From: Acidimicrobiia bacterium
Lineage (GTDB): Bacteria; Actinomycetota; Acidimicrobiia; Acidimicrobiales; CATQHL01
DNA: 64,000 nucleotides
NCBI GenBank assembly: GCA_009835395.1
Contig: VXXM01000059.1
Coordinates: 1-64,000, forward strand
Direction of reading: 5' to 3'
Made by a program: the position numbers and the translations under genes. Position 1 is the first letter of the stretch. Every line of letters starts with the position of its first letter. The notes below the pieces were generated by a model. It did not search any database and was not told the origin of the DNA. It was given only the letters and a program-made list of their open reading frames with translations. Below are positions 1 through 64,000 of the stretch, piece after piece.

Positions 1-285
1 ACCCTCGGCCCCTGAACCCCCGACGCCCACAAGGTTCCGACCGGAGCCGGGCCAGCCCGCGACCGGTGGCCAGGATGTTGCCGATGTCGTCCCCGAATCC
101 AGCGTTTTCCGGCCGCAAGATCCCGGATCGGGGCATTCGGTATCGGCCACATGGCCTGCAATTCTTCGAATGATATGACTGCAGCACTACAGATGAAGTT
201 ACTGCAATTCTTCAAGTACACTGGCAGCAACACCCGCACCGGAGTCGGATCGGAGGACTCGGCGCGGCGCCGATGAGGGGTTGTC
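1..285. other. Leading non-coding stretch with a 12-bp direct repeat
   Basis: No convincing gene is visible before base 286. CTGCAATTCTTC occurs at 156-167 and again at 202-213 (46-base period), in the only AT-richer part of this stretch and shortly upstream of the ATPase gene. The repeat could be a regulator site or chance. A possible -10 (TACACT, about 216-221) lies between it and the gene. Open frames here are short, Arg/Pro-rich and look like composition shadows. Confidence 0.4.
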
Positions 286-1581
286 ATGAGCGTCCTGCCA
301 GAGCACTTCGAGTACCGCAACCGAGTGGTCGACGCCGAGGCGGAGCGGCTCCTGCGGCTGCTGCCCACCTTGGTGATCGAGGGTCCCCGTGGCTGCGGCA
401 AGACCACGACGGCGCGCAGGCTGGCTGAACGGGAACTTCTCCTCGAGACCGACCCGAGCGCGCGCGGCCACGCCGAGCACGGCACGCTTCCACTGGGTGA
501 CGGCCCCTACCCGTTGTTGATCGACGAGTGGCAACTGGCGCCCGCTGCATGGAATGCGGTGCGTCATGCGAGTGACCTGCTTCAGGGGCCGGGCCGTTTC
601 ATCCTGACCGGCTCGGCCAGCCCTAGCGACGAGGTGACCCGCCACTCCGGAGCGGGCAGAGTCGCGCGCGTCCGGATGCGCCCGATGTCCCTGTTCGAGT
701 CGAGTGACTCGACCGGTGACGTGAGCCTCGGCGCCCTCCTCGACGGCGGATCGTGTTCGGCCCTGAACACCCGTGGACATGACCCCAGAAGCCCCGACAC
801 CCAGTTACGCCGCGTCATCGATGCCTTGTGCCGGGGAGGGTGGCCGGCTTGCGGCGACCTGTCACCTGCCGAGGCTCAGGAGTTCCTGCACCTCTACCTC
901 GAGGAGTTGTGCCGCGTGGACGTTCGAAGGGTCGCGGGCACGCGGCACGATCCACTGCTGGTGCGCCGGGCGATCACCTCGCTGGCGCGCAATACAGCCA
1001 CCTCTCCCAGCGGCGCCACGCTGGCAGCAGACATCGGTGTGCAACGCCCGATCGCTCCCGACACCCTCGCCGGCTACCTCGACGCCCTGACCCGCAACTT
1101 CATTCTCGAGGACCAACCCGCGTGGACTCCCCGGCTGCGCTCGCGCGCCCGCCTGCGGAGAGCCCCCAAACGTCACCTGGTAGACCCGGCTCTGGCCGTT
1201 TGCGCACTCGGTGCCGGCCCGAGCCAACTGTTCAACGACCGGGAGACTCTCGGATTCCTGTTCGAGTCGCTGGCAGTCCGCGACCTGAGGGTCTACGCGG
1301 GGAGCGCCGGGGCGACCGTCTCCCACTATCACGACAGCAACCACCTCGAAGTGGACATCATCGTCCAGCGACGTGACGGGGCGTGGCTGGCCGCGGAAGT
1401 GAAGCTCGGCCGCCCAGCGGCCGTCGACCAAGCCGCCGACGCACTGGCGCGGCTGCGCCGTCAGATCGACGTCGACCGCATGCCCGAGCCGGCAAAGCTG
1501 CTGGTCATCACGGCCACCGGGCACGCCTACGAACGCCCCGACGGCATCGCCGTGGCGCCGCTGACCATGTTGGGCCCGTGA
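286..1581 (+). CDS. AAA ATPase with DUF4143-type C-terminal domain
   Basis: The 431-residue protein has a Walker A loop GPRGCGKTT (33-41), Walker B LLIDEWQ (77-83), a sensor-like FILTGSA (105-111) and a PMSLFE segment. This is the layout of the AAA_14/DUF4143 family of stand-alone ATPases. The C-terminus carries EVDIIV followed by LAAEVKLG (about 353-375), a pattern like the degenerate PD-(D/E)xK fold at the end of DUF4143 proteins. ATG follows a GAGGGG ribosome site by 7 bases. The family is common and scattered by transfer, often near toxin-antitoxin genes, and its cellular role is unresolved. The next 200 bases may hold an antitoxin remnant. Confidence 0.85.
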   Translation: MSVLPEHFEYRNRVVDAEAERLLRLLPTLVIEGPRGCGKTTTARRLAERELLLETDPSARGHAEHGTLPLGDGPYPLLIDEWQLAPAAWNAVRHASDLLQGPGRFILTGSASPSDEVTRHSGAGRVARVRMRPMSLFESSDSTGDVSLGALLDGGSCSALNTRGHDPRSPDTQLRRVIDALCRGGWPACGDLSPAEAQEFLHLYLEELCRVDVRRVAGTRHDPLLVRRAITSLARNTATSPSGATLAADIGVQRPIAPDTLAGYLDALTRNFILEDQPAWTPRLRSRARLRRAPKRHLVDPALAVCALGAGPSQLFNDRETLGFLFESLAVRDLRVYAGSAGATVSHYHDSNHLEVDIIVQRRDGAWLAAEVKLGRPAAVDQAADALARLRRQIDVDRMPEPAKLLVITATGHAYERPDGIAVAPLTMLGP

Positions 1582-1745
1582 GGGGGCGCCCGGCGGCGAG
1601 TCCGGCTCTCGCGCCCGTCGTCGATCTCGAGGACGACGGCCGGATCACGCGCCGGCTCGACTCCGTGTACGGCACTCAGGACTCCCGCCCGGATGCCGGC
1701 CTGCTCGCTGCACAGGCCGAAGCGGTTCGCGAACAGTGGTTTGGC
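1579..1745 (+). pseudogene. Possible remnant of an antitoxin-like C-terminus
   Basis: From a GTG overlapping the ATPase stop, the frame reads through GRITRRLDSVYGTQDSRPD and then LLAAQAEAVREQW. This resembles the C-terminal tail of small ribbon-helix-helix antitoxins (L-x-x-VY...SxxDxxL...Q...EW). There is no N-terminal DNA-binding part and no stop; the frame runs straight into valS. I read it as a decayed fragment. It could be chance, since it shares the valS frame and GC bias. Confidence 0.25.
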
Positions 1746-1774
1746 CGGGGACGCCGGGGGACGGGCGGCGCCGG

Positions 1775-1780
1775 TAGCTT
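1775..1780 (+). promoter_or_regulatory. -10 box TAGCTT, leaderless valS promoter
   Basis: TAGCTT ends 7 bases before the valS ATG at 1788, so the transcript would begin at or next to the start codon. No ribosome site is visible. This supports choosing 1788 rather than any upstream in-frame start. Confidence 0.55.
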
Positions 1781-1787
1781 TCTCGCG

Positions 1788-4364
1788 ATGGATCAGCGGG
1801 CTGCGTCTCGTGTGCCGGAGCGGCCGACTCTGGATGGGTTGGAGGCTCGGTGGGGTGCCTGGTGGGAGGCCGAGGGGGTTTACCGGTTCGACCGGAGCCG
1901 TGAGCGGCCGGACGTGTTCTCGATCGACACGCCGCCGCCGACGGTCAGCGGTTCGCTGCATGTGGGGCACGTGTTCAGCTACACGCACACCGACCTCGTC
2001 GCCCGCTACCAGCGGATGCGGGGGCGGGAGGTGTTCTACCCGATGGGCTGGGACGACAACGGCCTGCCCACCGAGCGCCGGGTGCAGAACTACTTCGGCG
2101 TGCGCTGCGACCCGTCTGTGCCCCACGACGAGAACTTCCGGCCGCCCGCGGACGCCTCCGGCGAGCCGGTCCCGGTGGGGCGGCGGAACTTCATCGACCT
2201 GTGCCTGCAGCTCACCGAGACCGACGAGCAGGCCTTCGAGGACCTCTACCGGCGCCTCGGCGTGTCGGTGGACTGGGGCCTGACCTACACCACCATCGGC
2301 GAGCGCTGCCGGCGGGTGTCGCAGCGTGCCTTCCTGCGCAACCTGGCCCGCGGCGAGGCCTACCAGGCCGAGGCGCCGTGCCTGTGGGACGTCACCTTCC
2401 GCACCGCCGTGGCGCAGGCCGAACTGGAGGACCGCCCCCGCCGGGGCGCCTTCTGTCGCCTGGCATTCCGGCGCGGTGACGGCGGCGGGGACGTGCTCAT
2501 CGAGACAACCCGGCCGGAGATGCTGGCCGCCTGCGTGGCGCTCGTGGCGCATCCCGACGACGAGCGCCACCGGCCGCTGTTCGGCTCGACGGTGCGCACG
2601 CCGCTCTTCGGCGCCGAGGTGCCCGTGGTGGCGCACGCCCTCGCCGAGCCCGACAAGGGCACCGGCATCGCCATGATCTGCACATTCGGCGACACCACCG
2701 ACGTCACCTGGTGGCGCGAGCTGGAACTGCCGGTGCGCCCCATCATGGGACCCGACGGGCGGCTCCTGCCCGAGGCGCCCGCCGGACTCGATAGCGCCAC
2801 GGCCCGGGCGGCCTACGCCGAGATCGCCGGGCTCACCGCCAACGGCGCACGCCGGCGCATCACCGAACTCCTCGAGCAGTCGGGGGAACTCATCGGGGAG
2901 CCCCGGCCCACCGAGCACGCCGTGAAGTTCTTCGAGAAGGGCGACCGGCCCCTGGAGATCATCACCACCCGCCAGTGGTACCTGCGCAACGGCGGGCGCG
3001 ACATGCCGCTGCGCAAGGAACTGCTGGACCGCGGCGTCGAGTTGGCCTGGGTGCCGGACTTCATGCGCACCCGCTACACCAACTGGGTGGAGGGCCTCAA
3101 CGGCGACTGGCTGGTGAGCCGCCAGCGCTGGTTCGGGGTGCCGATCCCGGTGTGGTACGCCCTCGACGGAGACGGCCGGCCGCAGTACGACCGGATGCTG
3201 GTGCCCCCCGAGGCGTCACTGCCGATCGACCCCGCCTCCGACGCCCCGCCAGGCTACGAGGAGTCGCAGCGGGGCCTGCCGGGCGGCTTCGTCGGCGACC
3301 CCGACGTAATGGACACCTGGGCCACCTCGTCGCTCAGCCCGCAGATCGCCTGCGGCTGGGAGGAGGACCCCGACCTGTTCGCCCGCACCTTCCCGATGGA
3401 CGTGCGCCCGCAGGCGCACGAGATCATCCGCACCTGGCTGTTCTCCACGGTGGTGCGTGCCCACCTGGAGCACGACTCGCTGCCCTGGCGCCAGGCCGCC
3501 ATCTCGGGCTGGGTGCTGGACCCCGACCGCAAGAAGATGTCCAAGTCGAAGGGCAACGTCGTCACGCCGATCGGGCTGCTGGAGACCTACGGTGCCGACG
3601 CGGTGCGCTACTGGGCGGCCTGCGGGCGCCCCGGCACCGACACGGCCTTCGACGAGTCGCAGATCAAGGTGGGGCGGCGACTGGCCATCAAAGTCCTCAA
3701 CGCCGCCCGCTTCGTGCTGGGCCTGGCGGGCGCCGGCGACGACGGGGAGGCACCTCCCGACGGCGCCGCTGCGGTGACCGAGCCGATCGACCTGGCGCTG
3801 CTCGCCGGCCTCGGCGAACTCATCGACAGCGCCACGGAGGCCTTCGAGGCCTTCGACTACGCCCGGGCCCTGGAGCGCACCGAGCGGTTCTTCTGGGACT
3901 TCACCGACAACTACGTGGAGCTGGTGAAGAACCGGGCCTACCGGGACGGCGCCGGCGGCGCCAGCGCCCGTGCGGCCCTGCGGATCGCCCTGGGCGCCAT
4001 CCTGCGGCTGTTCGCCCCGTTCCTTCCCTTCGCCTGTGAAGAGGCGTGGTCGTGGTGGCGGCAGGGTTCGATCCACCGCGCGCCGTGGCCGCAGCGGGCC
4101 GAGCTGCCCGGCGAAGGTGATCCGGCACCGCTGGCTGCCGCCGCCGAGGTGCTGGGTCAGGTGCGCCGAGCCAAGAGCGAGGCCCGTCGCAAGCTGCGCA
4201 CCCCCGTGGAACAGGCGCACGTCACGGCCCCGGCGGATTTCCTGGAGGCGCTGGCCGCGGCCACCGGAGACCTGTGCGATGCCGGCAACATCGTCGAGTT
4301 GGCGCTGAGCACCGCCGGCGACGGCGAGGCGCCGAGCGTCGAGGCCCGCCTGGCCGCCGAATAG
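1788..4364 (+). CDS. valS: Valyl-tRNA synthetase
   Basis: Class I aminoacyl-tRNA synthetase that charges tRNA-Val and edits mischarged threonine. The 858-residue product has the HIGH-type motif in PPTVSGSLHVGH near the N-terminus, a CP1 editing region (about 200-400, with ETTRPEMLAACVALVAHPDD), the KMSKS loop in KKMSKSKGNVVTP and a C-terminal anticodon-binding helical domain. The C-terminus stops soon after that domain, without an obvious long coiled-coil arm. The frame is open upstream to 1383, but that part is Arg-rich and overlaps the ATPase gene; ATG 1788 has a well-placed -10 box and begins directly before the conserved N-terminus. Essential housekeeping gene. Confidence 0.95.
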   Translation: MDQRAASRVPERPTLDGLEARWGAWWEAEGVYRFDRSRERPDVFSIDTPPPTVSGSLHVGHVFSYTHTDLVARYQRMRGREVFYPMGWDDNGLPTERRVQNYFGVRCDPSVPHDENFRPPADASGEPVPVGRRNFIDLCLQLTETDEQAFEDLYRRLGVSVDWGLTYTTIGERCRRVSQRAFLRNLARGEAYQAEAPCLWDVTFRTAVAQAELEDRPRRGAFCRLAFRRGDGGGDVLIETTRPEMLAACVALVAHPDDERHRPLFGSTVRTPLFGAEVPVVAHALAEPDKGTGIAMICTFGDTTDVTWWRELELPVRPIMGPDGRLLPEAPAGLDSATARAAYAEIAGLTANGARRRITELLEQSGELIGEPRPTEHAVKFFEKGDRPLEIITTRQWYLRNGGRDMPLRKELLDRGVELAWVPDFMRTRYTNWVEGLNGDWLVSRQRWFGVPIPVWYALDGDGRPQYDRMLVPPEASLPIDPASDAPPGYEESQRGLPGGFVGDPDVMDTWATSSLSPQIACGWEEDPDLFARTFPMDVRPQAHEIIRTWLFSTVVRAHLEHDSLPWRQAAISGWVLDPDRKKMSKSKGNVVTPIGLLETYGADAVRYWAACGRPGTDTAFDESQIKVGRRLAIKVLNAARFVLGLAGAGDDGEAPPDGAAAVTEPIDLALLAGLGELIDSATEAFEAFDYARALERTERFFWDFTDNYVELVKNRAYRDGAGGASARAALRIALGAILRLFAPFLPFACEEAWSWWRQGSIHRAPWPQRAELPGEGDPAPLAAAAEVLGQVRRAKSEARRKLRTPVEQAHVTAPADFLEALAAATGDLCDAGNIVELALSTAGDGEAPSVEARLAAE

Positions 4365-4394
4365 GCAGCACCGGCGACCCGACCGGACCGAGTC

Positions 4395-5507
4395 TCAGTC
4401 GCCGTCGGCGTCGGAGACGACCTCGCGGTGCCGGGGTGGCTCCACGATCTCGATGGTGGATGGGTCGGGAGCCTCGGACAGCTGGTGCCGGCCCTGGTCG
4501 CGCAGCCACAGGGTGCGCTGCGGGAACGGGATCTCGATGCCGGCCTCGTCGAAGGCCTCCTTGATCCGCAGGCGCAGCTCCCGCTCCACCTTCCACTGCA
4601 CCGAGGGCTCGGTCTTCACCACGAGGCGGATAGCGATTCCGCTGGCGCCGAGGCTCTGGATGCCCCACACCTCGGGGGCCTCCATCAGCTCGTCGCCGCC
4701 CCACTCGGGGTCGTCCCACATCTCGTTGGCGACCCGCTGGATGACCCCCTCGGCGAAGCGCAGGTCGGTCTCGTAGGCCACCTCGATGTCCAGCAGCGCC
4801 CGCGACCAGAGCTGGGAGTAGTTGCCGATCCGGGCCACCTCCCCGTTGGGAACGTGCCAGACGGTGCCCGACACGTCGCGGATCGTGGTGGTGCGCAGCG
4901 AGACCGCCTCCACTGTCCCGGTCACGGGGCCGACATCGATCACGTCGCCCACCCCGAACTGGTCCTCGATCAGCATGAACAGCCCCGACATGAAGTCCTT
5001 CACGACGGTCTGGCAGCCGAAGCCGATAGCGATGCCCGCGATGCCGGCGCCGGCCAGCAGCGGGCCGATGTTGATGTCGAAGACGCCCAGCATCATGAGG
5101 GCGGCCACGCTCCAGACGAGCGCCGTGATCACGCTGGACAGCACCGAGCTGATCGTGTCGGCGCGGGCCTGGGCGCGCTTGTTCTCCTCGGCGTCGGCCA
5201 GGATCTTCATCGGGCCCTGGGCGCGGATGCCGGCGAGGCGGGCGCTGGTGGTCGTGGCCACGATGCGCTTGGCCGCCAGACGCACGCCCCGCCGCGCCAG
5301 GCGGCTGATGATGTAGGCCCCGAGGGCGATCAACACCACCTTCATGGGCCGCTCGACCACCCACTCGGTGGCGGCGGCGAGGAAGCCGTTGCCGGTCTGG
5401 TCGTAGACCCAGTTGCAGATGCGCGACGGATCCTGGCCGCAGGCATCCAACAGCCCCTCGGCCTCGTCGATCTCGGTGGCCTGGGCCAGTTGTGCAGCAG
5501 TGCTCAT
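4395..5507 (-). CDS. MscS-family mechanosensitive ion channel
   Basis: Small-conductance mechanosensitive channel of the cytoplasmic membrane, releasing solutes on hypo-osmotic shock. The 370-residue protein has an N-terminal membrane helix (VVLIALGAYIISRLARR), further helices, and the Gly/Ala-rich pore helix region GPLLAGAGIAGIAIGFGCQ followed by VVKDFMSGLFMLIEDQF, which is diagnostic for MscS. The soluble beta domain follows (VGDVIDVG, TTIRD). ATG 5507 is preceded by GAGGAG at good spacing; an upstream in-frame start at 5579 would add an Arg/Pro-rich tail with no support. Convergent with valS (30-base gap) and divergent from the regulator at 5658. Confidence 0.92.
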   Translation of the reverse strand: MSTAAQLAQATEIDEAEGLLDACGQDPSRICNWVYDQTGNGFLAAATEWVVERPMKVVLIALGAYIISRLARRGVRLAAKRIVATTTSARLAGIRAQGPMKILADAEENKRAQARADTISSVLSSVITALVWSVAALMMLGVFDINIGPLLAGAGIAGIAIGFGCQTVVKDFMSGLFMLIEDQFGVGDVIDVGPVTGTVEAVSLRTTTIRDVSGTVWHVPNGEVARIGNYSQLWSRALLDIEVAYETDLRFAEGVIQRVANEMWDDPEWGGDELMEAPEVWGIQSLGASGIAIRLVVKTEPSVQWKVERELRLRIKEAFDEAGIEIPFPQRTLWLRDQGRHQLSEAPDPSTIEIVEPPRHREVVSDADGD

Positions 5508-5645
5508 GGCGGCACTCCTCGAGGTGGATGGGAGAGGCCCCGCCCGGGGGCGCTCCGGTCGAATGGGTCGGTCCGACACCCTAGGAGCCGCCGGGGTTGT
5601 TCCGTGGTGCGCCGACCGGAATAGGTACTTATCAGCTTTTCATTC

Positions 5646-5651
5646 TAAAAT
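5646..5651 (+). promoter_or_regulatory. -10 box TAAAAT, leaderless promoter of the mod regulator
   Basis: TAAAAT ends 6 bases before GTG 5658, inside an AT-rich island (about 5621-5652) that stands out from its surroundings. The divergent MscS promoter must lie in the same 150-base gap. The island is also the natural place for a molybdate-responsive operator. Confidence 0.5.
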
Positions 5652-5657
5652 CCTGCT

Positions 5658-6164
5658 GTGGACGAGGTATTTGACGATCTAAGTTCTGCAGATCCCGAAT
5701 GCGCGGGCTCCAACGCCGGGGCGGCGGGCGGCGAACGCGACGCTGCCGGGACGGCGGCGTCGCAGCCGGCGCCCCTCTACCGGATCGGACACGCCGCCGA
5801 ACTGCTTGGGGTCTCGGTGGACACCGTGCGGCGCTGGGCCGACGAGGGGCAGCTGGCGGTGGTGCGCAGCGCCGGCGGCCAGCGGCTGGTGCGCGGCGCC
5901 GACCTGGCCCGCATCGCCACCGAGCGATCCGAGCATCCCGGCGACGGCCGGGCCACCACCTCGGCGCGCAACCGCTTCGGCGGCCTGGTCACCAGGGTCG
6001 TGACCGGCGAGTTGATGGCGCAGGTGGAGATCCAGGCGGGGCCCTACCGGGTGGTGTCGCTCATGACCCGCGAGGCGGCCGAGGACCTGGGCCTGACCCC
6101 GGGGGTGGAGGCCGTGGCGGTCGTCAAGTCCACCACCGTCGTCGTCGAGCGCCCCCGGTCGTGA
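5658..6164 (+). CDS. MerR-type HTH plus TOBE (molybdate-binding) regulator
   Basis: 168 residues. After a low-complexity head, residues about 35-80 form an excisionase/MerR-like winged helix (YRIGHAAELLGVSVDTVRRW, then LAVVRSAGGQRLVRGADLAR). Residues about 97-165 form a TOBE/Mop domain (NRFGGLVTRVVTGELMAQVE ... VKSTTVVV), the fold that binds molybdate or tungstate. It is followed 7 bases later by modA, so it probably senses molybdate and controls modABC. It is not a classical ModE (different HTH). The downstream ModC lacks a TOBE domain, so the binding domain appears to sit in this regulator instead. Confidence 0.85.
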   Translation: MDEVFDDLSSADPECAGSNAGAAGGERDAAGTAASQPAPLYRIGHAAELLGVSVDTVRRWADEGQLAVVRSAGGQRLVRGADLARIATERSEHPGDGRATTSARNRFGGLVTRVVTGELMAQVEIQAGPYRVVSLMTREAAEDLGLTPGVEAVAVVKSTTVVVERPRS

Positions 6165-6171
6165 GTCGCCC

Positions 6172-6933
6172 GTGGCCGGGGCCACCGGTTCGCGCGGGCT
6201 GCGGGCGTGCCGGCGCGGCGCCACGGCGCTGGCGGCCTGCGGCCTGCTGCTGGCGGCGGCCGGCTGCGGCGGCGGCTCCGATGCCGGCGAGCGCCGGGGC
6301 GTGACGGTGTTCGCGGCCTCCTCGCTGACCGACGTGTTCGGCGACATCGCCACCGCCTTCGAGGCAGCCCATCCGGGTGTCGAGGTGACTCTGCAGTTCG
6401 CCGGCAGCAGCCGCCTGGCCACCCAGATCAACGCCGGCGCGGCCGCCGACGTGTTCGCCGCGGCCGACGAGCGGACCGCGGCGCAGGTGGGTGCCCGGGA
6501 GGTGACGGTCTTCGCCCGCAACCGGCTGGCGATCGCCGTGCCGCCGGACAATCCCGCCGGCGTGACGGATCTGGACTCGCTCACCGACCGCGACCTGGTA
6601 CTGGCCCTGTGCGCCCCCGACGTGCCGTGCGGCGCGCTGGCGGAGCAGGTGGGTGGGCCGCGCCTGGTGGCGGCGGCTGACACCCGCGAGCCCAACGTGC
6701 GGGGTGTCCTCACGAAGTTGCTGCTGGGCGAGGTGGACGCCGGCGTGGTGTACGTCACCGACCTGGCCGCCGCCGGCGACGCCGTGCGGGGATTCGTCAT
6801 CGATCACCCCGCCGAGGTGGCCTACCCGCTGGCGCTGCTGAGCGACAGCGCCGAGGCCGCCGCCTTCGTGGACTTCGTGCTGTCCCCGCAGGCGCAGGAG
6901 CTGCTGGCCGGCGCCGGATTCGGGGCGCCGTGA
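6172..6933 (+). CDS. modA: Molybdate ABC transporter substrate-binding lipoprotein
   Basis: Captures molybdate (or tungstate) outside the membrane and delivers it to ModBC. The 253-residue protein begins with a twin-Arg-like basic head and a lipobox LAAAGC, then the ModA signature VTVFAASSLTDVFGDIATAF, QFAGSSRLATQI and AADVFAAAD. GTG 6172 follows the regulator stop by 7 bases, and the 3' end overlaps modB by 4 bases (GTGA), indicating translational coupling. Molybdenum would serve the CO dehydrogenase encoded at 41.5-45.2 kb, although the two loci are 33 kb apart. Confidence 0.93.
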   Translation: MAGATGSRGLRACRRGATALAACGLLLAAAGCGGGSDAGERRGVTVFAASSLTDVFGDIATAFEAAHPGVEVTLQFAGSSRLATQINAGAAADVFAAADERTAAQVGAREVTVFARNRLAIAVPPDNPAGVTDLDSLTDRDLVLALCAPDVPCGALAEQVGGPRLVAAADTREPNVRGVLTKLLLGEVDAGVVYVTDLAAAGDAVRGFVIDHPAEVAYPLALLSDSAEAAAFVDFVLSPQAQELLAGAGFGAP

Positions 6934-7787
6934 GCGCGGCGGGCCCGGAGATCGCCGCCGGCACAACGGCCGGCGCGCCCGCCGTTGCGCAACGGCGCCG
7001 GGAGCTGCGCCAACGTCGGGTCGGCGGGCTGTGGCTGCCGGCCGGTGTGGCGCTGGCGCTGCTCGTGGTGCCGATCATCGGCCTGCTGCAGCGAGCCCCC
7101 TGGGGCGACCTCCCGGCGCTGTTGGGCTCGGCGAGGCTGCGCGACGCCCTCGTGATCTCGGCGGTCACCAGCGCCATCGCCGCGGGGGCGTCGATGCTGC
7201 TGGGGCTGCCCCTGGCGCTGGCGCTGTCACGCTGCGAGCCGACACTGCGGCGGCTCGTGCGGGTGGCCGTGCTGCTGCCGATGGTGCTGCCGCCGGTCGT
7301 GGGCGGCACGGCGCTGCTGTTCGCCCTCGGCCGGCGCGGGCTCGTGGGCCAATGGCTCGACAGCTGGCTCGGCTGGTCGCTGCCCTTCAGCACCGCCGGC
7401 GTGGTGGTTGCCGCAACCTTCGTGGCCATGCCGTTCTTCGTCATCACCGCCGAGGCGGGCCTGCGCAGCGCCGATGCGGGGCTCGTCGAAGCCGCCCGCA
7501 CGCTGGGCGCCCGCCGGTCGGTGGCCTTCCGGCGGGTCACGCTGCCGCAGGTTGCGCCGTCGCTGGCTGCGGGAGCGGCGCTGGCATGGGCCCGGGCGCT
7601 CGGCGAGTTCGGGGCCACCATCACCTTCGCCGGCAACCTGCGGGGCCGGACGCAGACGCTGCCGCTGGCCACCTTCGAGGCCCTGGAGGCCGGGCGCCCG
7701 GCGGAGGCCATCGCTCTCAGCGTGGTCCTGCTGGCCGTCTCGGTCGTGGTGCTCGTGTCACTCCGCGACCGCTGGCTGACCCGATGA
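6930..7787 (+). CDS. modB: Molybdate ABC transporter permease
   Basis: Integral membrane component of ModABC, 285 residues with about six membrane spans (for example VALALLVVPIIGLL and VVVAATFVAMPFFVIT). The EAA loop that docks on the ATPase reads EAARTLGARRSVAFRRVTLP, followed by a second conserved segment ARALGEFGATITFAGN, which is typical of ModB/CysT-type permeases. The first 35 residues are Ala/Arg-rich. It overlaps modA by 4 bases and modC by 4 bases, so the three proteins are made from one coupled transcript. Confidence 0.93.
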   Translation: MSAAGPEIAAGTTAGAPAVAQRRRELRQRRVGGLWLPAGVALALLVVPIIGLLQRAPWGDLPALLGSARLRDALVISAVTSAIAAGASMLLGLPLALALSRCEPTLRRLVRVAVLLPMVLPPVVGGTALLFALGRRGLVGQWLDSWLGWSLPFSTAGVVVAATFVAMPFFVITAEAGLRSADAGLVEAARTLGARRSVAFRRVTLPQVAPSLAAGAALAWARALGEFGATITFAGNLRGRTQTLPLATFEALEAGRPAEAIALSVVLLAVSVVVLVSLRDRWLTR

Positions 7788-8455
7788 CGGCGACGAGCCC
7801 TCGGCCAGGGGACAACGGTGGGATTTCCGCCGACGTTCTCGTCTCACTCGGCGACTTCACCCTCGATGTCCGCCTGGAGGTCCCGGCGGGGGGGATCGTG
7901 GCCGTCATGGGCCCAAATGGATCGGGCAAGACCACGTTGCTGCGCTGCCTGGCGGGGCTCGAGGTCACCGAGGCGGGCCGCATCAGCCTGGCGGGGCGGG
8001 TCGTGGACGACCCCGCCGAGGAGATCTGGGTGCCGCCCGAGCAGCGAGGCGTCGGCTACGCCTACCAGGACGTGCGGTTGTTCGGGCACCTCAGCGCCGT
8101 CGAGAACGTGGCCTTCGGTCCGCGCTGCCGGGGAGCCGGCCGGGCCGAAGCCCGCCGCGGCGCCTCGACGGCCCTGGACGCCGTCGGCATGACCGCACTG
8201 GCCCGAGCCAAGCCGGCCCGGCTGTCGGGGGGGCAGTCACAGCGCGTGGGTCTGGCGCGGGCGCTCGCCGTCGAGCCGGAGGTGCTGCTGCTGGACGAGC
8301 CGTTCTCGGCCACCGACACAGACGTGCGGCCCCTGCTGCGTGAGCAGGTCCGGACCGCCGGAGCCTCGGTGGTCCTCGTCACCCACGACCCCACAGACGC
8401 CGAGGACCTGGCCGACCAACTGCTCGTCCTGGAGGCAGGCCGCATCGCGCCCTGA
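7784..8455 (+). CDS. modC: Molybdate ABC transporter ATP-binding protein, short form
   Basis: ATPase of the molybdate importer, 223 residues: Walker A GPNGSGKTT, Q-loop AYQDVRLF, signature LSGGQSQRVGLARAL, Walker B VLLLDEP and H-loop VTHDPTDAED. E. coli ModC has about 350 residues with a C-terminal TOBE/Mop regulatory domain; here the protein ends right after the nucleotide-binding domain. The TOBE domain is found instead in the regulator two genes upstream. The D-loop reads SATD rather than the usual SALD. ATG 7784 overlaps the modB stop (ATGA). Confidence 0.92.
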   Translation: MTATSPRPGDNGGISADVLVSLGDFTLDVRLEVPAGGIVAVMGPNGSGKTTLLRCLAGLEVTEAGRISLAGRVVDDPAEEIWVPPEQRGVGYAYQDVRLFGHLSAVENVAFGPRCRGAGRAEARRGASTALDAVGMTALARAKPARLSGGQSQRVGLARALAVEPEVLLLDEPFSATDTDVRPLLREQVRTAGASVVLVTHDPTDAEDLADQLLVLEAGRIAP

Positions 8456-8576
8456 GGCGCCGCTCGGGCAGTTGCCGACAACCGGGGGCGACGCCCGCTT
8501 GGTAACGGTCCGCGAAGCCGTCATCGCCCGGATCGCCGTCGGGGCGAATCCCTGAGCAGCACATTCACCTCCCCGC

Positions 8577-8606
8577 TTGATTCGGGGCGCGGGCGCAAAT
8601 TACAAT
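8577..8606 (+). promoter_or_regulatory. nrdAB promoter, TTGATT-18-TACAAT
   Basis: A -35-like TTGATT (8577-8582) and a -10 TACAAT (8601-8606) are separated by 18 bases, the best two-box promoter I can see in the window. It would start transcription near 8613, leaving a leader of about 80 bases before nrdA. Confidence 0.6.
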
Positions 8607-8611
8607 CCTGC

Positions 8612-8629
8612 AACTACACGTAGGTAGTT
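8612..8629. promoter_or_regulatory. Inverted repeat AACTAC-N6-GTAGTT at the nrd start site
   Basis: Perfect 6-bp arms around a 6-base spacer, centred just after the predicted transcription start. This is a plausible repressor site. It does not match the NrdR box consensus that I know, so the binding protein is unknown. Confidence 0.45.
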
Positions 8630-8640
8630 CCGGAGGCGTG

Positions 8641-8664
8641 CCAGAGCCACTCTCCGGGCTCTGG
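8641..8664 (+). promoter_or_regulatory. Leader hairpin and duplicated ribosome site upstream of nrdA
   Basis: CCAGAGCC (8641-8648) pairs perfectly with GGCTCTGG (8657-8664) across an 8-base loop. Immediately after, GGGAGGCATCG occurs twice (8663-8673 and 8681-8691) with an 18-base period; the second copy is the ribosome site for GTG 8693 and the first is partly held in the hairpin. The arrangement could tune translation. No riboswitch consensus is recognisable. Confidence 0.4.
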
Positions 8665-8692
8665 GAGGCATCGAGGGAGTGGGAGGCATCGG

Positions 8693-11125
8693 GTGACTGT
8701 CGTCGAGCATTCAGGCAAGCAAAGCGCCGAGTCGGCGACGGATCCGGCAGCCAACGGCCGCACCGCCCGGGTGGCGACCGATCCGGGCCCGCCCACAGCC
8801 CGGCCGATCAACTCCCCGATGCGGGTACGCAAGCGCGACGGCAGTCTCGAGCCCGTCGACGTCACCAAGATCGTGCGGCGCGTGGAGCGCTGCAGCAGCG
8901 GCCTCGACAGCGTCGACTGCATGCGCGTCGCCACCCGCACCATCAGCGGGCTCTGCGACGGTGCCAGCACCACCGAACTCGACGAGTTGGCGATCCGCAC
9001 CGCCGCCTCGCTGATCTGCGAGGAGCCCAGCTACTCGCGGCTCGCCGCCCGCCTGCTCGCCACCTACACCGAGGAGGAGGTCCGCAACCAGCGCATCGGC
9101 AGCTTCTCGCAGTCGATCGCCGCGGGTCGCCTGCTCGGGCTCATCAGCGACGAGGCCGCCGACTTCGTCGAGGCCAACGCCGCCGTGCTCAACGACGCCA
9201 TCGACAACGACCGCACCGACCTCTTCGAGTTCTCGGGCCTGCGCACCGTCTACGACCGCTACCTGCTGCGCCATCCCGAGACCCGCAAGGCCATCGAGAC
9301 GCCCCAGTACTTCCTGCTGCGGGTCGCCTGCGGGCTGTCCACCGAGCCCGGGGAGGCCATCGACTTCTACCGGCTCATCTCGTCGCTGGAGTACCTGCCG
9401 TCGAGCCCCACGCTGTTCAACTCCGGCACGGCGCACCCCCAGATGTCCTCGTGCTACCTGCTGGACTCGCCGGCCGACGACCTCGAGGCCATCTACAACC
9501 GCTACACCGATGTCGCCAAGCTCTCCAAGCACGCCGGCGGCATCGGGCTGTCCTACAGCCGGATCCGCAGCCGGGGCTCGCTGATCCGGGGCACCAACGG
9601 CCTGTCCAACGGCATCGTGCCGTGGCTGAAGACGCTCGACAGCTCGGTGGCGGCGGTCAACCAGGGGGGGCGCCGCAAGGGGGCCTGCTGCGTCTATCTG
9701 GAGACCTGGCACGCCGACATCGACGAGTTCCTGGAGCTGCGGGAGAACACCGGCGACGAGGCCCGTCGCACCTACAACCTCAACATCGCCAACTGGGTGC
9801 CCGACCTGTTCATGAAGCGGGTCGAGAACGACTGGCAGTGGAGTCTCTTCGACCCCAAGAAGGTGCCCCACCTGGTGGACCTCTACGGCGAGGACTTCGA
9901 GCGCGCCTACGTCGAGGCCGAGGAGGCGCGCCTCTACGAGCGGCAGGTCCCCGCCCGGCACCTCTACAGCAAGATGATGCGCACCCTCGCCCAGACCGGC
10001 AACGGCTGGATGACCTTCAAGGACGCCTCCAACCTGAAGTGCAACCAGACCGGCGGCGAGGGCAAGGTGGTGCACCTCTCCAACCTGTGCACCGAGATCC
10101 TGGAGGTCACCAGCGCGGACGAGACGGCGGTCTGCAACCTGGGCTCGGTGAACGTCGGGCGCCTGGTGCGCGACGGCCGCTTCGACTTCGACCGGCTCGG
10201 CGAGGTGGTGCAGACCGCGGTGACGTTCCTCGACCGGGTGATCGACATCAACTTCTACCCCACGGAGGCCGCCCGGGCCTCCAACGAGGTGTGGCGCCCG
10301 GTGGGGCTGGGCCTCATGGGCCTGCAGGACGTCTTCTTCAAGCTGCGGCTGCCGTTCGACAGCGACGAGGCCCGCGAGCTGTCGCGGCGCATCTCCGAGG
10401 AGATCTACTACTGGGCGCTGTCCACCTCGGCCGACCTGGCGAAGGAGTCCGGCCCGCACCCCAACTACGCCGAGACCCGTGCCGCCGACGGGCAACTGCA
10501 GATGGACCTCTGGGGCGCCGGCGTGACCGACGAGGCCCGCTGGGACGCCCTGCGGGAGCGCATCGCCGCGCACGGGCTGCGCAACTCGCTGCTCATCGCC
10601 ATCGCCCCCACCGCCACCATCGCCTCCATCGCCGGCTGCTACGAGTGCATCGAGCCGCAGGTCTCCAACCTGTTCAAGCGCGAGACCCTCTCAGGCGAGT
10701 TCCTGCAGATCAACCACTACCTGGTGCGCGACCTGCAGGCCCGGGGGCTGTGGACCGGCGGGATGCTGGAGGCGTTGAAGCGTTCCCAGGGCTCGATCGC
10801 CGAGATCGGTGGCCTCCCCGAGGACGTGAAGCTGCTCTACCGCACCGCCTGGGAGCTGCCGCAGAGGGCACTCATCGACCTGGCCGCCGACCGGGGAGCC
10901 TTCATCGACCAGAGCCAGTCGCTGAACCTCTTCCTGGAGACGCCCACCATCGGGAAGCTCTCCTCGATGTACGCCTACGCCTGGCGCAAGGGCCTGAAGA
11001 CCACCTACTACCTGCGCTCCCGGCCGGCCACCCGCATCAACCAGGCCACCCTCGCCAACGGCAACGGCGCCGCCGCGGTGGCCTGCTCGCTGGAGAACCC
11101 CGAAAGCTGCGACGCCTGCGAATAG
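8693..11125 (+). CDS. nrdA: Ribonucleoside-diphosphate reductase alpha subunit, class Ia
   Basis: Catalytic subunit that reduces ribonucleotides for DNA synthesis. In the 810-residue protein, residues about 43-135 are an ATP-cone (MRVRKRDGSLEPVDVTKIV), so overall activity is probably controlled by ATP/dATP. Active-site landmarks are FNSGTAHPQMSSCYLL, NLCTEI, the Gly-rich TATIASIAGCYECIEPQVSN and a C-terminal redox pair in SCDACE. GTG 8693 has the ribosome site GGGAGG. It is followed after 25 bases by nrdB. The ATP-cone and a partner with the Tyr radical site place the pair in class Ia rather than the NrdEF class common in actinobacteria. Confidence 0.95.
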   Translation: MTVVEHSGKQSAESATDPAANGRTARVATDPGPPTARPINSPMRVRKRDGSLEPVDVTKIVRRVERCSSGLDSVDCMRVATRTISGLCDGASTTELDELAIRTAASLICEEPSYSRLAARLLATYTEEEVRNQRIGSFSQSIAAGRLLGLISDEAADFVEANAAVLNDAIDNDRTDLFEFSGLRTVYDRYLLRHPETRKAIETPQYFLLRVACGLSTEPGEAIDFYRLISSLEYLPSSPTLFNSGTAHPQMSSCYLLDSPADDLEAIYNRYTDVAKLSKHAGGIGLSYSRIRSRGSLIRGTNGLSNGIVPWLKTLDSSVAAVNQGGRRKGACCVYLETWHADIDEFLELRENTGDEARRTYNLNIANWVPDLFMKRVENDWQWSLFDPKKVPHLVDLYGEDFERAYVEAEEARLYERQVPARHLYSKMMRTLAQTGNGWMTFKDASNLKCNQTGGEGKVVHLSNLCTEILEVTSADETAVCNLGSVNVGRLVRDGRFDFDRLGEVVQTAVTFLDRVIDINFYPTEAARASNEVWRPVGLGLMGLQDVFFKLRLPFDSDEARELSRRISEEIYYWALSTSADLAKESGPHPNYAETRAADGQLQMDLWGAGVTDEARWDALRERIAAHGLRNSLLIAIAPTATIASIAGCYECIEPQVSNLFKRETLSGEFLQINHYLVRDLQARGLWTGGMLEALKRSQGSIAEIGGLPEDVKLLYRTAWELPQRALIDLAADRGAFIDQSQSLNLFLETPTIGKLSSMYAYAWRKGLKTTYYLRSRPATRINQATLANGNGAAAVACSLENPESCDACE

Positions 11126-11150
11126 CGGCCCGGCACGAAAGGAACCAGAC

Positions 11151-12233
11151 GTGACCATTCTCGAGTTCCCGATCCAGGAGATCGCCCCCCAGCCGGCGCA
11201 GGTGCCGGACCAGCAGGCCGCGCCCGGGAAGGCGAACCTGCTGGACCCGGGCTTCGAGCTGACGCTGCGGCCCATGCGCTACCCGGTCTTCTACGAGATG
11301 TACCGCGACGCCATCAAGAACACCTGGACGGTGGACGAGGTGGACTTCTCCGACGACATCGTCGACTTGGACCGCAAGCTGCTGCCCGCCGAGAAGCACC
11401 TGGTGCAGCGGCTGGTGGCGTTCTTCGCCACCGGCGACTCGATCGTGGCCAACAACCTGGTGCTGAACCTGTACAAGCACATCAACGCGCCCGAGGCCCG
11501 CATGTACCTGTCGCGGCAGCTCTACGAGGAGGCGCTGCACGTGCAGTTCTACCTCACGCTGCTGGACAACTACATGCCCGACCACGCCGAGCGCCACGCC
11601 GCGTTCGCAGCCGTCGAGAACATCCCCTCGATCCGGCGCAAGGCCGAGTTCTGCTTCCGCTGGATGGGCGCCATCGACAGCCTGGACCGGCTGGACAGCG
11701 AGGCCGAGCGGCGCAGGTTCCTGCTGAACCTCATCTGCTTCGCCACCTGCATCGAGGGGCTGTTCTTCTTCGCCGCCTTCGCCTACGTGTACTTCCTGCG
11801 CTCGAAGGGGCTGCTGAACGGGCTGGCGGCGGGCACCAACTGGGTGTTCCGCGACGAGAGCTGCCACATGAACTTCGCCCTGGAGGTGGTGCGCACAGTG
11901 CGGGAGGAGCAGCCGGAGCTCTTCGACGACGACTTGGCCGCCGAGATCGGCGAGATGATGGCCGAGGCCGTGGACTGCGAGCACCAGTTCGCCGAGGACC
12001 TGCTCGGCGAGGGTGTGCCGGGCATGTCGGTGGCCGACACCCGCCAGTACCTCGAGTACATCGCCGACCAGCGGCTGATGCAGCTGGGCCTGCCGGCCCG
12101 CTACGGCGCCCGCAACCCGTTCTCCTTCATGGAACTGCAGGACGCCCAGGAACTGACCAACTTCTTCGAGCGCACCGTCTCGGCGTACCAGGTGGGCATC
12201 ACCGGGGCCATCAGCTTCGACGAGGACTTCTAG
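11151..12233 (+). CDS. nrdB: Ribonucleoside-diphosphate reductase beta subunit
   Basis: Di-iron radical subunit, 360 residues. Metal ligands and the radical site are visible: D96 in FFATGDSIVANN, then E127-x2-H130 and Tyr134 within LYEEALHVQFYLTLLDNY, and a second E-x2-H in RDESCHMNFALEV. Tyr134 matches E. coli Tyr122, so this is a tyrosyl-radical enzyme and not a Phe-substituted class Ic type. The C-terminal tail ISFDEDF is the peptide that docks on NrdA. GTG start after GAAAGGA. The operon ends at the strong terminator 60 bases downstream; no nrdR is nearby. Confidence 0.95.
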   Translation: MTILEFPIQEIAPQPAQVPDQQAAPGKANLLDPGFELTLRPMRYPVFYEMYRDAIKNTWTVDEVDFSDDIVDLDRKLLPAEKHLVQRLVAFFATGDSIVANNLVLNLYKHINAPEARMYLSRQLYEEALHVQFYLTLLDNYMPDHAERHAAFAAVENIPSIRRKAEFCFRWMGAIDSLDRLDSEAERRRFLLNLICFATCIEGLFFFAAFAYVYFLRSKGLLNGLAAGTNWVFRDESCHMNFALEVVRTVREEQPELFDDDLAAEIGEMMAEAVDCEHQFAEDLLGEGVPGMSVADTRQYLEYIADQRLMQLGLPARYGARNPFSFMELQDAQELTNFFERTVSAYQVGITGAISFDEDF

Positions 12234-12295
12234 AAGACGGCTCGACCCGGCGGTCGAGACCCGACAGATCGCCTCTCTCCCCCAAGAGGCACACC

Positions 12296-12332
12296 GGCCA
12301 GGCTCGGTTCTCACCCCCAACCGAGCCTGGCC
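12296..12332. terminator. Strong bidirectional intrinsic terminator
   Basis: A perfect 14-bp stem (12296-12309 with 12319-12332) encloses a 9-base loop. AAGAG lies on one side and CTCTTT on the other, so each strand gets a short pyrimidine run. It sits between convergent nrdB and meaB and could stop transcription from both sides. Confidence 0.85.
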
Positions 12333-12366
12333 CTCTTTCCGGACCAGGCCTCAGCAGCCGGCGAAC

Positions 12367-13407
12367 TCAGGAGCCGGCGGCGCCGACGAGTCGGGTCAGT
12401 TGGGCTGCGGCTCGGGCGGGTTGGAGCCGGCCGTGGCGGACCTGTTCGGTGAGGTCGGGGAGTAAGGCCTTCGCCTGCGGGTGATCGCGCAGGGCGGTCA
12501 GGAGTTGTCGGTTGGCGAGGTGCCACATCCAGCGGACCCGCTGGTCGCCGCGGCGCGTCGACCACTCGCCGGCGGCGCGCAGCGTCTCGGCGTGCGCCCG
12601 GACCTGTGCCCAGAGTTCGCTCAGGCCCGTGCCCTCGAGCGCGCTGGCGGCCAGCACCGGCGGCTCCCAGGCGGGCGCCCCGGACTCGCCGGATCCCCGC
12701 GGGTGCAACAGCCGCAGAGCGGCGGCGTAGTCGGCGACGGTGCGCTGGGCCGCGGCCTTCAGGTCACCGTCGGCCTTGTTGACCACCAGCACGTCGGTCA
12801 CCTCGAACAGGCCCCGCTTGATGCCCTGCAGTTCGTCGCCGCCGGCGGGGCTGGTCACCGTCAGCACCGTGTCGCAGATGTCTGCGACGCCGGCCTCCGA
12901 CTGGCCCACGCCGACGGTCTCGATGAACACCACGTCGTAGCCGGCGGCCTCCACCACCTCGACGGCCTCCAGGGTGGCGCCGGTGACCCCGCCGAGAGCC
13001 CCGCCCGACGGTGAGGGCCGCACGAACGCCTCCGGAGCCGAGGCCAGGAGCGCCATGCGGGTCTTGTCGCCCAGGATCGAGCCGCCGCTGACCGCGCTGG
13101 AGGGGTCCACGGCGAGCACCGCCACGCGATGGCCCTGCTCGCAGAGGTACATGCCCAGAGCGTCGATGAGGGTGCTCTTGCCGGCTCCCGGCGGGCCGGT
13201 GACCCCCACCCGATGGGCGTCGGCCGCGTGGGGGGCCAGCCGCTCGAGCACCTCGGTGGCGGTGCTGCGATCGGCGGGCAGCGTGCTCTCGACCAGGGTG
13301 ACGGCGCGGGCCAGCCAGGTGCGATCACCGGCCAACACCCCGGAGACATAGTCGGATGCCGCCGGTTCCTGCGCCCCGGAGGGCTCAGCGCGGTCCGGGT
13401 CGCTCAC
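12367..13407 (-). CDS. meaB: Methylmalonyl-CoA mutase-associated GTPase MeaB
   Basis: G3E-family GTPase that protects methylmalonyl-CoA mutase and helps load intact adenosylcobalamin. The 346-residue protein has a P-loop [15 protein letters not shown], then [24 protein letters not shown], the switch segment [11 protein letters not shown] and the base-recognition motif VVNKADGD, all MeaB/ArgK hallmarks. GTG 13407 overlaps the mutB stop by 4 bases, so the chaperone is coupled to its client enzyme. About 20 residues at the N-terminus are unconserved. Confidence 0.94.
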
Positions 13408-15584
13408 GCCCGCTGGGCCAGGGCGTCGAGCAGCTCACCGGCGGCGTCGGTGAGCGACGTGCCGGGACCGAACACGGCCGCGGCGCCGGCCTCGAACAGC
13501 ACCGGCCGGTCGCGCTCGGGGATGACACCGCCGACGACGACCATGATGTCGGACCGGCCGAGCGCGGCCAGTTCGGCGACCAGCTCCGGCACGTGCGTGA
13601 GGTGACCGGCGGTCAGCGACGACACCCCCACGACGTGCACGTCGTTCTCGACGGCCTGGCGGGCCACCTCGGCGGGGGTCTGGAACAGCGGCCCGACGTC
13701 CACGTCGAAGCCCAGATCGGCGTAACCGCTGGCAACCACCTTCTGGCCCCGGTCGTGGCCGTCCTGGCCGATCTTGGCAACCAGGATGCGGGGCCGGCGA
13801 CCACCTCGGGCGGCCAGCTGCTCGATCCGGCGGCGCACCGCCGCCACGGACTCGTCCGCCCCGGCGGCCTGGCTGTACACACCCGAGATCGTACGGACTT
13901 CGGCGACGTGGCGGCCCCATGCCCGCTCGAGGGCGTCGCTGATCTCGCCCACGGTGGCCCACGCCCGGGCCGCCCGGACAGACAGCTCCAGCAGGTTGCC
14001 CTCGCCGCTCGCCGCGCACCGCGCCAAGGCCTCCAGGGCGGACGCGCAGGCGTCCTGGTCGCGCTCGGCCCGCACTTCGGCCAGCCGGGCGGTCTGAGCG
14101 GCCAGCACCTCGGCGTTGTCGACGGCGAGCAACTCCACCGACTCGGGCACCTCCGGGCGGAAGCGGTTCACGCCGATCAGGGCCTGCGTGCCGGCGTCGA
14201 TGCGGGCCTGCGTGCGGGTGGCGGCCTGCTCGATGCGGGCCTTGGGGACCCCGGCCTCGATGGCGGCGGCCATGCCGCCCATGCCGTCGATCTCGTCGAT
14301 GTGCTCCGCGGCCCGCCGGGCCAGCCGGTCGGTGAGCCACTCGAGGTAGTAGCTGCCGCCCCACGGGTCGACCGGCGCGCAGGTGCCGCTCTCGTGCTGC
14401 AGCACGAGCTGGGTGTTGCGGGCGATGCGGGCCGAGAAGTCGCTCGGCAGCGCCAGCGCCTCGTCGAAGGAGTTGGTGTGCAGCGACTGGGTGTGCCCCT
14501 GGGTGGCGGCCATGGCCTCGACGCAGGTGCGGGCCACGTTGTTGTAGACGTCGTCGGCGGTGAGGCTCCAGCCCGAGGTCTGGCAGTGGGCCCGCAGCAC
14601 CAGCGAGCGGGGGTCGGTCGGCTCGAACCGCCGCATCAGGCCGGCCCACAGCAGCCGGGCGGCCCGTAGCTTCGCCACCTCCATGAAGAAGTTCATGCCG
14701 ATGCCCCAGAAGAAGCTGAGCCGGGGGGCGAAGCCGTCGACGTCCAGGCCGGCGTCGAGGCCGCAGCGCACGTACTCCAGGCCGTCGGCGATGGTGTAGG
14801 CCAGCTCCAGGTCGGCCGTGGCGCCGGCCTCCTGCATGTGATAGCCGGAGATGGAGATGGAATTGAAGCGGGGCATCTCCGCGGCGGTGTAGGCGAAGAT
14901 GTCCGAGACGATCCGCATGGAGGGCCGCGGCGGGTAGATGTAGGTGTTGCGGACCATGAACTCCTTGAGGATGTCGTTCTGGATGGTCCCGGTGAGCGCC
15001 GAGTGCGCCACGCCCTGCAGTTCGGCGGCCACGATGTACATGGCCATGACCGGCAGCACGGCCCCGTTCATGGTCATCGACACGCTCATCCGATCCAGCG
15101 GGATGCCGTCGAAGAGGATCTGCATTTCGGCGACCGAGTCGATGGCCACCCCGGCCATTCCCACGTCGCCGGTCACCCGGGGGTTGTCGGAGTCGTAGCC
15201 CCGGTGGGTGGGCAGGTCGAAGGCCACCGACAGGCCCCGCTGGCCGGCGGCCAGGTTGCGCCGGTAGAAGGCGTTGGACTCGGTGGCGGTGGAGAACCCG
15301 GCGTACTGGCGGATCGTCCACGGGCGGGTGAGGTACATCGTGGGGTGCGGGCCCCGCAGGTACGGGGCGAGACCGGGATAGCCGTGCGGCGCCTGCAGCC
15401 CGACCACGTCGGCGGCGGTGTAGAACGGCTGGAGGTCGATCCCCTCGGGCGTGCGGTGCGGTTGGCGGCCACCGTCGGACGAGACGTGCGGCCCGCGACC
15501 GCCGACGCCCGTCGCCGGGAGTTCGGTCGGCGCTGCCGGCTGGGCCGGCCAGGGAACCTCAGCGAAGTCCGGGATCGCACTCAC
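13404..15584 (-). CDS. mutB: Methylmalonyl-CoA mutase, large (cobalamin-binding) subunit
   Basis: Interconverts succinyl-CoA and (R)-methylmalonyl-CoA using adenosylcobalamin; the route to or from propionyl-CoA. In the 726-residue protein, the N-terminal TIM barrel has substrate motifs [19 protein letters not shown] and [10 protein letters not shown], and the C-terminal B12 domain has [13 protein letters not shown] with the axial histidine, followed by [14 protein letters not shown] 15584 has GGGGAGGG six bases upstream. The gene lies between mutA (upstream, 85-base gap) and meaB (4-base overlap) in one transcription unit. Confidence 0.96.
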
Positions 15585-15620
15585 AGCGAGCCCTCCCCGC
15601 CGGCGGCCCCCCGACCCGTC

Positions 15621-15640
15621 ATTCCGGCGACGGCCGGAAT
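15621..15640. repeat. REP-like palindrome between mutA and mutB
   Basis: ATTCCGGC-GACG-GCCGGAAT is a perfect 8-bp palindrome with a 4-base loop, in the 85-base gap inside the mut operon. It closely resembles the short dispersed intergenic palindromes (ATTCCGGCnnnnGCCGGAAT type) scattered through many bacterial genomes. Only one copy is visible in this window. It may act as an mRNA stability element between the two subunit genes. Confidence 0.5.
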
Positions 15641-15669
15641 CCAGTGCCGGAGCCGGCCGGAAAGCCCCA

Positions 15670-17133
15670 TCACGGCTGCTTCGAACCGGGACGGCGCAGC
15701 GGCAAGGGGGACACGGTCACCGCGGCGTCCGGCGGGACGGCCGCGCCCACCGGCGCGCGACCCACCGGCTCAGAGCCACCGCCGTCCGGCGGCGGGTGGC
15801 ACGTGACGCCGACGACGTGCTCGGCGCCGCCGGCCAGGCGCTCACTGCGGCTCTCAGCCGCTCGGGCGACCCGGTCGGCCAGCGATCCGTCCAGCAAGGC
15901 CTCGGCGATGCCGCCGGCGGCCTCGATCTCCCGGAACCGGTCCCAGGCGGCCTCGGCGAGGCGAGCCGTGCGGTCCTCCACGTACCACGAACCACCGGCC
16001 GGGTCGATGACGGCGCCGAGGTGAGTCTCGTCGGCCAGCAGGTGGCTGATGTTCCGGGCCAGGCGCCGCCCACGCTCACCGGGCGACCCGAGGGCGACGT
16101 CGTGCGGCAGGACCGTGAGGCATTCCGCCCCGCCGGCCGCCGCGGCGAACGCCGCCGTCGTGGCGCGCACCAGGTTCACGAACGGATCCTGCGCCACGAA
16201 CATGGCCTCGGAGGTGACCGCCCAGCAACGCAGCCCCCGCCGCCCGGGATCCGCCACGCCGCAGGCCGCCAGGAGACGATCCCAGAGTGCCCGGGCGGCG
16301 CGGAACTTGCAGATCGTGGCGAACTGGTCGGCCGTGGCCGCCAGGCGTGCCTCGACGTGGGGGGCCGCCAGCGACGGTGTCACGCCGCCGGCCTCCAGGG
16401 CACGCAGGTAGGCCACGCCGGTCGCCAGCAGGCACGCCAACTCCAGCGCAGGCGGCGCGCCGGAGTCGCCGTAGACGGTGACATCGACGGTGACGGCCCT
16501 GCCCCCTGCGCGCCCCGCGGACCGGCCGTCGCAATCCCCTGCCTGGATCATCCGGACCGGCGCGGCCAGACCGGCGAGTGCCTCATCGAGGTCGCTCAGC
16601 AGGAACCCGTCACGCGCCAACGCGCCGAGCGGGTCGGCACCGGCGACCAGCATGCCGGCCGGTGCCGCGGCAGCCAGAGCGGCGGCGGCCTCGCCGGCGG
16701 CAGCGAACCAGGGGCCGCCGTCGACGACAACGGAGACCTCGCCGAGGTTCACCCTGGCGAGGGCGGCCAGCAACTCCCCGGGGACCGGCGGGCGCCGCAG
16801 CCGCAACCACACACCCGAGACGCCTCCGGCAACGTCCTCCCTGATGGCATCGCTCGTCTCGGCGGGATCGGCCAGATCGTGGCGCTGGCGCAACTCCCAA
16901 CGCCCCGGCACTGCGCCCGCACCGCGTGTGAACGGCGCCAGCCCCGGCAGGCCCGCGGCGTCATCGCCGGAGGGCGCGGCGGTGTAGAGCGGCTGGATGT
17001 CGAGGCCGTCGGGGGCGCGGCCGACAAGGGTGTCGGGCGAGTCGCCGCGCAACGAGCGCCGCACCAGGTCTTCCCAGTCACGGCGCGGGGGAGCATCGAA
17101 CGCCAGCAGCGACGCCACACCGTCGGAAGTCAC
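15670..17133 (-). CDS. mutA: Methylmalonyl-CoA mutase, small subunit
   Basis: Non-catalytic partner of MutB in the heterodimeric enzyme. The 487-residue protein keeps the barrel-like scaffold ([52 protein letters not shown]) but has no DxHxxG cobalamin motif and ends at the barrel, shorter than the usual 600 or so. GTG 17133 is chosen because TACCCT lies 7 bases upstream (17141-17146, minus strand), giving a leaderless start; the open frame to 17319 adds only Arg/Pro-rich sequence overlapping the divergent gene. First gene of mutA-mutB-meaB. Confidence 0.92.
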
Positions 17134-17180
17134 CCACCCAAGGGTACGACCGTCGCCGCCGGGCGCGCGAGAATTCGCCG

Positions 17181-18773
17181 GTGCCTCCCACCGCGCTGCG
17201 CCGATCCCGCCGAACAACGCACCGGCGCGCCGTGCCGGCCGCCTTCCTGGCTGTGGCGCTCGCTGCGGCGGCGTGCGCGGCCCCTCCGATGAGCCCGTCG
17301 GGCTCGCGGTCGCAATCACCGTCGGGGGGCGGGAGCAGGCCCCAACCGGCTGCTCCGGCCGGATCCGAACGCGACGGCGGGCAGAACGCCGCGGGCGGTC
17401 AAGCGGGCGACCAATCGGGCGGCGACGGGCAGGTCGAGCCCCCGCCGGCCGGCCAGGATGGCGTGGGCGAGGATCCGGGCGGCAAGGTCACCGGCGGGGC
17501 GCCGGACGGCGGCAGCGGGGGGAACGTCGAGGAGGGCGCCAGGAGTGACGGCGGCGGCACTCCCCCGACGGGCTCCGGCGCCGCGGCGGGCACCGCCGAC
17601 GCCGCCGACGCCGCCGGGGGCGCCGGAGACCCCGGTCCGGCGCCGCCGATCACGCCGCCCGGGCCGCGCTTCCCCGAGCCGCAGGGCGTTTCCCTCACGC
17701 GGCTGGCCGAGCTCCCGGTGCCGCTGGCGGTGGCCTTCCGGACCCAGGAGCCGGGGGCGCTCTACGTGGCGCTGCGCCACGGCGAGGTGGTCCGCCTCCG
17801 CGGCGACAGTGGTCGCGTCGACTCCTCGGCCACGTTGAGCCGCGACGCTGAAGCAGTCCTGGACATGAGCGCCCGGGTGGACACCCGGGGCGAGATGGGG
17901 CTGCTGGGCCTCACCTTCTCGCCGGCCGGCGACCGGCTCTACACATCCTCGGTGAACCGCCGGCAGGTCAGCGAACTGTGGGAGTGGCCGGTGGCGGCCG
18001 ACGGCCGCGTCGACGCCGGCGGGGGCCGCCTGGTGCTGTCGCTGGAGCAGCCCTTCTCCAACCACAACGGCGGCGACGTGACCTTCGGTCCCGATGGATA
18101 CCTGTACCTCGGCTTCGGTGACGGCGGCGGCGGTGGCGACCCGCTGCGGGCCGGCCAGGACCCCCACGACTGGTTGGGCACGATCCTGCGCATCGACCCG
18201 CGGCCCGGCCCGGGCGGCGAGCCTTACGCCGTCCCGGCCGGCAACCCCTTCGCCGACGGTGCCGCCGGGGCGCCGGAGGTGTGGGTGTGGGGGGCGCGCA
18301 ACCCATGGCGCTTCTCCTTCGACCGGATCACCGGCGACCTATGGGTGTCCGACGTGGGCCAGGACCTGCTGGAGGAGATCAACCGCCTGCCCGCCGGCGA
18401 GGGCGGGGCCGGGCGGGGCGCCAACCTGGGCTGGAGCGACTACGAGGGCAGCGTCCCGTTCTGGTCGAACACCGAGCCGCCGGGTCACGTGCGCCCCATC
18501 GTGGAGTACCGCCACGGCGCCGACTCCCGCTGCTCGGTCACCGGCGGCTACGTCTACCGCGGGGGCCACCTACCGGGACTCACCGGCGTCTATCTCTTCA
18601 GCGACTACTGCGACGGCACCCTCTGGGGCTACAACGAGGTGGCGGGCGCCCATCCGATCCTCTTGGCGACGGGCGCGCCGCCCGGCTCGGTGCTCTCCTT
18701 CGGCGAGGGCCCCGACGGCGAGATCTACGTTCTCACCCCCAACGGCCTCTGGCGCCTCGAGCCAAGCCGGTGA
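17181..18773 (+). CDS. PQQ-dependent sugar dehydrogenase-like lipoprotein
   Basis: 530 residues. A signal sequence with lipobox AAAAC is followed by about 140 residues of Gly/Ser/Pro/Asp low-complexity linker, which probably holds the domain away from the membrane. Residues about 172-530 form a six-bladed propeller of the glucose/sorbosone dehydrogenase (GSDH, Hhip-like) family: HNGGDVTFGPDGYLYLGFGD, VWVWGARNPWRFSFD and WVSDVGQDLLEEIN. Characterised relatives oxidise aldoses with PQQ, but substrate cannot be read from sequence. GTG start; the stop overlaps the start of the MFS gene (GTGA). Confidence 0.85.
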   Translation: MPPTALRRSRRTTHRRAVPAAFLAVALAAAACAAPPMSPSGSRSQSPSGGGSRPQPAAPAGSERDGGQNAAGGQAGDQSGGDGQVEPPPAGQDGVGEDPGGKVTGGAPDGGSGGNVEEGARSDGGGTPPTGSGAAAGTADAADAAGGAGDPGPAPPITPPGPRFPEPQGVSLTRLAELPVPLAVAFRTQEPGALYVALRHGEVVRLRGDSGRVDSSATLSRDAEAVLDMSARVDTRGEMGLLGLTFSPAGDRLYTSSVNRRQVSELWEWPVAADGRVDAGGGRLVLSLEQPFSNHNGGDVTFGPDGYLYLGFGDGGGGGDPLRAGQDPHDWLGTILRIDPRPGPGGEPYAVPAGNPFADGAAGAPEVWVWGARNPWRFSFDRITGDLWVSDVGQDLLEEINRLPAGEGGAGRGANLGWSDYEGSVPFWSNTEPPGHVRPIVEYRHGADSRCSVTGGYVYRGGHLPGLTGVYLFSDYCDGTLWGYNEVAGAHPILLATGAPPGSVLSFGEGPDGEIYVLTPNGLWRLEPSR

Positions 18774-20341
18774 AGCGCGGCGACGGAGGCTTGCCGGACC
18801 CGGAGATCCGGCCGCACCCGCGGCGCTGGCTGATCCTGTACATCCTGTGCCTGTCGCTGACGATGGTGGTCATCAGCATGAGCTCGCTGAACGTGGCCCT
18901 GCCGTCGATCCAGCGGGAACTCGGCGCCAGCGGATCGGACCTGCAGTGGATCGTGGACGCCTACGTGCTGGTGTTCGCCGGCCTGCTGCTGCCATTCGGG
19001 GCGGTCGGCGACCGTTGGGGCCGCAAGCGGGTGCTGCTCATCGGCATGGCGCTCTTCGGGACGCTCTCCGCTCTCGCCGCCTTCTCGACGAGCCCGGGGC
19101 AGGTCATCCTGTACCGGGGTGGCATGGGGGTGGCGGCGGCCCTGGTGATGCCCGCCACGCTCTCGATCGCCACGGTGATCTTCCCGCGAACCGAGCGCCC
19201 CAAGGCGATCGCCGTCTGGGCGGCCTTCGCCGGGGCGGGCGGCGCCATCGGGCCACCGGTCAGCGGGATACTGCTCAACTTCTTCTGGTGGGGATCGGTG
19301 TTCCTCGTCGCCGTACCGGTCGCCGCCGTGGTCCTGGTGGGCGCGCTTTGGATCGTGCCGGAGTCCCGCGACGACGAGCAGCGGCCGCTGGACATCGCCG
19401 GCGCGCTCATCTCCATCGCCGCCCTGGGGAGCCTGCTGTTCGCGGTGATCGAAGGGCCCGAACTCGGCTGGGCCAGCCCCCCGGTGCTGGGCATGTTCGC
19501 CGCCGCGGCCGCGCTCGTCTGGGGATTCGTGCGCTGGGAACGCCGCGTGCGCCACCCCATGCTCGACCCGGCGTACTTCGCCAATCGGCTGTTCACCCTG
19601 GGCTCGGCCACCATGACCCTGGCGTTCTTCGGGATGGTCGGCATGTTCTTCCTGCTCACGCAGTACTTCCAGTTCGCCCAGGGGCACACTCCGCTGGACG
19701 CCGGCTTCCGCAACGTGCCGCTGGCCATCACCATGATGATCCTTGCGCCGCGCTGCCCCGCCATCGCCCAGCGGTTCGGGGCTCGCGCCACGATCAGCGG
19801 CGGGCTGCTCCTCACCGGCGTCGGGCTGGGCACCATGGCCGCTCTCACGCCGGCCTCGGACTACTGGCTCATGGTCATCGCCCTGGTCACGACCGCCACC
19901 GGTCTGTCCCTGTTCATGCCACCGTCGACGCACATCATCGTGACGTCGCTGCCGAAGCACAAGGCCGGCGTCGGGTCGGCGGTCAACGACACCACACGGG
20001 AAGTCGGGGCGTCGATCGGCATCGCCGTACTGGGCACGCTGCTGACCGTCGGCTACCGGAGCGGGATGCGTCCGCACGTCGGCGACCTTCCCGGCGCGGC
20101 GGCGGAGGTCGCCTCGGACTCCATCGGCGCGGCCCTGCGGGTGGCTCGCGACCTGCCGGCCGAGCGTGCCGCCCGGCTGACCGAGAGCGCCGTCGACGCC
20201 TTCAACCGGGGCATGACCCTGGCCATGGGCGTCTCCGCGGTGCTGCTCGCCCTGACCGCGGCGGCCACCTACCTGCTCTACCCCCGCGGGCGCGCGGGCG
20301 ACGGCGAGAGTGACGTGCCAACCGAGGCTGCAGCCGACTGA
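18770..20341 (+). CDS. MFS drug exporter, DHA2 family (14 spans)
   Basis: 523-residue proton-coupled efflux protein. Motif A reads GAVGDRWGRKRVLL; motif C-like GGAIGPPVSG; DLQWIVDAY in the first loop is typical for EmrB/QacA-type DHA2 proteins. The length suits 14 membrane helices. GTG 18770 overlaps the stop of the sugar dehydrogenase gene; an upstream open frame is a shadow of that gene. Strongly similar along its whole length to the transporter at 22182-23747 (shared HPRRWLIL, GASGSDLQWI, WWGS, LDPAYF), so the two are paralogues within 4 kb. Substrate unknown. Confidence 0.9.
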   Translation: MKRGDGGLPDPEIRPHPRRWLILYILCLSLTMVVISMSSLNVALPSIQRELGASGSDLQWIVDAYVLVFAGLLLPFGAVGDRWGRKRVLLIGMALFGTLSALAAFSTSPGQVILYRGGMGVAAALVMPATLSIATVIFPRTERPKAIAVWAAFAGAGGAIGPPVSGILLNFFWWGSVFLVAVPVAAVVLVGALWIVPESRDDEQRPLDIAGALISIAALGSLLFAVIEGPELGWASPPVLGMFAAAAALVWGFVRWERRVRHPMLDPAYFANRLFTLGSATMTLAFFGMVGMFFLLTQYFQFAQGHTPLDAGFRNVPLAITMMILAPRCPAIAQRFGARATISGGLLLTGVGLGTMAALTPASDYWLMVIALVTTATGLSLFMPPSTHIIVTSLPKHKAGVGSAVNDTTREVGASIGIAVLGTLLTVGYRSGMRPHVGDLPGAAAEVASDSIGAALRVARDLPAERAARLTESAVDAFNRGMTLAMGVSAVLLALTAAATYLLYPRGRAGDGESDVPTEAAAD

Positions 20342-20404
20342 CCGCCGCGACGCCGCCGGGCCGCTGCTCCGAAGGCCCAGGCGCTCATCCCTCGGAGGGG
20401 GCTC

Positions 20405-21130
20405 TCAGGCGAAGACCACCTCGAAGCTCACGGCGTGCTCGACGCCGAGTCGCTCCCCGTCGGCTTCGGCGTTCGGGCGCAGGAACGCCTCCGGATCGGC
20501 CATCGGGCCGGCGAGCGTCGCCAGATACGCCGCGTGCGCCGCCAGCGAGGCGCAGCCGGCCTCGAGGTGGCCGGTGACGTCGACGGCGTGGGTGGCCTCC
20601 GGTGAGCCGCCGAAGGCGATGAACCGCACGCCGCCCCAGGCCTCGAGGCCCTCGCCCGCCAGTTCGGGGAACATCCACGGGTTGGCGGCGTCGCGGACGG
20701 CGTCGATGAGGGCGCGGCCCACGTTCCGGTGGTCGACGTGGTTCCACGAGCCGCCGCCGAAGCTGTCCCGGTAGTTGATGGACAGCACCGCCTCCGGCCG
20801 GTTGCGGCGTATGCAGGAGGCCAGCGTCCGGCGCAGGTCCAGGTCGGCCATCACGTAGCCGTCGGGGAAGCCGAGGAACTCCACGTGCGGCACGCCCACG
20901 ATGGCCGCCGAGGCCCGCTGCTCCGCCTCCCGCAGCGGCCCGGTCTCCACCGGCGGCATGGTGGCGATCCCCGCCTCACCGCTGGTCACCAGCGCGTAGC
21001 GCACGTCCTTGCCCGCCGCGGTCCAGCGGGCCACCGCCGAGGCCACCCCGTACTCCAGGTCGTCGGGGTGGGCGACCACGGCCAGCGCCCGCTCCCAGTC
21101 CTCGGGCAGGTGCGTCAGATCCCCGGCCAT
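20405..21130 (-). CDS. PIG-L family zinc-dependent deacetylase
   Basis: LmbE/PIG-L family enzyme of 241 residues that removes acetyl groups from N-acetylglucosamine-type substrates. The zinc motif VVAHPDDLEYG lies near residue 20, with the third ligand in NHVDHRNVGRA. In actinobacteria, members act in mycothiol synthesis (MshB), mycothiol conjugate cleavage (Mca) or antibiotic tailoring; nothing here decides between them. TATCGT 6 bases before the ATG (21137-21142, minus strand) suggests a leaderless message. Divergent from the methyltransferase at 21196, convergent with the MFS gene. Confidence 0.88.
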   Translation of the reverse strand: MAGDLTHLPEDWERALAVVAHPDDLEYGVASAVARWTAAGKDVRYALVTSGEAGIATMPPVETGPLREAEQRASAAIVGVPHVEFLGFPDGYVMADLDLRRTLASCIRRNRPEAVLSINYRDSFGGGSWNHVDHRNVGRALIDAVRDAANPWMFPELAGEGLEAWGGVRFIAFGGSPEATHAVDVTGHLEAGCASLAAHAAYLATLAGPMADPEAFLRPNAEADGERLGVEHAVSFEVVFA

Positions 21131-21182
21131 CCGACGACGATAGGCCGGATCCGGCGCGCGCGGCGCCCGCCGGGGCGGCAGG

Positions 21183-21188
21183 TACCGT
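21183..21188 (+). promoter_or_regulatory. -10 box TACCGT, leaderless promoter
   Basis: TACCGT ends 7 bases before ATG 21196. The nearby in-frame GTG at 21187 overlaps the box itself, so the ATG is the likelier start. Confidence 0.5.
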
Positions 21189-21195
21189 GGCGCCG

Positions 21196-22116
21196 ATGGC
21201 CGGCGCAGGCGACGTGTTCGCCGAGTTCTGGGACACGAAGGGCTACGTCGTGGCCGACGGGGCCATGGGGACGCGGCTCTTCGCCCAGGGGCTGGTCTCC
21301 GGCGACTCGCCGGAGCGCTTCAACCTGGTGGCGCCGGGGAGGATCCGCGACGTGCACCGCAGCCACCTGCGGGCCGGCGCCGACCTGGTGCTGACCAACA
21401 GCTTCGGCGCCAACGGCCTCCGGCTGCGGCTGCACGACCTCGGTGAGCGCACCCTGGAGTTGAACGAGGCCGCCGCCACCATCGCACGGGAGGCCGCCGA
21501 GGCCGAGTGTCGCCGCGGCGGCGAACGGACCGTGCTGGTGGCCGGCTCGATGGGGCCGACCGGCGAGCTGCTGGAGCCGCTGGGCACCATGACCGCCGCC
21601 GACTGCGAGCAGACCTTCGCCGAACAGGCCGAGGGTCTGGCGCAGGGCGGCGTCGACCTGCTGTGGATCGAGACGATGAGCGACCTCGGCGAGGTGGAGG
21701 CCGCGGTGCGGGGCGCCCGCAGCGCCTGCGACCTGCCCGTGGCGGTGACGATGAGCTTCGACACCGCCGGGCACACGATGATGGGAGTCAGCGCCACCGT
21801 CGCGGCCGAGCGGCTCGGCGGCCTGGACCTGGCGGCGCTCGGAGCGAACTGCGGCAACAACTTCGAGGACACCGAGGCCGCCGCGCTCGCGGTGCACGCC
21901 GCCCGACCCGACCTCCCGGTGATCTCCAAACCCAACGCCGGCATCCCCTACTGGAGTGGCAACACCTTCCACTACACGGGCACCCCGGAGATGCTGGCGG
22001 CCCACGCCCAGCGGGCGCACCAGGGCGGCGTGCGAATCATCGGCGCCTGCTGTGGCAGCACCCCCGCGCACATCGCCGCCATCGCGGCCGCCCTCGCCGC
22101 CGAGGGCAGGGCCTGA
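21196..22116 (+). CDS. Homocysteine S-methyltransferase family protein
   Basis: 306-residue barrel protein of the Pfam S-methyl_trans family, which moves a methyl group to homocysteine (betaine, S-methylmethionine or the MetH N-terminal module). Landmarks: DGAMGTRLFAQGL, LTNSFGANGLRL, zinc-binding Cys in LGANCGNNF and the paired Cys of GACCGSTPAHI. It lacks the folate, cobalamin and activation domains of full MetH, so it is either a stand-alone homocysteine methyltransferase or a component of a methyl-transfer system. ATG 21196 chosen from the -10 box. Flanked by the two paralogous exporters. Confidence 0.87.
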   Translation: MAGAGDVFAEFWDTKGYVVADGAMGTRLFAQGLVSGDSPERFNLVAPGRIRDVHRSHLRAGADLVLTNSFGANGLRLRLHDLGERTLELNEAAATIAREAAEAECRRGGERTVLVAGSMGPTGELLEPLGTMTAADCEQTFAEQAEGLAQGGVDLLWIETMSDLGEVEAAVRGARSACDLPVAVTMSFDTAGHTMMGVSATVAAERLGGLDLAALGANCGNNFEDTEAAALAVHAARPDLPVISKPNAGIPYWSGNTFHYTGTPEMLAAHAQRAHQGGVRIIGACCGSTPAHIAAIAAALAAEGRA

Positions 22117-22167
22117 GCGGGCCGGCCCTCGGGCTTGGGGCGGCCCGACGCCGGAGGCAAGCCCCGT

Positions 22168-22173
22168 ACAATG
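22168..22173 (+). promoter_or_regulatory. -10 box TACAAT, leaderless promoter
   Basis: TACAAT ends 8 bases before the ATG of the second DHA2 transporter (22182). No ribosome site is visible. Confidence 0.5.
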
Positions 22174-22181
22174 CGCCCGGC

Positions 22182-23747
22182 ATGCGCGAGAACCCCGCGG
22201 GCCCCTCCGTCGAACCTCACCCGCGGCGCTGGTTGATCCTCGCCGTGCTGTGTTCGTCGATGGTGATGGTCTTCAGCAACCTCGGCTCGATGAACATCGC
22301 CCTGCCGACCATGCAGACGGCGCTGGGTGCCAGCGGCTCGGATCTGCAATGGATCACCGACGCCCACATCCTGACCTTCGCCTGCCTGCTGCTGCCGCTC
22401 GGCGCCCTCGGCGACCGCAGAGGCCGGAAGGGGGTGCTGCTCGCCGGGATCGTGATCTTCGGGGCGGCCAGCGGGCTGGCGGCCTTCTCGACGACCGCCG
22501 GGCAGGTGATCATCTACCGGACCGTGATGGGGGTCGGCGCCGCCCTCGTCATGCCGGCGACGCTGTCGATCGGCGCGGTGATCTTCCCGGCCTCGGAGCG
22601 GGCCAAGGCGGTCGCCGCCTGGTCGGCTGCCGCCGGCCTGAGCGGGATGCTCGGTCCCGTCATCGGCGGCGTCCTGCTCCGGTACTTCTGGTGGGGCTCG
22701 GCGTTCCTGTTCACCGTCCCCGTTGCCGGGGCGGTCCTGGCGCTGGCGGCCTGGATCGTGCCGACGTCCCGGGACGAGGCGCAACGGCCGCTGGACGCCG
22801 TCGGCTCGGCTCTGTCGATCGTGGCGCTCGGCTGCCTGCTCTACGGGATCATCGAGGGCCCCGAACTGGGGTGGCGAGACCCACAGGTGATCGCGGGCTT
22901 CGGCGTGGCGGTGGTGGGATTCTGGGCCTACCTCCGCTGGGAGCGCCGGGTGCGGTTCCCCATGCTCGACCCGGCGTACTTCGGCAACCGGGTCTTCACC
23001 CTCGGGGCCGTCTCCGCCGTTGCGACCTTCACCGCCCTGTACGGCATCGTCTTCATCCTCACCCAGTACTTCCAGTTCGCCCAAGGCCTCACGCCGCTCG
23101 GAGCGGGTGTCCGGATGCTGCCGGTCTCGGTGGTCGTGTTCCTGATCGCACCCCGCATCCCCGCCGTGATCGCCCGATCCGGCACGCGGGCCACGATCAG
23201 TGCCGGGCTCGTGATCACCGCCGCCGGCATGGCGACCATGGGGATGCTCAGCGCGGCGTCGCCGTACTGGCTCGCCGCAGTGGGCCTCCTGGTGCTGGGC
23301 ACCGGGCTCGCCGTGACCATGCCGACCGCGACGCACGCCATCGTCAGTTCGCTCCCCACGCACAAGTCCGGCGTCGGCTCGGCCCTCAACGACATGACCC
23401 GCGAGACGGGCGGGGCGATCGGCATCGCGCTGTTGGGCTCGCTCCTGTCGGTCGGCTACCGGCAGGGGATCTCCGGGAGGCTGGGCGACCTGCCGGCGGC
23501 AACGGCGGAGACCGCATCCGACTCGATCGGCGCCGCCCTCGGCGCCGGCGTCGGGCTGCCCGCCGAGGTTGCCGAACGGCTACATGGTGTTGCCGCCGAG
23601 GCATTCGACCGGGGGATGAGCCTGGCCGCCTGGGTCGCGGCCGCCATGCTGGCGCTCGTCGCGGTCATCGTCCACCGGACGTACCCGAAGCGCCGCGCCG
23701 TCGGTGGCCAGGCCGCGCCGGCCGAGGCGGGCGCGGGGAGCGGCTGA
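22182..23747 (+). CDS. MFS drug exporter, DHA2 family, second paralogue
   Basis: 521 residues with the same architecture as the transporter at 18770-20341: HPRRWLIL at the N-terminus, DLQWITDAH, motif A GALGDRRGRKGVLL, GMLGPVIGG, YFWWGS and LDPAYFGNR. ATG 22182 is fixed by the TACAAT box and by homology; earlier in-frame sequence overlaps the methyltransferase gene. Together with its paralogue it brackets the PIG-L and methyltransferase genes, which suggests a segmental duplication followed by divergence. Ten bases downstream begins an FAD oxidase, so the two may be co-transcribed. Substrate unknown. Confidence 0.9.
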   Translation: MRENPAGPSVEPHPRRWLILAVLCSSMVMVFSNLGSMNIALPTMQTALGASGSDLQWITDAHILTFACLLLPLGALGDRRGRKGVLLAGIVIFGAASGLAAFSTTAGQVIIYRTVMGVGAALVMPATLSIGAVIFPASERAKAVAAWSAAAGLSGMLGPVIGGVLLRYFWWGSAFLFTVPVAGAVLALAAWIVPTSRDEAQRPLDAVGSALSIVALGCLLYGIIEGPELGWRDPQVIAGFGVAVVGFWAYLRWERRVRFPMLDPAYFGNRVFTLGAVSAVATFTALYGIVFILTQYFQFAQGLTPLGAGVRMLPVSVVVFLIAPRIPAVIARSGTRATISAGLVITAAGMATMGMLSAASPYWLAAVGLLVLGTGLAVTMPTATHAIVSSLPTHKSGVGSALNDMTRETGGAIGIALLGSLLSVGYRQGISGRLGDLPAATAETASDSIGAALGAGVGLPAEVAERLHGVAAEAFDRGMSLAAWVAAAMLALVAVIVHRTYPKRRAVGGQAAPAEAGAGSG

Positions 23748-23756
23748 GGCCGGCCG

Positions 23757-25190
23757 ATGCCCAGCGCCGACGGGACCATCGATCCTCGTCGATTCATTGC
23801 CGACCTCGCCGCAGCGGTCGGCACCCGGCACATCCAGACCGACGAGGACGTGCTGGCGCCGCTCCTCGTCGACGAGCGGCGGCGCTACCACGGCGACGCC
23901 CTGGCGGCGGTCTCTCCCGCCGACACCGCTGAGGTGGCGACGGTCGTGCGCCTCTGCGCCGCCTCCGGCATCGCCGTCGTGCCCCAGGGCGGCAACACGG
24001 GACTCTGCGGCGGGGCGACGCCGCGGCGCGAAGCGCCCTCGGTGGTGCTCAGCCTCCGGCGCATGCGCGAGGTGCGCCGCATCGACCGGCTGGGCCGCAC
24101 GATCACCGTCGGAGCCGGCGCCACCGTCGCCGAGGTCGCCGACGCGGCCGCTGCCGCCAGCCTGCTGTTCCCGCTCAGCTTCGGGGCCGAGGGCACCGCC
24201 CAGATCGGCGGCGCCCTGTCCACCAACGCCGGCGGGACCAACGTGCTGCGCTACGGCAGCGCCCGGGCCCTGACCCTGGGCCTGGAGGTGGTGCTCGCCG
24301 ACGGCAGCGTGACGCGCCTGGGCCGCGGGCTGCGCAAGGACAACACCGGCTACGACCTGAAACACCTCTTCGTGGGCGGCGAGGGCACGCTCGGGGTGAT
24401 CTGCGAGGCCACCCTGGCGCTGCACCCGCCGTCACGCCAGCGGGCGACGGCGATGGCCACCGTGGCCGGTGCGGCCGAGGGGCTCGAACTGCTGGCACGC
24501 CTCCAGGAAGCCGCCGACGGCAGGGTCAGCGCCTGCGAATGGCTGAGCCCCACCACCCGGCGGCTGGCGTGCGAACCGCCCGCCGGCGCCCGCGACCCCT
24601 TCGGCGGCGGGCCCGAGTCGCTGGTGCTGGCGGAGCTGACCTCCAGCCGTGCCGGCGACGACCTGCGCCGGCTGCTGGAGGAGGTCCTGGCGGAGTCGCT
24701 GGAGGCGGGAGTCATCGGCGACGCCACGGTGGCCGACGGCACGGCCGCAGCCGAGCGGCTCTGGCAGGTACGCGAGGCCCCGCCGGAGGCCGAGAAGCGC
24801 GCCGGCGGTTCCATCAAGCACGACATCGCCGTCGTGGTCGACCGGATGCCGGCGTTCCTGGAGCAGGCAACCGAGGCGGTCGAGGCGATCCTGGCCGGCG
24901 TGCGGGTCAACGCCTTCGGCCACCTCGGTGACGGCAACATCCACTTCAACCTGCTGGCACCGGCGGATGGGGATCCCCACGTGCTCCTCGACAACGAGGA
25001 ACGGCTGACCGGAGCGGTCTTCGACGTCACCGAGTCCCTCGGAGGCAGCTTCAGCGCCGAGCACGGCATCGGCCAGCGCTGGCGCCACGAACTCGCCCGC
25101 CGCACGCCGGCGGCGGCCGTGGACCTGATGCGCCGCATCAAGGCCACCCTCGACCCCGACGGGATCCTCAACCCCGGCAAGGTGCTCTGA
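23757..25190 (+). CDS. FAD-linked oxidase, GlcD/D-2-hydroxyacid dehydrogenase type
   Basis: 477-residue flavoenzyme of the VAO/PCMH family. The FAD-binding domain has VVPQGGNTGLCGG and GTAQIGGALSTNAGG, with GSARALTLGLEVVLADG. The C-terminal cap has HLGDGNIHFN and SAEHGIGQ, whose histidines bind metal in D-lactate and D-2-hydroxyglutarate dehydrogenases. Likely oxidises a D-2-hydroxyacid, passing electrons to a carrier; the exact acid is not readable. It starts 9 bases after the MFS stop, so the pair may handle a related compound. Convergent with the MaoC gene. Confidence 0.9.
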   Translation: MPSADGTIDPRRFIADLAAAVGTRHIQTDEDVLAPLLVDERRRYHGDALAAVSPADTAEVATVVRLCAASGIAVVPQGGNTGLCGGATPRREAPSVVLSLRRMREVRRIDRLGRTITVGAGATVAEVADAAAAASLLFPLSFGAEGTAQIGGALSTNAGGTNVLRYGSARALTLGLEVVLADGSVTRLGRGLRKDNTGYDLKHLFVGGEGTLGVICEATLALHPPSRQRATAMATVAGAAEGLELLARLQEAADGRVSACEWLSPTTRRLACEPPAGARDPFGGGPESLVLAELTSSRAGDDLRRLLEEVLAESLEAGVIGDATVADGTAAAERLWQVREAPPEAEKRAGGSIKHDIAVVVDRMPAFLEQATEAVEAILAGVRVNAFGHLGDGNIHFNLLAPADGDPHVLLDNEERLTGAVFDVTESLGGSFSAEHGIGQRWRHELARRTPAAAVDLMRRIKATLDPDGILNPGKVL

Positions 25191-25220
25191 GCAACCCCGC
25201 CCGCCGCCACGGCGGCGCGT

Positions 25221-26087
25221 TCAGGCCAGGGTCAAGGTGCCGTTGTCTATGACAGCGCGGTCGCCCACGAGGGTGCGGTACCAGGCTCGGTCGCCGTCGA
25301 TCCAGACGTGCACGTCGAGACGGTCGCCCGGGAAGACGGGTGCCGAGAAGCGGCCGTACATGCCGCCGAAGCGCTCCGGGTCGCCGTCGCAGACGGCGTG
25401 CAGCAGCGCCCGGCCGGTGAAGCCGTAGGTGCACAGGCCGTGCAGGATGGGCCGGTCGAAGCCGGCCAGCGCGGCAAAGGCCGGGTCGCTGTGCAGCGGG
25501 TTCCGGTCGCCGTTGAGGCGGTAGAGCAGCGCCTGGTCGGTGCGGGTGGTGTAGCTCACGACCTTGTCGGGGTCGCGGTCGGGCCGGTCGGTGCCGGGCG
25601 CCGACGGCCCGCGGTCGCCGCCCCAGCCGCCCTCGCCCCGAAGCACCAGCGTGGCCACGTTGGTGTACATCGGCTGCCCGTCGGCGGTGTCGGTGGCGCT
25701 GGAGGTGATCTCCACCACCGCCGCCTTGCCCTTGTCGTACACGCCGGTGATCTTGGCGACCGTGCTGATCGTGGCCTCGGTCGGCAGCGGGCGGTGCAGC
25801 GTGATGGTCTGCTCGCCGTGCAGGAGGAGCGCGGGATTGAACGGACCGAGGTGCCGCATGGGGTTGTCGGGGTTGCCGCCCATGCCGTCGCCGAGCACCA
25901 CACACATCGTGGGCAGCGCCAGCTGGGTGACCTCGTGGCTGTTCTCGGTCGTGAACTCCAGTTCCGAGCCGACCGGATCATCCATGCCGGCGCCCACGCC
26001 GAGCGCATACAGCAGGCAGTCCTTGGAGTCCCAGCTGCTCTCGACGGGTGAGCCCTCGGCTCCGAGGGCGTCGGGGTTGATGGGCAT
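25221..26087 (-). CDS. MaoC-like (R)-enoyl-CoA hydratase, double hotdog
   Basis: 288 residues with an N-terminal MaoC_dehydrat_N-type hotdog half and a C-terminal catalytic half carrying RNPLHSDPAFAALAGFDRPI, the D/N-P-x-H-x-D hydratase motif, followed by LHGLCTYGF. This is the layout of the (R)-specific 2-enoyl-CoA hydratase 2 family (MFE-2/HSD17B4 hydratase part). It acts on enoyl-CoA in beta-oxidation, and in actinobacteria often on sterol side chains or branched acids. ATG has GGGAGG 8 bases upstream. Stands alone; no thiolase or dehydrogenase partner is adjacent. Confidence 0.88.
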   Translation of the reverse strand: MPINPDALGAEGSPVESSWDSKDCLLYALGVGAGMDDPVGSELEFTTENSHEVTQLALPTMCVVLGDGMGGNPDNPMRHLGPFNPALLLHGEQTITLHRPLPTEATISTVAKITGVYDKGKAAVVEITSSATDTADGQPMYTNVATLVLRGEGGWGGDRGPSAPGTDRPDRDPDKVVSYTTRTDQALLYRLNGDRNPLHSDPAFAALAGFDRPILHGLCTYGFTGRALLHAVCDGDPERFGGMYGRFSAPVFPGDRLDVHVWIDGDRAWYRTLVGDRAVIDNGTLTLA

Positions 26088-26171
26088 GGCACGCCTCCCG
26101 GGCTGATCGGCGACGGTGCTGCAACACTACCGAGCGACCCCCGGCAGCCGTCAGCCACCTGGCCGCGCTCG

Positions 26172-26177
26172 TAGGAT
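26172..26177 (+). promoter_or_regulatory. -10 box TAGGAT, leaderless promoter
   Basis: TAGGAT ends 9 bases before ATG 26187, at the upper end of the spacing seen for the other leaderless candidates here. No ribosome site is visible. Confidence 0.4.
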
Positions 26178-26186
26178 GAGCCACCC

Positions 26187-27155
26187 ATGAAGGCCGTTCG
26201 CTGCATCGACGGGCGCATGCAGCTCTGCGACGTGCCCGCTCCGGTGCCCGGCGACGGGCAGGTGCTGGTGTCGGTGGCGTCGGCGGGCATCTGCTCCTCG
26301 GACCTGCACATGGCCCGGCTCGGCCTGCTCGATCCGCAGGTCACCGTCGGCCACGAGATCGCCGGCCGCCTCCTCGACGGCACCCCGGTGGTCGTCGAGC
26401 CGGTCACGCCGTGCGGGCAGGAGTGCGCCTTCTGCGACGGCGGCGACTACAACCTCTGCCCGACGTCGGTGCGGCAGGTTCTGGGGATCGGCGCAGACGG
26501 GGGCATGGCCGAGTACGTGGCGGCCGACGTCGCGGGGATCGTGCCGCTGGGTGGCATCGGCGACGGCGTGCGCGACGCATCCCTGGTGGAGCCGCTGGCA
26601 GTGGGGGTGCACGGCCTGCGCCTGGCGAACCCCGGCGCCGGCGGCGGGCGGGTCCTCGTGATCGGCGGTGGCGCCCTGGGGTTGTGTGCCGCCGCCGCGG
26701 CCCGCCACGACGGCGCCGAGGTGGCGGTGCTGGCCCGCCACGACGCCCAGCGCGCCGCAGCCGACCGCATCGGTGCCGGCGAAGTTGGCGACGGCCGCTA
26801 CGACCTCGTCGTGGACGCGGCCGGCACCCCCGAGGCGCTGGCCGAAGCCGCCCGCAGGGCCCGGCGGGGAGGCACCCTGCTGCTGCTCGCCAACTACTGG
26901 GGAACCGACATCGTGCTGCCGGGTGGGAGCGTCATGTTCAAGGAACTGCGCATCCTCACCGGGATCATGTACGGGCGCGGGCCCTCCGGGCGCGACATCG
27001 AGGCGGCCGCCGCCGTGCTGGAGGCCAACCCGGACGTGGCCCGGGCGCTCGTGACGCACCGCTTCCCCCTCGACGCCGTCGACGAGGCCTTCGCCGCCGC
27101 CGCCCGGCGCGCCGAGGGCGCCATCAAGGTCGTCCTCGACCCGACCGCGAGCTGA
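26187..27155 (+). CDS. Zinc-dependent alcohol dehydrogenase (MDR family)
   Basis: 322-residue medium-chain dehydrogenase. Catalytic zinc ligands are in GICSSDLHM and VGHEIAG. The four structural-zinc cysteines lie in CGQECAFCDGGDYNLC. The Rossmann fold has VIGGGALGLCAAAAA. The family oxidises polyols or alcohols (sorbitol, threonine, benzyl alcohol types) with NAD(P); substrate is not determinable. It is somewhat shorter than the usual 340-350 residues. The next gene, a penicillin-binding-like lipoprotein, starts 9 bases downstream, probably only by promoter sharing. Confidence 0.88.
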   Translation: MKAVRCIDGRMQLCDVPAPVPGDGQVLVSVASAGICSSDLHMARLGLLDPQVTVGHEIAGRLLDGTPVVVEPVTPCGQECAFCDGGDYNLCPTSVRQVLGIGADGGMAEYVAADVAGIVPLGGIGDGVRDASLVEPLAVGVHGLRLANPGAGGGRVLVIGGGALGLCAAAAARHDGAEVAVLARHDAQRAAADRIGAGEVGDGRYDLVVDAAGTPEALAEAARRARRGGTLLLLANYWGTDIVLPGGSVMFKELRILTGIMYGRGPSGRDIEAAAAVLEANPDVARALVTHRFPLDAVDEAFAAAARRAEGAIKVVLDPTAS

Positions 27156-27164
27156 GCCGGCCCC

Positions 27165-28637
27165 ATGGCGAGACGGTGCGCGCCCGCCGGCGCGGCGGTG
27201 GCAGGCCGCCGGGCCGTCGTGCTCGCTGTGGCGGTGCTGATGGCGGCCTCCTGCAGCGGCGACGAGACGGCCCCGACCGAGCCCACTGCCGGCACGACGC
27301 CGCCGACCGCCGAGGCCGACCCGTCCGAACCCCGGCCCACCACCGCAACCGGCACTGAACAGGATCCCCGCCCGGACGCGGGCGGCGACGACGCAGCAGG
27401 TCGGGCCGGGGAGTCGACCGGCGGCGGTCCCGCAGACGGGGACGACCCCGACGCACCGCCACCACAGGCGGGCCTGAGCCCCGAAATGGCGGATCGCCTG
27501 ACCGTGCTTCTCGACGAACTCGCGCGGCTTGCCGGCGAGTGGGATCCGGCGGCCCGAGCCTCTCTGGCCGTCGTCACCCCCGACGGCACTCTGTACGGCT
27601 TCAACGAGAACCGCCAGCACATCTCCGCCAGCGCCGTCAAGCCGATCTGGACGGCGGCCGCCATCGACCTGGCCGGTCTGGCGGCCGTGGCACCGCTCGC
27701 ACCGGCCGCGCTCGTGCAGTCCGACAACTTCGCGGCCGGCGAGATCATCGACCTGGTCGGCATCGACACCGTCAACAGCTGGAGCGCCGGGGCGGCCGGC
27801 ACCACCGGCACCCATCTGGCCGCCTGGTACTTCGGGACCGACAGGGTCGCGCAGTCGGTCATCGACGGCGGCAGCAGGGCGAACCTCACGACGGTCGGCG
27901 ATCTGGCGCTCTTCTACGCCGGACTGAGGCGCGGGGACCTGCTGGACCCCGACGGCTTCACCTCCCTCGAGGAGTGGCTGCGCGCCACCGACCGCGGGTC
28001 GACACCTGCCGGCACGGTCAGGGGGGCCCTCCTGGCCCGCCTCCCCGGCGACGTGGCGGCTGCGGCCATCCACAAGGCCGGCTGGCTGCCGCCGTACTGC
28101 TGTCAGGCCGAGGTTCGCCTCATGCTCGACGCGGGCGTGATCCCGCTGCCGGGCGGCTCCTGGTTCGCCATCGCCGCGGTCAGCGACCGGGGCGACTTCT
28201 ACAACCTGTCGGTGCGCTGGGTCAGCCTGGCCTCCTGCCGGGTCTACGCGCTGCTCGCCGACGATGCGTCGCACAACTGCGACCGCACCGGCGACGGTGT
28301 GCCCCGACCCGATCTGTGGCTGGCGCCGCCCGAGCCGGAGCCCGAGGCCGAGGAACCGCCGAGCGAGGCCGACGACATCGAAGCGCTGCCGCTCGACACC
28401 GACGAGGACGAGGAGCTACCGCCCGAACCCGACGACGACGAGGACCTGCCGCCCGAACCCGACGACGACGAGGACCTGCCGCCCGAACCCGACGACGACG
28501 AGGACCTGCCGCCCGAGATCAACGAGGCCGGGGCGGTGCCGAGCGAGGCCGATCTCCCGCCCGGCGCCGAGGCCTCCGAAGGGACCGGGAGTGAGACTCC
28601 GGCACCCGAGCCCGCCGGGTCGGAGCCTGGCAGTTAG
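27165..28637 (+). CDS. Class A beta-lactamase-like lipoprotein with acidic repeat tail
   Basis: 490 residues. A signal sequence ends at lipobox MAASC (Cys30), then a Thr/Pro/Asp linker to about 103. The core carries all three serine-penicillin-enzyme motifs in order: SAVK (156-159), SDN (186-188) and KAG (304-306, a variant of KTG). It is therefore a surface-anchored beta-lactamase or DD-peptidase relative; no E166-type residue can be assigned by eye. The C-terminus (about 385-490) is strongly acidic, with DLPPEPDDDE repeated. The tail may bind cations or act as a spacer. The stop overlaps the convergent aldolase stop. Confidence 0.8.
   Translation: MARRCAPAGAAVAGRRAVVLAVAVLMAASCSGDETAPTEPTAGTTPPTAEADPSEPRPTTATGTEQDPRPDAGGDDAAGRAGESTGGGPADGDDPDAPPPQAGLSPEMADRLTVLLDELARLAGEWDPAARASLAVVTPDGTLYGFNENRQHISASAVKPIWTAAAIDLAGLAAVAPLAPAALVQSDNFAAGEIIDLVGIDTVNSWSAGAAGTTGTHLAAWYFGTDRVAQSVIDGGSRANLTTVGDLALFYAGLRRGDLLDPDGFTSLEEWLRATDRGSTPAGTVRGALLARLPGDVAAAAIHKAGWLPPYCCQAEVRLMLDAGVIPLPGGSWFAIAAVSDRGDFYNLSVRWVSLASCRVYALLADDASHNCDRTGDGVPRPDLWLAPPEPEPEAEEPPSEADDIEALPLDTDEDEELPPEPDDDEDLPPEPDDDEDLPPEPDDDEDLPPEINEAGAVPSEADLPPGAEASEGTGSETPAPEPAGSEPGS
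28411..28516. repeat. 30-bp tandem repeat, about 3.5 copies
   Basis: A 30-base unit encodes ED-LPPEP-DDD. Copies at 28441-28470 and 28471-28500 are identical, 28411-28440 differs in two positions and 28501-28516 is partial. The unit is a multiple of three, so copy-number changes keep the frame. Near identity of copies points to recent slippage. Confidence 0.85.
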
Positions 28638-29347
28638 CCGTCGAGCGTCTCGAACAGGTCGGAATCGCTGCGGCGCAGGCGGCGCCAGTTGGCCTCCCAC
28701 ATGGCGCCGATGAAGTTCTGCAGGTAGAGCCCCTTGCTGCGGACCGCCTCGGCGATCGGCATCTCCTTGCCGCCAACCAGCTGCGCCTCGACGTGGCAGC
28801 GGGCCGAGGACTCCAGCGTGATGGCCTTCACGGTGGCCAGCGCCAGCGTCTCGGCCACGATCACCACACCGTGGTTGCCCAGCCACAGAACACTGCGCTC
28901 CCCCAGCGCAGCAGACATGCGAGGCCCGTCCACGATCGGCCGCACGCCGTCGTCGAAGTAGTGGGCCTGCTCGTCGTGGAACAGGCAGGCGTCGGCGGAG
29001 TACATGCCCATGTCGACGCCGGTGGTACTCAGCACCTCCACGAAGGGCGAGTGGGTGTGGATCACCGCGTTGGCGGCGGGCCGGTCGCGCAGCATCTCGG
29101 CGTGGAAACCCACGGCCGGCGACACCCCGCCGGCGCCGGACAGCACCTCGAGCTCCATGTTCACATGCACGACGTGGTCGGGCAGCGTCTCGTCGAAATA
29201 GCCCCACGGCGAGATCCAGAACGTGTCGGGACGGTCGGGATCCCGCAGCGCCACCTGGCCGGCGACGCGGCTCTCGCAGCCGCCCCGGGCCAGCATGCGG
29301 CGGGCCGCGGCCACCTGGAACGCCGGGTGACCGATGTGCATGCCCAT
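28634..29347 (-). CDS. Class II aldolase/adducin family protein
   Basis: 237-residue zinc-dependent lyase fold. Metal-binding histidines lie in AVIHTHSPFVEVL and a later LWLGNHGVVIV. Relatives cleave fuculose- or rhamnulose-phosphate, epimerise ribulose-phosphate, or decarboxylate phospho-sugar acids; this protein cannot be placed among them. ATG 29347 is chosen because TATACT lies 7 bases upstream (29355-29360, minus strand) and the family N-terminus (HPAFQVAAARRMLARGG) begins there; an open frame to 29431 adds only Arg-rich residues. Its stop overlaps the convergent lipoprotein stop by 4 bases. Confidence 0.85.
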   Translation of the reverse strand: MGMHIGHPAFQVAAARRMLARGGCESRVAGQVALRDPDRPDTFWISPWGYFDETLPDHVVHVNMELEVLSGAGGVSPAVGFHAEMLRDRPAANAVIHTHSPFVEVLSTTGVDMGMYSADACLFHDEQAHYFDDGVRPIVDGPRMSAALGERSVLWLGNHGVVIVAETLALATVKAITLESSARCHVEAQLVGGKEMPIAEAVRSKGLYLQNFIGAMWEANWRRLRRSDSDLFETLDG

Positions 29348-29477
29348 GCGCCGGAGTATAAGAGTTGCCACCCATGGCCCCCGGAGCCGGGCGGCCCGGT
29401 CCCGGCCGCGCCGCGATCGGCGACCGGCCACCGGTGGCGGGTACGATCACCGGCGGGCACGGGCGAGAGGAGGGAGG

Positions 29478-29942
29478 ATGAGCCAGAGCTTCGTCAGCGA
29501 CTGGACACCCCCTGACTGGCTCATCCCGTGGATCTCACGCACCCACGTCGTGCTGTACAAGCTGACCACGGGCAAGATCGGCAGCCACGTCGACGGCATG
29601 CCCTGCATCCTGCTGCGCACCATCGGGCGCCGCTCGGGCAAGCCGCACACGGTCTGCCTCAGCTACCTGCCCGACGGCGACTCGATGGTCGTGGTGGGCT
29701 CCTTCGGCGGCGGCGAGTACAACCCGGCCTGGTACCACAACCTGCAGGCAAACCCCGAGGTCATCGTGCGCGACCGGGAGCGGGTGTTCTGGGCGACCGC
29801 CGAGACGCTCACCGGCGAGGAGCGGGAATCCCTGTGGGAGACCCGCATCGCCAGCGCCCCCCGCTACGCCCGCTACCAGGAGCGCACCGACCGGGAGATC
29901 CCCCTGGTGCGGCTCAGCTACTCCCGGCCCTACACGGGCTAG
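29478..29942 (+). CDS. Deazaflavin (F420)-dependent nitroreductase family protein
   Basis: 154 residues of the DDN/FDOR-A family, which uses reduced F420 to reduce quinones or other acceptors. Typical segments are LRTIGRRSGKPHTVCLSY, GEYNPAWYHNLQANPEV and SAPRYARYQERTDREIPLVRL. F420 use is largely confined to actinobacteria and some archaea and chloroflexi. ATG 29478 follows an excellent ribosome site (GAGGAGGGAGG) and a possible -10 TACGAT; upstream in-frame sequence is Arg-rich and unsupported. Convergent with the SDR at 29961. Confidence 0.88.
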   Translation: MSQSFVSDWTPPDWLIPWISRTHVVLYKLTTGKIGSHVDGMPCILLRTIGRRSGKPHTVCLSYLPDGDSMVVVGSFGGGEYNPAWYHNLQANPEVIVRDRERVFWATAETLTGEERESLWETRIASAPRYARYQERTDREIPLVRLSYSRPYTG

Positions 29943-29960
29943 GCCGGCGGCACGCCGGAC

Positions 29961-30749
29961 TCAGAGGGTCCAGCCGCCGTCCACGTCGAGCTTCTGGCCG
30001 GTGATGTAGCCGGCGCGGTCCGAGGCCAGGAAGCACACCGCCTCGGCGATGTCGCCGGCCCGGCCGAAGTGGCCCAGCGCGATCTCGCCCAGCGCCACCG
30101 CCTGGGCGCGCTCGTCGACCTCGCCGGTCGCCATGAGAGTCTCCGCCATGCCGTCGGCCATCAGTCCCGGCCCGACACAGTTGGCCCGGACGCCGAATCG
30201 GCCCTCCTCCTTGGCCACCGCCCGCACCAGCGCCTCGACCGCTCCCTTGGGCACCGAGGAGAGCGAATCGCGCTTGGGGAACCGTACGGTGGCACAGGTC
30301 GTGACGGCCACCAGCGATCCCCGGGCGGTGCGCAGATGGGGCAGCGTGGCGTGCAGCAGGTTGTAGAAGGCCAGGATGTCGTCGGTGCACTGGCGCCAGA
30401 ACCGCTCGGGGTCGATGCGTGCCACGTACTCCATCGAGACGTACGGGCCGGAGGCGTACACGACGGTGTGCAGGCCGCCGGCGGCCACCTGCGCGACGGC
30501 CCCCGCCACCGCGCCCGTATCGGAGAGGTCGAGTTGTACGGCGCGCGCCTGCCCACCCTCGGCGACGATCTCGGCCACCAGAGTGGCGGCCTTCGCGGCG
30601 TTGCTGTTGTAGGTGAGCACCACCTCGGCGCCGCGGGCGGCCAGCAGCCGGCAGACGGCCGCGCCGATGCCGCCGCTGCCGCCGCTCACGAACGCCACGC
30701 CCGGCCGACCGGAGAAGTCCCCGGTGGGGCCGGCCACCTCGACTGTCAC
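29961..30749 (-). CDS. Atypical SDR lacking the catalytic tyrosine
   Basis: 262-residue short-chain dehydrogenase fold. The cofactor motif VSGGSGGIGAAV and the C-terminal GYITGQKLDVDGGWTL are normal. The catalytic YxxxK position reads SSVPK (Ser in place of Tyr), and the usual Ser upstream sits in VAVTTCATV, so normal oxidoreductase chemistry is doubtful. GTG 30749 has AGGAGG upstream; an alternative GTG at 30791 would be leaderless. It shares an overlapping divergent promoter with the Rieske-ThDP enzyme, hinting at a joint role. A divergent FabI-like or binding-only function is possible. Confidence 0.8.
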   Translation of the reverse strand: MTVEVAGPTGDFSGRPGVAFVSGGSGGIGAAVCRLLAARGAEVVLTYNSNAAKAATLVAEIVAEGGQARAVQLDLSDTGAVAGAVAQVAAGGLHTVVYASGPYVSMEYVARIDPERFWRQCTDDILAFYNLLHATLPHLRTARGSLVAVTTCATVRFPKRDSLSSVPKGAVEALVRAVAKEEGRFGVRANCVGPGLMADGMAETLMATGEVDERAQAVALGEIALGHFGRAGDIAEAVCFLASDRAGYITGQKLDVDGGWTL

Positions 30750-30798
30750 CGCGCACCTCCTGGCCGGTGCCGCGCCATCGGCGGCGGGCACCCCCGCT

Positions 30799-30805
30799 TA
30801 GGGTA
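30799..30805. promoter_or_regulatory. Overlapping divergent -10 boxes (TAGGGT/TACCCT)
   Basis: TAGGGTA reads as TAGGGT on the plus strand (30799-30804), 6 bases before ATG 30811, and as TACCCT on the minus strand (30805-30800), 8 bases before GTG 30791 and about 50 before the favoured SDR start at 30749. The two promoters share five base pairs, so polymerase could start on only one strand at a time. Confidence 0.5.
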
Positions 30806-30810
30806 CTGAC

Positions 30811-32763
30811 ATGACCGGATCGGCGATGTGGCACCGGGTGGCGGGTCTCGACGAGCTGCCCGAGGGGCGGGTCAAGACGGTGGTGGTCGCAGGACGTGCC
30901 CTGGCGCTCAGCCACCACGACGGGCGCTACGGGGCGCTCGACAACCGCTGCCCGCACCAGGGCGGCCCGCTGGGCGAGGGCTCCATCGAGAAGGGTTGGC
31001 TGCGCTGCCCGTGGCACGGCTACGACTACGACCCGCTGACCGGCGCCCCGCCGCCGCCGTTCGACGACAGCCCGCCCTGCTTCGCCACCGAGGTTCGCGG
31101 CGACGGCGTCTATGTGGAGCTGCCACCGCTGCCGCCGGCGGTACGCACCGTCGGGGACGTGCTGACCGAGACCATGTGCAACTGGGGCGTCGACGCCGTC
31201 TTCGGGATGGTGGGCCACTCCAACCTGGGCTTCGCCGAGGCCATGCGCCGCGCCGAGGAGCGGGGCGACCTGCGCTTCTTCGGCATCCGCCACGAGGGTG
31301 CGGCGTCGTTCGCCGCCGGCGCCTACGGCAAGCTCACCGGGCGTCCGGCGGCCTGCTTCGCCATCGCCGGCCCGGGTTCGACGAACCTGCTGACGGGCCT
31401 GTACGACGCCAAGGTGGACCGGGCGCCGGTTCTGGCCGTCACCGGGCAGGTGCCGTCGTCGGTGGCGGGGCGGGGGGCATTCCAGGACCTCGACCTCGAG
31501 GCCGCGTTCGCCGACGTCGCCGCCTACAGCCAGACGGTGCACGCCGGCAGCAACCACGCCGAACTCATGAACCTGGCCTGCAAGCACGCCGCCGTGGAGC
31601 GGGCCGTGGGCCACCTGGTGCTGCCCGACGAGGTGCAGGTGCTGCCCGTCGCCGAGGGGGCCGGCGCCGGGGGTCCAGCCGGCCGGGTGGCGGACCGGGC
31701 CATCGCCCCGCCGGCCGATGCGCTGGCCGCAGCCGTCGAGCGGATCGCCGCCGCCCGGCGACCGCTGATCATCGTCGGTGCCGGCGCCCGCTTCGACATG
31801 GACGCCGTGGTGGCCCTCGCCGAGCGGATCGCCGCCCCCGTGGCGACGACCTTCAAGGCCAAGGGCCAGATCTCCGACCACCACCCACTGGGCTGCGGCG
31901 TGCTGGGGCGCAGCGGCACACCCATCGCCAGCTGGTTCATGAACGAGAGCGACCTGATCGTGGCGTTCGGGGCGTCGTTCTCGAACCACACCGGCATCGC
32001 CCCGTACAAGCCGATCGTGCAGGTGGACTTCGACCCGATGGCTCTGGGGCGATTCCACCCGGTGGAGGTGGCGGTGCTGGGCCACGTGGGCGTGACCGCC
32101 GAGGCGCTGCACGCCGCACTCGACCCCGCGGACGGCGCCGGGCAGCAGGCCGTTGCGGCCGAGGTGGCCGAGCGCTGGGCGCTCTGGCGGGCCGAGAAGG
32201 CCTCACGGGTAGGCGACGACCGGGGGCAGGGCGTCAACTCGGCGGCGATCTTCGAGTCGCTGGGACGGCTGGCGCCCACCGACGCCGTCATCTGCGTCGA
32301 CGTGGGCAACAACACCTACTCCTTCGGCCGCTACTTCGAGGTGCAGCGCCAGTCAGTGCTGATGTCGGGCTATTTGGGGTCGATCGGCTTCGGCTTCCCG
32401 GCCGCCATGGGCGCCTGGGCGGCGGTGGGCGACGAGCGGTCCGTGCTGGCGGTGACCGGCGACGGCGGATTCGGCCAGTACGCCATGGAGCTGACCACGG
32501 CCGTGAAGTACGGCATGGACATCACCCACGTGGTGCTGAACAACAACGAGTTGGGCAAGATCACCAAGGAGCAGCTGGCCGGGCAGTTCGGCGTGTGGCA
32601 CACCTCGCTGGTGAACCCGTCCTTCGCCGCCTTCGCCGAGCTGTGCGGGGCGCACGGCAGCCAGGTCGGCGACCGCGCTGAACTGGACGGCGCCATCGGT
32701 GAGGCGCTGGCGCACCCCGGCCCCGCCCTGGTCGAGATCCTCTGCGACCCCGCCCTGGTCTGA
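30811..32763 (+). CDS. Rieske [2Fe-2S] domain fused to a ThDP-dependent enzyme
   Basis: 650 residues. Residues 5-110 are a Rieske ferredoxin-like domain with both cluster motifs, C47-P-H49 and C66-PW-H69 (CPHQGG ... CPWHGYDYD). Residues about 115-650 are a complete acetolactate synthase/pyruvate oxidase-type ThDP enzyme: catalytic Glu in GIRHEGAASFAAGAYGKLTG, GPGSTNLLTGLYDA, and the ThDP-Mg motif VTGDGGFGQYAMEL ending in LNNNELG. The Rieske cluster could take electrons from the ThDP intermediate of a 2-oxoacid, as flavin does in pyruvate oxidase. That is inference. Leaderless ATG. Divergent partner is the Tyr-less SDR. Confidence 0.88.
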   Translation: MTGSAMWHRVAGLDELPEGRVKTVVVAGRALALSHHDGRYGALDNRCPHQGGPLGEGSIEKGWLRCPWHGYDYDPLTGAPPPPFDDSPPCFATEVRGDGVYVELPPLPPAVRTVGDVLTETMCNWGVDAVFGMVGHSNLGFAEAMRRAEERGDLRFFGIRHEGAASFAAGAYGKLTGRPAACFAIAGPGSTNLLTGLYDAKVDRAPVLAVTGQVPSSVAGRGAFQDLDLEAAFADVAAYSQTVHAGSNHAELMNLACKHAAVERAVGHLVLPDEVQVLPVAEGAGAGGPAGRVADRAIAPPADALAAAVERIAAARRPLIIVGAGARFDMDAVVALAERIAAPVATTFKAKGQISDHHPLGCGVLGRSGTPIASWFMNESDLIVAFGASFSNHTGIAPYKPIVQVDFDPMALGRFHPVEVAVLGHVGVTAEALHAALDPADGAGQQAVAAEVAERWALWRAEKASRVGDDRGQGVNSAAIFESLGRLAPTDAVICVDVGNNTYSFGRYFEVQRQSVLMSGYLGSIGFGFPAAMGAWAAVGDERSVLAVTGDGGFGQYAMELTTAVKYGMDITHVVLNNNELGKITKEQLAGQFGVWHTSLVNPSFAAFAELCGAHGSQVGDRAELDGAIGEALAHPGPALVEILCDPALV

Positions 32764-32787
32764 GCCCGCCGGCGACCGGCTCGCCCG

Positions 32788-33648
32788 CTAGCCGGCCTCC
32801 CAGAACGAGTCGTGGATCTCGGCGTGTCGCCTGCGCAGCGGCTCGATGAAGATGTCGTCGGTCCAGACGTAGAAGCGGCCCTCCAGCAGCCCGTCGTGCA
32901 GGATGTCGGCCGCCTCGGCGGCCGGTTTCGCCCGGCCGAATCGGGATTCCAGAGCCTCCTGGCGCTCCTTGGTCATCTGCGCGTCCCAGGCATCCTTCTC
33001 GGGCAGGACCTCGCCAGGATTGCGCAGCCGCTCGGGGCGGTTGCGGGCCGAGCTGGTGATGCGCGTCCGCACCACCCCCGGGCAGAACGCGGTGACGCCC
33101 ACCGCGCTGTCCCGCTGGCGCAGCTCGGCGCGCACGGTCTCGGAGATGGCGACGACGGCGTGCTTGGAGGCGTTGTAGGCGGCGAGGTTGGGAACCACCA
33201 CGTGACCCGCCGAGGACGCCGTGTTGACGATGCGCCCGGCGTCGCGGGCCAGCATGTGCGGCAGGAACACCCGCAGGCCGTGAATGACGCCCCACAGGTT
33301 CACGCCCAGCACCCACTCCCAGTCCCGCGTGGTCATCTCGGCGGTGGGTTTCTGGATCCCGACGCCGGCATTGTTGAAGAGCAGGTCCACGTGGCCATGG
33401 CGTTCCAGCACCAAGTCACCGAGGGTGTCCATGGAAGCGGCGTCGGCCACGTCGGTCGGCACGGCGGTGACCTCGGTGCCGGCGGCGGTCAGTTCGGCCG
33501 TCGCCTGCGCCAGCGCGGCCTCCTCCACGTCGGCCAGGACGAGGCGGCAGCCGGCGGCACCGAACCGGTCGGCGATGCCCCGGCCCAGGCCGCTGGCCGC
33601 CCCGGTGATGACGGCCACCTGCCCCTCGAACGCGCCGCCGGTCTCCAT
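32788..33648 (-). CDS. Short-chain dehydrogenase/reductase
   Basis: 286-residue classical SDR with VITGAASGLGRGIAD, NNAG, catalytic Ser in NTASSAGHV and YNASK. The C-terminus is longer than usual by about 30 residues (FGRAKPAAEAADILHDGLLE), a feature of SDRs often annotated near acyl-CoA or steroid genes in actinobacteria. ATG 33648 lies one base after the rtcB stop, so it is co-translated downstream of rtcB. Substrate unknown. Confidence 0.87.
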   Translation of the reverse strand: METGGAFEGQVAVITGAASGLGRGIADRFGAAGCRLVLADVEEAALAQATAELTAAGTEVTAVPTDVADAASMDTLGDLVLERHGHVDLLFNNAGVGIQKPTAEMTTRDWEWVLGVNLWGVIHGLRVFLPHMLARDAGRIVNTASSAGHVVVPNLAAYNASKHAVVAISETVRAELRQRDSAVGVTAFCPGVVRTRITSSARNRPERLRNPGEVLPEKDAWDAQMTKERQEALESRFGRAKPAAEAADILHDGLLEGRFYVWTDDIFIEPLRRRHAEIHDSFWEAG

Positions 33649-33649
33649 C

Positions 33650-34831
33650 TCAGCACCCCTTGTAGTTCATGACCGCCGTGAGCACGCGGTCGATGCGCAC
33701 CAGATCGGCCTGGTCGGCCATCACGGTGGCAATGTCCTTGTAGGCCATCGGCGACTCGTCCACGAGCCGCTCGGCCCGGTCGTTCTGCCAGGTCCGCCCG
33801 GCCATGGCCTCACGGAAGTCGTCGATGGAGAGGTCTCGCTTGGCCCTCTTGCGGCTCATGCGCCGCCCGGCGCCGTGGGCCGCAGAGTCATAGGAGTCGG
33901 GGTTGCCCAGGCCCGTGACCACGTAGCTGTCGGTGCCCATCGACCCGGGGATCACGCCACGGTCGCCGGCCCGGGCCCGGATCGCCCCCTTGCGGGTGAT
34001 CCACATCTCGCGCCCGTCGTGGGTCTCGCGGGCGGCGTAGTTGTGGTGGCAGTTGATGCGCTCGGCCTCGGCGGGGCGCCGGCCGACGGCGCGGCCCACG
34101 GCCGCCAGCAGGGCGTCCATCATGAGCTCGCGGTTGGCGAAGGCGTAGCGCTGCGCCCACAGCATGTGGTCCACGTAGCGCCCGAACTGCTCGTCGGCCT
34201 GCAGGAAGTACGCCAGGTCGCGGTCCTCCAGCGCCCGCTGCAAGTCGGCGCAGAGGCGCCGGGCGCCGTCGATGTGGCGGGTGGCCAGCCGGTTGCCGAT
34301 GCCGCGGCTGCCAGAGTGCAGCACGCACCAGACCCGCTCGTCGTCATCGAGGCTGACCTCCACGAAGTGGTTGCCGCCGCCGAGGGTGCCGAGCTGCGGG
34401 CCGATCTTGGCGAGTTCCTTGCGGGTGAGCCCCCCGGAGTGCGGCAGCGCGTTGGCGGCGAGCCAGCGCTCGGCGGCCTTCGTGGTACGGGGGTGCGCGG
34501 CGAAGCCCGCCGGGATCGCCCGCTCCACGTCGGCGAGCAGCGGCTCGAGGCTGTCCGGGAGACCGGCCGCAGCCAGGTCGGTGCGCACCGCGATCATCCC
34601 GCAACCCAGGTCCACACCGACCGCGGCGGGGATGATGGCCCCCTCAGTGGGGATGACCGACCCGACAGTCGCCCCGATGCCCACGTGCGCGTCGGCCATG
34701 AGCGCCACCGGTCCGGACACGGCGTTACTGCGCGCCGAGGTCAGCGCCTGGCGCAGCGTGCCGTGCTCGATCTCGCTGCCCCACGAGCGCAGAAGCTCGC
34801 GTTCGCCGGCCCGCCCGATCCGCTCCATCAT
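33650..34831 (-). CDS. rtcB: RtcB family tRNA-splicing/RNA repair ligase
   Basis: GTP- and Mn-dependent ligase joining 2',3'-cyclic phosphate or 3'-phosphate to 5'-OH RNA ends. The 393-residue protein has VGVDLGCGMIAVRTDL (Mn-binding Asp/Cys), LGGGNHFVEV, HSGSRGIGNRLA, HNYAARE and the guanylylated histidine region SAAHGAGRRMSRKRA, ending in MNYKGC. All key residues are present, so it should be active. No archease or rtcA is adjacent. It lies between a PPOX protein (10 bases upstream) and the SDR, in an apparent three-gene minus-strand unit with no obvious shared theme. Confidence 0.94.
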   Translation of the reverse strand: MMERIGRAGERELLRSWGSEIEHGTLRQALTSARSNAVSGPVALMADAHVGIGATVGSVIPTEGAIIPAAVGVDLGCGMIAVRTDLAAAGLPDSLEPLLADVERAIPAGFAAHPRTTKAAERWLAANALPHSGGLTRKELAKIGPQLGTLGGGNHFVEVSLDDDERVWCVLHSGSRGIGNRLATRHIDGARRLCADLQRALEDRDLAYFLQADEQFGRYVDHMLWAQRYAFANRELMMDALLAAVGRAVGRRPAEAERINCHHNYAARETHDGREMWITRKGAIRARAGDRGVIPGSMGTDSYVVTGLGNPDSYDSAAHGAGRRMSRKRAKRDLSIDDFREAMAGRTWQNDRAERLVDESPMAYKDIATVMADQADLVRIDRVLTAVMNYKGC

Positions 34832-34841
34832 TGCGACAACG

Positions 34842-35240
34842 TCACGCCCGACCCATCACTCGGGTGACCGCCACCTCGATCACGCGCCGGTCGGCTCCCC
34901 GATCGCTGGGGGGCCGGTAGCGACGGGCGTAGCGGCTGACGCCCTCGGCACAGCGGTCGGGATCCGCGGTCACCACCGCGGTGCCCTCCAGCGCCAGCCA
35001 GCGCCCGCCGTCCACCTGGCACAGGGTGACCGGCGTCGGACCGGCCGCCTCCAGCAGCTCCACCTTGCGCGCCCCGGCGAAGCTGATGATCCTCGCCAAG
35101 TTGGTTTCGCCGTCCCACGTGAACCCCACCGGCGTCACGTGCGGCGCGCCGTCGGGGCGGGGGACGCTGAGCGTCGCCAGATGGCGCTCGGTCATGAACA
35201 GCTCCGCCGCCGAGGGCAGGGCATCGGGTCTCCACGCCAT
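34842..35240 (-). CDS. PPOX-family split-barrel flavin/F420-binding protein
   Basis: 132 residues of the pyridoxamine 5'-phosphate oxidase-like split barrel: ERHLATLSVPRPDGAPHVTP, VGFTWDGETN, ARKVELLEA, ALEGTAVVTADPDRCAEG and YARRYRPPSD. This spacing matches the actinobacterial F420-binding FDOR-B group more than true PdxH, so it may reduce a small quinone- or biliverdin-like substrate. ATG 35240 has GGAGGAGG 9 bases upstream; the open frame to 35339 is Arg-rich and unsupported. First gene of the unit with rtcB and an SDR. Confidence 0.8.
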   Translation of the reverse strand: MAWRPDALPSAAELFMTERHLATLSVPRPDGAPHVTPVGFTWDGETNLARIISFAGARKVELLEAAGPTPVTLCQVDGGRWLALEGTAVVTADPDRCAEGVSRYARRYRPPSDRGADRRVIEVAVTRVMGRA

Positions 35241-35356
35241 GGGCGAGTCCTCCTCCGGACGCAGACGCAATCTCAGCGTAGGGGCGCACCGGACCGGTGC
35301 CCGACCGTTACGGTATGGGCCGACCTCCCGAACCGTCACGGAGCCGCAAGACGACC

Positions 35357-35776
35357 ATGGGCCTGTTCCGCACCACCAACACGCTGGATCGTCCGTTCAG
35401 CCGCAACGAGGTCGTGATGGCGACCGAGGATCTCCCCGGCGTCCCGGCGCGGACGACCGGCAAGGTGAAGATGGTGAACGGCTTCACCTGGCGGCGCTAC
35501 TGGGTCTTCTTCGAGAACGGCGTCCAGCTCGGCTCCCTCGACAGCCACGAGCTGGTGCGCCCCGAGGACTGGGACCACTTCCTGGCCGCCCGAGCCGAGC
35601 GCGAGGCCGCGGCCGCAGCAGCGGCAGCCGCAGCCGCAGCAGGCGCCACCGCAGAGGACGACACCGCAGCCGCAGCCGGAGCCGACGACGACAGCCCCAA
35701 CGCCCGCCTCCGCGCCATGGTCCCCGACTACCTCCTGGAGAGAAGCGCCTCCGCCCGAGCCCGCCTCAGCGCCTGA
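35357..35776 (+). CDS. Small hypothetical protein with Ala-rich linker
   Basis: 139 residues. The N-terminal half (about 1-75) looks like a small beta-rich domain (LPGVPARTTGKVKMVNGFTW, RRYWVFFENGVQLGSLDSHE). Then comes an Ala/Glu/Asp-rich linker (about 80-112) and a conserved-looking C-terminal helix (NARLRAMVPDYLLERSASAR). I do not recognise the family. The last 85 bases before codon Ser-Ala-stop (35684-35768) occur again almost exactly at 38416-38500. ATG 35357 is chosen for the best conserved-looking start; GTG 35297 or ATG 35315 are possible. Confidence 0.65.
   Translation: MGLFRTTNTLDRPFSRNEVVMATEDLPGVPARTTGKVKMVNGFTWRRYWVFFENGVQLGSLDSHELVRPEDWDHFLAARAEREAAAAAAAAAAAAGATAEDDTAAAAGADDDSPNARLRAMVPDYLLERSASARARLSA
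35684..35768. repeat. 85-bp direct repeat, left copy (gene 3' end)
   Basis: Encodes the C-terminal helix of the Ala-rich protein. It matches 38416-38500 at 84 of 85 positions (only 35740 G versus 38472 A differs), in the same orientation and 2,732 bases apart. Similarity ends sharply on both sides. A gene 3' end duplicated around foreign-looking DNA is what site-specific integration usually leaves. Confidence 0.95.
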
Positions 35777-35950
35777 AGCGGCCGAGGCCGGCCAACTGCA
35801 GCAAGCACAAGTGCGCGGCGCGACAGGCTTCTAGCTGGGAGCTTGACCCACTCAGCGGCTACGTGCGCTGAGGCGGGATTCCAACGTCTACAGGCCTTTC
35901 CCCTATCCTCCGGCCATCCGCGTCACCAATCGGTCGAAGGAGCGACACCG

Positions 35951-37501
35951 ATGTCAGACTCGAACAGTTCCGACATCCCGCCGGTGTTGCCTTGGAACCA
36001 ACGGTTCAAGGGTGTGCTACCCCTGCCGGGCGGATACGACGGATACCTGACTTGGCTCGAAGACGTCTGCCAACACATCCGGGACGATCGCCCACGCCGC
36101 AACGAACTGCACGGCTGGCTTGAGAAGCGCTTCTCGCTCACTTCGAGTTCGGCATACCACCGGGTCGCCTTCCTGCTCAAGGTTGGATTGTTGGACATAG
36201 ACGGAGGCGTGTGCGGCGTCGCCGAACCGACTCAATCTTGGCTCGACAACGGCGACGGCACAGTCCTCATCGCCCAGATTCACAGCCGCACCCAGTTCAT
36301 CGGTGAGATGCTGCACGAGGTGAAGGTCGCGCAGGACGCCCAGAACACTCTGCATACGTGGGACCTACTCGCCGTAGCGAACAGGCGCTACGGATTTGGC
36401 TGGATTAACGCCACCCAAATCGACAACCGCCGCGGTTGGTTGCAGTCTACGAAGTTGATCATCGTGAACTCCGAGAAGCGATTCGAGATCACGTCGACAG
36501 GCCGTGCTTTCCTGGGGCGGCTCGAACTACAACTGCCACCTCCGGGCGCATCGTCGGAGTCCCGACCGACAACCAAGACAGAGGCACCGGGTCCTCCAGC
36601 CGCTCCGGCAGATCCGGAGTCTGATCCTTCGACGCCGGACGCGGAATCCGACTCCACGACGGGCACAACCATCGAAACGGCCGAGACGGCGGCAGGCCGG
36701 GCACTCGCGGACGAGCTACGAGTTGCGGCAGTCGACTCCAGCGATCACACGAGGTTGGAGTCCGTCGTGCGTGCCGCCTTCGAGTTCCTCGGGTTCAGAG
36801 CGGAACGATTGGGTGGGTCAGGCAAGACCGACGTCCTGCTCGATGCCCCGCGAGGCAAGAATCACTCCTACCGCGTGACGGTGGACGCCAAGACCGTGGG
36901 GGCTAGCGGAGCCTCCAAGGGACAACTCAAAGACCCGCAGGTGGACTGGCCAACCCTCCAGGAACACCGAACGAAGCACGGCGCCGACTACTCCCTCCTC
37001 GTCGGGCCTGATCCGACAGGCGAGCGAATTTTCAGTCGGGCACAGGAATTCGATGTGACCGTCATCTCCTCCGACGAGCTGGCACAACTGTGCCTGCAGC
37101 ACGAGGATCTTCCGCTCGGTCTCGGCGACTACGAGTGCCTGTTCACGACGAGCGGCCGGGCCGACACTGCTCAGATCGATCAGAGGTTCGAGGAGACAGC
37201 CCGGCTACGCGACTTGGCGGAAGCTGCATGTCGCAGCCTGATCGACGAGTGCGGAAACGCCGGTCCGATGTCAGCCCGGGATCTCTGGTGGGCACTCAAG
37301 ACGGATCACCCCGAGAACGCTTGGGAGATAGACGAAATCCAGAACGTCCTCAGGATCCTGTCGAGTGACCTCGTTGGCGCGATTGAGACTGTGCCAGACA
37401 CGGACGATGGTCCTGAGACATACGTCCCAGCGACAAGCATCGAAGTGGCGCAACTCCGATTGCGGAAACTCGCCAATGCGCTCGGGAACAGGGAACCCTA
37501 G
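35951..37501 (+). CDS. Predicted restriction-type endonuclease (PD-(D/E)xK) with winged-helix N-terminus
   Basis: 516 residues. The N-terminal 190 or so look like two small winged-helix units (RRNELHGWLEKRFSLTSSSA, then STGRAFLGRLELQL). A Pro/Ser/Thr/Asp linker spans about 195-245. Residues about 268-380 carry FEFLGFRAERLGGSGKTDVL followed by RVTVDAKT: a nuclease core with D294 and the D-A-K variant of E-x-K (312-314), as in Mrr-like enzymes. A helical C-terminal part follows. ATG follows GAAGGAG. Codon use is less GC-biased than its neighbours and it lies inside the repeat-bounded island, both suggesting transfer. No methyltransferase is adjacent. Confidence 0.65.
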   Translation: MSDSNSSDIPPVLPWNQRFKGVLPLPGGYDGYLTWLEDVCQHIRDDRPRRNELHGWLEKRFSLTSSSAYHRVAFLLKVGLLDIDGGVCGVAEPTQSWLDNGDGTVLIAQIHSRTQFIGEMLHEVKVAQDAQNTLHTWDLLAVANRRYGFGWINATQIDNRRGWLQSTKLIIVNSEKRFEITSTGRAFLGRLELQLPPPGASSESRPTTKTEAPGPPAAPADPESDPSTPDAESDSTTGTTIETAETAAGRALADELRVAAVDSSDHTRLESVVRAAFEFLGFRAERLGGSGKTDVLLDAPRGKNHSYRVTVDAKTVGASGASKGQLKDPQVDWPTLQEHRTKHGADYSLLVGPDPTGERIFSRAQEFDVTVISSDELAQLCLQHEDLPLGLGDYECLFTTSGRADTAQIDQRFEETARLRDLAEAACRSLIDECGNAGPMSARDLWWALKTDHPENAWEIDEIQNVLRILSSDLVGAIETVPDTDDGPETYVPATSIEVAQLRLRKLANALGNREP

Positions 37502-37541
37502 GCGAGCGTCGTCGACTACGCCGAAGAACGGCCCCACGGGC

Positions 37542-37718
37542 TCAGGCTGGCGTGACCTCGATTACCAGGTTGTGGCCGACGGCTTGAGCGTCCCCTGCCA
37601 TCTCCGTCGCCTCGAGGCGATCGGCTCCGCCCGTGATCGCTTCTGGCACATCGGGGAACGGGGCCACAAGCTCCGGGCCTTCGCCCGAGGCCAGTTCACA
37701 GGCGTACGCGTAGGTCAT
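37542..37718 (-). pseudogene. Truncated HicB-like antitoxin fragment
   Basis: A 58-codon frame starting ATG 37718 reads MTYAYACELASGEGPELVAP then FPDVPEAITGGADRLEATEM. This is the N-terminal half of a HicB antitoxin (surface beta sheet, FPDxPxxxTxG), of a different subtype from the intact HicB 44 bases upstream. After about 45 residues the match fails and a stop follows, so the C-terminal part is lost. It could be translated as a short remnant but is more likely decaying. The rest of 37502-37762 holds nothing else I can identify. Confidence 0.55.
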
Positions 37719-37762
37719 CTGAGCGATATCCCCAATAGTCAGTGTCGGAACGGCCAGCCGGC

Positions 37763-37975
37763 TCAGGCCAGCATCAGCCGCTCACCCTTGGGTTCGGGTA
37801 TCGGGTCACCGAACTCTCGAGCGGTCTCCACCCAAAGTTCGATCGCCTGGTTCACGTTCTTGAGCGCGGCCTCTTGCGTGGACCCGTGCGCCATGCACCC
37901 TGCAAGCTCGGGCACCTCAGCCACGAAAACGTCATCGGCGTTGCTCCAGTAGAGAATGACCTCGTACTTGTGCAT
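37763..37975 (-). CDS. hicB: HicB family antitoxin
   Basis: 70-residue antitoxin: YEVILYWSNADDVFVAEVPE, then LAGCMAHGSTQEAALKNVNQ and AIELWVETA, the partial RNase H-like HicB fold. No C-terminal DNA-binding domain is present, as in the short HicB class, so autoregulation would rely on another element. It lies directly downstream of hicA with overlapping stop/start (TGATG), the usual toxin-first order of hicAB. It blocks HicA by direct binding. Confidence 0.88.
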   Translation of the reverse strand: MHKYEVILYWSNADDVFVAEVPELAGCMAHGSTQEAALKNVNQAIELWVETAREFGDPIPEPKGERLMLA

Positions 37976-38229
37976 CAGTCGTCCACTTCCAGCTTGTGCC
38001 TCAGGATCATCTGGCGGACTTGCCGTACCTGGTAGGGCTTGGCGTGGCTGCCATCACGCTGCAGATTCACCCGCTCGACTACTCCGGCCTTCCTGAAGAT
38101 GTGATGACTACCGCGTACCCGCTCGTCGAATCCTAGATTCCGGAGAAGCGAACGCAACTCATCGAAACGGATGCTCGCATCTGAGCCCCCGGCGAGAATC
38201 CTCTGTCGGAGCCGCTCTTGTCGATTCAC
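37975..38229 (-). CDS. hicA: HicA family toxin (mRNA interferase)
   Basis: 84 residues with a dsRBD-like HicA fold: FDELRSLLRNLGFDERVRGS, HHIFRKAGVVERVNLQ and YQVRQVRQMIL. The catalytic histidine is in GSHHIF. HicA cuts mRNA and arrests growth unless bound by HicB. GTG 38229 is chosen because the HicA fold begins there; the frame is open far upstream but runs through the Gfo/Idh fragment and repeat in a non-native frame. The residue run G-S-H-A-K-P-Y replaces the more common HGNKEI segment. Confidence 0.85.
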   Translation of the reverse strand: MNRQERLRQRILAGGSDASIRFDELRSLLRNLGFDERVRGSHHIFRKAGVVERVNLQRDGSHAKPYQVRQVRQMILRHKLEVDD

Positions 38230-38309
38230 GACATCATCATGACGACTCGGACTCTCGATCACTCGCGCACGGCGACCGTCGACCGCCCGTGACGTCGAGT
38301 GAACGCGAG

Positions 38310-38411
38310 TCAGGTGACGTCGGCGTCGATGACCTCCACGGTGGCCGGGCGGTGGGTCACGGAATCGGCATCGTGCACCTGCACCGGCACATCGCCAAAC
38401 TGCACTGCCGC
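38310..38411 (-). pseudogene. Fragment of a Gfo/Idh/MocA oxidoreductase gene
   Basis: On the minus strand this reads AAVQFGDVPVQVHDA, then PATVEVIDADVT and a stop. It aligns with AALRFGDIPVQTHDA and PTTVEVIG in the intact oxidoreductase at 39316-40341 (DNA 39587-39670), with roughly four of five bases matching. Only about 33 codons survive. It ends 5 bases before the right copy of the 85-bp repeat, so two unrelated gene pieces are joined here. Confidence 0.75.
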
Positions 38412-38415
38412 TGAC

Positions 38416-38500
38416 GACGACGACAGCCCCAACGCCCGCCTCCGCGCCATGGTCCCCGACTACCTCCTGGAAAGAAGCGCCTCCGCCCGAGCCCGCCTCA
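38416..38500. repeat. 85-bp direct repeat, right copy
   Basis: Near-exact copy (84/85) of 35684-35768, with no upstream part of its parent gene. Its last bases (TCA, 38498-38500) provide the stop codon of the minus-strand metallopeptidase, so that gene's 3' end was set by this junction. Confidence 0.95.
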
Positions 38501-39214
38501 CCCGCCGGCATCGGTGTCGGGGTCGGGACTGTCGGGGTCGGAACTGTCGGATTCGTAAACGGATGCGCAGTGCACCGTCGGAAGTTCGACAGCCTCCTGT
38601 TCCTCCTTCAGAATGCGCTCAACGTCACGTACATCGTCGCACGATGGAACGATCGCTATCGACAGATCCGTGCAATCCTCTGCATTGGACTCGTGCCGGT
38701 TCTGTCTTTTCGCGAAGTCGTACAACCAGTCGGAGGAATCGCCGGCCGCACGCCAGTAGTAGTACGGAATCTGCGGCCGCGGATGGAAGATGTACGCCAT
38801 CGTGTCGGCGAAGAACTCCGCTTCGAGCAGCCGGCAGTATCTCTCTCGAAGTCCGACGCGGATGATCGGATCGATGTAGACGCTGTTGTTCCTGTGAAAT
38901 ATGTGAGCCATTTCATGGAGGTAGATGTCCAGGAACGTGTCGTTGCAATGCTTCTTCAGAATGCGTACCCGCGCGTGCAGGTGTGTTGCCGATCCGGCAA
39001 CCCCCGGCTCGTCGAAGGAATCCACGAGAATGACATTTGCACGTTCGTCAGCCTCCTCCAGCCAGTAATACGTGTCCCTCAGCCGTTCGATCTCGGGGTG
39101 GTCCGTCTGCAGACACTGCTCGGGTTCGGTCTCGGCGCTGGCCGTCGCTGCCGCGAACGGCAACGAGCCCACAACCCCGAGGACGAGCAGTGCTCCGATG
39201 ATCGCCTTCCTCAT
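38498..39214 (-). CDS. Secreted zinc metallopeptidase-like protein
   Basis: 238 residues with a Sec signal peptide (cleavage near ATASA-ET). Zinc motif HEMAH (100-104) is followed by EAEFFADTMAY (131-141), whose Glu could be the third ligand of a gluzincin. Four or more cysteines suggest disulphides. The family is not recognised beyond that; it could be a peptidase acting on cell-wall or extracellular protein. The acidic C-terminus (SDPDSPDPDTDAGG) ends at a stop supplied by the duplicated repeat, so the native C-terminus may have been lost. ATG 39214 with AGGAG upstream. Confidence 0.7.
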   Translation of the reverse strand: MRKAIIGALLVLGVVGSLPFAAATASAETEPEQCLQTDHPEIERLRDTYYWLEEADERANVILVDSFDEPGVAGSATHLHARVRILKKHCNDTFLDIYLHEMAHIFHRNNSVYIDPIIRVGLRERYCRLLEAEFFADTMAYIFHPRPQIPYYYWRAAGDSSDWLYDFAKRQNRHESNAEDCTDLSIAIVPSCDDVRDVERILKEEQEAVELPTVHCASVYESDSSDPDSPDPDTDAGG

Positions 39215-39315
39215 GACGGGTCTCTGCTCCTGTTCGGCTCTGTGCTCAGTCGCCGCCCGGCCCGGACGGCGGGCAGGACAGGTGTGGCTGCGACGCCGCC
39301 GACACGAGTGGCCAA

Positions 39316-40341
39316 TCAGTCGATATCGGCGACGGTGACGGTGCGGCCGGTTTTGGCGGATTCGGCTACTGCTAGGGCTCCGGCCAGGGCGGAGAGGCCG
39401 TCGGTTCCGTCGACGGTGGGGCGGCCGGTGCCGTCGATGGCTGAGCGGAAGCCTTCGAGGACGATCTCGTAGAGGTCGCGGCGGTCGGGGACCTCGATCT
39501 CGGTCATCTCGCTGCCGACGACGCGCCAGAGTGTGCCGGCGGGTTCCTGAGCCAGGACGCCGGCGGCAATCACGCAGGCCTCGGTTCCGATGACCTCAAC
39601 GGTGGTCGGGCAGTGCTCGACGGTGTAGGCGTCGTGGGTCTGCACCGGGATGTCGCCGAAGCGCAGCGCCGCCATGACCGAATCCGGCGGGCCGCCGTCG
39701 CCCGGCGTGGCCCACGGCCCCTGGCGGACCGCGATGGCCGTGGCTTCGGTGGCGGTGGTGCCCAGGATGGCCTGCGTCACCGACATGCTGTGGGTGGTGA
39801 GGTCCAGGATGGCACCGCCGCCGACCGGGTCGTGCAGCCGCCAGGCAGGAGGCCGCTCGGAGATCATGATGGTGAAACTGAGACGCAACGCCAGCGGTGT
39901 GCCGAGGGAACCGGACGAAACGAGCCCCCGGATCGTGCGGAGCGTGTCGGCGCCGGGGAGATGATGGTTGATTGCCAGCACGACGCCGTGACGCTCGGCG
40001 GCGTCGATCATCTCGCGGGCGTCGGCGACCGTCAGCGCCATCGGCTTCTCGCACAGCACGTGCTTGCCGGCGGCCGCCATGGCGATCGTCTGGGGGGCGT
40101 GGCGCTCGTTGACGCCGGAGATGAAGACGGCATTGACGTCCGGCCACTCGCACGCCCGACCGAAGTCGTCGGTCGAGTGAGCGATCCCGTTCGCGGCGGC
40201 GTACTCGGAGGCCCAGGCTCCGGTGGAGCTGTAGACGAACTCGACGGAGTCGCCACCGCCGCGGATCTGCGGGAGAACCCACCGGGCGGCGATGTTGCTG
40301 GCACCGATGAGGCCCCAGCGGAGCGGGCGCGCAGAATTCAC
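39316..40341 (-). CDS. Gfo/Idh/MocA family oxidoreductase
   Basis: 341-residue NAD(P)-dependent sugar or inositol dehydrogenase-type protein. The Rossmann motif GLIGASNIAARWV, the family hallmark CEKPMAL and a catalytic-region segment NHHLPGADTLR are visible. Substrate unknown. GTG start. A fragment of a related gene lies 900 bases downstream at 38310-38411. XdhC and the cox genes lie upstream on the same strand (67-base gap), but a functional link is not evident. Confidence 0.88.
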   Translation of the reverse strand: MNSARPLRWGLIGASNIAARWVLPQIRGGGDSVEFVYSSTGAWASEYAAANGIAHSTDDFGRACEWPDVNAVFISGVNERHAPQTIAMAAAGKHVLCEKPMALTVADAREMIDAAERHGVVLAINHHLPGADTLRTIRGLVSSGSLGTPLALRLSFTIMISERPPAWRLHDPVGGGAILDLTTHSMSVTQAILGTTATEATAIAVRQGPWATPGDGGPPDSVMAALRFGDIPVQTHDAYTVEHCPTTVEVIGTEACVIAAGVLAQEPAGTLWRVVGSEMTEIEVPDRRDLYEIVLEGFRSAIDGTGRPTVDGTDGLSALAGALAVAESAKTGRTVTVADID

Positions 40342-40408
40342 GGGACGGTCTCGGTGGCGGCCTCAAGGGTGTGATGTCGCCGCACCCGCCGGCAGCGGCC
40401 CGGCCGCC

Positions 40409-41386
40409 TCACAGAAATGCCGCGGGGTCGGCTTCGAATGCCTTCTTGCAGCCCGGGGCACAGAACCAGTAGTCAGCGCCGTCGTGGCGAGAGTGGTACT
40501 TGGCGTCTGCGATCAGCACCGTCATGCTGCAGACCGGGTCGATCGCCGTCTCCGGCGCCTCGGGCACCGCCCCCCAGCGGGAGAGCTCGCCGGAGGCCCG
40601 CCGGGTCACCAGGTCGGCCATGATCGCCACGGCCAGCTCACGGTTGCCGAGCCGACCCAGGTCGAGCCCGGCCGGGGCCTGGACGCGCGCCAGGTCCTCC
40701 TCGGACACCCCCCGTCCACGCAGGTTCTCGACGACGGCGTCGGCGCGCTTGTGGCCGGCGATCAGCCCCACGTAGGCGGCGTCGGTGGCAAGAGCCGCTT
40801 CCAGTGCCAGGTCGTCGTAGTGCCCCTGCGTCGCCACCACGACCGCGGACCCCACACCCACGCCCAGGCCGGCGAGGTCGAGCGAAGTGCGCACCAACTC
40901 GGGCAGCGGATGCTCATCGGCAGAACCACTGTCGTCGATCACCGCCACGTCCCACTCCAGCGCCCGGCCCATCAGCGCCAGGGCGGCGACGGCCGGCGAG
41001 CGGCCGATGACCACGAGCTGCGGGCGGGGCGGGACGGGCTCCAAGTAGACCTCCAGGGCACCGTCATTCTCACACGCCATCGGCACCGAGTACGTGCCAC
41101 TGGGCCCCGCACCGACGCCCACCGGAGCACCCGAGGGATCCTCCACATCCCCCAGAAGCAGCAACCGTGGCTCACCGTCCAGCAGCGCCTCCCGCGCCTG
41201 CACAACCACCGTCGGCTCCGCGCAAGCGCCACCCAGCCAGCCCCGCACGGTCCCATCGGCCAGGATCACAGCCTTCGAACCCTGCTGCCCGGAAGAAGGC
41301 CCCCGCCGCCAAACAACGGTCGCCAGCACGAAAGGCACCCGAGCCTCGGCCAGCGCCACCGCCTCCTGAAGTACGGACAGGCTCAC
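40409..41386 (-). CDS. XdhC/CoxI-family maturation factor fused to a YHS domain
   Basis: 325 residues. The N-terminal XdhC_CoxI domain has ATVVWRRGPSSGQQGSKAVI and GWLGGACAEPTVVVQAREAL; the XdhC Rossmann domain follows (LVVIGRSPAVAALALMG, GLIAGHKRADAVV). Residues about 280-325 form a YHS metal-binding domain: DPVCSMTV ... YWFCAPGCKKAFEADPAAFL. XdhC proteins insert or sulfurate the molybdenum cofactor of xanthine and CO dehydrogenases. It is the next gene downstream of coxL (156-base gap), so it probably matures this CO dehydrogenase, with the YHS part handling a metal such as copper. GTG with GAGGGAG upstream. Confidence 0.87.
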   Translation of the reverse strand: MSLSVLQEAVALAEARVPFVLATVVWRRGPSSGQQGSKAVILADGTVRGWLGGACAEPTVVVQAREALLDGEPRLLLLGDVEDPSGAPVGVGAGPSGTYSVPMACENDGALEVYLEPVPPRPQLVVIGRSPAVAALALMGRALEWDVAVIDDSGSADEHPLPELVRTSLDLAGLGVGVGSAVVVATQGHYDDLALEAALATDAAYVGLIAGHKRADAVVENLRGRGVSEEDLARVQAPAGLDLGRLGNRELAVAIMADLVTRRASGELSRWGAVPEAPETAIDPVCSMTVLIADAKYHSRHDGADYWFCAPGCKKAFEADPAAFL

Positions 41387-41542
41387 CGCCCGCGCTCCCT
41401 CAGCGCAGCCATGCCACCCCGACCGCCAAACCCCTGAGGGCGACGATGCCGGGGGCCAGCGCAGGCGGGCCTCTTAGACCGCCGGAGCGCCACCGGCAGC
41501 GTCGCCCGGACAACTGCGGATCCCGGCCGGGGCAGCCGCTTA

Positions 41543-44367
<2,825 letters not shown>

Positions 44368-44381
44368 GTCTGATCTCCTCC

Positions 44382-45245
44382 TCAGCCGGCCTGCGCCTGC
44401 GCCAGGGCCGCCTCGAGGCCCCGCCGGGTGTAGACCCGCACCACGTTGCGCTTCCATTCCGCCGAGCCCCGCACGTCGCTGCGCGGCTCGGAGGCCGCGG
44501 CGGCCGCCTCGGCGGCGGCGGCGAAGAGCTCGTCGCCCGGCGCCTCGCCCACCAGCAGCGCCTCGGCGTCGCTGGCCTTGCGGTTCACCGGCGCCACCGA
44601 CGTCATGGCGATGCCTGCGGCGCTGATGGTCCCATCGCCGCCCAGTTCGAGGTGGGTCGCCACCCCGACGGTGGCGTAGTCGCCGACCTTGCGCTCGAGC
44701 TTCATGTAGGCGCCGCCGGAGGCTCCCGCCGGCACCGGCACGTGGACCTCGGTCACCATCTCGCCGGGGGCGAGGCTGTTGGTGAAGAAGTCGACCACGA
44801 AGTCGCCGATGTCGATGGACCGCTCGCCGCCGGGGCCGGTCGCCACGACCGTGGCGCCTGTGGCCAGGAGCACTGAGTTCCAGTCGCCCTCGGGGTCGCA
44901 GTGTGCCACCGAGCCGCAGACCGTGCCGCGGTTGCGCACCAGCGGGTCGGAGATCCACGGCGCGGCGGAGGCGACCGCTCCACCGGGCAGGTCCGAGGCC
45001 ACGATGTCGGCGTGGCGGGCGGTGGCGCCGATGCGCAGGTGCCCGTTGGTCCGCTCCAGGAGATCGAGGCCCGCGATCTCGTTGATGTCCACGAGCAGCG
45101 ACGGGGCGGCGAACCGGAGCTTCAGCATCGGGATCAGGCTCTGGCCCCCGGCCAGGATGCGGGCGTCCTCACCCCCTTCGGCCAGTGCGTCGACGGCTTC
45201 GGCCACGGAGCGGGCCACCGTCAAGTCGAACGACGGCGGGTACAT
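44382..45245 (-). CDS. coxM: CO dehydrogenase medium FAD subunit
   Basis: 287-residue FAD-binding subunit that receives electrons from CoxS and passes them to the respiratory chain. FAD motifs are AGGQSLIPMLKLRF (usually AGGHSLLPMMKLR) and RNRGTVCGSVAHCDPEGDW in place of the usual TIGG-type loop. ATG 45245 is chosen (native MYPPSFDL start, GGGGG upstream); ATG/GTG 45272 would add nine residues. First gene of the cox operon; its promoter must lie in the 313-base gap to the divergent SMP-30 gene. Confidence 0.93.
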   Translation of the reverse strand: MYPPSFDLTVARSVAEAVDALAEGGEDARILAGGQSLIPMLKLRFAAPSLLVDINEIAGLDLLERTNGHLRIGATARHADIVASDLPGGAVASAAPWISDPLVRNRGTVCGSVAHCDPEGDWNSVLLATGATVVATGPGGERSIDIGDFVVDFFTNSLAPGEMVTEVHVPVPAGASGGAYMKLERKVGDYATVGVATHLELGGDGTISAAGIAMTSVAPVNRKASDAEALLVGEAPGDELFAAAAEAAAAASEPRSDVRGSAEWKRNVVRVYTRRGLEAALAQAQAG

Positions 45246-45558
45246 GGCAACCCCCTTCGGGCCCGATGTCACGGGCCTCTGTATCCGGCATTACCGCTGG
45301 CGGTCGGACGGTTATGACGGCCTCCAGTGCCCGCCGACTGTAGTCGTTGCATCTCAGGGCGTCATAAGCAGGTCTAACGCGCAGGTGGCGCCCGGTTGAC
45401 GTCTGCGGCTCCACCGGTGACGCTCAGAGTCCCGGCGTCGGCGAGTGCGGCATGGCGCCACGGGTGGGGAGTACCGTCTTGGGACCGCGAGAGTGCGCGA
45501 GCGTGCCGTACTCCCACGGTCGAGTCGATCCCGCAGCGACGCAGGCAGGAGGGGAACA
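45246..45558. promoter_or_regulatory. Divergent cox/SMP-30 control region with a wide inverted repeat
   Basis: This 313-base gap contains no gene that I can support. TTATGACG (45312-45319) and CGTCATAA (45360-45367) are perfect inverted 8-mers 40 bases apart, near the expected cox promoter, and could be half-sites of a regulator. A plus-strand TACCGT at 45471-45476 is a candidate -10 for the lactonase. No clear -35/-10 pair is visible for cox. Confidence 0.45.
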
Positions 45559-46437
45559 GTGGCCGAGTATGTGACCGGCGCCGGGGCACTCCTCGGCGAG
45601 TCTCCCGTCTGGGACACCGAGGCGGGCGTGCTCTGGTGGCTGGACATCGAAGGGTGCAGCATCCGGCGGTACGACCCGGCGGGCGACGCCGACCAGTCAT
45701 GGCCGATGCCTGACAAGCCCGGCTCGATGGCGCTCTGCGGTGACGGCCGGCTGCTCGTGGCGATGCGCAACAGCGTCGGCTGGCTGGACCCCGGCGACGG
45801 GTCGTTCACCCCGTGGCTCGATCTCGAGCCGGGTCAGGCGTCCAACCGAATGAACGACGGGAAATGCGACCGGGTGGGCCGCTTCTGGGTCGGCAGCATG
45901 GACGAGTACGCAACCGAAGGGGTCTTCACCGGTCGGCTGCATCGCATCGATCCCGACGGCGCCCACACGATGCTGCGCGACGGCGTGGGCGTCTGCAACG
46001 GGCTGGCCTTCTCGCCCGAGGGCGACCGCATGTATTTCGCCGACTCGATGAAGTCGACCGTCTGGCGCTACCGCTACGACCCCGACACGGGCCACGCCAC
46101 CGAGCCGGAGGTGTTCTCGGACTGGACGGGGCTGCCGGGGCTGCCCGACGGCGCGGCGGTGGACGAGACCGGCTGCTACTGGTCGGCCTGCGCTTTCGGC
46201 TGGTCGCTGGCCCGCCTGACGCCCCACGGCGAGGTCGACCGCATCGTGGAGTTGCCCGTGGAGATCCCCACGATGCCGGCGTTCGGCGGAGCCGACCTCG
46301 ACACGATCTTCGTCACGTCAATCGGCCCGGGCGGCGGCTTCCCGACAGAGCCCGGCCAGCCGCAGGCCGGCGGTGTGTTCGCCGTCGACGCCGGCGTGAG
46401 CGGCCTGCCGGAGCCCCGCTTCGCCACCGGAGTCTGA
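45559..46437 (+). CDS. SMP-30/gluconolactonase family lactonase
   Basis: 292-residue six-bladed propeller hydrolase that opens sugar-acid lactones. Family segments: [20 protein letters not shown] (metal Glu), [19 protein letters not shown] (Asn/Asp ligands), [20 protein letters not shown] and [18 protein letters not shown] 45559 has AGGAGGGG upstream; the longer frame from 45445 is Arg-rich and unsupported. Followed by a HisD-like dehydrogenase and an SDR on the same strand, suggesting a sugar- or polyol-oxidation pathway. Confidence 0.9.
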
Positions 46438-46520
46438 ACGCCGACCGCCCCGCTAGGTTCACGACCCAGCGCGGCTGCGCACCGCCGCGGCACGCCGCCG
46501 ACCGACGAGCAGGAGAAGAC

Positions 46521-47795
46521 ATGGCCCGCTGGCTCAAGACAGGAATCGCCGAGGACGAAAAGCGCGCCCGCGATGACCAGGTTCGGGACACGGTGACGAA
46601 GATCCTCGACGACATCGAGCGTCGCGGCGACGAGGCCGTGCGCGAGCTGTCGATCCGCTTCGACAACTGGGATCCCACCGACTTCCGCCTCAGCGAAGAC
46701 GAGATCGCCGCCGCCCTCGCCGAGATCCCCGACGAGACGCTCGACGACATCCGCTTCGCCCAGGCGCAGATCCGCAACTTCGCCCAGATCCAGCGCGACT
46801 CGCTGCTGGACGTGGAGGCCGAGACCCTGCCGGGGGTGGTCCTGGGGCACAAGAACATCCCGGTGGGGTCGGTGGGCTGCTACGTGCCCGGTGGCAAGTA
46901 CCCGCTGGTGGCCTCGGCGCACATGTCGGTGGTGACCGCCAAGGTGGCCGGCGTGGAGCGCATCGTGACGTGCGCCCCGCCGTTCGGCGGCCGTCCCGCC
47001 TCGGCCATCATCGCCGCCCAGCACCTCGGCGGTGCCGATGAGATCTACTGCCTGGGCGGCGTGCAGGCGGTCGGCGCCATGGCTCTGGGCACCTCCACGA
47101 TGGCACCGGTGGACATGCTCGTGGGCCCCGGCAACCCGTTCGTGGCCGAGGCAAAGCGTCAGCTGTTCGGGCGCGTCGGCATCGACCTGCTGGCCGGACC
47201 CACCGAGACGCTCGTGATCGCGGACGACACCAGCGACGGGGAGATCTGCGCCACGGACCTGCTGGGCCAGGCCGAGCACGGGCCGACGTCGCCGGCGATC
47301 CTGCTGACCACCTCGGAGGAACTGGCGGTCGCCACCATGGCCGAGGTGGAGCGGCAACTGGAGATCCTGCCCACCGGGGAGATCGCCGGGACGGCCTGGC
47401 GGGACTACGGCCAGGTGATCGTGGCCGACGACGATGACGAGATGGTGCGCATCGGCGACGACATCGCCTCCGAGCACGTGCAGGTCATGACGGCGGATCC
47501 GGACTGGTTCGCCGAGCGGCTCACGAACTACGGCTCGCTGTTCCTGGGCGACCGCACCAACGTGTCCTACGGCGACAAGGTCATCGGCACCAACCACACG
47601 CTGCCCACCCGCCGGGCGGCCCGCTACACGGGCGGGCTGTGGGTCGGCAAGTTCCTGAAGACCTGCACCTACCAGAAGGTGCTGACCGACGAGGCCTCGG
47701 TGCTGCTGGGCGAGTACTGCTCGCGGCTCTGCGCCCTGGAGGGCTTCGCGGGCCACAAGGAGCAGGCCGACATCCGGGTGCGGCGGCTGGCGTGA
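46521..47795 (+). CDS. HisD-family dehydrogenase, probably not histidine biosynthesis
   Basis: 424 residues of the histidinol dehydrogenase fold: [52 protein letters not shown] and [20 protein letters not shown]. The C-terminal [12 protein letters not shown] segment and AEHGPTSPA differ from genuine HisD and resemble the sulfopropanediol dehydrogenase (HpsN) branch. No other his gene is near; it sits between a lactonase and an SDR with a 4-base overlap. Predicted four-electron oxidation of a polyol-like alcohol to the acid using NAD, with zinc. Substrate is inference. Confidence 0.85.
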
Positions 47796-48586
47796 GCGGC
47801 GACGGCGGCGGGGCCAACTCGGGGAGCCTCCCCGGTCGCGGCCTGCGCCTGGACGGGCAGCGCGCGCTGGTGACCGGCGCCGGCCGGGGCATCGGACTGG
47901 CGTGCGCCGAGGGGCTGGCGGCGGCGGGCGCCGCGGTGACCCTGCTGAGCCGCACCCGCAGTGAACTGGAGGAGGCCGCGGCGAGTATCGAGACCGCGGG
48001 CGGCCGGGCCGACGTGCTGGTCTGCGACTGCACGGACGCCGATGCGGTCTCCGAGGTGATCGGTGGGGCATCGGACCACTGGGACGTGCTGGTCAACAAC
48101 GCCGGCACCAACCGCCCGCAGTCCTTCCTGGAGGTCACCCGCGAGGCGTTCGACGAGGTCATGCGCATCAACGTCACGGGGGCCTTCTTCGTGGCCCAGA
48201 CGGTTGCGGCCAAGATGGCCGCAACCGGTGAGGGCGGCAGCATCATCAACATGTCCTCCCAGATGGCGCACGTCGGCGGGGCCCGCCGCTCGGTCTACTG
48301 CGCCTCCAAGCACGCCCTCGAGGGCATGACCAAGGCCATGGCCATCGACCTGGCCCCGCACCGCATCAGGGTCAACACGGTGTGCCCCACGTTCGTGCTG
48401 ACCCCCATGACCGCGGCCTACTTCGAGGACGAGGCCTTCCTCGCCGACACCCTGGGCCGCATCCCACTGGGGCGCCTGGCCGAGATGAACGACGTGACCG
48501 GTGCCGTCGTGTTCCTGGCGTCGGACGCCTCGGCCATGATCACCGGATCAGCCCTCAAGGTCGACGGAGGCTGGACCGCCATCTGA
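47792..48586 (+). CDS. Short-chain dehydrogenase/reductase
   Basis: 264-residue classical [39 protein letters not shown], catalytic YCASK and DGGWTAI at the end. GTG 47792 overlaps the stop of the HisD-like gene (GTGA), so the two are translated together and probably act in one pathway. The first 22 residues are a Gly/Ser-rich extension. Convergent with another SDR (12-base gap). Confidence 0.9.
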
Positions 48587-48598
48587 TCGCCCCCGCGG

Positions 48599-49342
48599 TC
48601 AGTGGATGGTGCGGCCCCCGTCGACGGGCAGCGCCTGGCCGGTGATGAACGAGGCGTCGTCGCTGGCCAGGTAGGCGATGGTGGCGGCGATCTCGGCGGG
48701 TCGCCCCAGGCGCTCGATGAGGTAGCCCTCCACCGTCCGCTTCAGCCGCTCCTCCGGGTCGTCCGCGGCGGCCACCACTGCCGCGATCATCGGGGTGTCC
48801 ACCGAGCCAGGGCACACGGCGTTGACCCTGATGCCCTCGGCGGCATGGTCCTTGGCCAGGGACTGCGTCAGGGTGATGACGCCGCCCTTGGAGGTGGCAT
48901 AGGACACCATGCCGACCAGGCCGCGCAGGCCGGCGAAGGAGCTGAGGTTGACGATGGCCCCGCCACCGCTGCGGCGCATGTGCCCGACGGCGGCCCGGCA
49001 GCCAAGGAAGACACCGGTGAGATTCACGTCCAGGACGCGGTGCCACTGGTCGAGGCTCGTGTCCTCGGCAGTTCCGCTGCCGAGGATCCCGGCGCTGTTG
49101 ACGAGCACGTCGAGGCGTCCGGAGGTCTCGACGACCTTCTCGAAGGCGGCGATCCAGTGCTCCTCCACGGTGACGTCCACCTCGACGGCCGGGTGGCCGG
49201 CGGGCCCTTCCAGTCCGGGCAGCACCGCGGACCAGACGGTCGCGCCCTCCGCGGCCAGCCGCGCCACCGTGGCACCGCCGATGCCGCCCTCGGCGCCGCT
49301 CACCACGGCCACCTTGCCCTCGAACCTGCGCATCGACGTCAT
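48599..49342 (-). CDS. Short-chain dehydrogenase/reductase
   Basis: 247 residues with VSGAEGGIGGATVARLAAEG, NSAGILGSG, NLSSFAGLRG, YATSK and ITGQALPVDGGRTIH; a complete classical SDR. TAGCGT 7 bases before the ATG (49350-49355, minus strand) suggests its own leaderless transcript even though it lies 49 bases downstream of another SDR on the same strand. Substrate unknown; three SDR genes lie within 2.4 kb here. Confidence 0.89.
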   Translation of the reverse strand: MTSMRRFEGKVAVVSGAEGGIGGATVARLAAEGATVWSAVLPGLEGPAGHPAVEVDVTVEEHWIAAFEKVVETSGRLDVLVNSAGILGSGTAEDTSLDQWHRVLDVNLTGVFLGCRAAVGHMRRSGGGAIVNLSSFAGLRGLVGMVSYATSKGGVITLTQSLAKDHAAEGIRVNAVCPGSVDTPMIAAVVAAADDPEERLKRTVEGYLIERLGRPAEIAATIAYLASDDASFITGQALPVDGGRTIH

Positions 49343-49391
49343 CCCGCAGACGCTAGCGATGCGGATCGGAGGTGCGGCTCAGAGGCGCTGC

Positions 49392-50159
49392 TCAGTGCAG
49401 GGCGATGCCGCCGGTGATGTCGAACTCGGCGCCGGTTGCGTAGCTGCTGGCGTCGCTGAGCAGCCAGACGATGATCTCCGCCACCTCCTGCGGCTCGCCG
49501 AGGCGCCCCAGCGGGATCATCTCGCGCTCGGCCTTGGCGAGCAGCGCCGGATCGGTCTGCTCGGTGAGCATGCGGGTGCGCATGGCGCCGGGGCAGACCG
49601 TGTTGACGAGGATGCCGTCGGCCGCACCGAAGTTGGCGAACATCTTGGTCATCACTGCCACCGCACCCTTGGTGGTCTCGTACAGCAGCGACGTGGTGGT
49701 GAATCCGCCCTCGTAGACGCCGGTGGAGGTGACGTTCACCACGCGGCCCCAACCGCGGGTGGCCATGTCGGCCATGGCGGCGCGGCACAGCAGCAGCGGC
49801 GCCCGGGCGTTGATGTGGTACACGAAGTCGAACCGCTCGGCGGTGATGTCCTCCAGTTCCGTGCGGAACAGCACCGCGGCGGCGTTCACCAGGGCGTCCA
49901 CCCGGCCGAAGTGCGCCACCGCCTGCGGCACCACCGTCTCCACCTGCTCGGCGTCGCCGAGGTCCACGACGATGCCGTGCGCCTCGGCCCCTAGCGCCCG
50001 CACGTCATCCAGAGTCCCCTCCAGCGCGTCGGTGCGGTTGTCCACCAGGGCGAGCCGGTAGCCACCCCGCTCGGCGATGATCCGCGCCGCTGCGCCGGAC
50101 AGACCGCCGCCTGCCCCGGTCAGGAGCGCCACCCGCTCGGGTGCGTCGGAGTTGCTCAT
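49392..50159 (-). CDS. Short-chain dehydrogenase/reductase
   Basis: 255 residues. The nucleotide loop reads LTGAGGGLSGAAARI, with Ser at the last glycine of the usual GxxxGxG; catalytic Ser/Tyr/Lys are intact (NVTSTGVYEGG, YETTK), and the end is ATGAEFDITGG. ATG has AAGGAGA upstream. It follows the unknown protein at 50223 by 63 bases and the sugar ABC transporter further upstream on the same strand, so it may act on the transported compound. Confidence 0.88.
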   Translation of the reverse strand: MSNSDAPERVALLTGAGGGLSGAAARIIAERGGYRLALVDNRTDALEGTLDDVRALGAEAHGIVVDLGDAEQVETVVPQAVAHFGRVDALVNAAAVLFRTELEDITAERFDFVYHINARAPLLLCRAAMADMATRGWGRVVNVTSTGVYEGGFTTTSLLYETTKGAVAVMTKMFANFGAADGILVNTVCPGAMRTRMLTEQTDPALLAKAEREMIPLGRLGEPQEVAEIIVWLLSDASSYATGAEFDITGGIALH

Positions 50160-50222
50160 CGGTGTCTCCTTCCTTGCCGCCGTCTCAGCGGCTCGACTCA
50201 GTCGCCGCCTTCGCCGCCAGCC

Positions 50223-51365
50223 CTAGTTCGAGTCGCCTCCGGGGTCGAGCCCCGGGATGACGTCGGGCTTCTGGCGGCCCACGTCGGTGTAGTAGCGCTC
50301 GGGCACCTTGGCCGGGTCCTTGTAGACGTGCCAGGTGCACTTGGCGGTACCGTCGTTGGGGTAGGTGGGTGGCTCGGTGACCCGCACGGGATAGCCGAAG
50401 TGGTCGATGGGCATCAACTGCATGACCATGCAGCAGTTCACGCAGTAGTAGCAGACGCCCTTGGTGTTCCAGGCGAAGTCGAACTCCTCCTCGAAGACGC
50501 CGAACTCGAAGGGCGACTCCATGCGGGGCGGTGAGCCCTCGACGGCGTCGACGAGCATCGAACGGCCGCCGCTGCCGCACGGGTTGAAGCGCCACGTGTA
50601 GCGGTCCTCGTCCTCGCTGAACTCCATATTGCCGTCCCGCTCAGGGCCCACCAAGTGGCCGCGCATCGCCTCCATGGCCAGGTAGACGTTGGTCCACAAC
50701 GACTCCGACCAGGGGTTCTTCTGGATGTCGAACTTCTCGTAGCGCGTCTCGAACAGCGGCCCGATGATGGCGCTCCAGAAATCGCCGACCGCCTCCTCGC
50801 CCCAGTAGACCACCGCCTCGTTCAGCAGCCCGTAGAGGTGGTCCACGTCGCGGTCCTGAACCTGCCGCCAGACCTCCTTCAGCTCGGCGAGGGACTCCAG
50901 CGCCTCGGCGCGGTCGTGCGCCCCGACGGCCACCAGGCAGCGCCGCATCTCGGCCTCGAACTCCGCCCAGCGCACGCTTGAGACGAACGGCCGCCCGTCC
51001 GGCAGGCGGATCAGGTCGATGAGCCGCCGGTTCAGTTCCAGGAGTTGCGCCCGGCCGATGCCCCGCTCGGCCAGGAAGGCGACGGCGTCAGGGATCAGCC
51101 CTTCGAAGAAGCCGTGGATGACCGCGGCCTCGTCGTAGAAGAAGTCCACGTACTCGGCGGCCTCCGCCCACTGTCCCGCCTCGATCGCCTCGATCGCCCT
51201 CGTGTAGGTGGCAACCGCGTGGGACTCCCACGTGACATCCGAGCGAACTCGCCGGCCCAGCGTCTCGGAGTACTGCAGCACCCCGGTCGGCGAGATCTCC
51301 GGTGCGGGCATCTCCGATGCCTCGGCCAACATCTCGCTGATCCATCCCGATGCGTCCTTGACCAT
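50223..51365 (-). CDS. Unknown 380-residue Cys-motif protein
   Basis: I do not recognise this family. It is mostly helical and acidic (TYTRAIEAIEAGQWAEAAEY, VDHLYGLLNEAVVYW). Near the C-terminus it has CGSGGRS, then GVCYYCVNCCMVMQLMPIDH and AKCTWHVYKDP, a dense cysteine cluster with a following His that could bind zinc or iron or form a catalytic Cys site. No signal peptide or membrane segment is visible. ATG follows AGGGGGAG. It lies between the ABC ATPase (120 bases upstream) and an SDR on the same strand, suggesting an enzyme acting on an imported sugar-like compound. Confidence 0.75.
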   Translation of the reverse strand: MVKDASGWISEMLAEASEMPAPEISPTGVLQYSETLGRRVRSDVTWESHAVATYTRAIEAIEAGQWAEAAEYVDFFYDEAAVIHGFFEGLIPDAVAFLAERGIGRAQLLELNRRLIDLIRLPDGRPFVSSVRWAEFEAEMRRCLVAVGAHDRAEALESLAELKEVWRQVQDRDVDHLYGLLNEAVVYWGEEAVGDFWSAIIGPLFETRYEKFDIQKNPWSESLWTNVYLAMEAMRGHLVGPERDGNMEFSEDEDRYTWRFNPCGSGGRSMLVDAVEGSPPRMESPFEFGVFEEEFDFAWNTKGVCYYCVNCCMVMQLMPIDHFGYPVRVTEPPTYPNDGTAKCTWHVYKDPAKVPERYYTDVGRQKPDVIPGLDPGGDSN

Positions 51366-51485
51366 TGGTCTCCCCCTTCGTGCGGTGGTGTTCTTCTTAG
51401 TCGATCGCCGGCACCGTCGGACCGGCCGAACGCTCGTAGGTTGCCTGCCGGTTCACCGCGGCGACGGCCGGTTGCCGAGGGCCGC

Positions 51486-52277
51486 TCACCGAGCGCCGGT
51501 TATGTAGGCCACGACCTCCTCGGCCGTGGTTTCAGCCTTGTCCAGGTCGGCAACCAGGTAGCCCCGCCTCAGCACCAGGATCCGGGTGCAGACCGACCAG
51601 ACGTGCTGCAGGTTGTGGGCGATAACGATCATCGCCCGGTCCTCGCCGGCCAACTCGTTGATCATGTCCAGCACGCCGGCGGACTCCTGCACGCCAAGTG
51701 CGGCCGTGGGCTCGTCGAGCAAGAGCAGCCGCCCGCCCCAGAATGCCGCCTTGGCCAGGGCGACGATCTGGCGCTGGCCGCCCGACATGGTCTCGACGGC
51801 GGCGTCGAAGTTCGGGAACTTGGCGGGGATCTCGCTGACCTTCTCGCGCGCCCGGCGGCGCATGTCGCGGCGGTTCAGGACGCCGAGGCGCTGCCGGATC
51901 CCCTTCTGCAGGATCTCCCGGCCCAGGAAGAAGTTGGTGGCCATGTCGAACATCTCGATGAGGGCCAACTCCTGGTAGACGGTCTCGATGCCGGCATCGC
52001 GCGCCTCGGCGGGCGTTGCCACGTCCAGCGGCTTGCCGTCGAGGAAGACGTGGCCGCTCGTGGGGTGCTGAACGCCGGCGACGATCGTCACCAGGGTGGA
52101 CTTGCCGGCACCGTTGTCGCCGACGAGGCCGACGACCTCGCCGGCGTTCACCGAGAAGCTCACATCCTGCAGCGCCTTCACGGCGCCGAACTCCTTAGAG
52201 AGGTGGTCCACCACCAAGAGGGGCGCCTCGGTACCGGCCACCGTGACCGGATCCTGGGGAACGGCCGACGCGCTCAC
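51486..52277 (-). CDS. Sugar-type ABC transporter ATP-binding protein
   Basis: 263-residue single nucleotide-binding domain: Walker A GDNGAGKST, Q-loop TVYQELAL, signature MSGGQRQIVALAKA, Walker B LLLLDEPTAALG and H-loop IVIAHNLQHV. Sequence style is that of the ribose/fructose/xylose (CUT2) importers. Most CUT2 ATPases have two fused domains of about 500 residues; this one has a single domain as in FrcA, so it should dimerise. GTG overlaps the permease stop by 4 bases. Confidence 0.92.
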   Translation of the reverse strand: MSASAVPQDPVTVAGTEAPLLVVDHLSKEFGAVKALQDVSFSVNAGEVVGLVGDNGAGKSTLVTIVAGVQHPTSGHVFLDGKPLDVATPAEARDAGIETVYQELALIEMFDMATNFFLGREILQKGIRQRLGVLNRRDMRRRAREKVSEIPAKFPNFDAAVETMSGGQRQIVALAKAAFWGGRLLLLDEPTAALGVQESAGVLDMINELAGEDRAMIVIAHNLQHVWSVCTRILVLRRGYLVADLDKAETTAEEVVAYITGAR

Positions 52278-53359
52278 AACTCGAACCTCACTTCCGGCTT
52301 GCCGCGCCGCAGCCGCAACTGGTCGAAGGCCACGGCCGTCACCAGCAGACCACCCCGCACGACCTCCTGCCAGAACGACGTGACCCGCATCAGCGTGAGC
52401 CCGTTGTCCAGCACGGCCAGGATGAGGATCGCCACGAGCGTGCCCCCGATGGTGCCGCGCCCGCCCGAGAGGCTGGCACCGCCGAGGATCACCCCGGTGA
52501 TCGCCAGGAGTTCGAGCCCCATGCCCGTCGTGGGTGCCGTGGCGCCGATCGACGACACCAGGATGAAGCTGCCCAGCGCGACCGAGAGTCCCGAGAGCAT
52601 GAAGGCGATCACCACGTTGCGCTCCAGCGACACGCCCGCCAGCCGCGCCGCCTTCGGGTTGGCCCCCATGGCGTACATGTGCAGCCCGTAGCGGGTGTAG
52701 CGCATCAGCAGGCTGAAGAGCAGCGCCACGGCCAGCAGGATCAGCACGGCGACCGGGAGCCGCACATCGGTGCCCGGGATCGCGAAGCGGCTTCGCCCCA
52801 GGAAGCCGAACCCGTCCAGGCGGATCGAGCGGCCGTCGCCGATGAGCTTCGCGGCGCCCCGGAAGGCGGCGAGGGTACCCAGGGTGGCGATCAGCGAATT
52901 GACGCGCAGCTTGGTGATCGCGACCGCGTTGATGGCGGCGATGCCCATGGCGGCCCCGATGGCGGCGAGCACGGCGACGCCCAGCCCGAAGCGGCTCTCT
53001 GCGACGACGGTCAGCGTCGTGGCGGCGAAACCGACGGCGGAGCCGATGGAGATGTCCACCTGCCGGGCGACCAGTAGCAGCGTCGCCGGCGCCGCCACGA
53101 TGCCCACCACCGCGGCGTTCATCAGCACGTTGATGAGGTTGTTGGTGGTCAGGAAGAACGGGCTGGCGAAGGTGAAGATCACTCCGAGGGCGATCAGGAC
53201 CAGCAGGCGGGCGTTGTCGGGGCGGAACAGCCAGCGGAGCGGACGCATCGGCAGCGCGGTCCCCGCACTCATGCCTAGTGCCGCCGCGCCGCTCGACTCG
53301 GCCTCGGGTGAGGCGGCGAGCCGGTCGGACCCGGTCTCGCCGCCCCTATCGATTCCCAC
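52274..53359 (-). CDS. Sugar-type ABC transporter permease (CUT2)
   Basis: 361-residue integral membrane protein of the RbsC/FrcC family with about ten spans; characteristic NLINVLMNAAVVGIVA, VDISIGSAVG, NGLTLMRVTSFWQEV and GASLSGGRGTIGGT. The first 40 residues are a cytoplasmic head. GTG 53359 start, 41 bases after the binding-protein stop; overlaps the ATPase gene. The likely substrate is a pentose, hexose or polyol; the co-located dehydrogenases favour a sugar or sugar acid. Confidence 0.92.
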   Translation of the reverse strand: MGIDRGGETGSDRLAASPEAESSGAAALGMSAGTALPMRPLRWLFRPDNARLLVLIALGVIFTFASPFFLTTNNLINVLMNAAVVGIVAAPATLLLVARQVDISIGSAVGFAATTLTVVAESRFGLGVAVLAAIGAAMGIAAINAVAITKLRVNSLIATLGTLAAFRGAAKLIGDGRSIRLDGFGFLGRSRFAIPGTDVRLPVAVLILLAVALLFSLLMRYTRYGLHMYAMGANPKAARLAGVSLERNVVIAFMLSGLSVALGSFILVSSIGATAPTTGMGLELLAITGVILGGASLSGGRGTIGGTLVAILILAVLDNGLTLMRVTSFWQEVVRGGLLVTAVAFDQLRLRRGKPEVRFEL

Positions 53360-53400
53360 GCGGCGTCGCCTGGCCGGTTGCCTACCTGATCGACGGGCCG

Positions 53401-55410
53401 CTACTCGGGGTAGTACTCGTCGATGTTGGTCTTGTCGATGAAGACGTGGTCGATGAGGATCTCCTCGTCGACGGGCTCGCCCTTGGCGAGCGCGATCGCC
53501 GCGGGCACCGCGATCGAGCCGTAGCTCTCGGGGAAGTACGCCACGTCGCCCACCCAGTACGGGTTGTTGCGGATCTCATCGAGGATCGAACCGTCGGCGC
53601 CGTGACCGACGACCCACACTTGGCCCTCACGGCCTGCGACCTCCGCGGCCGCCAAAGCCGCGCCCGGCATCGAATCCCCCGACGGGCTGATCACCAGGAT
53701 CACCTCCGCCGTCGGCAACGTCGTCAACAGGTCCGTGAACTGCCGGCGCGTGTTCTCGGGCTGGTCGCCGCCGCCGCTGAGCGTGTCGATCGAGAAGTAC
53801 TTGTCATCGGGCACCGGCCCGCAGACCTCCTCGAAACCGTCCTTGCTGCCCCCGGCGCGAGGACCGTTCACCGCCGGAATGCTCGGAATGTCCAACGACA
53901 CATACGCGTCGTAGTTGCAGCCGAACTCGGACTGGGCGAAGTTGCCCAGACCGCGACCGGACACCACACCCGCGAAGTGGTTGTTGGCGCCGATCCACAC
54001 CCGCTGGCACGGCTTCTCGTCAGTGTCCAACGCGACGGTCGGCAAGTTCCCGTACGCCTCGCAGATCTCCGGCGCCGAATCCGGGAAGAACTGCCAGTTG
54101 ATCATCGAGTCCAGGTCCTGCACCGCCAGCGTGCGCGCACACTCCAACGCCTCCTCAGCGGAGAAGTTGCTGTCACACTCCGCCAACTCCACACCGGCCT
54201 TGGCGGCCTCCTCACGGATCGACTCGGTCACAATCAACACAAACGGATCCGCATCACCACCAGAGATATACCCCAAACGGATATCCTCGACGGGCTCGGC
54301 GCCCTCGAGCGGGTAGTAGTCGTCGATGTTGGTCTTGTCGATGAAGACGTGGTCGATGAGGATCTCCTCGTCGACGGGCTCGCCCTTGGCGAGCGCGATC
54401 GCCGCGGGCACCGCGATCGAGCCGTAGCTCTCGGGGAAGTACGCCACGTCGCCCACCCAGTACGGGTTGTTGCGGATCTCATCGAGGATCGAACCGTCGG
54501 CGCCGTGACCGACGACCCACACTTGGCCCTCACGGCCTGCGACCTCCGCGGCCGCCAAAGCCGCGCCCGGCATCGAATCCCCCGACGGGCTGATCACCAG
54601 GATCACCTCCGCCGTCGGCAACGTCGTCAACAGGTCCGTGAACTGCCGGCGCGTGTTCTCGGGCTGGTCGCCGCCGCCGCTGAGCGTGTCGATCGAGAAG
54701 TACTTGTCATCGGGCACCGGCCCGCAGACCTCCTCGAAACCGTCCTTGCTGCCCCCGGCGCGAGGACCGTTCACCGCCGGAATGCTCGGAATGTCCAACG
54801 ACACATACGCGTCGTAGTTGCAGCCGAACTCGGACTGGGCGAAGTTGCCCAGACCGCGACCGGACACCACACCCGCGAAGTGGTTGTTGGCGCCGATCCA
54901 CACCCGCTGGCACGGCTTCTCGTCAGTGTCCAACGCGACGGTCGGCAAGTTCCCGTACGCCTCGCAGATCTCCGGCGCCGAATCCGGGAAGAACTGCCAG
55001 TTGATCATCGAGTCCAGGTCCTGCACCGCCAGCGTGCGCGCACACTCCAACGCCTCCTCAGCGGAGAAGTTGCTGTCACACTCCGCCAACTCCACACCGG
55101 CCTTGGCGGCCTCCTCACGGATCGACTCGGTCACAATCAACACAAACGGATCCGCATCACCACCAGAGATATACCCCAAACGGATCACGTCGTCGCCCGC
55201 AGGTGCTGCGGGTTCGGCGTCGTCCATCGGCTCGGCGGGCTCCGCCGGCTCGGGAGGCGGCGCCGCGTCGGGTGCAGCCGGCTCGGCCGCGGGCGCTGGT
55301 GCCGTCGAGACGGCCTCCTCGTCGTCGGCGCACGCGCCGGCGACGAGTGCCATCACTCCCAGAATGATGACGAACAGAGATAGTGCGCGAGATCGGCTCG
55401 AGTGCCGCAT
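53401..55410 (-). CDS. Sugar-binding lipoprotein with two nearly identical binding domains
   Basis: 669 residues. Signal with lipobox VAGAC (Cys27), a Pro/Ala/Glu linker (30-74), then two copies of a 290-residue type I periplasmic-binding domain (76-368 and 377-669), joined by a short LEGAEPVED linker. Each reads IRLGYISGGDADPFVLIVTE ... YFPESYGSIAVPAAIALA. The domains differ in only one residue near their ends (NIDDYYP versus NIDEYYP). CUT2 binding proteins normally have one domain of about 320 residues. The double protein may raise local ligand capacity, or be a very young duplication. ATG has GGGAGGGGGG upstream. Confidence 0.9.
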   Translation of the reverse strand: MRHSSRSRALSLFVIILGVMALVAGACADDEEAVSTAPAPAAEPAAPDAAPPPEPAEPAEPMDDAEPAAPAGDDVIRLGYISGGDADPFVLIVTESIREEAAKAGVELAECDSNFSAEEALECARTLAVQDLDSMINWQFFPDSAPEICEAYGNLPTVALDTDEKPCQRVWIGANNHFAGVVSGRGLGNFAQSEFGCNYDAYVSLDIPSIPAVNGPRAGGSKDGFEEVCGPVPDDKYFSIDTLSGGGDQPENTRRQFTDLLTTLPTAEVILVISPSGDSMPGAALAAAEVAGREGQVWVVGHGADGSILDEIRNNPYWVGDVAYFPESYGSIAVPAAIALAKGEPVDEEILIDHVFIDKTNIDDYYPLEGAEPVEDIRLGYISGGDADPFVLIVTESIREEAAKAGVELAECDSNFSAEEALECARTLAVQDLDSMINWQFFPDSAPEICEAYGNLPTVALDTDEKPCQRVWIGANNHFAGVVSGRGLGNFAQSEFGCNYDAYVSLDIPSIPAVNGPRAGGSKDGFEEVCGPVPDDKYFSIDTLSGGGDQPENTRRQFTDLLTTLPTAEVILVISPSGDSMPGAALAAAEVAGREGQVWVVGHGADGSILDEIRNNPYWVGDVAYFPESYGSIAVPAAIALAKGEPVDEEILIDHVFIDKTNIDEYYPE
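53408..54282. repeat. 875-bp tandem repeat, copy encoding the C-terminal domain
   Basis: Matches 54311-55185 with a fixed offset of 903 bases (301 codons, in frame). The only difference I found is at 53416 (C) versus 54319 (G). Confidence 0.95.
54311..55185. repeat. 875-bp tandem repeat, copy encoding the N-terminal domain
   Basis: Second copy of the unit, separated from the first by a unique 28-base linker (54283-54310). Near-complete identity even at silent positions indicates very recent duplication, gene conversion, or an assembly error. Confidence 0.95.
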
Positions 55411-55584
55411 GGGGACCCCCCTCCCCTCGAAGCGCCGGCCCGGCACAGCTCATCCCATGCCCCCGGAGCCGGTGCAGACCCCGCCAACGGTAGTTCGCCG
55501 CAGTCGCGGGTGCCACGGGCGGCGGGTGGCGCCGGGCCGTGGGCACCGACGCCGCACGCCGGCGCAATGGGGCTGGGATCCGGG

Positions 55585-56595
55585 TCAGCCCCAGGGGGCG
55601 GGGATCGGCAGATCGGTGACCGACAGCAGGCCCGGGGGGGCAGCCACGACGTGGGGGATCAGGTTGACCAGCACGGCCATCGTGGTGATCTGGGGGTTGA
55701 AGCCGGGGCGCACGACGGCGTGCAGGTTCGGGTCGCCGATCACGTTGTAGGAGTCCTCGGGGGCCAGGTCGATGGAGGCCAGGTCCACGTGGCCGAGGAA
55801 CGTCGCCTGGAACCACGGCTCGTCGCCGTCGCCGGTGTAGCCGGAGGTGACCTGCTTGAAGCCCGCCGACTGGCCCGGCGCGATGGGCACCGCCACGGTG
55901 TCGATGGTCTCGGGTGCGGGGAAGGGATCGATGGTCTCGGTGAACCGCTCCACCGTGCGACCGAAGCGTCGGGCGAAGGTCCGCATGGTGTGCGGGTAGC
56001 CGATGTGGCCGTAGATACGGCCCGCCGCCACGCCGGCGGCGTGCTCGTCGGGCTCGAAGCCGAGGCCGAGACGGCGCTGCACCGTCTGGCTGAAGCCCGA
56101 CAGGTCCACCACGCGTTGCACCACGATGCGGTCCACACGGCAGGCGGCGCCGGTGAGCGCCAAGCCCAGCACCTCGTAGATGTAGCCGGGGTTGGCGCCC
56201 GCGCCGATCACGGTGACGCCGGCCTTCCGGGCGGCGGCGCCGATGTCGGCCGAGAAGTCGGGATCGATGGCCCAGGCGTAGCCCATCTCCTCGGCGGTGC
56301 ACATGACGTTCAGGCCGGCGTCCACCCCGGCGGCGATGTCGTCGGCGACCTCGGCGATGAACGACGTCGTGGCGATCAGCAGCACGTCGGCCGGCGTGGC
56401 CAGGGCGGTGTCCCGGTCGGTCACCGTCACGCCGTTCGGCTCCCCGGTCGCCAACTCGCCGACATCGGCACCGACGAGGGCAGGGTTGCGGCTGTATGCC
56501 GCCACCACGTCGCCGCCACGCCGGCCGAGGACCAGGCGGGCGACGTTCCGCCCCACACCGCCGACGCCGCACAGCACCAGTCGAATCTCACTCAT
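55585..56595 (-). CDS. DapB-like NAD(P)-dependent dehydrogenase
   Basis: 336 residues with a dihydrodipicolinate-reductase-type Rossmann start (LVLCGVGGVGRNVARLVLGR) and a segment AGVTVIGAGANPGYIYEVLG, as in the 2,4-diaminopentanoate dehydrogenase/DapB_N group. It is longer than DapB (about 270) and lacks its HHxxK motif, so lysine biosynthesis is unlikely. Probably acts on an amino-ketone or similar small acid. ATG 56595 with GGAGGTGAGAC. The 174-base gap downstream holds the sugar ABC promoter. Confidence 0.75.
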   Translation of the reverse strand: MSEIRLVLCGVGGVGRNVARLVLGRRGGDVVAAYSRNPALVGADVGELATGEPNGVTVTDRDTALATPADVLLIATTSFIAEVADDIAAGVDAGLNVMCTAEEMGYAWAIDPDFSADIGAAARKAGVTVIGAGANPGYIYEVLGLALTGAACRVDRIVVQRVVDLSGFSQTVQRRLGLGFEPDEHAAGVAAGRIYGHIGYPHTMRTFARRFGRTVERFTETIDPFPAPETIDTVAVPIAPGQSAGFKQVTSGYTGDGDEPWFQATFLGHVDLASIDLAPEDSYNVIGDPNLHAVVRPGFNPQITTMAVLVNLIPHVVAAPPGLLSVTDLPIPAPWG

Positions 56596-56762
56596 GTCTC
56601 ACCTCCGCGGGCCCTGGGTATCCACCGCCGACCGCGCCGTTGTCCCCTCGGATTCCCCAAGACTGTCACACCGCTCGTGTAGGTTGCACACAGGTGTTGA
56701 CCGGGAGGTTTTCCGCAGCGCGCCACGGTTGACCAGCACCTCGGGACCCTTTCGGAGGCGGC

Positions 56763-58208
56763 GTGAGCAGACCAGAGCGGCGGCGTACGAGCACCGCGAC
56801 GTCCAACTTCGGAGTGGGACGGCGCGAGGGCCACGACTCCTCCGCCTTCTACAGCCGCTTCCCGGTTCCGGAGATCAGCGAGGACTCTGAAGTCATCCAT
56901 CCCGCTTGCGTGGACCGGCTCTGGGTCGGCGACGCCCGGGACATGGACCGTCACGGCGACATCGCCGACTCCTCGGTGGCGCTTGTCGTCACCTCACCGC
57001 CCTACTACGCCGGCAAGGAGTACGAGGAGGCCATCGGCGAGGGCCACATCCCCGCCAGCTACATCGACTACCTGGAGATGCTGCACGACGTCTTCGCCGA
57101 GTGTGTGCGAAAGCTGGAACCCGGCGGGCGCATCGCCGTGAACGTCGCCAACCTGGGACGCCGGCCGTACCGGTCGCTGTCCGCCGACGTCATCGACATC
57201 CTGCAGAACCGCCTGAAGCTGCTGCTGCGCGGCGAGATCATCTGGCAAAAGGCTCGGGGCGCCTCGGGCAGTTGCGCCTGGGGCTCGTTCCAGCGACCAG
57301 GCTCTCCGGTCCTGCGAGACCTCACCGAGCGCGTGATCATCGCCTCGAAGGGCCGCTTCGATCGGGCACGACGGGCCCCTGCGCGAGCAGCGGCGAATCT
57401 GCCTGCGGTGGGGTCCGCTACAGCCGATGAGTTCATGGAGGCCACAACCGACGTCTGGGAGATTCGCGCCGAATCGGCCCGGCGTGTGGGACACCCTGCG
57501 CCGTTCCCGGTCGAACTGCCACAGCGGCTCATCGACCTCTACACGTACCGCGGCGACCTCGTTCTGGACCCGTTCGTGGGCGCGGGCACGACAGCGGTAG
57601 CGGCGGTGCGGACCGGCCGTCACTATGTCGGCTTCGACACCGACGCCGGCTACCTCGCCCTAGCCCGACAGCGCGTCGAGGCCGAGCGCGCGTGCCACGG
57701 AAACCACGGCGGGTTCCGGCGATGGGAGGTCTCGGTCCCAGCGACATCCAACGGGGCACACGCCGGCGACGGCGATCCGCACAGCCGAGCCTTGAGCGAG
57801 GGGTGGAGCGCCGGTCAGGTAGCGCGCCTGTTGATTCGCGAAGCGGGATTCGACGGCATCCAGAAAGGCGTGACGTTCTGTCACGACGTGAGAGTTGCTT
57901 TCGCTGCGACAGATCTGGCCGGCGACCTGTGGCGCTTCGACGTGTCCGGGGGCTTCACACAGGTATCCGAACCCGGATTGGGCCTCAACGAGTCGCTTTG
58001 GAAGGCGATCGGGAAGGCGACCACACTCCACGTGACCGATCCCGCTCCCCTGGTCCTGCTGACGACCGGCGGTCCGGAACCCCTCAGTGCCGGGCACCGA
58101 GCGCTCGAAGCGGTAACCGGCCGCGACAAACCCATCAGGGAGGTCATCGACCTCAACGATCCGGGAGCGGCCCTGCGGCTCGCCACACTGGCCGGCTGTC
58201 CGGCCTGA
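56763..58208 (+). CDS. Beta-class N4/N6 DNA methyltransferase with C-terminal extension
   Basis: 481 residues. Catalytic motif IV TSPPYY (77-82) precedes the AdoMet motif I DPFVGAGTT (269-277), the beta-class order. HPAPFPVELPQRLIDLYTY and GRHYVGFDTDAGYLALARQR complete the core, which would methylate A-N6 or C-N4. Residues about 312-481 form an extra domain with GWSAGQVARLLIREAGFDGI, VRVAFAATDLAGDLWRFDVS and LNESLWKAIGKATTL, whose D...FDV...WK pattern may be a degenerate nuclease-like fold. GTG with GGAGG upstream. First gene of a three-gene cassette, 4 bases before the next. Confidence 0.9.
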   Translation: MSRPERRRTSTATSNFGVGRREGHDSSAFYSRFPVPEISEDSEVIHPACVDRLWVGDARDMDRHGDIADSSVALVVTSPPYYAGKEYEEAIGEGHIPASYIDYLEMLHDVFAECVRKLEPGGRIAVNVANLGRRPYRSLSADVIDILQNRLKLLLRGEIIWQKARGASGSCAWGSFQRPGSPVLRDLTERVIIASKGRFDRARRAPARAAANLPAVGSATADEFMEATTDVWEIRAESARRVGHPAPFPVELPQRLIDLYTYRGDLVLDPFVGAGTTAVAAVRTGRHYVGFDTDAGYLALARQRVEAERACHGNHGGFRRWEVSVPATSNGAHAGDGDPHSRALSEGWSAGQVARLLIREAGFDGIQKGVTFCHDVRVAFAATDLAGDLWRFDVSGGFTQVSEPGLGLNESLWKAIGKATTLHVTDPAPLVLLTTGGPEPLSAGHRALEAVTGRDKPIREVIDLNDPGAALRLATLAGCPA

Positions 58209-58212
58209 TTCG

Positions 58213-58569
58213 ATGAGCGACCTGATCGACTGGGAGCGGAGGCGCCCGCGAGCGGTCTACGCGGTGATCCATGGCCGAGGTGACCCGGTTCAGGTGCTCC
58301 TCGCCGAGGACGAGGAGAGCATCGGCCAAGCGATCGCCCTACGCGTGATCGCCCAGACTGACCCGCTGGATGTCGGCTCGAGCCTGAGCGAGATCCGCAG
58401 CGCGCTCCTCGATCACAGGTGGGCCGACGCGGTTGCGGCATGGATCGGCGCCACCGGCCACACCGTCGACTGCTACCCCGATGAGCCCATCTGGGGATCG
58501 GCGTCCGAGCACGACCTACTCGGGTTCGAGATCCAGTTCACCCCGATCTTCGACGACTCTGGTGGCTGA
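58213..58569 (+). CDS. Small unknown protein in the methyltransferase cassette
   Basis: 118 residues, acidic, no signal or membrane segment. Segments such as RAVYAVIHGRGDPVQVLLAE, IGQAIALRVIAQTD and WADAVAAWIGATG suggest an alpha/beta fold. I do not recognise a family. It starts 4 bases after the methyltransferase stop and overlaps the next gene by 8 bases, so all three are coupled. By position it could be a specificity, control or immunity factor for the nuclease; that is inference. Confidence 0.75.
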   Translation: MSDLIDWERRRPRAVYAVIHGRGDPVQVLLAEDEESIGQAIALRVIAQTDPLDVGSSLSEIRSALLDHRWADAVAAWIGATGHTVDCYPDEPIWGSASEHDLLGFEIQFTPIFDDSGG

Positions 58570-59629
58570 CGACCGGACGACCATCACGGAGTTGGCCACC
58601 GCGCTGGGGGTCGCCGGCGCCGGCTCTCTGCAGGAGGCGACTGCCGAACACCCCGGCAACCTGGCCATCGGCAACGAATCCTGGGAGCGGCTCGAGCGGA
58701 TCCTGGCAGCCGGAAAGTATTCGGCGCTCGGCCTGGCGGCGTTCGCCAACGGGGCGTTCTTCGCCCGCCACCCGGCGGGGCTGGACGGGCGGGCGCCGCG
58801 GCTGATCGAGTGGAGCGGGGACCGGCGGATCCCCGGCGACCAGGCCGTCCCCGCCGACCTGCTCGTCGACCGGGTCTACATGATCAGTTGCAAGTACCTG
58901 TCGCAGATACTCCACAACACAGCGCCGGCGCGGGTGTTCGAGGAGATCCTCGCCCCGTCACCGCAGGCCAGGCATCCCGACTGGTTCGCCGAAGTGGCGT
59001 CGCGTCAGCACTTGGCGCTCTATCGCGGCGCGCTGAAGCTGCTCGATCTGGAGGGCATGCCGGACACGCCCGGTTGGCTGGACTCGGCGCAGCGCGCGCG
59101 ACTCCGGGCCGCCTTCCGGGAGCACGGCAGCCGCGGGATGCCCGGCGAACTACGGGCGCCATATGACGCCCTCATCGCTGCCGTGAGCAAGAAGTCGGCG
59201 GAGACCTGGCAGGAGGCGCTCGGGGAGCCCGCGCAGCAGGAGCGCCTGCTGTGGCGGCTGCTGCGCATCTACTCGGCCACCTACTACATCCTGGGCATCG
59301 ACCGCCACCGGACGATGCGGCTCCGAGTGATGACACCCTGGGAGTGGCGGCAGGCCTTCGAGTTCCGGTCGTTCAAGGTCTCGGCCGACGGCCGCGGGCA
59401 GCCGCGGGTGAACTGGACGGCCCGCTACCGCGAGCGCGCAGACGGACGCCGGGGCGAGGTGCACGGCCACGTGGAGATCCGATGGAGCCACCGGCCGTTC
59501 TGCGGCCCGCCGGAGGCCAAGATCTACCTCGACACCCGCCACGACGAGGTGCCCGGATACGTCCCGCTCGACGGGCGCAGCCGCGGCCCCGACCACGAGC
59601 AACTGCGTTTCCCGCTCGGCGGCGGTTGA
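58562..59629 (+). CDS. Candidate restriction endonuclease of the methyltransferase cassette
   Basis: 355 residues from GTG 58562, which overlaps the previous stop. Residues 91-115 contain PGDQAVPADLLVDRVYMISC then KYLS; an Asp followed by a hydrophobic strand and S-C-K is a plausible PD-(D/E)xK active-site variant. The middle is helical and the C-terminus basic and beta-rich (RWSHRPFCGPPEAKIYLDT). No ATPase or helicase motif is present. Location after a DNA methyltransferase makes a type II restriction enzyme the leading guess; I cannot name a family. Convergent with the protease gene (9-base gap). Confidence 0.6.
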   Translation: MADDRTTITELATALGVAGAGSLQEATAEHPGNLAIGNESWERLERILAAGKYSALGLAAFANGAFFARHPAGLDGRAPRLIEWSGDRRIPGDQAVPADLLVDRVYMISCKYLSQILHNTAPARVFEEILAPSPQARHPDWFAEVASRQHLALYRGALKLLDLEGMPDTPGWLDSAQRARLRAAFREHGSRGMPGELRAPYDALIAAVSKKSAETWQEALGEPAQQERLLWRLLRIYSATYYILGIDRHRTMRLRVMTPWEWRQAFEFRSFKVSADGRGQPRVNWTARYRERADGRRGEVHGHVEIRWSHRPFCGPPEAKIYLDTRHDEVPGYVPLDGRSRGPDHEQLRFPLGGG

Positions 59630-59638
59630 ACGCCCGCC

Positions 59639-60373
59639 TCACGGGCAGGCGGTGCGCCGGGGCAGTTCGGCCACCTGCGAGAGCAGGCCCCGGACCTCGA
59701 CGGCCCGCACGGCGTAGCCCACTTCCTCCCGGAAGCGCGACGTGGCGAAGACCATGCCCACGACGGTGCCGTCGCCGTTCAGCACGGCGGCTCCGGAGTC
59801 CCCGTAACCGCCGTCGAAGCTCAACTCCAAACCACGGCGGGAGACCCGTGCGGTGCGGTAGACGTCCTCGATGTTCGTCCGGACGCGACGAATCACCTCG
59901 ACCGGCTTGCGCGTGAGCACGCCGGCGTCGCTCATCGCCGCTACGACGCCGCGGCCGCCCGCCGGCGCCAGCGCGGCGTCGTCGCCGGCGGCCAGGCTGA
60001 CCGGGTCGGCCCCCAGCCCCGGCACACGCACCGCAGCCACGTCGAGCGCCGGATCCAGCGCCACCACGAAACCGTTCCGGCTGCGTCCGGCGGTGTCGGT
60101 GACCGCAACCCGGCGGCGCCCGGCGACCGGGTGCGCAGCCGTCACCACGAGGTCGTCCGCCACGGCGAACCCGCTGGCGTGCGCCCGACCGCTGCAACCG
60201 ACCGCCGTCACCGTCACGAACGACCCGACCGGGGTCGCCTCCCGCAGCGCCCCCCACAGCATCAGCCCCAGCGCCAGCCCGGCCGCGGCAAGCAGGGCCC
60301 AACGCAGCGGTCGTCGGGAGCTCGGGCTGCCACCGGTGGCCGGCTGGTCCGGCCTCCCCACCAGCATCGACAC
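59639..60373 (-). CDS. Membrane-anchored trypsin-like serine protease
   Basis: 244 residues. One membrane helix near the N-terminus (WALLAAAGLALGLMLWGAL) leaves the protease outside. The triad is visible: His in VVTAAHPV, Asp in DPALDVAAVRV and Ser in GYGDSGAAVLN. It resembles the protease half of actinobacterial MarP-type proteins without the CvpA membrane region, and has no PDZ domain. GTG 60373 is leaderless: TAGGGT lies 6 bases upstream (60380-60385, minus strand). Divergent from the toxin-antitoxin operon at 60476. Confidence 0.87.
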   Translation of the reverse strand: MSMLVGRPDQPATGGSPSSRRPLRWALLAAAGLALGLMLWGALREATPVGSFVTVTAVGCSGRAHASGFAVADDLVVTAAHPVAGRRRVAVTDTAGRSRNGFVVALDPALDVAAVRVPGLGADPVSLAAGDDAALAPAGGRGVVAAMSDAGVLTRKPVEVIRRVRTNIEDVYRTARVSRRGLELSFDGGYGDSGAAVLNGDGTVVGMVFATSRFREEVGYAVRAVEVRGLLSQVAELPRRTACP

Positions 60374-60451
60374 GGCTCGACCCTACTTTCGAGCCCGGCG
60401 GACAGCTCCGCCAATCCGACTCCCGTCGCCTCCCGAACGCTGGCATTGGAG

Positions 60452-60481
60452 CGTCATACAAAATAAGATATCTGTATGACG
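60452..60481. promoter_or_regulatory. Palindromic operator over the RHH/MazF promoter and start codon
   Basis: CGTCATACA (60452-60460) and TGTATGACG (60473-60481) are perfect inverted 9-mers around a 12-base spacer that contains the -10 TAAGAT (60464-60469) and the inner palindrome AGATATCT (60466-60473). The right arm includes the antitoxin ATG (60476). A dimeric RHH protein bound here would block both polymerase and ribosome access. Confidence 0.75.
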
Positions 60482-60727
60482 ATGCTCAGCTTCCGGACCG
60501 ACGAGGAACAGGTCGCCGGGGCCACCCGCTGGGCGGCAACCCTCGGCATCGACCGGTCGGAGCTCCTGCGCGAGGCACTCCGCCGGCACCTCCAGCAACT
60601 GGAGGCGGACCGGGACGTTCTGATCTACGAGGAGACGCCCTTGACGGAGGACGAGTTGGCCCTCGAAGAGATCGCCCACTGGGGCCCGAACGAAGACTGG
60701 AGCGACTGGGCCGATGCAACGGGGTGA
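60476..60727 (+). CDS. Ribbon-helix-helix antitoxin
   Basis: 83 residues: N-terminal beta strand and two helices (MLSFRTDEEQVAGATRWAAT, LGIDRSELLREALRRHL) of the CopG/MetJ type, then an acidic tail that would neutralise the toxin (ELALEEIAHWGPNEDWSDW). Its gene overlaps the MazF-like toxin start by 14 bases. The ATG lies 6 bases after a TAAGAT box, so the message is leaderless, and inside a large palindrome likely bound by this protein. Confidence 0.9.
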   Translation: MTMLSFRTDEEQVAGATRWAATLGIDRSELLREALRRHLQQLEADRDVLIYEETPLTEDELALEEIAHWGPNEDWSDWADATG

Positions 60728-61022
60728 GATTTGGTTCGCCCGCACGCCCGGGGGAGATCGGCCCGTTCTGGTGCTCACCCGTGACCCAGTGGCCGACCGG
60801 ATCGAAGCGGTGGTGTCGGCCGCTCTGACGCGCACGCACCGGGGAACCGCCGCCGAGTTGACGCTGACGACACGCCGCGACGGCGTGCCGCGGGACTGTG
60901 TCGTCAACTTCGACACCATCTACACGATCCGACGAGATCACTTTCGCCGCCGTGTCACGACACTCTCACCGGGACGCATGGCCGATGCTTGCCGGGCACT
61001 CATGGCGGCCACCGGCTGCTGA
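60714..61022 (+). CDS. MazF/PemK family toxin (mRNA interferase)
   Basis: 102-residue endoribonuclease: MQRGEIWFARTPGGDRPVLV, then VLTRDPVADRIEAVVSAALT, PRDCVVNFDTIYTIRRDHF and the final helix SPGRMADACRALM. The core Arg and Thr of the PemK fold are present. It would arrest translation by cutting RNA when freed from the RHH antitoxin. ATG 60714 lies inside the antitoxin reading frame, so the toxin is translationally coupled. Confidence 0.92.
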   Translation: MQRGEIWFARTPGGDRPVLVLTRDPVADRIEAVVSAALTRTHRGTAAELTLTTRRDGVPRDCVVNFDTIYTIRRDHFRRRVTTLSPGRMADACRALMAATGC

Positions 61023-61140
61023 GCCCGGCTGAAGCGCCCGGGGTTGCAATCAGAAATATGTAAACTATATTGAAACATCACTAATAATGTGATCAGTCAT
61101 TGAAGTGACGGTCGTCGACTCATTAAGGAGGCGGAGTGCT
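61023..61140. promoter_or_regulatory. AT-rich promoter region of the small membrane protein
   Basis: The most AT-rich stretch in the window (about 61046-61105). It contains ATCAC (61077-61081) and GTGAT (61089-61093) as an inverted repeat around TAATAAT, and several possible -10 boxes (TAAACT, TATATT, TAATAA). It probably drives the gene at 61141, which has AAGGAGGCGG before its GTG. Confidence 0.5.
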
Positions 61141-61509
61141 GTGGCGCATCCGGCGATGATTGCGACGTTTGCGGCGTTCGGACTTGCGACCTTCGGCCTG
61201 GGGCTGCTCGTCCCGGTCATGAGGAACGGCTGGTACCGCCGGAGTTTGGAGCGCGGGCGGGCAGGCCGCGGTGTGGCCGGGGCCGTAACCAGGGATGACA
61301 TCCGCGGGGAGTTGTGCCGCGATCCGATGGCGATGAGCATGTTCATGGACGACGACACTCCAGAGGACGTTCAGCGGTACATGTTCTTGGAAGCCGAGCG
61401 CAGGGCGATCATGCGAAAGCGCAGGCAACTCGCCGACAACGAGAACGACTTCTTCGCCCCACCCCGCCGCCCGGGCCCCGATTCGGGCTTCAGCGGCCGC
61501 CGGGGCTAG
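61141..61509 (+). CDS. Small single-span membrane protein
   Basis: 122 residues: an N-terminal membrane helix (MIATFAAFGLATFGLGLLVP) followed by a basic patch and a charged cytoplasmic tail (RAGRGVAGAVTRDDIRGELC, PEDVQRYMFLEAERRAIMRK). I do not recognise it. GTG 61141 follows AAGGAGG and an unusually AT-rich upstream region. It lies between two toxin-antitoxin pairs, which may be coincidence. Confidence 0.65.
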   Translation: MAHPAMIATFAAFGLATFGLGLLVPVMRNGWYRRSLERGRAGRGVAGAVTRDDIRGELCRDPMAMSMFMDDDTPEDVQRYMFLEAERRAIMRKRRQLADNENDFFAPPRRPGPDSGFSGRRG

Positions 61510-61670
61510 CTGACCTGGGAATTCGCTACCGGGCCGGCGAAGCTGCCCTTCATTCGCCCGCAAATCCCCTCCCCCGAACCGCATTCGCCAATGAACCGCG
61601 CGATTGCTGTCCTCGGCTGGAGCCACCGGCCTGTCTACGATGAACTATGAGGCGAGCAGGAGGTTGGGCC

Positions 61671-62375
61671 GTGAGCGACCCTCGGTTCGACAGGCGCCTA
61701 TACACAGTGACCGGAGCTGCCCGCTACGTCGGCATGCCCCCTTCGACATTGGAGACGTGGGCACGCGGCTACGAGAGGCGACCTCAGGGACGGCCGACCG
61801 TCAGGCAAGGCCCAGTGATCACCTCGCTGGGGACGGCCGACGGTGACCGGCGGGCAATCCCCTTCATCGGGCTCGTGGAAGCCGCCGTCGTGCAAGCATT
61901 CCGACAGACCGGCCTTCCCCTGCAGCGGATCCGCCGGGCTCTTGAGGTCTTGGTCAACCAAGGTGAACTCGAACATGTGCTGGCTTCGACGAAGCTCTTC
62001 AGCGACGGCGCAAACGTTCTGTACGACTACGCCGCCAGCGAGAATGACCTCCAGTTGCGCCTGTTGACTGTGGTGAGTTCGGGCCAGCGGGTCTTTCACG
62101 AGGTCATCCAGCAGTACTTGACGCGCATCACCTTCGGCGACGACTGGGCCACTGAACTGATCCTGCCTGTCACGGAGCGCCCATTGCTTCGGGTGGTTGC
62201 CGACGTGGCAGGAGGTGACCCGGTGTTCATGCACGGGGGTGCCCCACTCTCAGCCGTGCACTCACGGATCGCGGGAGGCGAGCCCATGGAATCGGTCGCC
62301 GCCGACTACGAGGTTCCGATCGACGACATCGCCGAATCCCTCCATGCGATCTGGCCCGCAGCAAGAGCAGCCTGA
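61671..62375 (+). CDS. VapB45-like antitoxin with DUF433 domain
   Basis: 234 residues. An N-terminal HTH (YTVTGAARYVGMPPSTLETW) resembles MerR/excisionase folds. Residues about 60-165 hold a helical middle (FRQTGLPLQRIRRALEVL), and the end is a DUF433 winged helix (AVHSRIAGGEPMESVAADYE, VPIDDIAESLHAIW). This matches the VapB45 antitoxin type of mycobacteria. GTG 61671 has AGGAGG 7 bases upstream; ATG 61647, 5 bases after a TACGAT box, is an alternative. Overlaps the toxin gene by 32 bases. Confidence 0.85.
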   Translation: MSDPRFDRRLYTVTGAARYVGMPPSTLETWARGYERRPQGRPTVRQGPVITSLGTADGDRRAIPFIGLVEAAVVQAFRQTGLPLQRIRRALEVLVNQGELEHVLASTKLFSDGANVLYDYAASENDLQLRLLTVVSSGQRVFHEVIQQYLTRITFGDDWATELILPVTERPLLRVVADVAGGDPVFMHGGAPLSAVHSRIAGGEPMESVAADYEVPIDDIAESLHAIWPAARAA

Positions 62376-62766
62376 TCCGGAGAGGCCGGTCTTCTTCCTC
62401 GACCGCGGGTTGGGGCGCCACATGATCGCTGGCGCGATACGCGCGAAGGGCTACGAGGCATTGGCCATGGCCGATGTGTACCCCGATGGTCTAGATCTGC
62501 GCCTCCCGGACTCCGACTGGATACGGCGCGCAGGCCGAGAGGGCTGGGTCGCAATCAGCAAGGACAACCAAATCCCGCGCGATCATGCCGACATGTTGAG
62601 TGCTGCCACGCTCCGGCTGTTCCTGATTCCGAACTCAAACATGTCTGGCGCGGACATGGTCACGCGGCTGATGGACAATTGGGACGCCATCCTTCGCCGC
62701 ACAGAGATTGGTGGTCCGTACGTCTACGCGATCTTGCCAAGCAAGTTGGAGAAGCGCTGGCCGTAG
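62344..62766 (+). CDS. VapC45-like PIN-domain toxin
   Basis: 140 residues with a PIN-like start (PVFFLDRGLGRHMIAGAIRA), an acidic motif LRLPDSDWIRRAGREGWVAI and SKDNQIPRDHADML, matching the PIN-like VapC45 group rather than canonical VapC. Asp in FLDRG and DSDW and the SKDN segment are the likely metal site. ATG 62344 is within the antitoxin frame, 32 bases before its stop. Likely an RNase held inactive by the DUF433 protein. Confidence 0.85.
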   Translation: MRSGPQQEQPDPERPVFFLDRGLGRHMIAGAIRAKGYEALAMADVYPDGLDLRLPDSDWIRRAGREGWVAISKDNQIPRDHADMLSAATLRLFLIPNSNMSGADMVTRLMDNWDAILRRTEIGGPYVYAILPSKLEKRWP

Positions 62767-62858
62767 CGACTTGGCCGCCGCCTTGTAGTTGGAGACCGGT
62801 TCAGGCAGCGGGCGGCCGCTAGCTTGTGCGGGATCCGTCGCCCATCCGGGGGAGAACC

Positions 62859-63824
62859 ATGCGATCCGGCCCCATCGACATTCACGCGCACGTGCTGCCC
62901 GAGAACTGCCTCGCCATCCCGACCGCTACCGGCGAGCTGCAGCTGCGCGAGGTGAACGGCGAGCTCCACCTGGGGAACCTGTCGCTGTCGATCCGGACGG
63001 TGACGATGTACGACATGGACATGATCCTGAGGGACATGGACACCTACGGCCTGGCGGTGCGGGCCATGTCGCCACCGCCATTCACGTTCGCCCTCGACGC
63101 CTCCGCCGACCGGGCCGCCGCCTTCGTCTCGTCGGTCAACGACGGGCTGGTGGCGATGTGCGAGCAGGCGCCGGACCGGCTGCGGGGACTGGGATCGCTG
63201 CCGCTGGCCGACCTGGACGCGGCCATGGCCGAGCTGCGCCGCCTGGCGGATATCGACTGGGTCCGCGGCGTCACGGTGCCGCCGCTGGTGGGTGGCGTGT
63301 CCTTCGAGGCCGACCCGCTGGGGCCGATCCTCCGGGAGGCCCACCGGCTGGGGATGTGCATGATCGTGCACCCCATGCAGCTCCCGGGTCCCGGCCTGGG
63401 GCATCACTACCTCATCAACCTGCTCGGTAACCCCACCGAGTCGGCTGCGGCGATCGGAGGGGTGATCCTCTCGGGGCTGGCCGACGAGTTGGACGGTCTG
63501 CGGCTGGCCTTCCTGCACGGCGCCGGCTGCGCCCCCGGCGTGCTGGGTCGCTGGGACCACGGCTGGGGGGCCCGCCCAGATGTCTCCGCCGATTGCGCCC
63601 GGCGCCCAAGCGAGGTCTTCCGGGACCGCATCTGGGCCGACAACCTCACCCACAGCGCCGAACACCTGCGCTTCCTGGCCTCGGTGACCGGTGCCGAGCG
63701 GCTGGTGCTGGGCTCGGACTACCCATTCGACATGGCCGCCAAGGACCCGGTCGGCGCGGCGGAAGCCGCCGGGCTGGACGTGGAGCAACTCACGCGCAAC
63801 GCCCTCACGTTCCTGGGCTATTGA
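62859..63824 (+). CDS. Amidohydrolase-2 (ACMSD-like) family protein
   Basis: 321-residue metal-dependent barrel hydrolase or decarboxylase. Metal ligands: H-x-H in PIDIHAHVLPE, His in MIVHPMQLPG, His in LAFLHGAG and Asp in LVLGSDYPFDM. The family includes aminocarboxymuconate-semialdehyde decarboxylase and gamma-resorcylate decarboxylase; the insert SPPPFTFALD is typical. Substrate unknown. ATG follows GGGGAG; a -10-like TAGCTT lies at 62820-62825. The stop overlaps a TTG that starts an MFS gene, implying co-transcription with a transporter. Confidence 0.88.
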   Translation: MRSGPIDIHAHVLPENCLAIPTATGELQLREVNGELHLGNLSLSIRTVTMYDMDMILRDMDTYGLAVRAMSPPPFTFALDASADRAAAFVSSVNDGLVAMCEQAPDRLRGLGSLPLADLDAAMAELRRLADIDWVRGVTVPPLVGGVSFEADPLGPILREAHRLGMCMIVHPMQLPGPGLGHHYLINLLGNPTESAAAIGGVILSGLADELDGLRLAFLHGAGCAPGVLGRWDHGWGARPDVSADCARRPSEVFRDRIWADNLTHSAEHLRFLASVTGAERLVLGSDYPFDMAAKDPVGAAEAAGLDVEQLTRNALTFLGY

Positions 63825-64000
63825 CGGCACGGGACGGCGCGGCGGGGATCCCGCCGCAGGGCATCGGGCATCCCCCGGACCCGCGGCGGTGGCTCCTGCT
63901 GGCGGGGGTCTGGGCGATGTACGTCGCCTTCGGCCTGGTCGTCGCGTCGCTGGCGCCGGTGCTCACCCCGCTCGGCGAGGACCTGGGGCTCAGCAAGTCA
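63821..64000 (+). CDS. MFS transporter, 5' end only
   Basis: Runs off the window. TTG 63821 overlaps the amidohydrolase stop (TTGA). The 60 codons read HPPDPRRWLLLAGVWAMYVA and FGLVVASLAPVLTPLGEDLG: a first membrane helix and loop typical of MFS transporters, with the same PRRWL start as the two DHA2 exporters in this window. Probably imports or exports the amidohydrolase substrate. Confidence 0.65.
   Translation, partial: MTARDGAAGIPPQGIGHPPDPRRWLLLAGVWAMYVAFGLVVASLAPVLTPLGEDLGLSKS

Follow-up and report, generated by a model that had tools for sequence, protein, structure and literature searches.

Here, we analyzed a gene on the reverse strand of the window (the whole 64,000-nucleotide stretch of DNA under study) that encodes a predicted sugar-binding lipoprotein with two almost identical binding domains in one reading frame. 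Our comparisons make it highly probable that this gene is a long-lived tandem fusion of a binding domain, the two copies of which are held alike by ongoing homogenization within the gene—that is, by gene conversion. By sequence, the copies are closer to each other within a species than to their orthologues although the duplication predates the species split, which is the signature of concerted evolution. The original prediction had offered three readings of the near-perfect repeat, namely, an extremely young duplication, an actively converted pair, or an assembly artifact; of these, the converted pair is the best supported, by the identity of the units within species and by the linkers shared between species, and the arrangement proves to be older and more widespread than had been noted.

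A twin-domain binding protein and its transporter

The twin gene (53401..55410, 669 aa; this and all following coordinates are on the reverse strand unless stated otherwise) is an open frame with two Peripla_BP_4 stretches, starting with an ATG at 55410 that has a GA-rich stretch ahead of it and ending with a stop at 53401. Its product comprises, in order, a signal peptide, a spacer, domain 1, a linker, domain 2, and two last residues. The putative signal peptide (55330..55410), which was read by eye from the sequence, has a lipobox-like VAGA/C end (MRHSSRSRALSLFVIILGVMALVAGAC), with LVAGA/C following a hydrophobic stretch at the N terminus of the protein. A spacer of about 48 residues rich in proline, alanine, glutamate, and aspartate (55186..55329) leads from the lipid anchor to the first domain and diverges fast, the N-terminal region being ∼20% different in DNA between the window genome and its sister species G007. 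Unit 1, the N-terminal sugar-binding domain (54311..55185), and unit 2, the C-terminal one (53408..54282), are 875 bp each and are joined by a linker of about 10 residues (54283..54310; PLEGAEPVED, with the core LEGAEPVED) that is not homogenized and reads LEGAEPPED in G007. Direct comparison of the gene at an offset of 903 gave one exact run of 866 bp (53417-54282 = 54320-55185), which is far outside chance, and no run of at least 25 bp at offsets of 900 or 906. A repeat search put the unit starts at 53408 and 54311, and the sole mismatch of the full unit falls at unit position 866 (53416/54319), near the 3′ edge of unit 2 and 9 bp from the end of the repeat. The two in-frame 875-bp units with an offset of 903 and a single difference are thus exactly as originally described.

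Each half of the protein is a full match to Pfam family Peripla_BP_4 (PF13407), the two stretches together reaching the profile with 107.7 bits against a curated cutoff of 35.1. An AlphaFold model of one unit, built from a 20-sequence alignment, has a mean pLDDT of 91.9, and Foldseek places it next to RbsB (7e7m, E value of 2.5e-16) and 5hsg (TM score of 0.81). According to this model, each unit is a complete type I periplasmic-binding-protein fold, closest to RbsB and other CUT2 binding proteins, and the ligand would be sugar-like, of the monosaccharide-type (CUT2) class. In a sequence search against solved structures, the nearest entries appeared only at E values of 5e-7 to 7e-4, and no NCBIfam model names the unit in a profile search. 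A DUF725 match on the binding protein was judged spurious, being weak, belonging to an insect family, and overlapping PF13407.

A permease (PF02653) and an ATPase (PF00005) follow downstream on the same strand. The permease (52274..53359, 361 aa) is of the CUT2 type (BPD_transp_2, 109.6 bits) and comes nearest to the AraH and RbsC models, although it stays below all their cutoffs. The ATPase (51486..52277, 263 aa), the gene of which overlaps that of the permease by 4 bp, has a single nucleotide-binding domain and covers only the first half of the ∼500-aa CUT2 ATPase models, again below every cutoff. The predicted two-domain sugar-binding lipoprotein beside one permease is backed by Pfam, AlphaFold, and Foldseek. 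Further downstream lies a conserved 380-aa protein without an assigned family (50223..51365), which matches no Pfam or NCBIfam model and has a syntenic homologue (L019) in G008, a genome from another genus of the family. It carries a cysteine-rich C-terminal motif, CYYCVNCC, is kept beside the transporter in both G007 and G008, and is possibly an enzyme for the imported compound. Elsewhere in the window, at 6316-6900 on the forward strand, one 278-aa frame has two short PF01547 matches to the ends of the model (1-63 and 209-307), which gives the impression of a domain that lacks its central part; frames like it also occur in G001, G004, and G007.

Age of the doubling and joint change of its units

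The window genome (G000) is a draft of 95 contigs and 3.16 Mb. Among the eight genomes of its genus, its own included, one other harbors the gene, and there, too, it is a twin: G007, a metagenome-assembled genome (MAG) whose locus (JAPPDX010000054.1) stems from a SPAdes assembly (NODE_ name, 14.8x). The two loci are collinear and share 93% DNA identity over 5.5 kb. Units 1 and 2 differ at 1 of 873 sites in the window genome and at none of 873 in G007, whereas all four unit comparisons between the species give 48 or 49 differences over the same 873 sites. Sorted by pattern, 48 sites are species-fixed and carried by both units, and not a single one is position-fixed. The dS between the window and G007 is alike for the units (0.174 to 0.177) and for the neighboring genes (permease, 0.162; 380-aa protein, 0.159; ATPase, 0.25). 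The linker is common to both species, with substitutions of its own, and occurs neither in the tail that follows unit 2 nor in the N-terminal spacer, which marks the junction as a shared derived feature. Given the same twin and the same junction linker in both species, with identical or near-identical units in each, the doubling predates the split of the window species and G007, and both units have changed together since then. This rules out an extremely young duplication, as the same twin and linker are found in a species that is 5 to 8% diverged in DNA, and the units are identical there as well. There is no sign of GC-biased conversion: GC3 is 0.88 in the window's units and higher, at 0.93 to 0.94, in their neighbors.

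The search for a single-domain version in relatives, which had been proposed as a check, yielded both states: the twin in the sister species G007 and a single domain in syntenic position in another genus. The latter orthologue, in G008 (3 contigs; CATQHL010000001.1), has 75% amino acid identity and is followed by the same genes, those for the permease, the ATPase, the 380-aa protein, and a dehydrogenase. This single domain in a syntenic operon indicates that the single state is probably ancestral and that the twin arose in the window's genus. A search of plasmids for the binding protein returned only single matches below 60% identity.

Twin families across the order and the assembly question

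We ran a PF13407 profile search over 118 genomes of the order and then fetched and measured the two-domain frames with equal scores. This search gave at least six Peripla_BP_4 twin families: A, the window's own (G000 and G007), B (G000 and G004), C (G001 and G004), D (G092 and G347), E (G014 and G559), and F (G607). In BLASTP comparisons among families A to E, A and C are 35% alike and the rest are not detectably similar, while F is 45% identical to E and has its own linker. In each of the five two-species families, every informative site follows the species and none the position of the unit (A, 48/0; B, 35/0; C, 105/0; D, 253/0; E, 151/0), amounting to 592 species-fixed versus 0 position-fixed sites. 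In family D, the species differ by 28.5% in DNA and synonymous sites are saturated, with units that are nonetheless identical within each. The two genomes, placed in one genus, also differ in base composition, with a GC3 of 0.40 versus 0.87 in orthologous genes, and the shift passed through both units of the twin (L032 and L093) together.

In 12 genomes searched completely, which were chosen partly for carrying twins, 130 PF13407 matches included nine two-domain frames, in each of which the two domains scored the same or nearly so, and no frame with two diverged PF13407 domains. No frame with two full-length domain matches was found among SBP_bac_1 binding proteins in 11 of these genomes, and in a phylum-wide PF13407 search, G014, from this order, was the sole twin among the strongest ∼150 matches listed. 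Long frames with a single match (L037-L044) were considered as hidden twins and dismissed, as their internal repeats reached at most 57% in windows of 300 nt. Two more members were noted in the window genome: a second, unrelated twin, of family B (L033, G000:C52:41701-43755), with 1,007 bp identical between its units and followed by a BPD_transp_2 permease, and a third twin, of family C (L090, G000:C38), which is incomplete because its contig opens within the final residues of unit 1; from there, it continues through the linker TLGPSAP into unit 2, the ends of the two units clearly differing. In G007, a 12,157-bp contig (L089, G007:C63) bears an inverted repeat of 1,546 identical nucleotides at both ends, which is the family C twin body behind two different signal peptides; it represents either two genes with one body, and hence exchange between genes, or a chimeric contig.

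Three families have a linker of their own that is shared between species (LEGAEP in A, DAGAPA in B, and the core GDAPDVAPS in D, the latter common to G092 and G347) and that recurs neither in the tails behind unit 2 nor in the N-terminal spacers. These linkers bear on whether each species duplicated its domain independently, every time too recently for the copies to diverge. Such events would yield identical units within species equally well, and the linkers of C and E, short or different as they are, leave room for separate events in these two families; yet for A, B, and D, linkers that are shared and missing from tails and spacers refute the idea, and a fresh copy would have identical edges, whereas the observed edges have diverged. 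Overall, we regard independent recent duplications as very improbable.

The diverged edges are visible in several families. In family B, the units are identical over the 1,007 nt in G000, and in G004, 19 differences crowd into the first 70 nt of unit 2, followed by 934 identical nucleotides, as would be left by a conversion tract with a sharp boundary. In family E, the tails in G014 clearly differ outside a 901-bp core, and the linker joins a duplicate of the native C-terminal tail (AADVCAGLEDLCAEAGI) to a spacer resembling that at the N terminus, an arrangement that in-frame doubling of the mature protein would produce. In family C, the first 400 nt of unit 2 in G007 are still ∼10% different from unit 1, indicating that homogenization is incomplete in places. 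Diverged edges around identical cores fit the kinetics of conversion described for tuf, where positions near the repeat ends are converted least (PMC5485169).

These edges also bear on the number of units. Most genomes used here are draft MAGs, and in short-read drafts, the window's included, a copy number of two is to be read as a minimum, because the assembly graph cannot count identical units with identical linkers. The genes might accordingly be arrays of two or more units whose number varies by unequal exchange, so that unit turnover rather than conversion proper homogenizes them, and unequal exchange would do so just as conversion does, with the linker kept. However, exactly two units are present in the family E twin of G014, a genome in a single contig of 4.8 Mb, and two are found in all closed assemblies, while the divergence of the edges fits conversion tracts at least as well. 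We therefore consider longer or variable arrays improbable.

A last alternative is that one binding domain was assembled twice or that two loci were merged. The window genome and G007 are assemblies of the kind in which this could happen, and other twins of these genomes break contigs with overlaps of 55 or 71 nt, the behavior of unresolved loops in an assembly graph. Contigs end in this way at the C twins in G006 and at the E twin in G586. Still, several observations make an artifact very unlikely: (i) the junction linker comes in addition to the units and is conserved between species while bearing substitutions of its own, so that the unit-linker-unit arrangement must exist; (ii) units as far apart as those of two species share few 55-mers (97/819 in A, 0/843 in D, and 0 in E) and would not merge in assembly; (iii) the C units of G007, which differ by 10%, were not merged by the assembler; (iv) the twin of G014, a genome in one contig, retains 4 differences over 901 bp; and (v) contig breaks at loops speak for a real repeat. 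The conserved linker, the recurrence of unrelated twins, and the G014 twin lead us to reject an artifact as the general explanation. Letter-perfect identity is nevertheless partly forced, as two near-identical units form one edge in a short-read graph, and small true differences may have been lost in draft MAGs, including the window genome. Binding proteins at contig ends in G000, G005, G006, and G007 were examined as broken twins and rejected, no k-mer being repeated at any end. Four of them, at the ends of G000:C73, C92, and C4 and of G005:C537 (L082-L085), start in low-complexity, proline/alanine-rich N-terminal spacers, which appear to interrupt assembly.

Proposed mechanism and comparison with known systems

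We propose that an in-frame duplication of the entire binding domain, in an ancestor of at least two species of the window's genus, gave the order anchor, spacer, domain, linker, domain, and that recombination between the domains—intragenic gene conversion, possibly with unequal sister exchange—has kept them identical ever since. The linker, the spacer, and the edges of the repeat would drift because exchange rarely reaches them. The recombination route is itself inferred from sequence patterns; the identity of the units needs nothing beyond recombination between neighboring repeats. Both domains, being equal, would probably deliver the same sugar-like ligand to one permease and ATPase, and the tether would bring more loaded domains, at a higher local concentration, close to the permease in a cell wall that lacks a classical periplasm. 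The survival of the double state for so long suggests selection for two domains, and we infer that selection probably maintains two tethered domains serving one permease. A more far-reaching view, which we put forward tentatively and hold to be somewhat less likely than its opposite, is that twins form a distinct, recurrent class in the order, in which separate binding proteins were doubled independently and the domains are still homogenized in all closed two-domain frames that we found, in some even across synonymous saturation. If true, identity itself would be under selection (or could not be avoided), contrary to what usually becomes of duplicated binding domains, and the copy number may vary in nature.

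The expected fate of a duplicated binding domain is divergence, as in GlnPQ, or loss, and recombination should collapse exact direct repeats of 0.9 to 1.1 kb that are separated by tens of bases. Against these expectations, independent sugar-binding families in this order have retained the two copies in identical form for long periods. The twins provide a natural system for measuring gene conversion inside a reading frame and raise the question of what use a second identical binding domain is to one ABC importer; they also caution that genes of this kind may be miscounted or broken in assemblies from short reads.

The transporter resembles CUT2 importers (RbsB/AraF/MglB type; PF13407 plus PF02653) in its binding-domain and permease families, its operon order, its RbsB-like fold, and its putative lipoprotein signal, here read by eye. 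Unlike them, it has a single anchor that bears two identical binding domains, and its ATPase contains one nucleotide-binding domain. Two tandem binding domains with a short linker in one ABC importer are known from GlnPQ, where a 14-aa linker in GlnP joins domains that bind independently (PMC8025302); by this analogy, simple doubling without cooperativity would be expected here. The GlnPQ domains, however, have unequal specificities and affinities and form one polypeptide with the transmembrane domain, whereas the units of the window's twin differ by one base and form a free, predicted lipoprotein of another family, with the permease encoded by a separate gene. In-frame repeats homogenized within one gene, as proposed here, occur in surface adhesins. 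They also occur in silk genes (PMC3933166). In both, the repeats are long structural arrays of varying number, whereas the twins, judging by the single-contig case, consist of exactly two complete ligand-binding domains. Long-lasting concerted evolution of prokaryotic duplicates, with copies more alike within than between species over long times, has been described for tuf, mtrA, and fla, and a screen listed 26 genes, the text naming no ABC transporter or substrate-binding protein (PMC6053082); these are separate genes, whereas here domains of one reading frame, tens of bases apart, behave in this way in at least six families. Our literature search found no report of binding proteins with twin domains homogenized over the long term. 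CUT2 binding proteins, tandem binding domains, and concerted evolution are each already known, and it is their combination in a long-homogenized twin that appears to be new.
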